This document shows positions 1-41,640 of a stretch of DNA of 41,640 nucleotides, one piece after another. The stretch comes from Porticoccaceae bacterium. GTDB lineage: Bacteria; Pseudomonadota; Gammaproteobacteria; Pseudomonadales; Porticoccaceae. The number at the start of each line of letters is the position of its first letter. Within the stretch, counting starts at the first letter, position 1. A program made the translations under genes and the position numbers. Under the pieces are notes generated by a model. It was not told where the DNA came from and did no database searches. It saw nothing but the letters and a program-made list of their open reading frames with translations. Location: positions 1 through 41,640 of the forward strand of contig JAQWUP010000023.1 in NCBI GenBank assembly GCA_029242085.1. Reading direction: 5' to 3'.

Positions 1-1
1 C

Positions 2-655
2 AAGGATCTTATTCAAAAGGTCGCATCAGAGATCGCAACATCATCGATGCTCTCTCCGACCGAAGCTGGGCATCCTGAATCGGCCCCAGCTAATCCGCAG
101 CTGATTGATGCTATCAATCAGATTTTTGCGCTGTTCCAGGTCAATTATCACAATCAGTATTTCAGCGCCTTTGGTGACAATACTAAATCTGAAAATCTCG
201 CCAAGAAACTGTGGTTATCTAAAGTCAGTGATTTCTCGCCTGAGACTATTCTTAAAGCCGCAGAAAAGATAATCGCCGAAAGTGAATATCTACCTACCCT
301 GCACAAAATGCTCAATGCCTGCCGAGCCGTGGGTATGCCTGCTGGCCTGCCTACGCCGCGCAAGGCCTACCAAGAAGTTTGCAACAAACCCAGTCCCAAG
401 GCGGAGCAGCACTGGTCCCATGCAGCGGTCTATCTGTCGGGACGCGACTGCGGCTGGCACTTTCTGGCTAACAGCATTGAGTCAAAAGCCTTTGCGCCAT
501 TTGCTGAAGTCTATCAACAGTACTGTGATCGAGTTTTACGCGGTGAAGAATTTACTATCGAACCACCGCAGGCACTGCCGGAAACCTCAGAGGTCGCTGC
601 AAGTAAGGAACACAACCAGCAGCAGCTAGACAGTCTCAAGCAGCTTTTAGGTTAA
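2..655 (+). CDS. Lambda-P-like replication protein, 5'-partial (possible domesticated helicase loader)
   Basis: The reading frame is open from the window edge, so the true start probably lies upstream. An ATG at 47 exists but has no Shine-Dalgarno sequence. Counting from that ATG (202 residues), the protein resembles phage lambda P along its length as I remember it: an N-terminal helical part (about 19-45), YLPTLHKMLNACR (81-93, compare FLPSPGQFVAWCR in P), AGLP (99-102), WHFLANSI (137-144), and RVLRGEEF followed by a proline-rich segment ending LP (162-178). Lambda P binds DnaB helicase and delivers it to the origin. No phage genes are nearby and aceK follows after 6 bases, so a resident chromosomal role in helicase loading is inferred. 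I recall domesticated lambda O/P homologues being named DopC/DopE; this would be the DopE type. The family assignment is fairly secure and the role is not shown. Confidence 0.6.
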   Translation, partial: KDLIQKVASEIATSSMLSPTEAGHPESAPANPQLIDAINQIFALFQVNYHNQYFSAFGDNTKSENLAKKLWLSKVSDFSPETILKAAEKIIAESEYLPTLHKMLNACRAVGMPAGLPTPRKAYQEVCNKPSPKAEQHWSHAAVYLSGRDCGWHFLANSIESKAFAPFAEVYQQYCDRVLRGEEFTIEPPQALPETSEVAASKEHNQQQLDSLKQLLG

Positions 656-661
656 TGAATC

Positions 662-2431
662 ATGGCAGTGCAACCATTAATACATAACTCTACTGCACGA
701 CGTATGGCCAAAACCATACTCAATGGCTTTCGCAGTTACTTTGCCGATTATCTTAATTCAACGCTTAGCGCCAAGGCACGCTTTGAAAAAGCGGACTGGC
801 ATGGCGTTCAGCAAGCCAATGTCGATCGCCTCGAACTGTATAAACTAAAAGTTGCGCAGACCGTCCAGTATCTCGGCATGGTCACCAACAAAGATATTGC
901 CAATCTGGAACTTTGGCGTGAGGCAAAAACTGCCTACACTCAGTTGGTATTTAATTTTCCCAATTTTGAAATCGCCGAGACATTTTTTAATTCGGTGTTT
1001 AGTGATATTCATGATCATGACAAAATTGATGACGATATAATCTACGTGCTTTCCTCTCAGCTGATTGAAGCACCGGCCGCCGAATACAGCATTTTTGTCC
1101 GCTATGAAGGTGAAGGTTTTCGAGAGACATTCTATCGAATTCTGAAAGAGTCCGAATTCTCTTTGCCCGGTGAAGATATTCAGCTGGATCTCGATTGCAT
1201 TATGGAAGTGTTTAATCAAGAAGTAGTGCCAAAACTCAAGGGCCCACATGCTGAGATAAAGTTCGACTTATTGGAGTCAACTTTTTATCGCGGCAAAGCG
1301 GCCTATATGGTTGGTCGCGTGGTTGATGGCGATCAGCGATTTCCTCTGGCGCTGGTCTTTCTCAATACCGAAGAGGGCAACCTCTACGTGGATACAGCCA
1401 TTTTTAATGCCGACGACTTAAGCGTGCTGTTTAGCTTTACCCGCAATCACTTTATGGTTGATGCACCGCTTCCCTATCAGTATTCACACTTTCTTAAAAA
1501 ACTGATGCCGCGAAAACTCGATTATGAAATCTATAATTCACTCGGCTTTCCCAAGCATGCAAAAACTGAATTCTACCGCCAGCTAGTTGGCCATTTAAAT
1601 AATTCTGATGATGAATTTATTATTGCGCCGGGTATTAAGGGTATGGTGATGACGGTATTTACCCTGCCCTCGTATAATATTGTTTTTAAAATTATTAAAG
1701 ATAAATTTGCACCACCCAAGGAAGTCACTCATCAAATTGTGCGTGAAAAATACCGTTTGGTTTCACGCCATGATCGCATTGGTCGTATGGCCGACACCCA
1801 GGAATTTGACAATCTGGCATTTCCTCTCGATCGATTTTCAGATGCGCTTATTGAAGAACTGAAAAAAGTCGCGGCATCACAAATTGAAATTAGTGATGAC
1901 AGGATAGTTATTAAGCATCTGTATACAGAGCGTTATATGACGCCACTCAATATCTATTTAGAACATGCCAGCGATGAAGAAATTCGCAGTGCGATGGAAG
2001 AGTACGGCAACTGTATCAAGCAACTCGCTGCAGCCAATATCTTTCCCGGTGATATGCCGCTGAAGAACTTTGGTGTGACCCGACATGGTCGTGTGGTGTT
2101 CTATGATTACGATGAAATTGCCACCTTGACTGACTGCAACTTTCGCAAGATCCCCGAGCCCAGAAATGAGCATGAAGAGATGCAGTCAGGCACCTGGTAT
2201 ACCGTGGGTCCAGATGATATTTTCCCAGAGGAGTTTCGTCTCTTTTTCTCTGGCAATACCAAGGCTCGGAAAATGTTTGAAGAAATGCACAGCGATCTCT
2301 ACGAGCTGAGTTTCTGGACTAATTTGCAAGAGCAAATTCGCAGTGGCTACGTGGTCGACGTATTTCCCTACCGCCGCATTAAACGTTTTGATCGGGGCAA
2401 GGATTCTGCTCTGGAGGTTTTTTCAGACTAG
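662..2431 (+). CDS. aceK: Isocitrate dehydrogenase kinase/phosphatase
   Basis: This bifunctional enzyme phosphorylates isocitrate dehydrogenase to inactivate it and also removes the phosphate, which sets the split between the TCA cycle and the glyoxylate bypass. The 589-residue product is close to the 578 of E. coli AceK. It carries the nucleotide-binding motif APGIKGMVM (322-330), followed by the conserved TVFTLPSYNIVFKIIKDKF segment with its lysines, and an acidic YDYDEI motif in the C-terminal kinase part. The gene starts 6 bases after the lambda-P-like gene, so the two may share a transcript. Glyoxylate genes (aceA, aceB) are not adjacent, unlike the enterobacterial aceBAK operon. Its stop codon overlaps that of convergent gspB in the tetramer CTAG. 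Confidence 0.96.
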   Translation: MAVQPLIHNSTARRMAKTILNGFRSYFADYLNSTLSAKARFEKADWHGVQQANVDRLELYKLKVAQTVQYLGMVTNKDIANLELWREAKTAYTQLVFNFPNFEIAETFFNSVFSDIHDHDKIDDDIIYVLSSQLIEAPAAEYSIFVRYEGEGFRETFYRILKESEFSLPGEDIQLDLDCIMEVFNQEVVPKLKGPHAEIKFDLLESTFYRGKAAYMVGRVVDGDQRFPLALVFLNTEEGNLYVDTAIFNADDLSVLFSFTRNHFMVDAPLPYQYSHFLKKLMPRKLDYEIYNSLGFPKHAKTEFYRQLVGHLNNSDDEFIIAPGIKGMVMTVFTLPSYNIVFKIIKDKFAPPKEVTHQIVREKYRLVSRHDRIGRMADTQEFDNLAFPLDRFSDALIEELKKVAASQIEISDDRIVIKHLYTERYMTPLNIYLEHASDEEIRSAMEEYGNCIKQLAAANIFPGDMPLKNFGVTRHGRVVFYDYDEIATLTDCNFRKIPEPRNEHEEMQSGTWYTVGPDDIFPEEFRLFFSGNTKARKMFEEMHSDLYELSFWTNLQEQIRSGYVVDVFPYRRIKRFDRGKDSALEVFSD

Positions 2432-2964
2432 CGGTAAGGCAGGATTTCAACTCTGTCGGCGGACTGAACTTCATAGCCCTGCAATTTAATCGCCACTAGA
2501 GTCCAGTGCTGATCAATTTTATCGCCCGCTCTAAAAGTGCGCTGATTGGCAAATAGTCGATTGGATGATGAGCCCTCGGCTATATACATATGCCCAGATA
2601 TGGTCAGCTGTGGCAATGCTTTTTCAGCTGCAGGCGCCGCCTGTTTTTCCGGTGCTGGGTTTGCCACTTCAGGGGCGGGCTGTTCAATTGATTGCGTCTG
2701 TGCCGATAGTTGCTCAGTCTGCGGTGTGGCGATCATCTCTGGCTCGACTGTGTTCGGTGCCTGAGTTTTTGACCCCGAATAAATCACTAGGCCCATTAGC
2801 AAAGCCAAACTTCCAATCACTAAAACCAGGTACTTTGCTCTGCTTGTCTGTGGGGCTTGCTGATAGGGGTCCCAGCTGGAACTGGCAAAGTCATCCAACT
2901 CTTTTGGGTCTTCACGCAGCCTATCGCGCTCGGCTTTTTTTAGGGCATCGAGAATATAAGACAT
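2428..2964 (-). CDS. gspB: T2SS assembly protein GspB
   Basis: GspB is an inner-membrane partner of GspA; in Aeromonas the ExeAB pair helps insert the secretin ring through peptidoglycan. The 178-residue product starts MSYILDALKKAERDR, an N-terminal signature of this family. It has one membrane helix at about 45-63 (KYLVLVIGSLALLMGLVIY), a Pro/Ala/Glu/Gln-rich periplasmic linker, and a compact C-terminal GspB domain (about 117-178) with TISGHMYIAEG and WTLVAIKLQGYEV. The start codon overlaps the gspA stop (TGATG), so translation is coupled. This is the last gene of the secretion unit. Its stop is shared with convergent aceK, leaving no room for a conventional terminator. Confidence 0.9.
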   Translation of the reverse strand: MSYILDALKKAERDRLREDPKELDDFASSSWDPYQQAPQTSRAKYLVLVIGSLALLMGLVIYSGSKTQAPNTVEPEMIATPQTEQLSAQTQSIEQPAPEVANPAPEKQAAPAAEKALPQLTISGHMYIAEGSSSNRLFANQRTFRAGDKIDQHWTLVAIKLQGYEVQSADRVEILPYR

Positions 2965-4646
2965 CAGAGCTGCTCGCCGAGCAATCGAGGATGTTGGGGG
3001 CTGCTCAGTTGATTTAGACGCATAATGGTTTCTCGCCCAACCACACCATCAGCGGTCAGGGCCTGCTGACTTTGGAAGCTCGCGACCTTCTGCGCAATAG
3101 CTTGGGTGTAACGGCCACCGGTGATAATGCGCTCTGAGCTCTGGTCAATGATCGCCAATTGATCCTGCAGCCATCTCAGGCCCAGCGCGTTGCTGTCACC
3201 GACGGTGAGGGTATTAAAGCTTGGCGCCGGTTGCCATAGATAGAGATAGCGCCCGGACCAGCCAGCCAAAAAATCCTCCAGCAATACAGTTATGCTGCCC
3301 TTATTGCCCTGCAGGCTGACGACAGTTCCATTCAATCCGCTGAGCAGATAGCTTTTTAAACCGCGCTGGCTGCTGTTGAATGACTGTTTCATCCATACAA
3401 TCCCGGGGCGGTTAATTCTCTCTAAGTCGGCAATTTTTGCTGTGGTTAATTTTTCCGCTTGGAGACCGCTGTCATTCGCTTGTGCCGAAAATTCCTCTTC
3501 GGAATAAATGGCACCGCTATCGACTGACCATCTTTTTAGCAGGCTGGTAAATGGGCTTGTAGCGGCCTTGGCAGGCGCTAGTTTACTAATGGGCGGCTGG
3601 GTATCGACTGTAGGTTGTTTGCTGGCTGAAGGCTCATTATTAGCTGAAGGCTCATTACTGGCTGAAGGCTCTTGATAGCCTGAGGGCTCGATATCGGCCA
3701 ATGGCTCTGGCGAAACGCTAGTCTGGTTAACCAGGCCAATCAGCAATACAGCGACCAGAATCAGCAACCCGGCTAAAATAGCCATCGACTTTTTATCATT
3801 ATCAGCGGTATTTCGACTGCCGAGAATTTCTACTGCTGCCTCTTTGACCAACTTTGGTGAAATAACCTTTGAACCGGTTGAATAAGTGGCCAATAAGCTG
3901 TGCTGGCACACTAGATTGATCAGTCGCGGTACGCCACCTGTCAAACGGAACAGTACCGATATACAGGCACTATCAAATAGAGAGCCCTTGGCTCCCGCGC
4001 GATGCAGTCGGTGGTTTACATAGTTGGCAACATCATCTTTTTCCAACGGCAGCAAATGAAATCTAGACACCACCCGCTGGTTGAGCTGGCGCAATTCTTT
4101 CTGTGCCAGAATATCTAAAAGCTCGGGCTGGCCAACAAGCAGAATATGTAACAGCTTATGGGTGTTAGTTTCTAAATTACTTAACAGACGCAAAGTTTCT
4201 AAAACATCGGCACTTAAATTTTGCGCCTCTTCAATCACAATAAGGGTTTTCTTTCCCTCGGCATGGGCCTGCAATAAATTTTGATTAAGTGCGTCGATCC
4301 GAGTTTTTGAAAAAGACAGTCCGCGAGATTCCGGCAGATCCTTTGGCAGCTCTATACCCAGCTCATCACAGATACTGGCCAGCAAATCGGTAACGTTGAG
4401 CTTGCTGTTAAGAACATAGGCTACGCGTACATGCGCTGGCATGCGCTTAAGCATGGTGCGAGTTAAAGTGGTTTTCCCGGTACCCACTTCGCCTGTCAGC
4501 AATATAAAGCCACCCTCGCGATCGAGGCCGTACTTGAGGTGAGCAACGGCCTGACGATGATGATTACTGGGGTATAAAAATCCCGGATCGGGAACAATCG
4601 AGAACGGCTCTCGCTTTAGACCAAAATGCTGCAGGTAAATGCTCAC
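2964..4646 (-). CDS. gspA: T2SS assembly ATPase GspA (ExeA-like)
   Basis: GspA is a membrane ATPase that works with GspB and binds peptidoglycan to help place the secretin. The 560-residue product has a cytoplasmic AAA domain with Walker A GEVGTGKTT (52-60) and Walker B LIVIEEAQ (135-142). A membrane helix follows at about 288-306. Next is a low-complexity linker of EPSAxN hexapeptides (about 320-345), then a C39-peptidase-like fold region (about 370-480). The C-terminal peptidoglycan-binding domain contains FQSQQALTADGVVGRETI. The start lies 6 bases after the gspD stop. The linker is encoded by an imperfect 18-base tandem repeat, listed separately. Confidence 0.93.
   Translation of the reverse strand: MSIYLQHFGLKREPFSIVPDPGFLYPSNHHRQAVAHLKYGLDREGGFILLTGEVGTGKTTLTRTMLKRMPAHVRVAYVLNSKLNVTDLLASICDELGIELPKDLPESRGLSFSKTRIDALNQNLLQAHAEGKKTLIVIEEAQNLSADVLETLRLLSNLETNTHKLLHILLVGQPELLDILAQKELRQLNQRVVSRFHLLPLEKDDVANYVNHRLHRAGAKGSLFDSACISVLFRLTGGVPRLINLVCQHSLLATYSTGSKVISPKLVKEAAVEILGSRNTADNDKKSMAILAGLLILVAVLLIGLVNQTSVSPEPLADIEPSGYQEPSASNEPSANNEPSASKQPTVDTQPPISKLAPAKAATSPFTSLLKRWSVDSGAIYSEEEFSAQANDSGLQAEKLTTAKIADLERINRPGIVWMKQSFNSSQRGLKSYLLSGLNGTVVSLQGNKGSITVLLEDFLAGWSGRYLYLWQPAPSFNTLTVGDSNALGLRWLQDQLAIIDQSSERIITGGRYTQAIAQKVASFQSQQALTADGVVGRETIMRLNQLSSPQHPRLLGEQL
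3625..3714 (-). repeat. 18-bp tandem repeat inside gspA
   Basis: About five head-to-tail 18-base units run from 3625 to 3714. The first three, starting at 3625, 3643 and 3661, share GCTGAAGGCTC; the fourth and fifth are more diverged. On the coding strand they encode a hexapeptide of the form EPSAxN in the periplasmic linker of GspA just after the membrane helix. The unit length keeps the frame, so copy-number change would alter only linker length. Confidence 0.85.
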
Positions 4647-4651
4647 GCCGT

Positions 4652-6571
4652 TTACTCTTCCGTTTTAGGTTCTGCCTGTTCAAGAAATTCTTGTAGTCGA
4701 ATATTCAATGGCCCCTCAGTCTTGCCGTTGAGATCACGGGTTATCAGATGCTCAAATTTATCCTTTGACAACAGTCGCGCATCTTCGGCATTGCGAATAA
4801 TGGTCGGACGAATAAACATCATAAGAACCGACTGACTTTCACTCTTGTTGGAGGATTTAAACAACCGTCCAAGCAGTGGAATATCACCCAGCAAAGGGAC
4901 CTTGGACGCTGTGTTGTCGGACTGATCTTGAATCAGACCACCCAGTATCAGCAGCTCACCGTCCTGAATCATTACATTGGTCTGCATGGTGCTTTTCGAA
5001 GTAGTCTGCAATCCCGGCTCACCACTTTTAACTTTTGATGATTCCTGTTCAATCTCCAAACGCACTGCATTGCCTTTGCTGATTTGCGGCTTGACCTTGA
5101 GCATTACGCCAACTTCTTCGCGGTTAACAGTGGTAAACGGATTGCTGTTGGAGTTGTTATTGCTAATGCTGGAGAAACTACCCGTAACAAAGGGAACCTC
5201 TTCACCCACTGAGAGTGTTGCCTCTTCATTGTCCAGAGTAACCACCGAGGGTGTCGACAGAATATTGGTGCTGCCGTCGGTTTTTAATGCCTGAATAAGC
5301 ACCCCCATACCTTTGCCTGTCACCTGATCAAAATCACCTGCCACACCCAATGTGGACTGGGGTAATTGCGTCAATGCTGCAGACACAGTTGCATCAGTTG
5401 GATCACCCAGACCAGCACCCAATAGAGTGGATAGCAGGCCGTCAAAGTTAGTCAGGTAACCACCCCGATTTTTACTGGTATAAACAAGGTTGGCACTGAG
5501 ATCTTTGGCCTGGTCTTCCGAGAGCTCTGCAATCACTGCCTCGATTAACACTTGCGGGCGCGAGCGATCCAGTTTACTCACAACGTTTGTCACTTCTCGA
5601 ATAACGGCGGAAGATGCGGCAATAATCAACGCATTATTGAGTTCATCAATTTCGATTTGGTAACTGGTCTTGGATTTTTTATCACCGGCAGATTCACCAG
5701 CAAGGCGCAAAAATACATCCGACTTAAGCATACCATCAATAATCGGTTTTATTTCTGCAGCACGTGAATAATCTAAATAGATAACTTCAACACCACCTTT
5801 TTTGGTAGAGGGTATATCTAAACTTTTCAGCATATTTTTAAATGCTTTGCGAGCTATGCCAGGGCCGCTGACAATCACACGATTATTTAATCCATCTTCA
5901 ACCAGGGATAGATCCGATTTTTGCAACTGCTTGAGCTGACCGGCAATATGTACGGCTTCAGCGGCTGAGATATAGTCGAGATTAATGACCTCAACCATGC
6001 TGTGATCAGGATCATCCATTTCCTTGATCAGCGCCTTGAGTTGATTAACATTGCTGCGAATATCGGAGACAACCAGATAGTTGCTCTGAGCAAAGGCCAA
6101 AAGTCTTGCGCCATTACTGAGCATCGGCTTGAGTACCGGCACCAGGGTGCTGGCCTGAACATACTTTATTTTAAGCACCTGAGTTTCAAGTTTGTTGTCG
6201 CCAACACCACCGGCAAAGCTAAAGGCTTGATTAAATGGCACGATTCGGGTCACCGCGCCATCTTCGACTGCCTGAAAGCCCTGCACCTGAATAGCGGATA
6301 AAACGGCTGAATACAGCAGCGAGGAATCGATCGCCTGCGGTGCAATAATAGTGACCTTCCCTTTGACCCTTGGATCTAAGACAAAAGACTTGCCGGTTAT
6401 CTCGGCAACACTCTCTATAACGCTGCGAATATCTGCATCGCGAAAGTTGATTCTTACCTGCTCCTGCGCACTGGCTTCGGCGATAAGACTTACCACCAGC
6501 ACCAGGGCACCACCGATATTTCCAAGACAGCGGGCTAGGGTTGTTCTGCGCTTCATTATTAAAGTCTTCAT
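4652..6571 (-). CDS. gspD: T2SS outer-membrane secretin GspD
   Basis: GspD forms the outer-membrane channel through which folded exoproteins leave the periplasm. The 639-residue product has a signal peptide with probable cleavage after ASA (residue 35). A mature N0 domain follows (VRINFRDADIRSVIESVAEI), then three N-domain repeats with the INLDYISAAEA and VIYLDYSRAAEI motifs. The secretin core contains VPFVTGSF and the C-terminal signature VPLLGDIPLLGRLFKS. About 60 residues follow the core and could contact a pilotin, although no pilotin gene is in this window. The ATG at 6571 lies just after the gspC stop; a second ATG six codons later is also possible. Both have weak ribosome-binding sites. 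Confidence 0.95.
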   Translation of the reverse strand: MKTLIMKRRTTLARCLGNIGGALVLVVSLIAEASAQEQVRINFRDADIRSVIESVAEITGKSFVLDPRVKGKVTIIAPQAIDSSLLYSAVLSAIQVQGFQAVEDGAVTRIVPFNQAFSFAGGVGDNKLETQVLKIKYVQASTLVPVLKPMLSNGARLLAFAQSNYLVVSDIRSNVNQLKALIKEMDDPDHSMVEVINLDYISAAEAVHIAGQLKQLQKSDLSLVEDGLNNRVIVSGPGIARKAFKNMLKSLDIPSTKKGGVEVIYLDYSRAAEIKPIIDGMLKSDVFLRLAGESAGDKKSKTSYQIEIDELNNALIIAASSAVIREVTNVVSKLDRSRPQVLIEAVIAELSEDQAKDLSANLVYTSKNRGGYLTNFDGLLSTLLGAGLGDPTDATVSAALTQLPQSTLGVAGDFDQVTGKGMGVLIQALKTDGSTNILSTPSVVTLDNEEATLSVGEEVPFVTGSFSSISNNNSNSNPFTTVNREEVGVMLKVKPQISKGNAVRLEIEQESSKVKSGEPGLQTTSKSTMQTNVMIQDGELLILGGLIQDQSDNTASKVPLLGDIPLLGRLFKSSNKSESQSVLMMFIRPTIIRNAEDARLLSKDKFEHLITRDLNGKTEGPLNIRLQEFLEQAEPKTEE

Positions 6572-6572
6572 G

Positions 6573-7376
6573 TTATTGATTCAATCCAAGTTTCGGTAAC
6601 ATTTTAGCTGACAGGCTGGCGGCATTAACATAAATAATTTCCTCCTGACCCTGTCGCATAACGGTGACCGGTAAACTACTGGCACTACTATAACTCATCC
6701 ATTTAGCAGGATCTGCCAACAGGCTCTGGACCATCAGTCCGTCTACCTTCACCACGACATCGCCATCCTGGATATCTGCCATCATTTTAATCTCATCGGA
6801 GATATTATTTATTTTAAGGCCAGAGCTACCGGCTACATTTACCGGCACGGCACCAAACATATTGGCCAGGGCAAAGCCCTCTGTCTGCGCCTCCTGACGC
6901 ACACTGGCCTCTTCAGTCACCATAATGGTGTCTGGCTTCTTCAGCAGCACCTGCTTGTTGGTGCCGTTTTGCTTAACCACAATACGGTAGGGTTGAATTT
7001 CGACAATGCTGGTGTTTGCACCCAAATCATCGCCCTCATGGTAAACCGCTTCTGGCTTGCCATTAAATTTTAAAGTCGCAGAGGAGGAGTCTCCAGCAAT
7101 CATTACACCTAGTAGTATTGCGTTAATTTTTGCATCCGCCAGTTCACCGATCTGCTCGATATTCGCGATGGCCATTTCCGGCGAACCGCGAAACCAATTC
7201 CAGTAAACCGCTTCGGCACTGGGCACTCGGGCTAGCTGCTTTGCACGACCCTCAGTCTGATTAAACTGCATAACAATTAAAAAACTGAGATAAAGGCAGA
7301 TCATTACCAGTGCAATTTTCATAACCCACTGTGCCGACTGCATAGGAGTCTGTTGTTTTAATCTGTTAATTAACAC
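6573..7376 (-). CDS. gspC: T2SS inner-membrane protein GspC
   Basis: GspC links the inner-membrane platform to the secretin through its homology region. I chose the GTG start at 7376 because GGAGG lies 6 bases upstream (7383-7387 on the complementary strand) inside the end of gspM; this gives 267 residues. An upstream start at 7430 would overlap gspM by 65 bases and has no such site. The protein has a short cytoplasmic end, one membrane helix (WVMKIALVMICLYLSFLIVM), the GspC HR domain (ILLGVMIAGDSSSATLKF to the YRIVVKQNGT region) and a C-terminal PDZ-like domain (MADIQDGDVVVKVDGL). It sits between gspM and gspD, as xpsN does in Xanthomonas, rather than at the head of the operon. Confidence 0.88.
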   Translation of the reverse strand: MLINRLKQQTPMQSAQWVMKIALVMICLYLSFLIVMQFNQTEGRAKQLARVPSAEAVYWNWFRGSPEMAIANIEQIGELADAKINAILLGVMIAGDSSSATLKFNGKPEAVYHEGDDLGANTSIVEIQPYRIVVKQNGTNKQVLLKKPDTIMVTEEASVRQEAQTEGFALANMFGAVPVNVAGSSGLKINNISDEIKMMADIQDGDVVVKVDGLMVQSLLADPAKWMSYSSASSLPVTVMRQGQEEIIYVNAASLSAKMLPKLGLNQ

Positions 7377-7854
7377 GCTGCACCTCCATTGCTCCCGAAA
7401 AGGCTTCAGCCCCCTGAACGACGTTAGCACTGATATCTATGCTCTGCACAGAGAAACCCTCACAGCTAATTTGATGCACTAGACGCATCAGTCGATTGGC
7501 ATCTGAGCCATTAACCCGCAGTGAAATTCCGCGGCCTGTTTCAGTCACCTTATCAAGGCGCAACTGAGCGCGTCTGACTAGCTTGGTAATCACCTCGGTA
7601 TCTCGACCAACATTGAGCTCTCTACCCGAACAGCTATTTACCAGACGCGGCACTATGGCGGCTTGATCATGCAGCCATTCTAAATCTGCCTGCAATTGAC
7701 TCTGCTGGTCGACAAGCTGAGTGTGCTTGTCGGCCAGGGGAGACAGGGACAAGTAAATAACTGCGGTCAACACCAGCAGTCCACCGACGCCAATAAAATA
7801 CCTCTCTCTGAGCTGGAGATTCTCAAAGGCCTGCGCTACGGTTTTAAGGTTCAT
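7366..7854 (-). CDS. gspM: T2SS inner-membrane protein GspM
   Basis: GspM is a bitopic inner-membrane protein that stabilises GspL in the T2SS platform. The 162-residue product has an N-terminal cytoplasmic segment containing RERYFIGVGG, a membrane helix at about 22-42, a short coiled-coil (QQSQLQADLEWLHDQAA) and a small ferredoxin-like periplasmic domain. The start overlaps the gspL stop by 4 bases and the stop overlaps the gspC GTG by 11 bases, so all three are translationally coupled. Sequence conservation in this family is low. The call rests on size, topology, the RERY/RERFF-type motif and position. Confidence 0.87.
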   Translation of the reverse strand: MNLKTVAQAFENLQLRERYFIGVGGLLVLTAVIYLSLSPLADKHTQLVDQQSQLQADLEWLHDQAAIVPRLVNSCSGRELNVGRDTEVITKLVRRAQLRLDKVTETGRGISLRVNGSDANRLMRLVHQISCEGFSVQSIDISANVVQGAEAFSGAMEVQRVN

Positions 7855-8978
7855 CTCGCACCCCCTGCGCCGGAACTCGCCACAGCGGTGAGTACAATAG
7901 CACCTGCTGTCTCACCTGGCTGGATTGATAGCTGATAACCGGGGATATTTAGTGCTTGGGACGTTAGTTTTTCGGCATCAGTTATATGCAGCCGGATACC
8001 TTCCTCATCTGCCGTCATCGCACTGAGATTGCAGCCACAGCTGGTCATAAAGCCATCCAGTGCGATTAGCGCGGCAACCGGTGCCGCCTGCAGGCCCCGC
8101 TGCTGTTTAAATAATTTACTGAGCTGCTGTTCAGCGGCATCTCTCGCCTCTAGTGGCTTTGGCTTTCGGCCAGTAAACAGGCTGCTGTAACTGCTCTGTA
8201 CCTGCTTGCCCGTTACTTCGATCTGCTGACTAATAATATTACTGGAGATCTGCAGATAGGCGAACAGCAGCGCCAGACTCAACGCGACCAGACCAACAAC
8301 TGGCTTCCAGCTACTTGATTGTGAGCTCAGTTGCTGCGCTTTAAAGTTACCGGTCATTAGATTTGGCACTGGCGGCATATCCGCAAACTGCCAGTCAATG
8401 TCTGCGGCATTGATATCAGCCATCGCCTGCAGGTGATCCGGTACAAGGGCGCTGTCAGGAATAGAAATCGACAGCCTTGGAGTAATCTCTGCGGTGGCAA
8501 TCAAACTGTCTATCATCGCCCAGGCACTGGCGGGCTTGGCGGCAAAGCCAGCCTCAGCAGAATGTCGCACCAGGCACACGCCTTCACGCCAACCAATACA
8601 TATTCGGCCCGCCTCCCATGGCAGCGCTAGAAAATCTGGCACCATTGAGATAGCGGCAACGCCTGCATTGACGGCAACACGCTGCCAGTCCTGCATATCT
8701 TGGCGGCTAACTGCGAGTATCTGTAACTGGTTATTGCCCACTCGACCACCAATCACAAAATGCATTTCATCAACTGGCTGTAAAATTCTGTCTTCAAGCA
8801 TCCAGGGAACCAGCTCAGGCCATTTGCGCTCTGGTGCAGTGGGCACCTCGATATGATGCACAGCGACGCGCTCCGATGGTACCCACAGGTTCATCGGTTG
8901 CGCAGAAGCTAGTCCGGGATCGCCATCGGGAATAAGGCGTTGGTCCAGGCAGTGGATATGATCTGCTGAATGGCTCAT
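7851..8978 (-). CDS. gspL: T2SS inner-membrane protein GspL
   Basis: GspL anchors the GspE ATPase to the membrane platform through its actin-like cytoplasmic domain and pairs with GspM. The 375-residue product has the cytoplasmic GspL domain (about 1-230, with WPELVPWMLEDRIL and the FVIG strand), a single membrane helix (about 228-246, PVVGLVALSLALLFAYLQI) and a periplasmic ferredoxin-like domain. It overlaps gspK by 4 bases upstream and gspM by 4 bases downstream. Length and domain order match the family. Confidence 0.9.
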   Translation of the reverse strand: MSHSADHIHCLDQRLIPDGDPGLASAQPMNLWVPSERVAVHHIEVPTAPERKWPELVPWMLEDRILQPVDEMHFVIGGRVGNNQLQILAVSRQDMQDWQRVAVNAGVAAISMVPDFLALPWEAGRICIGWREGVCLVRHSAEAGFAAKPASAWAMIDSLIATAEITPRLSISIPDSALVPDHLQAMADINAADIDWQFADMPPVPNLMTGNFKAQQLSSQSSSWKPVVGLVALSLALLFAYLQISSNIISQQIEVTGKQVQSSYSSLFTGRKPKPLEARDAAEQQLSKLFKQQRGLQAAPVAALIALDGFMTSCGCNLSAMTADEEGIRLHITDAEKLTSQALNIPGYQLSIQPGETAGAIVLTAVASSGAGGAR

Positions 8979-10132
8979 GTTGTGATTGCCTTAATCATTA
9001 AACATGCTGGCTGCACTGTGTTGATCTCCGTAGACTGATTAATGGCTTGTTCGCTCGCCAACGACTCGTCGGCAAATAGTTGCTCGGCTGCTGACAGCTC
9101 TCGAGGCGCCTCTTGCGGCAAGCTGGCGGGAGCCACGCTCACCTCTCGGGCGATTATCACCGGCTCATTGCGGCCGTTTCTGTCCATTATACTTTTTACT
9201 TCGATGCGTGCCTCCCCTAGAGTGACCTGCATATAAAGCTCAAAATAATCTGACTTCACATCGACAAGCCCACTGGGCCAGCGCGCAGTGGCATCGGGTA
9301 GACTAATCTGCAGCATCTCACTGACAACCCTGTGGAAGTCGCCCAGAGTTAAAAATGGTCGGCCCTCTACCACGAACTGTTTAAACTGCTCGTCGACGTC
9401 GCCACCCAGCGCCATTAGCATCTCGTCTGAGGCAGTATTGATATTAATGCTGGTGGCCTCTGGCAAGGCGCTTAACCAAGGCGCCAGGCGCTGTACCTCA
9501 TAGACTTCATAGCCACTCATAGCGGCCAGCTCGCTGATATCTGAGACCATAGAATTCGCCGGTACGCGGGGTGGCCGCATACTGTCATAATCTGCCTGCT
9601 CGGCACCCCAGCTATTAATCGTAGATGAATCTTTATCCAGCCAATCGATAACGGTGGCTATTCGCCCGGGGTCGGCAGGCAGTTCCAGCAACCTTAATAA
9701 ATTGAGCCAGACTTCAGCATGGCCAGTGACATTGGTATTCATTTCAGTTTTTAAGATTTGAGCATTGTAGCGAGCGAAATTATTGAGGTTAATATTGGCC
9801 TGCAGATCGGCAATACATCCGCTCAACTCGCCTCCATCGACAGGCATCATTGGCATAGCCTGAGCCCAGTCCTCCTCGAAACTATCAACATTGCTATCAT
9901 CCAGACGATCTGACAGCAGATCACGGGCCCAGTTTTCACCACTGAGCGCGAGCAGTAATGCCTGATCACTGTGCAGTGAGCTAGTGGCTTGGGAGACATC
10001 AATCTGGTGGCGATAAAATATATTGGCCAGCGCCATCACCACGGCCAGCATCAGTATCAAAGAGGCTAAAAGCGCAACGCCGCGCTCCCTGCCACCAACT
10101 GTCAATGTAGTTCGACTGCGGCTTACTATCAT
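8975..10132 (-). CDS. gspK: T2SS minor pseudopilin GspK
   Basis: GspK sits at the tip of the pseudopilus with GspI and GspJ. The 385-residue product has a prepilin peptidase site RERG/VALLASLIL near residues 15-27. Position +5 is not glutamate, which is the known exception for this subunit. A large globular domain follows with conserved IADLQANINLNNF and ININTASDEMLMALGG (helix-hairpin-helix-like). Residues from about 333 onward form a Ser/Ala/Glu-rich tail that I do not recognise as a standard part of the family. The start overlaps the gspJ stop by 4 bases. Confidence 0.92.
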   Translation of the reverse strand: MIVSRSRTTLTVGGRERGVALLASLILMLAVVMALANIFYRHQIDVSQATSSLHSDQALLLALSGENWARDLLSDRLDDSNVDSFEEDWAQAMPMMPVDGGELSGCIADLQANINLNNFARYNAQILKTEMNTNVTGHAEVWLNLLRLLELPADPGRIATVIDWLDKDSSTINSWGAEQADYDSMRPPRVPANSMVSDISELAAMSGYEVYEVQRLAPWLSALPEATSININTASDEMLMALGGDVDEQFKQFVVEGRPFLTLGDFHRVVSEMLQISLPDATARWPSGLVDVKSDYFELYMQVTLGEARIEVKSIMDRNGRNEPVIIAREVSVAPASLPQEAPRELSAAEQLFADESLASEQAINQSTEINTVQPACLMIKAITT

Positions 10133-10743
10133 TGCGCATGCACCCCGGGAAACAACTTTGTTGTCTCGCTACCAGACTCGAGCTCAATAGTGACGCGAAT
10201 CATTTTTGGCAGCGCTCGAGGCGCCGTGGCGGTATTGAGTGGCGGCCAGTTGGGGTCGTACTCAAAGTTCTCCGTCAAATGCTCAAACACCAGGGTCTCG
10301 ACATTGTCGAGCAACAACATGGCAGAGCCGTCGCTGAGGCGCGGCGACTCACTAATAGCCCAGGATGTGCGCACCAGCTGCTGGTCCTCATTGATTCGAT
10401 AATCAATACGGCGCACACCACTGGGGTTGGAGCGAATCATGGGTCCACCGCCGCGGCTGAAGCGCACACCAAATTCGCTGGTATCCGTTATGTAAGCGGG
10501 CTCCACAGCACCGAGGCCATCGGCGTAGAGTCGCGGTCGCAAATGCAGAATATCGCGGCCGATAATCTGCCAGGCACGCTGTAACTTTGTCTCTTCAACA
10601 AGGTCACCTCGACTGCGCTCATTGGTCCCCAGAACAACCTCTACGGCCTGGTATGACAGCACCGAAATCACCGCCAATAGCAGCAGCGAAACCACGGTTT
10701 CGATCAGGGTAAAACCACGCTGATAAGAATAATTAATCATCAT
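10129..10743 (-). CDS. gspJ: T2SS minor pseudopilin GspJ
   Basis: GspJ is a minor pseudopilin of the pseudopilus tip. The 204-residue product begins with a short basic leader and the type IV prepilin cleavage motif QRG/FTLIETVVSLLLLAVIS, including Glu at +5. A GspJ-type globular domain follows with LQRAWQIIGRDILHLRPR and VRRIDYRI. The ATG overlaps the gspI stop by one base (TAATG) and the end overlaps gspK by 4 bases. A prepilin peptidase is needed for maturation but is not encoded in this window. Confidence 0.93.
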   Translation of the reverse strand: MMINYSYQRGFTLIETVVSLLLLAVISVLSYQAVEVVLGTNERSRGDLVEETKLQRAWQIIGRDILHLRPRLYADGLGAVEPAYITDTSEFGVRFSRGGGPMIRSNPSGVRRIDYRINEDQQLVRTSWAISESPRLSDGSAMLLLDNVETLVFEHLTENFEYDPNWPPLNTATAPRALPKMIRVTIELESGSETTKLFPGVHAQ

Positions 10744-11129
10744 TATCTATCAATCAGAAAAATAGATAGCGAGGAGCTGTAGCGGTCACGATTGGCAGAG
10801 CCAGCTTCGACTTCGTAGCGGTACAGATCCTCTCCCATAGCCGCTTCAATGTTGATTTCCCAGCGCCAGTCCTGCCCGGCTTGCTCATCAATACCATTGT
10901 TGGATTTGCTGCTGCGCTCGGTTTTCGCTTTCCAACCCTGGGACTCCTGATAGCGTTCCATAAGGCGATTCCAGGCCACTGAACTGGAGAAAAATCTCTC
11001 TCTTAATCGCAGACGCTCATCGGCATACTGCTGCACCATAAAAATCGCGCTACCCAGCACCCAGCTTAAGATAACCAGGGCCACGGCGACCTCTATCAGG
11101 GTAAAACCTTGGGCTTTAGCGCGCCTCAT
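10743..11129 (-). CDS. gspI: T2SS minor pseudopilin GspI
   Basis: GspI is a minor pseudopilin that initiates tip assembly with GspJ and GspK. I place the start at the ATG at 11129, which overlaps the gspH stop as ATGA. It gives a 128-residue product with the usual short basic leader MRRAKAQG/FTLIEVAVALVIL. An upstream start at 11174 would give an unusually long leader and overlap gspH by about 49 bases. The globular part contains VAWNRLMERYQ and ends with LSIFLIDR. Spacing on both sides supports translational coupling. Confidence 0.9.
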   Translation of the reverse strand: MRRAKAQGFTLIEVAVALVILSWVLGSAIFMVQQYADERLRLRERFFSSSVAWNRLMERYQESQGWKAKTERSSKSNNGIDEQAGQDWRWEINIEAAMGEDLYRYEVEAGSANRDRYSSSLSIFLIDR

Positions 11130-11680
11130 TGGCGATAGCGCTCCATAACGATGGCTGAGACCCTGTCGTCCCACTGATAGCCGTAGCGATCGGCGACAGC
11201 TTCAAAACCTAACTGTATCTCGGCCTGTGGCTCAATATAACCATCGGGCAAAAACGCAATCTCTGGCAGCAGGCGCTCAATTTCGGCGCCGTCTTTATCA
11301 AATAGCGTCTCTTCCTGAGGCAGCAGTTCCTCGTCTTCATCCACAGCATCAATTAACCAGTCAATACTGGCATCCTCACTCAGAATAAAAGGCTCTGGCG
11401 AGGTAACGGCGACCCAGCGCATGCGATAATAGACTACGGCACGCAGCTGAATCGCTGCCGATTCTAGCTCCTCAGTCACCACACCATAGGCGGCACCTTC
11501 AAGAGCTGAGCGCTCGCTCATCTGCTGCAACCAGATAAGCAACCTGTCGGCCTCATTGGAATAGCGACGGTCAAAGGCCTGGTTGATCGCCAACAGACTC
11601 ATCGCCGAAATAGTCGCGACGATCATCACCACGACAGCCACTTCTATCAGGGTAAAGCCGCGCTGGCGATTAATATTCAT
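11126..11680 (-). CDS. gspH: T2SS minor pseudopilin GspH
   Basis: GspH connects the pseudopilus tip to the major-pilin shaft. The 184-residue product has the prepilin motif MNINRQRG/FTLIEVAVVVMIV and a GspH beta-sandwich region with ADRLLIWLQQMSERSALEG followed by YGVV. Glu at +5 is present. It lies 28 bases downstream of gspG and its stop overlaps the gspI start. A run of acidic residues (DAVDEDEELLPQEE) falls in a likely surface loop. Confidence 0.91.
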   Translation of the reverse strand: MNINRQRGFTLIEVAVVVMIVATISAMSLLAINQAFDRRYSNEADRLLIWLQQMSERSALEGAAYGVVTEELESAAIQLRAVVYYRMRWVAVTSPEPFILSEDASIDWLIDAVDEDEELLPQEETLFDKDGAEIERLLPEIAFLPDGYIEPQAEIQLGFEAVADRYGYQWDDRVSAIVMERYRQ

Positions 11681-11708
11681 GATTAGTGGTGGCCTTCTAA
11701 AATATCAA

Positions 11709-12140
11709 TTACTTGATATTCCAGTTGCCCCAATCTTGGTCGGAACCTTCGCCACCAACTACGTTGTCGACGCCCAAGGTAAATACTTCAACGTCTTTGC
11801 CATGGGTACCGGGATTGGCGTATTTGTAGGGTTCACCCCAGGGATCGGCAGGCAGGGATTCCAGATAGGGACCATTCCACTTGGCAGCGCCATTGCCTGT
11901 CGGCGGTGTAATTAGGGCATCGATACCCTGAGATTGCGAAGGGTAGCGATAGTTATCGAGGCGATAAAATTTTAATGCACTCTCTATCGTGCGAATATCC
12001 TGAGCAACGCGAGTCTCTTCGGCCTGCTGCACCTTTTTAAATAAAGTTGGGCCAATCATGGCGCCCAGCAGGGCGATTACCACCACCACAACCATCATCT
12101 CGATCAGGGTAAAACCCGCTTGCCTGTTATTTCCACTCAT
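11709..12140 (-). CDS. gspG: T2SS major pseudopilin GspG
   Basis: GspG is the main subunit of the periplasmic pseudopilus. I start it at the ATG at 12140 because AAGGTGG lies 5 bases upstream; an apparent GTG start at 12149 falls inside that ribosome-binding site. The 143-residue product has the cleavage site RQAG/FTLIEMMVVVVVIALLG. A conserved core with YRLDNYRYPSQSQGIDAL and PWGEPYKY follows. The Asp/Asn/Glu-rich end, DNVVGGEGSDQDWGNW, matches the calcium-binding loop of the family. The strong ribosome-binding site fits the high copy number of this subunit. Confidence 0.96.
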   Translation of the reverse strand: MSGNNRQAGFTLIEMMVVVVVIALLGAMIGPTLFKKVQQAEETRVAQDIRTIESALKFYRLDNYRYPSQSQGIDALITPPTGNGAAKWNGPYLESLPADPWGEPYKYANPGTHGKDVEVFTLGVDNVVGGEGSDQDWGNWNIK

Positions 12141-12195
12141 AAAAACCACCTTAAAATTTAATTACATCTAAGAACTGCTCTGGGGTCATGTGCCA

Positions 12196-13407
12196 TCAGA
12201 TCATATTATTCATATCCATTATCGGCAGCATCACTGCAGCCACGACTGACAGAATAATCATGCCCATAAAAATTATTAAAATCGGATTAACCAGTTTTAA
12301 GAAAACTTCGACCGCATTGTTGAGGCGCACCGAATAGTACTCGGAAACCCGCAACAGCATTTTGTCCAGCTCACTGGAGGCCTCACCGCTACCGACCATA
12401 TGGATCAAAAAGCCACTGCCAATCTGACTGTCTTCCAGCGCTTTTTTAAGGCTGCTACCCTGGCGCATACCTTCGGTAACCGCTTCAAACTTGCCTCGCA
12501 GATGCAGGTTGGTCACCACTGCTGAGGAGATAGTCAGGGCCGCAAGCGCAGGCACACCATTGTTTAGCAACACACCCAGACTGCGGGCCCAATCTGAAAT
12601 ATTGGCCATGCGTATCCAGCGCCCCATACCCGGCATATTTAGCAATAGGGCATGCCAGCGCTCCTTGCGCTCTGGGTCCTTCATAGCCTGACCAAAGGCA
12701 AATACCAATGCTACCAATGCCGCCAATACAAACAGGCCATAGGCCTGAGTAAACTCACTGAGACCTACAATCACTCTGGTCACTAGTGGTAACTCGCGCT
12801 TGGAGCTCATAAAGATTGCGGTAATTTTGGGCACCACCCAAACCATCATGATCGACACCACAATAATAGAGGTGGCAATCAGGGTGGCGGGATAGATCAT
12901 CGCGCGACTAATCGTTTTACGATTCTCGGCATTGCTCTCCAGATCTTCGGCAAGCCGCATCAATACCCTGTGCAGATGACCACTTTCTTCGCCCACACCG
13001 ACACCGGCAATAATGCTCTCGGGAATCTTGTAGGGCGAACGGCGCAGCGCATCAGAAAAACTGCGACCCTCGGTGATTTCACTGCGCCAACTCTCGACCA
13101 TGCGGCGCTGGCGATCGGTCTCGGCCTGTTCAATGGTCATGCGCAGCGCTTCTTCCAAAGGTAATCCCGACTGAATTAAGATTGCCTGCTGCTGCAGCAG
13201 TAGCGATAGATCAAAGTTGTTGACCCGTGCCTCGCGGCGACCAGAGCTGATTTTGCCGGTTTTTTTCTCACCTACACCAGCCAGAGTCGAGGGCAGCAGA
13301 CCCTGCTCCTTGAGCAACCGGCGCGCCTGACGCTCGGAGTCGGCAGAGATAACTCCGCTGGTGAGCTTGCCGGTTTTGTTATAAGCGGAATAATCGAAGG
13401 CTGGCAT
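12196..13407 (-). CDS. gspF: T2SS inner-membrane platform protein GspF
   Basis: GspF is the polytopic core of the T2SS inner-membrane platform and contacts the GspE ATPase. The 403-residue product has two repeated cytoplasmic T2SF domains (about 70-190 and 270-390) and three predicted membrane helices (near 170-190, 225-240 and 375-398). It begins MPAFDYSAYNKTGKLTSG, typical of the family, and contains SLLLQQQAILIQSGLPLEEAL and the glycine-rich MVGSGEASSELDKML motif. The start is 3 bases after the gspE stop. Confidence 0.96.
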   Translation of the reverse strand: MPAFDYSAYNKTGKLTSGVISADSERQARRLLKEQGLLPSTLAGVGEKKTGKISSGRREARVNNFDLSLLLQQQAILIQSGLPLEEALRMTIEQAETDRQRRMVESWRSEITEGRSFSDALRRSPYKIPESIIAGVGVGEESGHLHRVLMRLAEDLESNAENRKTISRAMIYPATLIATSIIVVSIMMVWVVPKITAIFMSSKRELPLVTRVIVGLSEFTQAYGLFVLAALVALVFAFGQAMKDPERKERWHALLLNMPGMGRWIRMANISDWARSLGVLLNNGVPALAALTISSAVVTNLHLRGKFEAVTEGMRQGSSLKKALEDSQIGSGFLIHMVGSGEASSELDKMLLRVSEYYSVRLNNAVEVFLKLVNPILIIFMGMIILSVVAAVMLPIMDMNNMI

Positions 13408-13409
13408 AG

Positions 13410-14873
13410 CTACTGACTAGTCACACGAAGAACTTCTTCAATCGTGGTTTCACCTCTGCGCACCAATTCAAAGCCCGCCTCACGAATACTGGGCACCTGG
13501 GTACGAATGGAATTTTCGAGTTCTATCTCACCGGCATTTTCATGGATCAATGTCTGCAGTGGGGCATCGACAGTCACCAGTTCAAATAGCGCCTGCCGAC
13601 CGGAGAAGCCTGTATTGTTGCACTCGCTGCACCCAACGGCCTCATAAATACGGTCGCCAGGATTTAATTTGAGCAGCTCGCGATTAAACTCATTGGGCTC
13701 AACACTGACGCGACAGTGCGGGCAGAGTTTTCTCAGCAGTCGCTGAGAGACAATCCCTCTAATGGTTGAGGCCAGCAAAAAGCTGTCTACACCGAGATCC
13801 TGAAGTCTGGTAATGGCACCAGCTGCAGTATTGGTATGCAGAGTCGACAGCACCAAGTGACCGGTCAAACTTGCCTGCGTGGCAATTTCTGCGGTTTCGC
13901 CGTCGCGAATCTCACCAATCAAAATAACATCTGGATCCTGTCGCAAAATGGCGCGCAGACCGCGGGCAAAAGTCATGCCCGCACGCAGATTAATCTGCGT
14001 TTGGCTGATGCCGGGAAGATCGTATTCCACTGGATCTTCAACGGTCATAATATTGCGCTCTTCACGCTCCATCTGCTGCAATGCGGCATACAGCGTCGTG
14101 GTTTTACCCGAACCCGTGGGGCCGGTCACCAAAATAATGCCATGGGGCCGTTTAATTAGCTCATCGAGCTCTGCAGATGTGGACTGCGGCATGCCCAGAT
14201 CGTCAACCTGCAACTTACCCGCATCCTTGTCCAAAAGACGCATGACCACTCGCTCGCCATGACTTGAGGGCATGGTAGAGACGCGCAGATCGATATTGCG
14301 ACCTCCAAGCTTTACGCTCATGCGGCCGTCTTGCGGCAGGCGCTTTTCAGCAATATCCAATTTTGACATCACTTTAATACGCGAGATTAGCAATGGCGTA
14401 ATCTGAACCGAGGGTGACAGCACAGTGCTCAGCACACCGTCGAGACGAAAGCGCACCAGCGCTTCCTTTTCGTAGGGCTCGATATGAATATCCGAGGCAT
14501 TTTCTTTTAATGACTCCGCCAAAATGGCATTCAGCAGCCGCACAATCGGGGCATCATTTTCAGCGTCGAGCAGATCGCTGGCATCTTCCAAATCAGCGGC
14601 GGCAGACTCCATATCAACGAAGTCTTTAATATCGGCCATCACCGATTCTGAAGAGTTTTGGCGACCGCTATACAGCGTGCTTATCAGCTGATCGAAGGTT
14701 TCGTCATCGACGCGCTCAACTGGCACATCGACACCGGTAATGCGGCCGACCTCGGCAATTGCCCAGTCTGGAGTTCCAGGAGCCAGTATTAGATCACCCT
14801 CAACTTCGCGCAGTAAAAGTCTATTTGTGCGCGCAAATTCAAAGGGCAGAAGCTCTACAATCTGTTGTGACAT
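13410..14873 (-). CDS. gspE: T2SS assembly ATPase GspE
   Basis: GspE is the cytoplasmic hexameric ATPase that powers pseudopilus assembly. I choose the ATG at 14873 because GAGG lies 6 bases upstream; a TTG start eight codons earlier is less likely. The 487-residue product has an N-terminal GspL-binding domain, Walker A GPTGSGKTT (about 251-259), an Asp box, Walker B VILIGEIRDGET and a His box (STLHTNTA). A four-cysteine zinc motif, CPHC then CSEC, lies near the C-terminus. It is the first gene of the secretion unit and has about 205 bases of non-coding DNA upstream containing a candidate promoter. Confidence 0.97.
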   Translation of the reverse strand: MSQQIVELLPFEFARTNRLLLREVEGDLILAPGTPDWAIAEVGRITGVDVPVERVDDETFDQLISTLYSGRQNSSESVMADIKDFVDMESAAADLEDASDLLDAENDAPIVRLLNAILAESLKENASDIHIEPYEKEALVRFRLDGVLSTVLSPSVQITPLLISRIKVMSKLDIAEKRLPQDGRMSVKLGGRNIDLRVSTMPSSHGERVVMRLLDKDAGKLQVDDLGMPQSTSAELDELIKRPHGIILVTGPTGSGKTTTLYAALQQMEREERNIMTVEDPVEYDLPGISQTQINLRAGMTFARGLRAILRQDPDVILIGEIRDGETAEIATQASLTGHLVLSTLHTNTAAGAITRLQDLGVDSFLLASTIRGIVSQRLLRKLCPHCRVSVEPNEFNRELLKLNPGDRIYEAVGCSECNNTGFSGRQALFELVTVDAPLQTLIHENAGEIELENSIRTQVPSIREAGFELVRRGETTIEEVLRVTSQ

Positions 14874-14957
14874 TACCAACCTCTTCAAAGGCCCCAATTT
14901 TGTTCAGGGCTCCGTTTTAACAGCACAGTATACCGCAGACTATGTTGCACTAGTGAT

Positions 14958-14985
14958 ACAGTATGGAACAGAGTATACGCGACAA
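14958..14985 (-). promoter_or_regulatory. Candidate sigma-70 promoter of the gsp unit
   Basis: On the minus strand a TTGTCG -35 box (14980-14985) and a TACTGT -10 box (14958-14963) are separated by 16 bases, about 85 bases upstream of the gspE ATG. The matches are partial, so this is a candidate only. The remaining 14874-15078 gap holds three similar octamer-like motifs, noted in the findings, and no gene. Confidence 0.35.
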
Positions 14986-15078
14986 AAACACAGTGACGGA
15001 TGATGAACGGGAGCGATACACAGGAACCGCTTCTGTGACCTGTCTGTCGGCAGGTTCAGAGAGTTAATTTACCGGAGA

Positions 15079-15417
15079 TTAATCTTTCGGTGGTTTCACG
15101 CCAGCCATCGAAGAAAAGGGGAATGCACTGACATTGCCGCCGACGGGGGCCTCTGAAATCTTACCTGTACCCTCTTTCTCAACTTCATCGATGCGCACAA
15201 TAGATTGCATGGGGATAAAGCTGCGCTTGACCTCGGCAAATTCATTTTTCAGCTTCTCTTCAGCAGGATCGACAATCATCTGCGAGCGCTCACCAAACAT
15301 AAATTCCTCAACCTCGAGAAACCCCCAGAGATCACTCTGAAACACGTGTCGAGCATAGATCTCGTAGACCTGCCCCTGATTAAAAAAGGTGATTCGGTAA
15401 ATGGGTTCGCTCGCCAT
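15079..15417 (-). CDS. DUF1820 family protein
   Basis: This small conserved protein of unknown function is found in many gammaproteobacteria. I start it at the ATG at 15417 (112 residues, MASEPIYRITFFNQG), because the family begins at this point. A longer frame reaching 15567 would run into the miaB start and add non-conserved, Cys/Phe-rich sequence. Recognisable features are VYEIYARHVFQSDLWGFLEV and a central segment with FGERSQMIVDPAEEKL. A weak AGAGA lies just upstream of the ATG. It is divergent from miaB and precedes the gsp unit on the same strand. No function can be assigned. Confidence 0.85.
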   Translation of the reverse strand: MASEPIYRITFFNQGQVYEIYARHVFQSDLWGFLEVEEFMFGERSQMIVDPAEEKLKNEFAEVKRSFIPMQSIVRIDEVEKEGTGKISEAPVGGNVSAFPFSSMAGVKPPKD

Positions 15418-15454
15418 GAATTCTCTGCACAATAAGCCATAAATGAAGGCGCGT

Positions 15455-15463
15455 ATAATAGCA
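15455..15463 (-). promoter_or_regulatory. Candidate extended -10 promoter for the DUF1820 gene
   Basis: The minus strand reads TGCTATTAT here, an extended -10 element (TG, one base, then TATTAT) located 38 bases before the DUF1820 ATG. No good -35 box is visible, which is common for extended -10 promoters. Confidence 0.3.
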
Positions 15464-15491
15464 CAAGAACCTTCGCAGACCTCGCTAAATG

Positions 15492-15519
15492 TTGCGCATT
15501 GGCGGGGCACAGCTATAAT
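15492..15519 (+). promoter_or_regulatory. Sigma-70 promoter upstream of miaB
   Basis: A TTGCGC -35 box (15492-15497) and a perfect TATAAT -10 box (15514-15519) are separated by 16 bases. The -10 box ends 38 bases before the miaB ATG. This is the best-matching promoter in the window. Confidence 0.6.
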
Positions 15520-15557
15520 GCAGACCCCTTGTAATTGATCAAAGAATAACCAGAAAA

Positions 15558-16916
15558 ATGACGGCAAAATCGGTTAAAAAGCTCCATATCGTGACTCATG
15601 GCTGCCAGATGAATGAGTATGACTCCGCGCGCATGCAGGATCTGCTAGGCGAGAGCCATCAGATGGTGCCGACTGACAGCGCCGAAGATGCCGATGTTAT
15701 TCTGCTCAACACCTGCTCAATTCGTGAAAAAGCCCAGGAAAAAGTCTTCCATCAACTGGGCCGCTGGAAACGTCTCAAAGACAATAATCCAGACCTGGTG
15801 ATTGGTGTTGGCGGCTGTGTCGCCAGTCAGGAGGGCGAGGCCATTGCCAAACGCGCACCCTTTGTCGATGTGATATTCGGCCCGCAGACATTGCATCGCC
15901 TGCCAGAGATGATGGAAACCCGAAAACCCGGCGGCTCGGCAGTTGTCGATATCAGTTTTCCTGAGATTGAAAAGTTTGATCGTCTGCCCAGCCCCGAAGC
16001 TGATGGCGTCAGCGCATTTGTCTCCATTATGGAAGGCTGTTCCAAATACTGCACTTTTTGTGTTGTTCCCTACACCAGAGGCGAAGAAGTAAGCCGCCCT
16101 GTGGCCGATGTGCTGGCGGAAGTTGCCGCATTGGCAGAACAGGGCGTCCGCGAAGTCAATTTGCTGGGACAGAATGTAAATGCCTTCCGCGGCGAAATGC
16201 CCGACGGGTCAGTCTGTGATTTTGCCGAGCTACTGCCCTATGTCGCCGATATCGACGGCATAGATCGCATTCGTTACACCACCTCGCATCCGGTAGAGTT
16301 TTCCGATGCTCTGATTGATGCCTACAGCCGTGTGCCAGAGCTGGTCAGTCATCTGCATCTGCCAGTACAGAGTGGCTCCGATCGGATACTGATGGCCATG
16401 AAGCGCGGTCACACCGCAATTGAATATAAATCTAAAATTCGTCGCCTGCGCGCTGTGCGTCCAGATATCAGTATTTCTTCAGACTTTATTATCGGCTTTC
16501 CCGGTGAAACTGAAGAAGATTTTGCCGCGACCATGAAGCTTATCGAGCAAATTGGCTTTGATACCTCGTTTAGCTTTATTTATAGCGCTCGCCCAGGCAC
16601 CCCCGCAGCGGATCTGGCTGACAACACCAGCGAGGCGGTCAAAAAGCAGCGTTTAAAAATACTCCAGGACCGCATTTCGCAAAATGCCGCCGAGATAAGT
16701 CGGCGTATGGTCGGCACCAGAGCAACCCTTTTGGTCACGGGAATTTCAAAGAAAAATCCTGGCCAGTTGCAAGGCCGTACTGAGAACAATCGCGTGGTGA
16801 ACTTCAGCTGTGACGACCACAGCCTGATCGGTCAGTTTGTGCAAACTGATATTACTCAGGCGCTACCCAACAGTCTGCGCGGCGATCTTATCCTTGATCA
16901 GGCTATTCCCGCTTAG
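15558..16916 (+). CDS. miaB: tRNA-2-methylthio-N6-dimethylallyladenosine synthase MiaB
   Basis: MiaB is a radical-SAM methylthiotransferase that converts i6A37 to ms2i6A37 in tRNAs reading UNN codons. The 452-residue product has the N-terminal UPF0004 domain with cluster-ligand cysteines C16, C53 and C87. The radical SAM motif CSKYCTFC lies at 161-168. A C-terminal TRAM domain contains [25 protein letters not shown]. Length and motif order are standard. It heads the miaB-phoH-ybeY-corC-lnt cluster widely conserved in gammaproteobacteria, with its own promoter 5' of it. Confidence 0.98.
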
Positions 16917-16969
16917 AACCTAAGGTTTTAAGGGTTATTTTTTTATAACAATCCCGTAATAAAAAAAGC

Positions 16970-16998
16970 TTACTCTGCCCCAGAGTTCGCGCTATGCT
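16970..16998 (+). promoter_or_regulatory. Weak candidate promoter before phoH
   Basis: TTACTC (16970-16975) and TATGCT (16993-16998) are spaced 17 bases apart in the miaB-phoH gap. If this is used, the transcript would begin near 17005, downstream of the first possible phoH ATG at 16994. Confidence 0.25.
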
Positions 16999-18040
16999 AC
17001 GAATAACCCCATATGGAAAGGCTTTAAAGCACCCATTGAAACGATTGGATACACAACCATCAGCCTATAGCATCACTCTCGAGCCTAATGACGCTCGTCG
17101 TCTCGCCTCACTCTGCGGTCAATTTGATGAAAATCTGCGCCTAATCGAACAACGTTTGAACGTTGAAATTCGCTCGCGGGATAATTTCTTCGCCGTTTAC
17201 GGCGACACACAGGCATCCCAGAGTGCCGCTGATGTTATCTATAACCTTTATCAAGAAACTGCTCATTACGATGAGCTATCACCAGAAGAAGTACATCTTC
17301 ACCTTCGACAATGCGAGAGAGAGAAGCCTATGACCCAATCTGCCAGCAATGCGCAACCTGCCGACAATATTGATAGCTTTTCGGTAATACGCACAAAGAA
17401 AGGCAATATCAAACCCAGAGGATTAAATCAGCAGCGCTATGTGCGCTCGATTCAAACCCATGATATTAACTTCGGTGTCGGTCCCGCCGGCACAGGTAAA
17501 ACCTATTTGGCTGTGGCCTGCGCTGTTGAAGCGCTGCTGCGCGATGAGGTGCAACGCATTTTGCTGGTGCGACCAGCGGTTGAAGCTGGCGAGCGACTGG
17601 GCTTTTTGCCTGGCGATCTAGCGCAAAAAGTAGACCCCTATTTGAGACCCCTTTACGATGCACTCCACGAAATGCTTGGCTTTGAAACCGTTGCTAAGTT
17701 GCAGGAGCGCAATGTTATTGAGATTGCACCGCTGGCCTATATGCGCGGTCGCACACTCAGTAATGCTTACATTATTCTCGATGAAAGCCAGAACACCACG
17801 CGTGAGCAGATGAAAATGTTTCTCACCCGCATTGGCTTTGGCTCCACCGCGGTTATCACTGGCGATATGTCGCAAATTGACTTGCCTCGCGGAGTTAGTT
17901 CAGGTCTGGTGCATGTTTGCGATGTATTAAAAGATGTCGAAGAAATTAGTTTCACCCACTTCGAATCGCGTGATGTGGTGCGCCACCCCATTGTGCAGAG
18001 CATTGTCGACGCCTACGATGCCTTTGAAAGCGAGAGCTAG
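16994..18040 (+). CDS. phoH: PhoH family ATPase (YbeZ-like)
   Basis: This is a PhoH-family nucleotide-binding protein that co-occurs with the ribosome-maturation RNase YbeY; E. coli YbeZ interacts with YbeY. The product, 348 residues from the ATG at 16994, has a small N-terminal KH-like segment (LCGQFDENLRLIEQRL), Walker A GPAGTGKT (163-170) and Walker B YIILDESQN near 254-262. The start is uncertain. No ribosome-binding site precedes 16994, and homologues align from about residue 15, so a TTG at 17036 or 17045 may be the real start. The ybeY ATG follows 10 bases after the stop. Confidence 0.93.
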   Translation: MLRITPYGKALKHPLKRLDTQPSAYSITLEPNDARRLASLCGQFDENLRLIEQRLNVEIRSRDNFFAVYGDTQASQSAADVIYNLYQETAHYDELSPEEVHLHLRQCEREKPMTQSASNAQPADNIDSFSVIRTKKGNIKPRGLNQQRYVRSIQTHDINFGVGPAGTGKTYLAVACAVEALLRDEVQRILLVRPAVEAGERLGFLPGDLAQKVDPYLRPLYDALHEMLGFETVAKLQERNVIEIAPLAYMRGRTLSNAYIILDESQNTTREQMKMFLTRIGFGSTAVITGDMSQIDLPRGVSSGLVHVCDVLKDVEEISFTHFESRDVVRHPIVQSIVDAYDAFESES

Positions 18041-18050
18041 CTAGTAACTC

Positions 18051-18518
18051 ATGAATATTTCTATCGATATTCAGATGGCCTGTTCATCTGAGGACGCCCC
18101 TGACGAAGACAGTATGCAGCGCTGGGTCGGCGCAGCGCTCCGTGACAAGCGAGAAACTGCCGAACTCAGTGTGCGCATAGTCGATGAACAGGAAAGCGCG
18201 GCACTCAACCAGCAGTATCGCGGTAAAGCCGGTCCCACCAATGTACTCTCATTCCCCTTTGATGCTGTTACCCCAGAGCCATTGCCCATATTAGGCGATC
18301 TGGTGATCTGTGCGCCGGTGGTTGTGCGCGAAGCTCAGCAGCAGAGAAAATCGATTGAAGCCCATTGGGCACATATGACCGTACATGGTGTACTGCACCT
18401 GTTGGGCTATGACCATGTTGGCGATACTGACGCCGAGGTAATGGAAACACTGGAAACGAATATTATGCTGGCAATGAACTTTCCAGCGCCTTACGAACTA
18501 GACCGACAACTAAAATAA
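18051..18518 (+). CDS. ybeY: Endoribonuclease YbeY
   Basis: YbeY is a metal-dependent endoribonuclease needed for 16S rRNA 3'-end maturation and ribosome quality control. The 155-residue product carries the zinc-binding signature HGVLHLLGYDH with H112, H116 and H122, and the conserved YRGKAGPTNVLSFPF segment with its basic residue. It starts 10 bases after phoH and is followed by corC after 22 bases, the usual order for this cluster. Confidence 0.97.
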   Translation: MNISIDIQMACSSEDAPDEDSMQRWVGAALRDKRETAELSVRIVDEQESAALNQQYRGKAGPTNVLSFPFDAVTPEPLPILGDLVICAPVVVREAQQQRKSIEAHWAHMTVHGVLHLLGYDHVGDTDAEVMETLETNIMLAMNFPAPYELDRQLK

Positions 18519-18540
18519 CAAGAGTCGCACAGAGAAAATC

Positions 18541-19377
18541 ATGAACGAAGAATCAAATAACAGCGCCGACAATTCATTGCTAAAGAAGATAGGGCGGGTA
18601 TTTTCACCTAACCCCACCAGTAGTGATGAGGTCGCAGACATGCTGCGCAGCGCCGAAAATGAATCGATTATTGATTCTAGCGTGCTACATATTATGGAGG
18701 GCGCTCTCAAAGTATCGGATCTTCAGGCGCGGGAGATAATGATCCCGCGATCACGTATGCAGGTGATTGAGGACGATTTCAGCCTTGAGCAGATTCTCGA
18801 CCTGGTTATTCAGTCTCAGCACTCTCGCTTTCCCGTGGTCGGCGAATCCTCGGATGATGTACTGGGTATTTTGTTAGCTAAAGAACTGCTGCCGCTACTG
18901 CTGTCTGGCAAAGAATCATTTGACCTGAAAAGTCTGTTGCGCTCCGCCACTATTATTCCTGAGAGCAAGCGACTCAATATTCTGCTGCAGGAATTCCGTG
19001 AGCACCGTTACCATATGGCGATTGTGGTCGATGAATACGGCGGTGTATCAGGTCTGCTCACTATTGAAGATGTACTGGAAGAAATTGTTGGCGAAATCGA
19101 AGATGAAACCGACGAACATGAGCCGGAGCAAATTAGCGCCATCGGCGACAATCAGTTTCAGGTAGAGGCGATTACCGAAATCAGTGATTTCAATGAGTTC
19201 TTCGATGTTGGCTTGGCCGATGACGACTTCGACACCGTGGGTGGACTAGTAGTGCATGCCTTTGGCCGACTGCCAAAGATTAATGAAACCACGCGTATTG
19301 AGAACTTCGAGTTTAAAGTTGTTGCCGGTGACAACCGTAAAATTACTCAGTTGGAAGTAACTAAAACCGATCTATGA
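18541..19377 (+). CDS. corC: CorC-type CBS-domain protein (magnesium/cobalt efflux family)
   Basis: The 278-residue product has a pair of CBS domains (about 66-185, with MIPRSRMQVIEDD and HMAIVVDEYGGVSGLLTIEDVLEEIVGEIEDE) and a C-terminal CorC/HlyC transporter-associated domain (about 200-275). It lacks membrane helices, so it is the soluble CorC/YbeX type rather than a CorB-type transporter. E. coli YbeX is linked to magnesium homeostasis and to ribosome maturation with its neighbours. The stop overlaps the lnt start by 4 bases. Confidence 0.94.
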   Translation: MNEESNNSADNSLLKKIGRVFSPNPTSSDEVADMLRSAENESIIDSSVLHIMEGALKVSDLQAREIMIPRSRMQVIEDDFSLEQILDLVIQSQHSRFPVVGESSDDVLGILLAKELLPLLLSGKESFDLKSLLRSATIIPESKRLNILLQEFREHRYHMAIVVDEYGGVSGLLTIEDVLEEIVGEIEDETDEHEPEQISAIGDNQFQVEAITEISDFNEFFDVGLADDDFDTVGGLVVHAFGRLPKINETTRIENFEFKVVAGDNRKITQLEVTKTDL

Positions 19378-20915
19378 AGCAGCTGAGCCGAGGGCAGAAT
19401 TTTCTCTCGCTATTTGCGGCTGGGGCATTATTTCCTCTAGCGCTCGCGCCCTTCAACCTGTGGCCAATTGCCACCCTAAGCATTGCGGTACTCTTTTGGC
19501 AGCTGCAGCATCAATCCATTACCCAGGCGCTGGCCAAAGCCAGTGTCTATGGCTTCGGTTTATTTTTTGCGGGGGCCAGTTGGGTCTATGTCAGCATTCA
19601 TGAACACGGCTTTATTCCCGCGCCACTGGCGCTATTAGCCACCGCACTATTCTGCCTGTTTCTGGCACTGTTATTTGCTGTACCCTTTGTGCTCAGCGCA
19701 TTAATTCCACAAACTCCCAGCGCCTGGCTCACCGGCCTACCCGCTATTTGGGTGCTGAGCGAATGGATACGCACCTGGATTTTTACTGGCTTCCCATGGC
19801 TCTTTGCTGGCTACGCCCATACCCAGACATGGCTCAATGGCTGGGCACCAGTCGGCGGTGTGCTCTGGCTCAGCTTTATCTGTGCCCTCAGCGCTGGGGT
19901 GTTGGCACAGCTGGGACAGAGAAAAATAGCCAGACCTGCAACCTCTATGGCTGCCCTGGCTGTGCTGCTATTTGCAGCCTCTGGTTATGCGCTGCAACAC
20001 AAAGTCTGGACAGAATCCAGTGGCCAGCAGCTGGACGTGGTGCTGGTTCAGCCCAATATAGATCAGCATCAAAAATGGGCCTCAGATAGTCTTCCCCGCA
20101 TACTCGCACAGCTCAAAGAGCAGACCGAGGCCCATTGGGGCGCTGATCTTGTGGTCTGGCCCGAAGCCGCTGTGCCTGCACTAGGTCACAGGGTTCAAGG
20201 GTTTTTGCGCGGCATACATCAGCGGGCTGAAGCCAGTGAAACAACATTGTTAACCGGCATTCCAACCTATGATAGGGGGCAGGAAAAGTACCATAATTCA
20301 ATGATCGCTCTGGGCAACATTGAATCTGAACGCCAGTATAACAAGACCAGATTGGTGCCCTTCGGTGAATATGTCCCTCTGGAATCAGTGCTGCGCGGCC
20401 TGATCACCTTTTTTAATTTACCTATGTCGGCCTTTTCCCTCGGCGCAGATAATCAGCTACCCTTTGCCGTGCAGGGAGAAAACATCTCTACCGCGATTTG
20501 CTATGAAGTGGTCTATCCAGACCTGGTTGCACGTAATAGCACTGGTTCGTCGGTTCTACTCACGGTCAGCAACGATGCCTGGTTTGGTCGTTCCATAGGG
20601 CCTCAGCAACATATGCAGATGGCGCAGATGCGCGCTCTGGAAAATGCCAAGCCAATGATACGCGGCACCAACAATGGCATTTCTGCACTGGTCGACTACC
20701 AAGGGACCATTTATCGGAGTATTGAGCAGTACAGCCAAGGGGAATTGATTGGCTCTGTCGAACCGCGCAATGGACGCACAGTATTCTCACTTTTTGGCTC
20801 CTGGCCAACGGTCCTACTGGCGCTATTCTGGGTTGGGCTATTGATCACTATAAGAATTTTAAAAGAGGCAAGCGATGAAAACATACATTCGGATTACCCT
20901 GGCAGCACTACTTAG
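19374..20915 (+). CDS. lnt: Apolipoprotein N-acyltransferase
   Basis: Lnt adds the third acyl chain to the N-terminal cysteine of lipoproteins in the inner membrane. The 513-residue product has an N-terminal block of about six membrane helices (roughly 10-205), a periplasmic nitrilase-like domain and a C-terminal helix (about 483-500). The catalytic triad is visible: E264 in VVWPEAAVP, K324 in NKTRLVPFGEYVP and C376 in TAICYEVVYPD. Its substrates in this window would include LptE and the M13 peptidase. The last 41 bases overlap the following peroxiredoxin gene in another frame. Confidence 0.97.
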   Translation: MKQLSRGQNFLSLFAAGALFPLALAPFNLWPIATLSIAVLFWQLQHQSITQALAKASVYGFGLFFAGASWVYVSIHEHGFIPAPLALLATALFCLFLALLFAVPFVLSALIPQTPSAWLTGLPAIWVLSEWIRTWIFTGFPWLFAGYAHTQTWLNGWAPVGGVLWLSFICALSAGVLAQLGQRKIARPATSMAALAVLLFAASGYALQHKVWTESSGQQLDVVLVQPNIDQHQKWASDSLPRILAQLKEQTEAHWGADLVVWPEAAVPALGHRVQGFLRGIHQRAEASETTLLTGIPTYDRGQEKYHNSMIALGNIESERQYNKTRLVPFGEYVPLESVLRGLITFFNLPMSAFSLGADNQLPFAVQGENISTAICYEVVYPDLVARNSTGSSVLLTVSNDAWFGRSIGPQQHMQMAQMRALENAKPMIRGTNNGISALVDYQGTIYRSIEQYSQGELIGSVEPRNGRTVFSLFGSWPTVLLALFWVGLLITIRILKEASDENIHSDYPGSTT

Positions 20916-21405
20916 TTGGATATCGCTGTCGGTTGCAGCATTAGAGGTCGGTGATCAGGCTCCGGCATTTTCTCTTCAGGCTACTGATGGCAAAACCTAC
21001 AGTCTGGAGCAGTTTCACGACAAACAGGCGATTGTTATTGCCTGGTACCCAAAAGCATTTACCAGCGGTTGCACCATAGAATGTAAATCACTGGCGCAAA
21101 ATGGCCACCTTCTCAAGCGCTTAGATGTCACCTACTTTATGGCCAGTGTTGACGTGCTGGAAGACAATCAAAAATTTGCTGAAGAGAACGACGCTGACTT
21201 TCCACTGCTAAGCGACCCATCAAAAGCAGTCGCCAAAGCCTTTGATGTACTAGCCTTTTACGGCATGCCCAACCGGCATACTTTTTATATCGGCAAAGAT
21301 GGCAAAATTTTATTTATAGACCGTAAAATTAACGCCGCCACATCTGCTGAAGATATGGCCGCCAAACTGGAAGAACTGGGAATACCTACCAGACAGGCCA
21401 GCTAA
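20875..21405 (+). CDS. Exported peroxiredoxin (AhpC/TSA family)
   Basis: This is a thiol peroxidase-like protein of 176 residues. A signal peptide (residues 1-21, LAALLSWISLSVAA) suggests a periplasmic location. The thioredoxin fold contains the peroxidatic cysteine C66 in AFTSGCTIEC and a second cysteine at C70. PrxQ/BCP enzymes usually have five residues from the first cysteine to the second, and this protein has four. The start is secure, because AAGAGG (20863-20868) lies 6 bases before the ATG. The gene begins inside the end of lnt, a 41-base overlap, so the two are probably co-translated. The exact peroxide substrate and reductant are unknown. Confidence 0.88.
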   Translation: MKTYIRITLAALLSWISLSVAALEVGDQAPAFSLQATDGKTYSLEQFHDKQAIVIAWYPKAFTSGCTIECKSLAQNGHLLKRLDVTYFMASVDVLEDNQKFAEENDADFPLLSDPSKAVAKAFDVLAFYGMPNRHTFYIGKDGKILFIDRKINAATSAEDMAAKLEELGIPTRQAS

Positions 21406-21440
21406 CCAACTATCCGCTGGCCCCAGTAACTATCTCGAAC

Positions 21441-21472
21441 CAGACACATCTGCACGCTGTTAGATGTGTCTG
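21441..21472. repeat. 11-bp perfect inverted repeat upstream of leuS
   Basis: CAGACACATCT (21441-21451) and its exact reverse complement (21462-21472) flank a 10-base loop. It lies 36 bases after the peroxiredoxin stop and immediately before a TATAAT at 21481. There is no T-run after it, so it is not a typical Rho-independent terminator. It may be an operator, a leader hairpin or a weak terminator. Confidence 0.7.
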
Positions 21473-21480
21473 TATTCCCC

Positions 21481-21486
21481 TATAAT
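21481..21486 (+). promoter_or_regulatory. Candidate -10 box for leuS
   Basis: A perfect TATAAT lies 37 bases before the leuS ATG. No convincing -35 hexamer is present at the standard distance; that region is occupied by the right arm of the inverted repeat (21462-21472). Confidence 0.35.
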
Positions 21487-21523
21487 TCACGCCTATTTTT
21501 AAAACGATAAGCAGTGAATCTTG

Positions 21524-24121
21524 ATGACTATTGAACATCCCTATCATCCCGCCGAATTAGAGCGCGAAGCCCAGCAATTTTGGACTGAAAACAAAACGTT
21601 CGAAGTCACCGAAGACCCTGACAAAGAAAAGTTTTACTGCCTGGCTATGTTCCCCTACCCCAGCGGCAAGTTGCATATGGGCCATGTGCGTAACTACACC
21701 ATTACCGATGTCATCGCTCGCTATCAGCGCATGCAGGGCAAAAATGTACTGCATCCGATGGGCTGGGAAGCGTTTGGTCTGCCCGCAGAAAATGCTGCAA
21801 TCCAAAACAAGAGCGCCCCCGCCAATTGGACCAAAGAAAATATCGCCTACATGAAGTCGCAGCTGAAGTCCCTGGGCTTTGGCATCGACTGGTCCCGGGA
21901 GCTAGCCACCTGCGAACCGGACTACTACAAGTGGGAACAGTGGTTCTTTACCCGCCTGTTCGAGAAAGGCCTGGTGTATAAAAAGATGTCCACCGTCAAC
22001 TGGGACCCAGTGGACCAGACTGTGCTGGCCAACGAACAGGTGATCGATGGTCGTGGCTGGCGCTCAGACGCCCTAGTTGAGCGCAAAGAAATTCCTCAGT
22101 GGTTTATTCGCATTACCGACTATGCCGAGCAGCTATTAGACGACTTGGATGATTTGGAGCACTGGCCCGAGCAGGTCAAGACCATGCAGCGCAACTGGAT
22201 TGGCAAGAGTCGCGGGGTCAATATGACCTTTGATCTGGCCGCGGCTGTCGCCGAACACAGCAGCTTTGATGTCTACACCACCAGACCAGACACATTGATG
22301 GGCGTGACCTATGCCACATTGGCCACCGCCCACCCTATTGCCCTTGAAGTCGCCAAAAACAATCCCGAGCTAGCAGCGTTTATCAGTGAATGCCAAACTC
22401 AGCAGGTTTCAGAAGCTGAAATGGCCACCATGGAAAAACGCGGTATGGATACTGGCATTACTGCTGTGCACCCATTAACCGGCGAGACTATCCCGGTTTG
22501 GGTCGGCAACTATGTATTGATGGACTATGGCTCTGGCGCCGTTATGGCAGTGCCAGCCCATGACCAGCGCGACTATGAGTTTGCCAAAAAGTATCAACTT
22601 GAGATTAAGCAGGTAGTAGCCCCAGCCAAGGATGAAATCTGCGACATAGACAACGAGGCTTTTGTCAGCAAAGGTCTGCTGGTTAACTCTGGTCAATACG
22701 ATGGCTTAGATTTTAGCGCGGCCTTTGATGCCATTGCTGCCGCTCTTGAAGCCTGTGATCAGGGCTCAGTAACCACTAACTATCGCCTGCGTGACTGGGG
22801 CGTAAGCCGTCAGCGCTATTGGGGCGCACCGATCCCGATGTACAACCTCGCTGAGGGGGGAGAGATTCCTGTACCCCTGGATAGACTCCCGGTGGTATTG
22901 CCAACCGATGTAGAAATGGATGGTATCCAGTCGCCGATTAAAGCGGACCCCGAGTGGCGTAGGACCGAGATAAATGGTCAGCAGGTTGAGCGGGAGACCG
23001 ATACCTTCGATACCTTTATGGAATCCTCTTGGTACCATGCGCGCTTTACCTGTGCCGATTTAGACAGCGCCATGCTCGACCCCGAGCGCGCCGATTACTG
23101 GCTGCCGGTCGACCAGTATGTGGGCGGTATCGAGCATGCTATTTTGCATCTGCTGTACGCACGCTTTTACCACAAACTGCTGCGCGACGAAGGTTTGGTC
23201 AGCAGCAGTGAACCGTTCAAAAGCCTGCTCTGTCAGGGCATGGTTTTAGCGGAGTCATTTTATAAAGATAACGGGGGTCGCAAAGAATGGCTGTCGCCTC
23301 TGGAGGTCACCGTTGAGAGTGATGAAAAAGGCCGCACCATCAAGGCGACTGAGACCACAACTGGTGAGGTGGTGCACAGCGGTGGTGTCACCAAAATGTC
23401 GAAATCGAAAAATAATGGTGTCGATCCACAGACTGCCATTGATAAACATGGTGCGGATACAGTGCGCCTGTTTACTATGTTTGCTGCGCCGCCAGAGCAA
23501 ACCTTGGAGTGGAGCGACGACGGTGTGTCTGGCGCCCATCGCTTTTTGCGCAAACTATGGAACATGGTCCACGGCCATTTGGAACAGGGTACTATTGCGC
23601 CGCTGAACAAAGCAGATCTAGATGAAAACCAGCAGAATCTGCGCCGAAAGACCCATGAAACTATCAACAAAGTGAATGATGACTACGGTCGACGCAATAC
23701 CTTTAACACGGCGATCGCCGCGGTAATGGAACTGCTCAATGAGGTTGCCAAACTGACCGACAACAATGCGCAGAGTATTGCCGTCCGTCATGAAGCCCTG
23801 ACCAGCGCAATTTTATTGCTGTCACCTATTGCACCGCATATCTGCCACAGCCTGTGGCATGCGCTCGGCAATACTGAACCGGTCGCCGAGGCGGCCTGGC
23901 CAATTGTCGATGAGTCGGCACTGGTGCGCAGCTCAATTGAGTTGGTAATTCAGGTCAATGGCAAGGTACGGGGTAAAATTCAAGTTGCCGCAGATGCGTC
24001 TAAAGATGAGGTTGAAAAATTGGCTCTTGCCGACACTAATGTGCAGCGCTTCACCGAGGCTGTAACCATTCGTAAAATTATTGTGGTTCCGGGTAGACTG
24101 GTTAATATAGTGGCAAATTAA
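21524..24121 (+). CDS. leuS: Leucyl-tRNA synthetase
   Basis: LeuRS charges tRNA-Leu with leucine. I choose the ATG at 21524 over the TTG directly before it; this gives 865 residues, matching the family. Class I signatures are present: HMGH at about 51-54 in [16 protein letters not shown] and KMSKS at about 624-628. The CP1 editing domain includes the threonine-rich [12 protein letters not shown] and the region ending [19 protein letters not shown]-terminal anticodon-binding domain and a tRNA-binding end ([13 protein letters not shown]) follow. It precedes lptE and holA, as in many gammaproteobacteria. Confidence 0.98.
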
Positions 24122-24157
24122 AAAACGCCTGAGCAAAGCTCGGCAAACAGGATTGTA

Positions 24158-24661
24158 ATGATGATAAAAAATACAGTGCTTGCAACCATGATTTTACTGC
24201 TCTCAGCCTGCGGCTGGCAGCTGCGTAACTCTGAGGTGGTGCCTGCGGATCTGGGCAGCCTGTACCTATCATCTAACGATGCTCATAGCGACCTGATTCA
24301 GGAGCTGACACGCGCACTGAATTTGTATGGGGTCAAGGTCGTCGCCAGCTCAGGCGAGGCAAGTTATAGCGTGGTGATTGTCGATTTTCGCAAAACTCGC
24401 CGCACCGGTGCCATTAATGCCGCGGCTCGTGTAGCCGAATATCAGCTCAATGAAGATGTGGACTTTTTAATTATTGGCGCCGATGGTACCCAATTAATAC
24501 CACTGTCCACCGCCTCGGTAGAACGTGTCTATGAATTTGACGAGCAGGATGTATTGGCCTCTGACAGTGAGGAGCGACTGATACTCAGCGGTATGCGCGA
24601 AGAGATTGTGCGCCAAATTCTCAACCGTTTACGAGTTGTTCCCAGCGCTGGCCAGCAGTAA
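24158..24661 (+). CDS. lptE: LPS-assembly lipoprotein LptE
   Basis: LptE is the outer-membrane lipoprotein that plugs the LptD barrel and helps place lipopolysaccharide in the outer leaflet. The 167-residue product has a signal peptide ending in the lipobox LLSAC (mature Cys at 18), then CGWQLRNSEVVPADLGSLYL, characteristic of the RlpB/LptE family. Its partner LptD is encoded 4.8 kb downstream in the window. The stop and the holA start share one base (TAATG), the usual leuS-lptE-holA arrangement. Confidence 0.92.
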   Translation: MMIKNTVLATMILLLSACGWQLRNSEVVPADLGSLYLSSNDAHSDLIQELTRALNLYGVKVVASSGEASYSVVIVDFRKTRRTGAINAAARVAEYQLNEDVDFLIIGADGTQLIPLSTASVERVYEFDEQDVLASDSEERLILSGMREEIVRQILNRLRVVPSAGQQ

Positions 24662-25707
24662 TGAAAATTAAGGCTGAGCAGCTTGGCGGCAATCTGCAAA
24701 AGCAACTTTTGCCAGCCTATATTATTAGTGGTGACGAGCCATTACTCGCTCAGGAATGTGCTGACGCCGTGCGGGTGGCGGCGCGTGAAAAAGGCTTTAC
24801 CGAGCGCGAACTATTTCATGTCGAGGGCAACTATGACTGGAACCATGTCGCCAACGAATCCAATTCTCTGTCGCTGTTTGCCGACAAAAAAATAATCGAG
24901 ATTCGCATCGCCAATGGCAAGCCCGGCGACAAGGGCAGCAAGGCAATCTGTGAAATTTGTGCCAATCCCAATCCGGACAATCTGCTGCTGTTTATTGTTC
25001 CCAAACTGGAAAAATCTGCCCAGAACAGCAAGTGGATGAAGGCGCTTGAAGCACTGGGCGCACATATCCAAGTGTGGCCAGTCAATGCCGATCATTTGCC
25101 ACGCTGGATCCAACAGCGTCTGGGGCATGCCGGCATTCAAGCCAACCAGGAGGCAGTTCAAATTTTGGCTGATCGCGTCGAGGGCAATCTGTTGGCCGCG
25201 GTGCAGGAAATAGAGAAGCTTAAATTACTGGCTCCAGAGGGCAGGGTTGATGCCGACACCATGTCGGCAGTGGTAGCCGATAGCGCGCGCTATAATCTGT
25301 TTGAGTTTATCGACAAGATGCTGATGGGCGACGCACAATCTGCGGCGCAGTCACTGCGTGGACTACAAAACGAAGGCACAGAGCCCATGCCTCTGCTCTG
25401 GGCAATTACCCGAGAACTGCGTATCTTGGTTAAGGCCAGCGAGCAGGTTGCCCGCGGTGAGCACAGCGACTGGGCACTTAAAAATGCCGGAGTTTGGGAT
25501 AAGCGTATAAGTCTTTTTCGCCGTGCCCTACAGCGCAATAAGCCGGCGCATCTGCGTATGTATCTGTATCAGGCTGGCGCCATTGATCGCGGTATCAAGG
25601 GCATGCGTAAAGCCGATATCTGGGACGAAATGGCAACGCTAGTGCTCTCTATCGCCGGCAGCCAAACTCTGCAGCCAGGAAATATTAAAATCCTGCTACA
25701 ACCCTAA
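24661..25707 (+). CDS. holA: DNA polymerase III subunit delta
   Basis: The delta subunit of the clamp loader opens the beta sliding clamp. The 348-residue product begins with the clamp-contacting N-terminal domain, including AYIISGDEPLLAQECADAVR and YDWNHVANESNSLSLFADKKIIEIRI, and ends with an alpha-helical collar domain. It has no functional Walker A motif, which is normal for delta. The ATG overlaps the lptE stop. Its stop TAA overlaps the stop of the convergent transporter gene (bases 25704-25707). Confidence 0.95.
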   Translation: MKIKAEQLGGNLQKQLLPAYIISGDEPLLAQECADAVRVAAREKGFTERELFHVEGNYDWNHVANESNSLSLFADKKIIEIRIANGKPGDKGSKAICEICANPNPDNLLLFIVPKLEKSAQNSKWMKALEALGAHIQVWPVNADHLPRWIQQRLGHAGIQANQEAVQILADRVEGNLLAAVQEIEKLKLLAPEGRVDADTMSAVVADSARYNLFEFIDKMLMGDAQSAAQSLRGLQNEGTEPMPLLWAITRELRILVKASEQVARGEHSDWALKNAGVWDKRISLFRRALQRNKPAHLRMYLYQAGAIDRGIKGMRKADIWDEMATLVLSIAGSQTLQPGNIKILLQP

Positions 25708-27095
25708 GTGGCCAGCCAAAAATACACCACCGATGTAACAACGGCCACCGCGATGAGATTTAACACAAAGCCTTCACGCACCATCTGCTCCACCGTTATT
25801 TTCCCACTGCCAAACACAATAGCATTAGGTCCGGTCGCCACTGGCAACATAAAGGCACAGCTGGCAGACAGTGCCGCTGGCAACATTAATAACGCCGGAT
25901 CAAAACCTGTACCCAGCGAGGCCGCCGCGAGAATAGGCATCAATAATGTAGTGGTCGCTGTATTGCTGGTGATCTCAGTTAAAAACGTCACTGCCAGAGC
26001 CACTGCGGCAATCAACAGGATAATTGAAAGCCTGGTGACGCCAGACAGGGATTCGCCAATCGCCGCACTGATACCTGTTACAGAAAATGCTTTGGCAATT
26101 GCAATGCCGCCAGCAAATAGGAGCAGAACGCCCCAATGAATGGTCGAGGCCGATTCCCAATCCAGTAACTTACCACCACTGCCATTGGGCAGCACGAACA
26201 TCAGTACTACTGAGGTCAATGCCACTGCCGCATAGTTAGCCGTTGGCACCCCCAGTAGAGCAGTCCAGCCGCCAAAGGGCTCGCGCAAGGTAATCCAGGC
26301 CAGTGCAGTCAGTGTAAAAACTGTCAGAACCCGCACCTCTTCGGTGCGCCAAGCACCCGCCTGAGGAATAGCTAGGGGCGCGGTCTGGTCGATATGGCGC
26401 GTAATCCACAACCCGGCCAGAGGCAATAACAGCAAGACAACCGGCAAGCCCCAGAGCATCCATTGACTAAAGCTCGGCATGGTACCTGTGGCTTCAGCAT
26501 AAACTTTGAGAAAGATGACATTGGGCGGTGAGCCAATAGGTGTACCCAAACCACCAATACTGGCAGCGTAGGCAATTCCGAGAAGTAGTGGTACAGCGAG
26601 TTTGCCCGCGTCTTTATCTGCTGCACTGTCGAGAACAGCATAGGCGACTGGCAGCAACATCAATGTGGTGGCCGTATTGGAAACCCACATACTGAGCACC
26701 GCAGCAGCCACCATAAAACCAAAAACCAGTCGTCGCTGATTATCGCCACCAAATAGATTGACCATATACAGCGCGAGACGGCGATGAGCACCGCTCTTTT
26801 CCATCGCCTTGGACAACATAGCGCCACCCATCAGCAAAATAATAAGCGGGTCACCATAGGCCTGAGCCACCTGCTTGCCATCGAGAATACCCAGCAGTGG
26901 AAAAACACCCAACGGGATCATTGAGGTGGCAGGAATGGGGATAGGCTCAAATATCCACCATAGAGCACATAATGTCGTCAGCCCTGCGGCCAGAGCTGCT
27001 CTGAGTTCCCAGCCAGACCTCAGCATTGCCACACCGACCAGAGCACCTATTAACGGTGCCAGCCACAGTGCTAAACGCCTTAACTTAGGTGTCAT
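25704..27095 (-). CDS. DASS/SLC13-family sodium:anion symporter
   Basis: This is a 463-residue inner-membrane protein with about 11-12 predicted helices. It carries the two SNT signatures typical of divalent anion:sodium symporters, VSNTATTLMLLP near 140 and TSNTATTTLLMPIL near 370. Asn-containing loops such as GTPIGSPPNVIFLKVYAE are also present. The family takes up dicarboxylates, sulfate or related anions; the substrate cannot be read from sequence. A strong ribosome-binding site (GAGGAGG) precedes the ATG. It lies 2 bases after the DUF2007 gene, at the end of the amgK-murU-VanZ-DUF2007 unit. Confidence 0.9.
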   Translation of the reverse strand: MTPKLRRLALWLAPLIGALVGVAMLRSGWELRAALAAGLTTLCALWWIFEPIPIPATSMIPLGVFPLLGILDGKQVAQAYGDPLIILLMGGAMLSKAMEKSGAHRRLALYMVNLFGGDNQRRLVFGFMVAAAVLSMWVSNTATTLMLLPVAYAVLDSAADKDAGKLAVPLLLGIAYAASIGGLGTPIGSPPNVIFLKVYAEATGTMPSFSQWMLWGLPVVLLLLPLAGLWITRHIDQTAPLAIPQAGAWRTEEVRVLTVFTLTALAWITLREPFGGWTALLGVPTANYAAVALTSVVLMFVLPNGSGGKLLDWESASTIHWGVLLLFAGGIAIAKAFSVTGISAAIGESLSGVTRLSIILLIAAVALAVTFLTEITSNTATTTLLMPILAAASLGTGFDPALLMLPAALSASCAFMLPVATGPNAIVFGSGKITVEQMVREGFVLNLIAVAVVTSVVYFWLAT

Positions 27096-27097
27096 CT

Positions 27098-27328
27098 TTA
27101 TTCCTCCTCAAGCTCATAGTCACCGCGCTCATAGGCCTCAATAATCTCTGTAGCTCGGAGCTGATCGGCATCGTTAACAGTGATCGATAGATGTCCCATG
27201 GCGGGTACCTCTCCCAAGCCACCCTGCAGTGCAGTGCCCTGCAAAAATACTTGCAGCCCCGCCTGCTCCATAAGCCCGTGCAGCAATTGCGCCTCAAAAT
27301 AGTCGCTGCCACGGTAAACAGATTTCAT
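27098..27328 (-). CDS. DUF2007 domain protein
   Basis: This is a 76-residue protein beginning MKSVYRGSDYFEAQLLHG, with an AGLQVFLQG strand and an acidic end, matching the small DUF2007 (putative signal-transducing) family. I place the start at the ATG at 27328. It overlaps the VanZ-like stop as ATGA and has AGGAG 6 bases upstream; longer in-frame starts lack support. Related proteins are thought to bind ligands or partners through a ferredoxin-like fold, but no function is established. Its position between a VanZ-like protein and a transporter gives no firm clue. Confidence 0.82.
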   Translation of the reverse strand: MKSVYRGSDYFEAQLLHGLMEQAGLQVFLQGTALQGGLGEVPAMGHLSITVNDADQLRATEIIEAYERGDYELEEE

Positions 27329-27666
27329 TGCCATCTCCTGCGCGCACTGAAGACCAGCCAAATCACCACAACACCCATTGTGTTAGCGAGTAAATCCCAG
27401 GGATCGCCATAACGATAGCTGGTCATTGACTGAGCCAGTTCCATAGATAGCCCAAATATCACGAGTACAACAGCTAATAGCCACAGAGGCACGCGGTGAC
27501 CAAAGGCTTGCACCGCTAAAAAGTACAGGGTGGCATAGACCGTGGCATGGCCAACTTTGTCTTGCATTTCGAACATTTGCTGCCCGGAAACCGGTATCAA
27601 TGACAGGGCAACTGTGCTCAATAGACATAGCCAAAAGATAATTTGGAAGTGGATTTTTTTAATCAT
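27325..27666 (-). CDS. VanZ-like integral membrane protein
   Basis: This 113-residue membrane protein has about four helices and the VanZ-family features DKVGHATVYATLYFLA and a C-terminal YRYGDPWDLLANTMGV block. The wider family includes the teicoplanin-resistance protein VanZ, but most members in Gram-negative bacteria have unknown roles. It lies directly after murU (2-base gap) and overlaps the DUF2007 gene by 4 bases. The operon context suggests an envelope or cell-wall role, which is only an inference. Confidence 0.85.
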   Translation of the reverse strand: MIKKIHFQIIFWLCLLSTVALSLIPVSGQQMFEMQDKVGHATVYATLYFLAVQAFGHRVPLWLLAVVLVIFGLSMELAQSMTSYRYGDPWDLLANTMGVVVIWLVFSARRRWQ

Positions 27667-27668
27667 TA

Positions 27669-28340
27669 TTATTTTGGCTCTGCTTTATTCAAATTGTTGT
27701 CCAGTTGGGTCAGCCTTTCTACAGTGCCTATATCCCACCACTGACCATTATAGACGCTGCCTGTGACTCGGCCCGATAAAATTGCTGGGCGCATAACATC
27801 GCGCAGAGGAAAACAGTCTTGCCTAACATCGGCAAACAGTTGCGGCCGAAATACACTGATCCCGCTAAACGTATACTTGGGCCCGGCACCATAGCTGACC
27901 AGATTATCAGCGACGGCAAAATCGCCACTGGGATTATGTTCTGGATTGGCAACCATCACCAGATGGGCGTCAGCATCCTGATCCAGGCTGATGCTTTGCA
28001 GAGGAAAATCTGTCCACACATCGCCATTGATGAGTAAAAAAGGCTCGCTACCCAGCAGCGGTAATGCATTGGCTATACCACCCCCGGTTTCCAACGGCTG
28101 CGCTTCTCGAGACCAGTCAATGCTGACACCAAAGTCACTGCCATCGCCAAAGTAATCTTCAATTTGCTGTGCCAACCAGCTGGTATTAATCACAAGTTCC
28201 GTTATACCTGCCGCGGCCAGACGCTGCAGATGATATTGCAGCAAGGGTTTGCCGCCGACCTTCAATAGTGGCTTGGGAGTGGTCTCAGTCAGTGGCCGCA
28301 AGCGAGCGCCAAACCCGGCAGCAAGAATCATCGATTTCAT
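27669..28340 (-). CDS. murU: N-acetylmuramate alpha-1-phosphate uridylyltransferase MurU
   Basis: MurU converts MurNAc-1-phosphate and UTP into UDP-MurNAc in the cell-wall recycling route that bypasses MurA, described in Pseudomonas. The 223-residue product is a sugar-phosphate nucleotidyltransferase with the motif LAAGFGARLRPLT (about 7-19) and the conserved PKPLLKVGGKPLLQY. The metal-binding LLINGDVWTDF and GGGIANALPLL are also present. It overlaps amgK by 4 bases. The pairing with AmgK is the main reason to call MurU rather than a generic mannose-1-phosphate guanylyltransferase. Confidence 0.9.
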   Translation of the reverse strand: MKSMILAAGFGARLRPLTETTPKPLLKVGGKPLLQYHLQRLAAAGITELVINTSWLAQQIEDYFGDGSDFGVSIDWSREAQPLETGGGIANALPLLGSEPFLLINGDVWTDFPLQSISLDQDADAHLVMVANPEHNPSGDFAVADNLVSYGAGPKYTFSGISVFRPQLFADVRQDCFPLRDVMRPAILSGRVTGSVYNGQWWDIGTVERLTQLDNNLNKAEPK

Positions 28341-29368
28341 CGCTTGTCACCCGCCGTTTGCCAATCGCTGTACCAGGACTGTGCCGCCAGATGTGGCTCT
28401 ATACGCTGCAAAAACCACTCATAAAATGCCCTGCTTTGCGGATAGTCTCTGGCCGCCTCAAGGCTATAGCGAATCACTAGCGGTAAATCCTGCAGATAAC
28501 TGCTCTTGTCGTCACGCAGGGCGAGGCGCGCAAAGATACCCATCACTTTAATATGGCGCTGCAGGCCCATAAGATCGAACCAGCCTAGAAACTGCTGATC
28601 ATCAATATCGATGCGGGCCTGAGATCTAAAAGACAGCGCCCGCTCGCGCATCTGCTGCGCTGGCCAGCGCACATAACAGTCTTTTAACAGGGACACCAGA
28701 TCATAGGTAATCGGGCCATTGACCGCGTCTTGAAAATCAATCACTCCCAGCCGCTGATCTGCCAGTAACATCAGATTGCGCGAATGGTAATCTCGGTGCA
28801 CCACTACCTGAGGCTGAGCCAATGCGCTCTCAACTAAATCATCGAACAGCCTGTCCAGCAGGGCTATTTCCTGTTGTTGCAACTCTAAACCGAGCAGCTT
28901 ATTGATAAACCACTGACTAAACAACGCCATTTCATCGCGCAGACGCTGAGCATCGTAGCGGGGAAAAACTCGAGGGTCGGGCGCGGTTTTTTGAATCTCT
29001 AGCAATGTCTCCTCGGCCTGCTGATAATAACTGCCCAGCGTTTCCGAATTGAGCACGGGCTGGAGTAAATCACGGCCAAAATCCTCAAGTAAAAAGAACC
29101 CTTGGACAAAATCCACAGCATGCACTTTCGGCGTGGTAATGCCCTGTGCCTGCAGACTCATAGCCACGGAGATATAGGCTGAATTGTTTTCTTTGCCCGG
29201 CGGAGAATCGACCGCAATTAAGCTTGGTTGAGTATTGAGTCGATAATAGCGCCGGAAGCCTGCATCGCTGGCAAGGGCCTCAACTTTTAAGGGTTCTGAC
29301 AATACATTAGCGACTGGAAGAAAGGCCAATATCCAGTCAAAAAATGTTTGTTGTTCTTGGTTTTCCAC
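28337..29368 (-). CDS. amgK: N-acetylmuramate/N-acetylglucosamine anomeric kinase AmgK
   Basis: AmgK phosphorylates MurNAc (and GlcNAc) at the anomeric carbon, giving the substrate of MurU. The 343-residue product is an aminoglycoside-phosphotransferase-like kinase with catalytic motif HRDYHSRN (191-198, D193) and metal-binding DFQD (211-214). It has a nucleotide-binding N-lobe with ASDAGFRRYYRL. It is the first gene of the minus-strand unit and is divergent from lptD, the same order as in Pseudomonas. The 134-base gap between them must hold both promoters. Confidence 0.92.
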   Translation of the reverse strand: MENQEQQTFFDWILAFLPVANVLSEPLKVEALASDAGFRRYYRLNTQPSLIAVDSPPGKENNSAYISVAMSLQAQGITTPKVHAVDFVQGFFLLEDFGRDLLQPVLNSETLGSYYQQAEETLLEIQKTAPDPRVFPRYDAQRLRDEMALFSQWFINKLLGLELQQQEIALLDRLFDDLVESALAQPQVVVHRDYHSRNLMLLADQRLGVIDFQDAVNGPITYDLVSLLKDCYVRWPAQQMRERALSFRSQARIDIDDQQFLGWFDLMGLQRHIKVMGIFARLALRDDKSSYLQDLPLVIRYSLEAARDYPQSRAFYEWFLQRIEPHLAAQSWYSDWQTAGDKR

Positions 29369-29502
29369 TCAGCAACTGCCTATTTAAATGGCCCTGGGGC
29401 AAAAAATAGGTATTCTAGCCTATTTGCTGCAATTCAGGTCTCTACTGGGGGCAGATATCAGGTAAAATGCCGAAAACGTACAATTGGTTGTAGGCCTCAG
29501 AT

Positions 29503-32103
29503 TTGACTCAAACTGTAACAAATTTGCGACAGGATCGAACCGCTCTCCCTGCTCGGCGCCTTTTAGCTGCAATCACAACTCTGATTTGCGCTGGGCTGCC
29601 ACTTTTAGTTGTGGCCGAGGAAGATGCAGAGCAAACATTGTGGAACTGCGGTGGCGGACCAGATGGCAAGTGGCTATGTCGTGAGCATCAATCTCAGAGC
29701 ACTGATATCCCCAAGGGCAGACGCCCCGCGCGCAGTATTAACAACACCGGGCCTGCCAATCCAGAGGAACCTAGAGTCGCTCGAGTGCTAAATCTGGATT
29801 GGGTCAAAGAACAGGATATGACTCCAGAGCAGAAATTATCTCTAGATCCCTACTGCTGTGGTGCCTATATGGAACCCAAGCGTGATTACCCTGATGCCGA
29901 TGTCGACCCCGACCAGGCCTCACTGCGTGTTAATGCCAATACCACTGAGGCGCTGGAGGGCAATATTGCCCAACTCGATGGGGATGTGCAGGTTTCACAG
30001 GGCTTTCGCCAGATACGCAGTGACACTGCGCGAATTAACCAGAACAATCGGCAAGTGACCCTCGAGGGCAATGTTCGCTTTCGTGAGCCGGGGCTCTTGC
30101 TGCTAGGCAACAACGCCAAAATCGATATCGACAGTAAAGAGGTGCAGATTGATGATGCAACCTATGTGTTGCACGAGGCCTCCGTTCGCGGCTCGGCAGA
30201 GAGCCTGTCCCGAAACGAAGATGGCATTATTGTTATCGACGCTGCGTCTTATTCAAGCTGCGAGCCCGGAGATAAAACCTGGCAGCTGATGACCAGCGAA
30301 ATCGCGATTGATCAAAGCTCAGGATTTGCCACAGTCAAGAATGCTCGCCTTGAAGTCAAAGATGTACCCATTTTCTATTTCCCCTACCTCAAATTTCCGG
30401 TTGATAACCGTCGCTCCTCTGGCCTGCTATTTCCAACCATCAGTGTCAACCAAGAAAATGGTATCGACTTCACTCAGCCAGTCTATTGGAATATTGCGCC
30501 CAACTATGACGCGACAATTTCTCCCCGTTATATCCAAGAGCGCGGACTCGGCATCGAAACGGAATTTCGCCATCTCAGCCGCTGGTCGGAGACTGAGTTA
30601 TTCGCCAATTTTCTGGGCAGCGATAAAGGCGGAGACGACGATGAGAAAATTGACCCGCAGACAGGCCTGCATCCCTTTGAAGGTGAAGATCGCCATCTGT
30701 TAAGCCTGCAGCACCGCGGTGGCGCCAATCGACCCTGGTCAACATTTTTAGATTTAAACAAAGTGAGCGATGTCGACTATTTTCGCGATCTGGGTAGCTT
30801 TACTCCGGATGAAAATAGCCTCACTCATCTGCAGCGTCGCGCCTCAGCCGGCTATAAAACCAAGCACTGGAATTATCTTGTCGAAGCACAGGACTATCAG
30901 GTTATAACCAAGGGCCTGACAGATCAGTACTCCGTAGTACCGAGGATCTCTATCGATGGCTACTACAGATTTGATAATAATCTGGTGGTTGAACTAAATA
31001 ATCGCTATTCCATTTTTGATCGCGACGACCCAAACTTTGTCACTGGTAGCCGCAGTCGTATTGACTACGGCATGACCTGGGATAAACGCTGGAGCTGGGG
31101 CTACTTCAAGCCCAAGATAGGGTTTAATCATCTGGCTTACTCTCTCGAGGCCAACAATACCAGCTTGACCAATAAAACGCCCTCAGTAACTGTTCCGGTC
31201 TACTCGATCGACAGCAGTGTCTTCCTCGAACGAGATGTCAACTGGCTGGGCAATCACAAACAGACGTTTGAACCACGACTGTTCTACATCAACGCCAAGT
31301 TTGAAGATCAGTCTGCAATCCCCGATTTCGACACCAGAGAGTTCACCCCCTCCTACGGTCTTCTTTTTAGCGAGAATCGCTTTAACGGTGGCGACCGAAT
31401 CTCCGACGAAGAACGGCTTACGATCGCCTTTACCACGAGGTTTATTGATCAAAATTCTGGCCAGGAGCGTTTTAGAGCCAGCATTGCTCAGTCCGTTTAC
31501 TACCGCGACCGACTGGTGACCCTATCGTCCAATCCAACGGTAGATGAACTCGCAGAGTTGACGCGCAATCAGTCCCCTCTGGCACTTGAGTTGGCTGCCA
31601 GACTGGCCAAAAACTGGCGTTTTACCAGTGACCTTATCTATGACAACCATGATAATGATTTGGAAAAAAGCAGCCTCGGCGTACGCTATAATGATCGCGA
31701 CAATCGCCTATTTAACTTTACCTATAGATATACTCGGCGCGAACCGAGGCTATTTAATGGCATGGATGTAGATCAAGATTTAGAGCAAGTTGATATATCT
31801 GCATTTGTGCCGTTGGCCGGTAATTTTAATGTGGTCGGGCGCTGGAATCATGATTTTACTAACAAGCGGGAACTGGAACTGTTTGCAGGTTTCGAATACA
31901 ACAGTTGCTGCTGGCGTGCCAGTATGGTGGCCCGCCACTGGCTCGATCGGGAAGACGAATTCCTATTCCCGGAAGAGCAACTAAAATCAAGAAACGGTAT
32001 CTTTTTACAAATACAGTTTAAAGGTCTGGCTGGCACTGGCAGTCGGGTAGACACAATGCTTAACAATGGTATTTACGGTTATGAACCTCTGGAAAATTTC
32101 TAA
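29503..32103 (+). CDS. lptD: LPS-assembly protein LptD
   Basis: LptD is the essential outer-membrane beta-barrel that inserts lipopolysaccharide with LptE. The start is a TTG at 29503 (866 residues) or at 29524; no in-frame ATG occurs before residue 105. The signal peptide is near residues 18-38, followed by the periplasmic jellyroll (about 140-260) with repeated NNRQVTLEGNVRF, the SCEPGDKTW motif (C253), and a C-terminal barrel with the vicinal pair C802-C803 in YNSCCWRAS. In E. coli these cysteines form two interdomain disulfides. The N-terminal extension has four cysteines (C49, C59, C118, C119). An in-frame ATG at 29467 is cut off by TAG at 29491. Confidence 0.96.
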   Translation: MTQTVTNLRQDRTALPARRLLAAITTLICAGLPLLVVAEEDAEQTLWNCGGGPDGKWLCREHQSQSTDIPKGRRPARSINNTGPANPEEPRVARVLNLDWVKEQDMTPEQKLSLDPYCCGAYMEPKRDYPDADVDPDQASLRVNANTTEALEGNIAQLDGDVQVSQGFRQIRSDTARINQNNRQVTLEGNVRFREPGLLLLGNNAKIDIDSKEVQIDDATYVLHEASVRGSAESLSRNEDGIIVIDAASYSSCEPGDKTWQLMTSEIAIDQSSGFATVKNARLEVKDVPIFYFPYLKFPVDNRRSSGLLFPTISVNQENGIDFTQPVYWNIAPNYDATISPRYIQERGLGIETEFRHLSRWSETELFANFLGSDKGGDDDEKIDPQTGLHPFEGEDRHLLSLQHRGGANRPWSTFLDLNKVSDVDYFRDLGSFTPDENSLTHLQRRASAGYKTKHWNYLVEAQDYQVITKGLTDQYSVVPRISIDGYYRFDNNLVVELNNRYSIFDRDDPNFVTGSRSRIDYGMTWDKRWSWGYFKPKIGFNHLAYSLEANNTSLTNKTPSVTVPVYSIDSSVFLERDVNWLGNHKQTFEPRLFYINAKFEDQSAIPDFDTREFTPSYGLLFSENRFNGGDRISDEERLTIAFTTRFIDQNSGQERFRASIAQSVYYRDRLVTLSSNPTVDELAELTRNQSPLALELAARLAKNWRFTSDLIYDNHDNDLEKSSLGVRYNDRDNRLFNFTYRYTRREPRLFNGMDVDQDLEQVDISAFVPLAGNFNVVGRWNHDFTNKRELELFAGFEYNSCCWRASMVARHWLDREDEFLFPEEQLKSRNGIFLQIQFKGLAGTGSRVDTMLNNGIYGYEPLENF

Positions 32104-33388
32104 AAAATCTGCGCTTATCTGCGCTAGCGTACTGTTTATTTCAATCGTCGCCTCAGCACAGGTAACCCTGCTGGATAAGGTTATTGCCGTCGTCGATGAT
32201 GACATTGTGCTGCAGAGTGAGCTAGATCAGCGCATGGCAACAATCTATACGCAGATCCAGCAGTCTGGCACCAAAGCCCCCCCTCAGGATATCTTGCTGC
32301 AGCAGGTTTTGGATCGATTAATCTCAGAGCGTCTGCAACTCAATATTGGCTATAACGCAGGCATACGTATTGGCGATGAAGAAATAAATCAAGCCATGGC
32401 CAACATTGCCGCCAGCAATAAACTGACAATGGAGCAGTATGTTGCTCAGATCCATGCTACCGGCAGCACGGTTTCAGAAGTGCGTGAGCAGATCAGCAAT
32501 GAAATAACGATTATGCGCGTGCAGCAGGGTAAAGTGATGCGCCGTATTCGCATCAGCGAGCAAGAGCTGGATAACTTTCTAAACTCTGAAGAGGGGCGTT
32601 TTTTAACCTCTCCAGACGTTAATATTGGCCAAATTTTGCTCTCAGTGGCCTCGGGGACCAGCTTGGAAGATACAGATGCTATTCTGGTCCGCGCCAACGA
32701 ATTGCAAGCTCAGGCTGCAGGCGGCACAGATTTTCGTCAGCTGGCGATCGCTAATTCGGCGGACCAATCGGCACTGCAAGGTGGTGATTTGGGCTGGCGC
32801 AAAATGGCACAGTTGCCCGGTGTGTTTATCGATGCTGTGGAACAGATGGATGTAGGTCAGGTATCCGATCCAATCCGCAGTGGCGCTGGCTATCACCTAC
32901 TCAAACTCTATGAGCGCCGCGGTGGTGGAGAGCAGTTAATTGAACAGCATTTCGCACGACATATTTTAGTCAAACCCAATCAAATTCGCGATCAAGAAAC
33001 CACGGTTGCGCTGCTTAATAAGCTGCGTGATCGCTCGATTGCCGGTGAAGATTTTGCCGCTTTGGCAAAGGAGTTTTCGGAAGATCCAGGCTCGGCTCTC
33101 AAAGGTGGTGAGCTGGGTTGGTCAACGCCGGGAATGTTTGTCCCTGAATTCGAACAGACTATGGGGTCGATCGCACTCAATGAAGTCAGTGCGCCCTTCA
33201 GTTCACAATTTGGCTGGCATATTCTGCAGGTGACCGAACGCCGCGACGAAGATTTCAGCACTAATATTCTGCGCAACCGCGCGCAAAACATGCTGCGCGA
33301 ACGCAAGTATGAAGAAGAATTGCAGGTGTGGTTACAGGAAATTCGCGACGAAGCCTTTATTGAGATTAAAGGATCCGAAAACTCATGA
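32081..33388 (+). CDS. surA: Periplasmic chaperone/peptidyl-prolyl isomerase SurA
   Basis: SurA escorts unfolded outer-membrane proteins, including LptD, to the BAM complex. From the ATG at 32081 the product is 435 residues. This start gives a conventional signal peptide ending in ASA ([11 protein letters not shown]); an ATG at 32066 is also possible and would add five residues. An N-terminal chaperone domain ([20 protein letters not shown]) is followed by two parvulin domains, each with the GDLGW or GELGW motif. The gene begins inside the end of lptD (about 23-base overlap) and overlaps pdxA by 4 bases, the canonical lptD-surA-pdxA order. Confidence 0.95.
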
Positions 33389-34368
33389 CCTTAAGCCTGG
33401 CACTGACACCGGGAGAACCCTCTGGTGTCGGGCCTGACCTGTTAATTCAACTTGTCCAGCAACCCCAGGACCAAGAACTTGTCGCCTTCGCCGATCCAGA
33501 CCTGCTTGTCCAGCGTGCGGCGCAGCTCGGCCTTCCACTCAGCTTAATCGAACCGCGCCAGCAGCCCCTGGCCGCTGGAGAACTGGCAATAGTGCCCGTA
33601 CCCATGCCTGCGCCCGCTGTGGCCGGGCAGCTCGACCAGCGCAATGCGCGGTATGTACTGGACTGTCTCGACCTTGCGATAGAGGCTTGCCAAACTGACC
33701 GCTGTCAGGCTCTGGTCACTGGCCCGGTGCAAAAATCAGTGATCAATGATGCCGGCATCCCATTTTCTGGACACACCGAATATCTGGCCATGAAAACCAG
33801 TACCGCGAAGGTGGTTATGATGCTGGCAACCGAGGAATTACGCGTGGCATTAGCCACCACGCACCTGCCATTGCGGGAGGTGGCCGAGGCTATTACCGCT
33901 GATTTGCTCACAGAGGTCATTGATATTTTATGCCGTGACCTAAAATATAAGTTCGGCCTGAGCAAGCCAAAAATTTTGGTCTGCGGGCTCAATCCCCATG
34001 CTGGCGAAGGGGGTCATCTAGGCCGTGAAGAGATCGAAATCATCACCCCTGTATTGCAACAGTGGCGCGACCAAGGCTTCAATCTTGTTGGGCCGCTGCC
34101 AGCAGATACCCTATTTACTGCTAAGAACCTCGAGGGCGCGGATGCTGTTCTGGCTATGTATCATGATCAGGGTCTGCCGGTTCTCAAGTACCAGGGCTTT
34201 GGCCGTGCCGCCAATATTACGCTGGGACTGCCCATTGTGCGCACATCGGTAGACCATGGCACAGCGCTCGATCTTGCCGGCTCAGGCACTGCAGATAAAG
34301 GCAGTTTGAAGACAGCGATTGGGGTTGCGACGCAGATGGCCGCTGCCAATGGCGCAGATAAGATATGA
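33385..34368 (+). CDS. pdxA: 4-hydroxythreonine-4-phosphate dehydrogenase PdxA
   Basis: PdxA oxidises 4-hydroxythreonine-4-phosphate in the DXP-dependent route to pyridoxal 5'-phosphate. The 327-residue product has the family opening [12 protein letters not shown], a metal-binding GHTEYLA motif, [14 protein letters not shown] and [12 protein letters not shown]. Metal ligands are the histidines of these motifs. Translation is coupled to surA and rsmA by 4-base overlaps on both sides. Confidence 0.97.
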
Positions 34369-35177
34369 GTATTAATCATCAGGCGCGCAAACGCTTTGGT
34401 CAGAATTTTCTTGTCGACCAACAGATAATCTCGCAGATCGTTGCAGCGGTCGGTCCCAAGCCAGAGGATAATCTTATTGAGATTGGACCGGGGATGGCCG
34501 CCATTACCGAGTATCTGATTGAACTCTGCCCCTCGATGTCAGTGCTTGAACTGGACAGAGATCTGGTCGAATTCCTAGGCGAGAAGTTTAGCCGGTACCC
34601 CGATTTTACGATTCATAGTGGCGATGCGCTAAAAACTGACTTTGCTGAATTTCATCAGGGCAATGAACTGCGTCTGGTGGGTAATCTGCCCTACAATATT
34701 TCCACGCCTCTGTTGTTTCACCTACTCAATGTGCGACATCTGATTAAAGATATGCATTTTATGCTACAGCGGGAGGTCGTCGATCGCCTCGGCGCGGCAC
34801 CTGGCACCAAGGCCTATGGTCGACTGTCAGTGATGATTCAATACCATTGTCGGGTAATGCCGCTCATTCCCGTACCACCAGAATCTTTTCGCCCCGCGCC
34901 CAGGGTACAGTCGGCAGTGGTGCGCTTAAAGCCACATAAAACCATGCCCTGCGTAGCTGCAGATGAGGGGCTGCTCAGTAAGATTGTGAGCCAGTGCTTT
35001 CAGATGCGACGTAAAACACTGCGCAACTGCCTCAAACCCTATGCTGAGCATCTGACAGCAGCGGCACAGGATATCGATATGGGACGGCGTCCAGAACAGT
35101 TATCGGTCAAGGACTTTGTCTGCCTGAGCAATCATATTAACCAGAGTATTCATGCAAGCGAGACAGTAATAAAATGA
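34365..35177 (+). CDS. rsmA: 16S rRNA dimethyladenosine transferase RsmA (KsgA)
   Basis: RsmA dimethylates A1518 and A1519 at the 3' end of 16S rRNA late in small-subunit assembly. The 270-residue product has [13 protein letters not shown], the SAM-binding [15 protein letters not shown] (motif I) and the catalytic NLPYNIST motif. A C-terminal domain contains [13 protein letters not shown]. The length is normal. It overlaps pdxA by 4 bases upstream and apaG by 4 bases downstream. Confidence 0.97.
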
Positions 35178-35575
35178 CTGTGGACAATCTAGACCTTCAA
35201 CAGGAAGTGCAACCGATACGGGTTAGCGTCGTAACCGAATATGTGCAGCAACAGTCTCAGCCCGAGCAGAGCCGTTTTGCTTTTGCCTACCATATAACTA
35301 TCGAAAACAAGGGCACTGAGCCCGCCAAACTACTCGGTCGTCACTGGATAATTATTGATGCTAATCAAGAGCGCAAAGAAGTGCGCGGTATGGGAGTGAT
35401 TGGCGAGCAGCCCACTATCGAGGCTGGCGCCAGTTACAGCTACACCAGCGGCGTAGTGCTCAAGACCCCGATTGGCACCATGGAGGGAAGCTATCAATTA
35501 CTCGATGAAAATGGCGATCCATTCAATGCACCTATCGAGCCATTTTTACTCTCTACTCCCAATGCCGTGCACTAA
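35174..35575 (+). CDS. apaG: Co2+/Mg2+ efflux-associated protein ApaG
   Basis: ApaG is a small beta-sandwich (fibronectin-III-like) protein of 133 residues whose biochemical role is unclear; it was linked genetically to cobalt and magnesium sensitivity. Conserved elements are FAYHITIENKGTEPAKLLGRHW, the glycine-rich VRGMGVIGEQP and the PIGTMEGSYQL strand. It sits between rsmA and apaH in the usual order, and the apaH ATG follows the stop with no gap (TAAATG). Confidence 0.95.
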   Translation: MTVDNLDLQQEVQPIRVSVVTEYVQQQSQPEQSRFAFAYHITIENKGTEPAKLLGRHWIIIDANQERKEVRGMGVIGEQPTIEAGASYSYTSGVVLKTPIGTMEGSYQLLDENGDPFNAPIEPFLLSTPNAVH

Positions 35576-36370
35576 ATGACCCGCTATGCAGTGGGGGATA
35601 TTCAGGGCTGTCTGGACCCGCTATTGCAGCTCCTTGAAACGGTGTCCTTCGATCCGTCCTGTGATCAACTGATTGCGGTTGGCGATCTGATAAATCGTGG
35701 CCCCAAGTCGCTGGAGACATTGCGCTTCTGCAAAAATCTTGGTGACAGCTTTACCACGGTGTTGGGCAATCACGATCTGCATCTGCTGGCGATCGCCCAT
35801 GGGGTTAGATCACCCACACCAAAAGACAGTCTCAATGAAATTCTCGCCGCGCCCGACAGCGATGAACTGCTCAACTGGCTGCAACAGCAATCGCTACTTT
35901 TATCCACCGGTGATTACACCTTGGTGCATGCGGGCATTCCGCCAATCTGGGATTTGATGAAAGCGCAGAGCCTGGCCGCAGAGGTCAGCGCAGTATTGCG
36001 CTCAAACAAGAGTGCTGAGTATTTTCAACATATGTATGGCAACCAACCGCTGCAGTGGTCGGACGATTTGCGGGGACCCGCACGCTGGCGGGTGATTACC
36101 AATTACCTGACGCGCATGCGCTTCTGCACTGTTGATGGCATCCTTGAACTCGAATCCAAGGATGCTATTGCAGCACCCGAGCCCTATCGGCCCTGGTTTG
36201 ACTTTGAAAACAGAAAGACTCGCCAGAATAAGATTATATTTGGCCATTGGGCGGCTCTCGAGGGCCGTGACTGCGGGCCTAATTTATTTGCATTGGATAC
36301 AGGTTGCGTCTGGGGAGGTCCAATGAGACTGATGAATCTGGAATCCCAGACCTACACAGAGCAATTTTAG
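35576..36370 (+). CDS. apaH: Symmetrical bis(5'-nucleosyl)-tetraphosphatase ApaH
   Basis: ApaH hydrolyses Ap4A to two ADP and can remove Np4 caps from RNA. The 264-residue product is a metallophosphoesterase with the motifs VGDIQGCLDPL, VGDLINRGPKSLE and LGNHDLHLLAIAHG, plus a C-terminal FGHWAALEGRD. The metal-binding Asp, Asn and His residues are present. It directly abuts apaG and is followed 23 bases later by the M13 peptidase gene. Confidence 0.96.
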   Translation: MTRYAVGDIQGCLDPLLQLLETVSFDPSCDQLIAVGDLINRGPKSLETLRFCKNLGDSFTTVLGNHDLHLLAIAHGVRSPTPKDSLNEILAAPDSDELLNWLQQQSLLLSTGDYTLVHAGIPPIWDLMKAQSLAAEVSAVLRSNKSAEYFQHMYGNQPLQWSDDLRGPARWRVITNYLTRMRFCTVDGILELESKDAIAAPEPYRPWFDFENRKTRQNKIIFGHWAALEGRDCGPNLFALDTGCVWGGPMRLMNLESQTYTEQF

Positions 36371-36393
36371 TCTTCAAAAAGGGAGTTAGGTGA

Positions 36394-38415
36394 ATGAAAA
36401 AAACCATTTTAGGCGCGACGCTATTGCTGATGCTGGGCGCCTGCTCAGATCAGGCTCCGGCGCCACTGAGCTCAGGTATCGATCGTGACGGTATGAATCT
36501 GCAGGTGCGTCCGCAGGACGACTTCTATGAATATGCCAATGGTGGCTGGCTCGCCAGAACCAAGATACCAGCCGATGAAGTGGGCTGGGGCAGCTATATG
36601 ACGCTGCGCAAGGAGAGCCTCGAACAGTCCAATGCTATTGTGCTAGATGTTGCAGCCAATCCGGGGACCGACAGGGCAAAGATAAAAATTGGCGACTATT
36701 ACAATGCCTATATGGATAAGGCTGGTATTGAGGCGTTGGGCATGGCGCCAATCGCTGGTGACTTAGCCGCCATTGACCAGCTGCGAACTCATGATGATGT
36801 CGCCGCCTACTTTGGCAGTAGTAATCCCATCGGCGTCGATGCGCCATTTAATCTGTATGTCGGTCAGGACGATAAAGACGCGACCCGCTACGCGATGTTC
36901 TTTGTACAGTCAGGATTGGGACTTCCCGACCGCAACTATTACAGCGACAGCACTGATCGTGGCGTGCAGATTATCGCCAAGTATAAGGACTATATAGAGA
37001 CAGCCTTATCACTGACCGGTCATCAGAATCCCAGTTCGGCTGCACAGGATATCTTTGCCCTTGAGAGCCAGTTAGCGGCTGCTCAGTGGACAAAGGTCGA
37101 GAACCGCAATGCTGACAAAGTCTACAATAAGGTTTCCTCTGCAGAGCTTAGCGAGCTGTTATCGAACCTCAACCTCGAGCAGTACTTATCTGGCATTGGT
37201 GTAACCGATGTCGACTATGTGATTGTCATGCAACCCAGCTACTTGGAGGCAGTCAATAATCTGTTTAGACAGACTCCTGTCATCGTCTGGCAAGACTATC
37301 TGCGCCTGCGGCTTATTAATGGTTTCGCCGCCTATCTGTCTTCACCCTTTGTCGATGCCCGATTTGAGTTTTACGCCAAGACATTGTCCGGGCGCCAAGA
37401 GCAGCGGGATCGTTGGCGCAGAGCGGTCAGGTCAATCAATGATAATCTCGGTGAGTTACTCGGACAGCTCTACGTCGAGAAGCACTTTCCCCCTGAATCT
37501 AAGGCGCGCATGGTCGAGATGGTCGACTATTTGATCGCCGCCTATGCCGATTCGATTAAAAATCTGGACTGGATGAGCGATGCCACTAAGCAGCAGGCGC
37601 TGGTGAAACTATCCAAGTTTACCGCCAAAATTGGCTACCCCGATACATGGCGGGATTACACCGACCTCAATGTGGTTGACGATGATCTGGTCGGCAATAT
37701 TAAACGGGCGCGCAGCTTTAGTCACAACCGCAATGTCGGCAAGTTAGGCAAGGCTATAGATCGCGGTGAATGGTTTATGGCTCCCCAGCAAGTCAATGCC
37801 TACTACAATCCGGGGCTCAATGAGATCGTGTTTCCCGCGGCTTATTTACAGGCACCTAACTTTTTGCCCAATGCAGATAATGCCTACAACTACGGGACCA
37901 TTGGCACCACCATTGGTCATGAGATTGGCCATGGCTTTGATGATCAGGGCAGTAAATATGATGGAGATGGCAATCTAAAGAGCTGGTGGACAGCGCAGGA
38001 TCGCGCTAATTTTGATGCTCGTACCAAGAGCTTGGTTAGCCAGTTCAATAAATTTCAGCCTCTTCCCGGCCTATTTGTTAACGGTAAGTTGACGCTGGGC
38101 GAAAATATCGGTGATCTGGGCGGCACGGCCATTGCGCTAAAAGCCTACCGAATGTCTTTGCAGGGTAAGTCGTCACCGATTGTCGATGGCTTTACTGGCG
38201 AGGAGCGATTCTTTATTGGCAATGCCCAGTCTAGCCGCTTAAAGTGGCGCAATCAGATATTGGAATTAATTGTAAAGACCGATCCCCACAGCCCTGATAA
38301 GTACCGTATCAATGGGGTGTTCTCAAATATGGCGGACTTTTATAAGACCTATCAGGTCGAGGAAGGCGATGGACTATATCTACCGCCAGCACAGAGGGTA
38401 CAAATCTGGCAGTAG
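36394..38415 (+). CDS. M13-family (neprilysin-like) zinc metallopeptidase, lipoprotein
   Basis: This is a 673-residue envelope peptidase that probably degrades peptides in the periplasm. It has a signal peptide with lipobox MLGAC (mature Cys near 17), so it is likely a lipid-anchored protein. The N-terminal M13 domain opens with QDDFYEYANGGWL. The catalytic domain has the substrate-binding NAYYNP, zinc motif HEIGH (about 509-513) and the third ligand motif ENIGD (about 570-574). A good ribosome-binding site (GGGAG, about 36380) precedes the ATG. It ends the lptD-to-apaH run and is followed by a strong terminator. The substrate is unknown. Confidence 0.93.
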   Translation: MKKTILGATLLLMLGACSDQAPAPLSSGIDRDGMNLQVRPQDDFYEYANGGWLARTKIPADEVGWGSYMTLRKESLEQSNAIVLDVAANPGTDRAKIKIGDYYNAYMDKAGIEALGMAPIAGDLAAIDQLRTHDDVAAYFGSSNPIGVDAPFNLYVGQDDKDATRYAMFFVQSGLGLPDRNYYSDSTDRGVQIIAKYKDYIETALSLTGHQNPSSAAQDIFALESQLAAAQWTKVENRNADKVYNKVSSAELSELLSNLNLEQYLSGIGVTDVDYVIVMQPSYLEAVNNLFRQTPVIVWQDYLRLRLINGFAAYLSSPFVDARFEFYAKTLSGRQEQRDRWRRAVRSINDNLGELLGQLYVEKHFPPESKARMVEMVDYLIAAYADSIKNLDWMSDATKQQALVKLSKFTAKIGYPDTWRDYTDLNVVDDDLVGNIKRARSFSHNRNVGKLGKAIDRGEWFMAPQQVNAYYNPGLNEIVFPAAYLQAPNFLPNADNAYNYGTIGTTIGHEIGHGFDDQGSKYDGDGNLKSWWTAQDRANFDARTKSLVSQFNKFQPLPGLFVNGKLTLGENIGDLGGTAIALKAYRMSLQGKSSPIVDGFTGEERFFIGNAQSSRLKWRNQILELIVKTDPHSPDKYRINGVFSNMADFYKTYQVEEGDGLYLPPAQRVQIWQ

Positions 38416-38442
38416 AGCTCTCAGTAAAGAGCACTGATTTAC

Positions 38443-38485
38443 AGATACAAAAAAGCCGAGCTACTAGCTCGGCTTTTTTGTATCT
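38443..38485. terminator. Bidirectional Rho-independent terminator between the M13 peptidase gene and rplQ
   Basis: A perfect 20-bp inverted repeat (arms 38443-38462 and 38466-38485) with a 3-base loop has a GC-rich core, GCCGAGCT/AGCTCGGC. It is flanked by A6 on one side and T6 on the other, so it works as a terminator on both strands. It lies between convergent genes, 27 bases after the peptidase stop and 9 bases from the rplQ stop. Confidence 0.93.
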
Positions 38486-38494
38486 TATAAACGC

Positions 38495-38896
38495 TTATTC
38501 TGCAGCGACTTCAACCGCTTCTTCAGAGGCATCCACCATTTCGCGTCCTACCAACTCAACGTAGGCCATAGGTGCTTTGTCACCAGTGCGCACACCGCAT
38601 TTAAGGATACGCAGATAACCACCGGGACGCTCCTGGTAACGCACACCCAGATCGGTGAACAGCTTGGCAACGGTTGCCTTGTTACGCAGACGGTCAAAAG
38701 CCAGACGACGGTTAGAGACATTGTCCTCTTTAGCCAGTGTAATCAGAGGCTCAGCAAAGCGACGCAGTTCTTTGGCCTTGGGCAGAGTGGTCTTAATCAG
38801 CTCGTGCTCAACCAGAGATGCAGTCATGTTGCGGAACATGGCTCTCTTGTGAGTACCAGATTTATTCAGTTTGCGGCCGGCATAACGATGACGCAT
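38495..38896 (-). CDS. rplQ: 50S ribosomal protein L17
   Basis: L17 is a large-subunit protein near the peptide exit tunnel. The 133-residue product begins [18 protein letters not shown]-like (here [10 protein letters not shown]) and carries the conserved [13 protein letters not shown] and [17 protein letters not shown] segments. A short acidic C-terminal tail ([13 protein letters not shown]) is present. It is the last gene of the alpha operon, about 57 bases after rpoA, and is followed by the bidirectional terminator. Confidence 0.98.
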
Positions 38897-38953
38897 TTTT
38901 TTATTCCTTAATTCGTTGCTTTCTCAGCAATGATATCTATACGAGCTAAGCGA

Positions 38954-39949
38954 TTAAGCTAGTTCGCGTTCACTTTTCAGACTTGCTGGTGGCCAGTTCT
39001 CAAGACGCATCCCTAGGGACAGTCCGCGGAAGGCCAATACATCTTTGATCTCAGTAAGTGATTTCTTACCCAGATTAGGTGTTTTCAGCAATTCAACTTC
39101 GGTGCGCTGGATCAGATCACCAATGTAGTAAATACTTTCAGCTTTGAGACAGTTGGCAGAGCGCACAGTTAATTCAAGATCATCAACTGGACGTAGCAAG
39201 ATCGGATCGATCTCTTCTTCTTTCTCTTCTGGCTCAGCGGCGGTTTCACCCTGAAGATCAACAAATACTGCCATCTGCTGCTGCAGTATCGTTGCGGCGC
39301 GACGAATCGCTTCTTCAGGATCGATGGTGCCGTTAGTCTCAAGCTCAAGAACTAGCTTGTCGAGATCAGTACGATTCTCAACACGCGCATTCTCGACGCT
39401 GTAAGACACTTTGAAGATTGGGCTAAATGACGCATCAAACTGCAGACGGCCAATAGTGCTGTTCTCTTCTTCGTTGACGCGTGCGTCAGATGGCTGGTAG
39501 CCACGACCACGGACAATACGCAGCTGCATGTTGAGGCTAGTCTTGTCAGACAGATTAGCAATAACGTGCTCTGGATTAATAATTTCTACATGACTATCGA
39601 CTTCGATATCAGCAGCGGTGACAGGACCAGGACCCTTAGCACTCAGGGTAACAGTGGTCTCATCGCGTCCTTCCATCACGACCGCAACCCCTTTCAGGTT
39701 GAGGAGGATTTCCATGACATCTTCTTGCACGCCTTCAATAGCGCTGTATTCGTGCTCGACACCATCGATCTCAGCTTCAACGATGGCACAGCCAGTCATA
39801 GAAGACAGCAGAATGCGACGCAGTGCGTTGCCTAATGTGTGTCCAAAACCACGCTCAAGCGGCTCTAAAACCACCTTGGCATGAGTTGCGTTGTACGAAG
39901 TTACATCAATATTGCGCGGTGTAAGCATTTCAGTAGCAGAATTTTGCAT
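38954..39949 (-). CDS. rpoA: RNA polymerase subunit alpha
   Basis: The alpha subunit dimerises to scaffold RNA polymerase, and its C-terminal domain contacts UP elements and activators. The 331-residue product has the N-terminal dimerisation domain with [20 protein letters not shown]. An acidic linker ([13 protein letters not shown]) follows, then the C-terminal domain with [20 protein letters not shown], including the DNA-contacting arginine, and [14 protein letters not shown]. Length and layout match the E. coli protein. AGGTAA lies shortly before the ATG. Confidence 0.99.
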
Positions 39950-39977
39950 AGTATTACCTGTAAGAGCTAGACAGCGA

Positions 39978-40598
39978 TTACTTGGAGTACAGTTCGACGA
40001 TCAGGTTTTCGTTGATCTCAGCGGGCAAATCAGAACGGTCTGGATTACGCGTGAACGTGCCTTCCATTTTGTTGCTATCTACCTGCATCCATTCAACTTC
40101 GCCACGTTGAGCTGCCAACTGCAGAGCAGTTTGCACACGTAGCTGCTTCTTAGATTTTTCGCGCAGACCGACGACATCGCCTTCCTGAACTCTAAATGAA
40201 GCAATATTTACCTTCTGGCCATTCACCAAAATGGAGTTATGTGCGACTAGCTGACGTGATTCGGCGCGAGTAGCTCCGAATCCCATACGGTAGACGACAT
40301 TGTCGAGACGCTTCTCAAGCAGGGTCAGCAGGTTTTCACCTGTGTTGCCTTTTTGACTGGCAGCATCTCTGTAGTAGTTGCGGAATTGTTTTTCCAAAAC
40401 ACCGTATATACGACGTACCTTCTGCTTTTCACGCAGCTGTACACCGTAATCAGACAGACGACCGCGACGCTGACCGTGCTGGCCAGGCGCGCTCTCTGAG
40501 CGACATTTGGATTCTAATGGACGAACACCACTCTTTAGGAAAAGATCTGTTCCCTCGCGGCGTGAAAGTTTACAAGTTGGTCCGAGATATCTAGCCAT
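39978..40598 (-). CDS. rpsD: 30S ribosomal protein S4
   Basis: S4 nucleates 30S assembly and, in E. coli, represses translation of the alpha operon. The 206-residue product begins [20 protein letters not shown] and has the S4 RNA-binding domain with [21 protein letters not shown] and [13 protein letters not shown]. It lies 12 bases after rpsK and 28 bases before rpoA. Confidence 0.99.
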
Positions 40599-40610
40599 TA
40601 TCGTTCTCTC

Positions 40611-41003
40611 TTACACGCGACGTTTTTTGGGTGGACGGCAGCCGTTGTGCGGAACCGGCGTCACATCCGTGATATTGGTAATTTTGTAACCAGCATTGTT
40701 GAGTGCGCGAACTGCGGACTCACGACCTGGCCCAGGACCCTTAACTTGCACGTCAAGGTTCTTTAAACCATAGTCTTTTGCTGCTTCACCGGCGCGCTCT
40801 GCAGCGACCTGTGCGGCGAACGGTGTACTCTTGCGAGAACCGCGGAAGCCGGAACCACCAGATGTTGCCCAGGAAAGTGTATTTCCCTGACGATCGGTGA
40901 TCGTAACAATAGTGTTGTTAAAAGAAGCATAGATGTGAGCTACACCATCTATAACTGTCTTTTTAACCTTTTTACGGGTCGCTTTAACTGCTGCTTTTGC
41001 CAT
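40611..41003 (-). CDS. rpsK: 30S ribosomal protein S11
   Basis: S11 forms part of the platform of the small subunit near the E site. The 130-residue product has [40 protein letters not shown] and the C-terminal [18 protein letters not shown] signature. It lies 12 bases downstream of rpsM, in the standard alpha-operon order. Confidence 0.99.
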
Positions 41004-41015
41004 TAGGAATCCTAA

Positions 41016-41372
41016 TTATCTTTTAATGGGACGACGTGGGCCTTTACGGGTCCGCGCATTCGTCTTAGTACGCTGTCCACGTACGGGCAAACTGCGACGA
41101 TGGCGCAGGCCGCGATAGCAACCCAAATCCATCAAACGCTTGATATTCATGCTTGTTTCTCTGCGAAGGTCACCTTCAACTTCGTTTTGCCCTACGGCAG
41201 TACGCAGTTGGTCGAGCTGACCGTCGTCCAGTGCAGAAATTTTAGTGTCTTCTGCGATACCCACTTCTGCACAGATCTTTCTGGCAGTCGGGCGACCAAT
41301 ACCAAACACGTATGTCAGTGATATCACTGCGTGCTTGTTATCTGGAATGTTGACACCGGCAATACGGGCCAT
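41016..41372 (-). CDS. rpsM: 30S ribosomal protein S13
   Basis: S13 sits in the head of the 30S subunit and contacts the P-site tRNA and 50S bridges. The 118-residue product begins [20 protein letters not shown] and contains [34 protein letters not shown] and a basic tail ending KGPRRPIKR. It is the first gene of the alpha operon and follows a 118-base gap with a candidate internal promoter. Confidence 0.99.
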
Positions 41373-41456
41373 TCAAATTACTCCACTTATACTATAGGTT
41401 TAATCAGCATTTTCGTCCGATTGAACAGTCCACTAGACCTGCTAAAGAGGCGCGGT

Positions 41457-41485
41457 AGAATACCGATAGATCTATCAAAAATCAA
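41457..41485 (-). promoter_or_regulatory. Candidate promoter for the alpha operon (rpsM upstream)
   Basis: On the minus strand TTGATT (41480-41485) and TATTCT (41457-41462) are spaced 17 bases apart, 84 bases before the rpsM ATG. The spacer contains the perfect 12-bp palindrome GATAGATCTATC (41465-41476). The remaining leader (41373-41456) could carry an S4 autoregulatory structure as in E. coli; I could not confirm a pseudoknot by eye. Confidence 0.5.
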
Positions 41486-41490
41486 CCAGA

Positions 41491-41607
41491 TTATCCCTGG
41501 CGCTGCTTATGACGGGGCTCGACACTACAGATAACACGAACCACACCTTTGCGGCGGACAACCTTACAATTACGACAAATCTTTTTAACCGATGCGCGTA
41601 CTTTCAC
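41491..41607 (-). CDS. rpmJ: 50S ribosomal protein L36
   Basis: L36 is the small zinc-ribbon protein of the large subunit. The 38-residue product starts at a GTG at 41607 with AGAGGTG 5 bases upstream. It reads [19 protein letters not shown] and ends [14 protein letters not shown]. It has the CxxC pair (C11, C14), a third cysteine (C27) and the C-terminal histidine expected of the zinc-binding form. It is too short for most ORF thresholds. It lies between secY and rpsM, the usual end of the spc operon. Confidence 0.97.
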
Positions 41608-41619
41608 AGCATCACCTCT

Positions 41620-41640
41620 TTATTTACGGCCAACATTTTT
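41620..41640 (-). CDS. secY: SecY C-terminal end (partial)
   Basis: The last 21 bases read, on the minus strand, as the codons for KNVGRK followed by TAA, ending 12 bases before rpmJ. In gammaproteobacteria the gene directly before rpmJ is secY, the translocon channel subunit, whose C-terminus is short and basic. The call depends on gene order more than on the six residues. The rest lies beyond the window. Confidence 0.6.
   Translation of the reverse strand, partial: KNVGRK

Follow-up and report, generated by a model that had tools for sequence, protein, structure and literature searches.

The closest described relatives of the locus analyzed here are the DopC and DopE proteins of Cellvibrionales, reportedly described by Brezellec et al. 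in 2017, from which both names are taken; DopC is said there to derive from lambda O. Our locus shares with that system a P-like gene on the chromosome that is accompanied by a partner; the system is described from genomes that lack dciA and dnaC/I, and neither dciA nor dnaC gave a match above cut-off in the present, incomplete genome. The 38 named loci compared below come mostly from SAR92-clade or Porticoccaceae genomes, and Porticoccaceae are placed within Cellvibrionales in the NCBI taxonomy. The step that commits a chromosome to replication is helicase loading, yet DopCE has apparently been little studied, with only passing mentions in the literature searched; in a passage of a 2026 paper, DopE is named as one family of helicase loaders (PMC13326638). 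Sections of an earlier study report that Cellvibrionales lack dciA and dnaC/I, that DciA is essential for initiation in Pseudomonas aeruginosa, and that the secA-lpxC interval is the place of dciA in Gammaproteobacteria (Brezellec et al. 2016, PMC5109545). The window, i.e. the whole stretch of DNA analyzed, comprises all 41,640 bases of contig C20 from a 2.19-Mb genome that is 82.65% complete, and it opens inside such a pair. We read these overlapping genes, dopC and dopE, as a phage replication pair, domesticated long ago, which in this marine bacterium takes over the loading of the chromosomal DnaB from DciA, the loader of most bacteria, and give this reading a probability of roughly 0.88. 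The pair is real and conserved, and very probably functional as a helicase loader of the DopC/DopE kind. The mutual exclusion of P and DciA, the pairing with DnaT domains and the dnaB neighbor all fit the DopC/DopE of Cellvibrionales.

The dopE gene occupies positions 2..655 of the forward strand, in a frame that is open from base 2 to a TAA stop at 653-655; the window encodes residues 5-221 of a 221-residue product. Its assignment as a lambda-P-like helicase loader draws on profile, PHROG and fold matches, and on an overlap with C67, another contig of this genome. Window positions 1-118 are identical to the final 118 bases fetched from C67 (L070:11956-12073), so that the DNA upstream of the window can be read, and there the likely dopE start is an ATG 11 bases 5' of window base 1. 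Both contigs break inside dopE with at least 118 identical bases, which marks an assembly break rather than a gene end. The preliminary description, made from the window alone, had correctly reported a frame open to the window edge and ending six bases before a second gene, which starts at 662; this neighbor (662..2431, forward strand) lies outside the system and is presumably aceK, a name that was given there and does not come from a profile. The lambda P motif order that it had recognized is also present in the translation, which contains YLPTLHKMLNACR, AGLP, WHFL and RVLRGEE. DopE matches PF06992 (Phage_lambda_P) with 32.8 bits (E 7.4e-8), above the curated cut-off of 26, and PHROG 109, 'P-like helicase loader', with E 2.7e-15; it has no match among NCBIfam profiles, and in the Pfam, PHROG and NCBIfam searches it matched no DnaC-type family, in which it differs from the E. 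coli DnaT/DnaC system. A genome-level PF06992 profile search returned no candidates although the window's dopE itself matches, so negatives from that search tool need care. The predicted DopE model is of modest confidence (pLDDT 69), and its three best PDB matches are lambda P chains bound to DnaB (E 8e-5 to 2e-3), on which it superimposes with an rmsd of 12-13 Å across the whole chain. A PDB sequence search with DopE found no relative, and hhalign of this genus's DopE alignment against lambda P alone was not significant; the same alignment against the P protein of Pseudomonas phage VW-6S was significant (E 2.5e-10). Judged from profiles and modeling, DopE is homologous to lambda P and has a predicted lambda P fold.

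A lambda-O-like gene had been predicted just upstream. A partner gene does stand there, overlapping dopE by 89 bases, but it lacks a match to the lambda-O domain PF04492, carries three DnaT domains instead and resembles lambda O only in a short tail. This gene, dopC, encodes 375 residues at L070:10906-12033 on contig C67. Its 3' end, comprising the last 25 residues (ending DALSDRSWAS) and a TGA at 76-78, lies at window positions 1..78 of the forward strand, over the 5' end of dopE and in a different frame, and the remainder lies at L070:10906-11955. Three DnaT domain stretches are recognized in the protein by PF17948 (225 bits, E 4.6e-68, cut-off 25). Alignment A3, made of 25 DopC from 25 of the 38 named loci, gave the same picture: all 25 match PF17948, and at E 0.01 none matches a further Pfam family, PF04492 included. 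Since hhalign of DopC against lambda O was not significant either, we rejected descent of the whole of DopC from lambda O. Within this genome's DopC, residues 2-82 match PHROG 6493, 'DnaD-like helicase loader' (E 7e-7). For one A3 DopC, structure prediction gave a model (pLDDT 74.7) that opens with a mixed helix-strand domain and continues in helices; its best fold matches are initiator/Rep domains (4pt7, 4pql, 5kbj), the DnaD N-terminal domain (2v79) and, as a likeness to E. coli DnaT beyond the DnaT domain itself, DnaT84-153 with single-stranded DNA (4ou6, E 0.11); none reached E 0.001, the best being 0.022, and they were allotted to the two halves of DopC by kind of match, from a table without ranges. 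By sequence, DopC is thus composed of three DnaT modules and a phage-like tail, with no lambda-O domain. It differs in this from DopC as reportedly described in 2017: here the lambda-O domain is missing, three DnaT domains are present (one elsewhere), and only the tail is common to lambda O. Neither the DnaT make-up nor the tail was found in the literature searched, which did not extend to the 2017 paper, and we claim no priority for them.

To place this architecture more widely, 36 chromosomal loci were chosen by hand among those fetched, in most cases one or two from each family. In all 36 a DopC match adjoins the P-like gene, and a model built from these same proteins assigns 25 to a three-DnaT form and 11 to a one-DnaT form; Pfam DnaT counts per genome in the order-wide survey described below range from 1 to 6. 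Seven loci from families f2, f8 and f34 have a short one-DnaT form, beside which metG is found in six (not L081) and mrp in six (L138 was not resolved), and families f6, f26 and f37 have a one-DnaT DopC of 281-317 aa. Several f34 genomes are rich in P-like matches (5, 4 and 10 in G055, G113 and G137), the resident pairs of G055 and G137 being L128 and L127.

The short C-terminal tail is the one part of DopC with a counterpart in phage O. D-x-[SD]-W occurs near the C-terminus of all 36 chromosomal DopC of the order (DRSWAS here), and the pattern tested, [DN]x[SDG]W within the last 20 residues, likewise fits 36/36. Lambda O ends LTNTDWIYGVDL, its tail tryptophan being residue 293. The strict pattern was fixed, ahead of any look at the viral set, on the sequences read first, namely the chromosomal DopC and ten phage O-position proteins adjoining P; seven of these ten have it (not P12026, phiARM81mr or the G028 prophage). 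From GenBank, eleven more relatives of lambda O were chosen by hand: the strict tail is present in four of the five annotated next to P (phiES15 is without it) and in none of the six not so annotated, which include P22 gp18 as well as two that precede DnaC. Taken together, the phage O proteins that were read one by one beside P carry it in 11 of 15 cases and are without it in four. Four P queries (lambda, MPK9, VW-6S and the G028-prophage P) then gave 198 viral loci, among them close relatives of several first-read phages, with an O-position ORF called in 190. The strict pattern fits 134 of these, 75 of them from one lambda-like cluster, and a broad pattern ([DN], one to three residues, W), chosen after the tails were seen, fits 189. 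Among 50%-identity cluster representatives, the strict tail is present in 9/19 against 1/210 control clusters (Fisher 2e-10) and the broad tail in 18/19 against 16/210 (1.6e-16).

Published work on lambda offers a use for such a peptide. A passage in Hayes et al. (2018, PMC6022878) describes a lambda O allele missing the last five of its 299 residues as inactive, and work cited there assigns O binding to the N-terminal and DnaB binding to the C-terminal region of lambda P; a section of another paper describes a lambda P helix set against the DnaB linker helix (PMC6391071). From these reports, and from the conservation of the tail beside P, we infer that the DopC tail contacts DopE, and propose that it recruits the DopE-DnaB complex. 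The tail is encoded over the dopE start, so conservation of the DopE N-terminus (SPTxAG) may partly reflect that of the tail; phages with almost no overlap between O and P (lambda, MPK9) retain the tail too. The locus thus resembles lambda O/P in its P homology, predicted P fold, gene order and partner tail, and differs from it in the absence from DopC of PF04492 and of any hhalign alignment with lambda O. The VW-6S pair (L142) is similar in having a DnaT domain before P, significant P similarity and the tail, and differs in its one DnaT domain, its 4-base gene overlap and a non-significant hhalign of its O protein with DopC.

The preliminary description had named dciA and dnaC among the genes to look for. 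Neither gave a match above cut-off in this 82.65% complete genome: PF05258 (DciA, cut-off 24) yielded one sub-threshold match of 12.8 bits, and all matches to PF01695 (dnaC) fell below cut-off. A DnaB_C family search of the genome found one dnaB and a weak match inside the radA frame. In the usual place of dciA, lpxC, a peptidase-like gene and secA are consecutive, with 41 and 80 bases between them; the peptidase-like gene shares 49% identity with the gene that follows lpxC-dciA in the DciA-bearing genome G026, and two DciA queries against 16 kb of this region found nothing better than E 0.5. By gene order and homology search, dciA is absent from its usual place in this genome. The likeness of DopCE to DciA is one of proposed role only, as no sequence relation was seen between them.

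This pattern extends across relatives. Among 36 relatives, DopE was found in 31 and DciA in two, never together; in the three with neither (71-84% complete) a repeat DciA search found none. An order survey of 293 genomes, all at least 90% complete except the window's own, found P in 187 and DciA in 90, with six genomes having both and 22 having neither at the thresholds used; a DnaT domain was found in 183. Of the 22, G056 and G064 come from two families (f35 and f42) in which several DciA matches fall close to the cut-off. The genomes with both (G078, G154, G233, G268, G288, G290) have P E-values of 7e-31 or weaker, scores that prophages might give, and only one of the six has a DnaT domain; the P score of G048, which is without DciA, is also only 4e-26. 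G255 (f28) is the only surveyed genome with DnaT and DciA but without P. Like G233 (f21), with its weak P match, it is a DciA-bearing genome with a DnaT-domain match, possibly owed to a phage with a DnaT-type O.

A DnaT-domain gene accompanies P in 181/181 genomes with P and without DciA, which bears on the idea that the P-like protein is kept as a brake on DnaB, regulatory or anti-phage, and not as a loader. Expressed lambda P is lethal, and a passage of PMC3640518 puts forward DnaB sequestering as a hypothesis to explain this; the constant DnaT partner, the lack of any PADLOC match and the lack of another loader above cut-off in this genome make a brake the least credible of the readings considered. 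The DnaT domains also raise the question of whether the main work of DopCE is replication restart, in the manner of a DnaT-like primosome, with loading at the origin left to an unrecognized loader. Sections of two papers place E. coli DnaT in fork restart (PMC4132743, PMC13220808), and DopC is built of DnaT domains; yet P excludes DciA, which is itself reported in part of PMC5109545 to be essential for initiation in P. aeruginosa, and dciA is missing from its place here, so that we consider a role mainly in restart unlikely. Under our preferred reading of DopCE as the chromosomal loader, DopE would grip DnaB and open its ring as lambda P does, the three DnaT domains of DopC would bind single-stranded DNA while its N-terminal winged-helix-like domain docks at the initiation site, and its C-terminal D-x-S-W tail would be offered to the N-terminal part of DopE. 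DnaB would thereby be brought to exposed single-stranded DNA at the origin, presumably oriC, and perhaps at forks that have stalled. Taken with the missing dciA and the dnaB neighbor, the domains and the phage-O-like tail of DopC make up a mechanism testable in Cellvibrionales laboratory strains.

Genomic context also bears on whether the P-like gene is a prophage or its remnant, serving phage replication only. Upstream of dopC on C67 lie, as named by eye, a dehydrogenase-like gene, an acetyltransferase-like gene and a divergent radA; the short-chain dehydrogenase-like gene (L070:10179-10856), between the acetyltransferase-like gene and dopC, is missing in L004. No phage genes were seen by eye in 12 kb upstream or among window ORFs of at least 150 aa, in agreement with the preliminary description of the window. 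Among the 38 named loci, a script called ORFs for both dopC and dopE in 35; the other three are L008 and L033, for which no P ORF was called, and L034, which a contig end truncates. The two genes overlap by 83-107 bases in 34 loci and by 299 in L026, whose ORF was taken from a start further upstream. In 36/38 the aceK position after dopE holds an ORF exceeding 400 aa (exceptions L032 and L037). Conservation beside aceK, which the preliminary description had raised, thus holds in the window's own genus and family, but in other families radA is the usual dopCE neighbor, with dnaB in five among the families read. For 20 of the 25 three-DnaT loci, the fetched stretch includes RadA, and L037 has a fragment of it. 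In five loci from five families (L077, L084, L085, L086, L131), dnaB flanks dopE on its other side in convergent orientation, separated from it by no more than one ORF (L086 was judged by eye).

Outside the overlap, dN/dS against L001-L004 is 0.031-0.044 for DopE, indicating that the gene is maintained, and 0.040-0.063 for DopC; aceK gives 0.016-0.055 in the three usable pairs of four. The values against L001 (DopE 0.035, DopC 0.063, aceK 0.025) are the most reliable, because dS exceeds 1 for L002-L004. P genes are of phage origin, and one surveyed genome, G028, has a prophage-like pair (L080) with integrase-like and SSB-like ORFs by eye, as a prophage reading would expect. Against it, phage P proteins match DopE at only 26-33% identity and in only 19 of 50,697 records, and DopC in none; two scans of viral contigs with single DopE queries, whose reach is close relatives only, found none. 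Together with the ordinary cellular neighbors, the conserved position and the purifying selection on dopE, on which we reject a prophage remnant, this makes a phage-serving gene very improbable. The domesticated lambda-P-type loader that the preliminary description had suggested is supported by the profile match, by the absence of visible prophage genes upstream and by the presence of the gene in close relatives.

In phylogenetic trees, the 36 chromosomal DopE fall on one side and 11 phage or prophage P proteins on the other (support 87/56, not starred). Separate domestications of the DopC types were considered and rejected, as both trees keep all chromosomal DopE together, with moderate support (88/80 in the second, also not starred). 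A placement of the metG/mrp type with Pseudomonas phages was rejected (p 7.6e-6), as was that of the f6/f26/f37 type, less strongly (p 0.022), in tests whose groups were named only once the tree was known. Congruence with RadA gave r 0.46 over 20 loci (reached by 0/5000 permutations); with one row per family r falls to 0.23 (390/5000 permutations), so vertical descent between families is not established by RadA congruence. DnaT-bearing partners also occur in phages: such a protein precedes P in VW-6S, and among the 190 viral O-position proteins, 33 match DnaT with an i-E of 1 or better. A broader scheme, which we hold tentatively and at slightly less than even odds, is that P-type loaders recognize their partners via a peptide at the C-terminus ([DN]-x-[SDG]-W plus a short end) that is portable and was kept while the DNA-binding part was swapped from a lambda-O winged helix to DnaT arrays. 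A single domestication, early in a large part of the order, would then have replaced DciA and combined an origin recruiter with a DnaT-type single-stranded DNA adaptor, giving a single protein with a possible part in initiation and fork restart alike.

Beyond the order, a class survey of 232 genomes found three that match at E 1e-30: the window's own, G386 and G470. G386 has DciA, and the ORF before its P match is not DopC by blastp. G470, a 1.19-Mb single-contig genome from another order (34% G+C in the fetched stretch), has a DopC-DopE pair (L368, G470:C1:184000-198000) in which two DnaT domains are clear, and it gave no DciA match; its DopC ends NDKEWAVDIEN, fitting the broad tail pattern only, and its DopE falls inside the three-DnaT clade (95/97), with a long branch and odd composition. 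Within the order, G028 carries a resident dopCE (L079) alongside its prophage-like O/P pair (L080, G028:C14:90000-108000), whose partner has a lambda-O domain and no tail, and so provides a side-by-side control.
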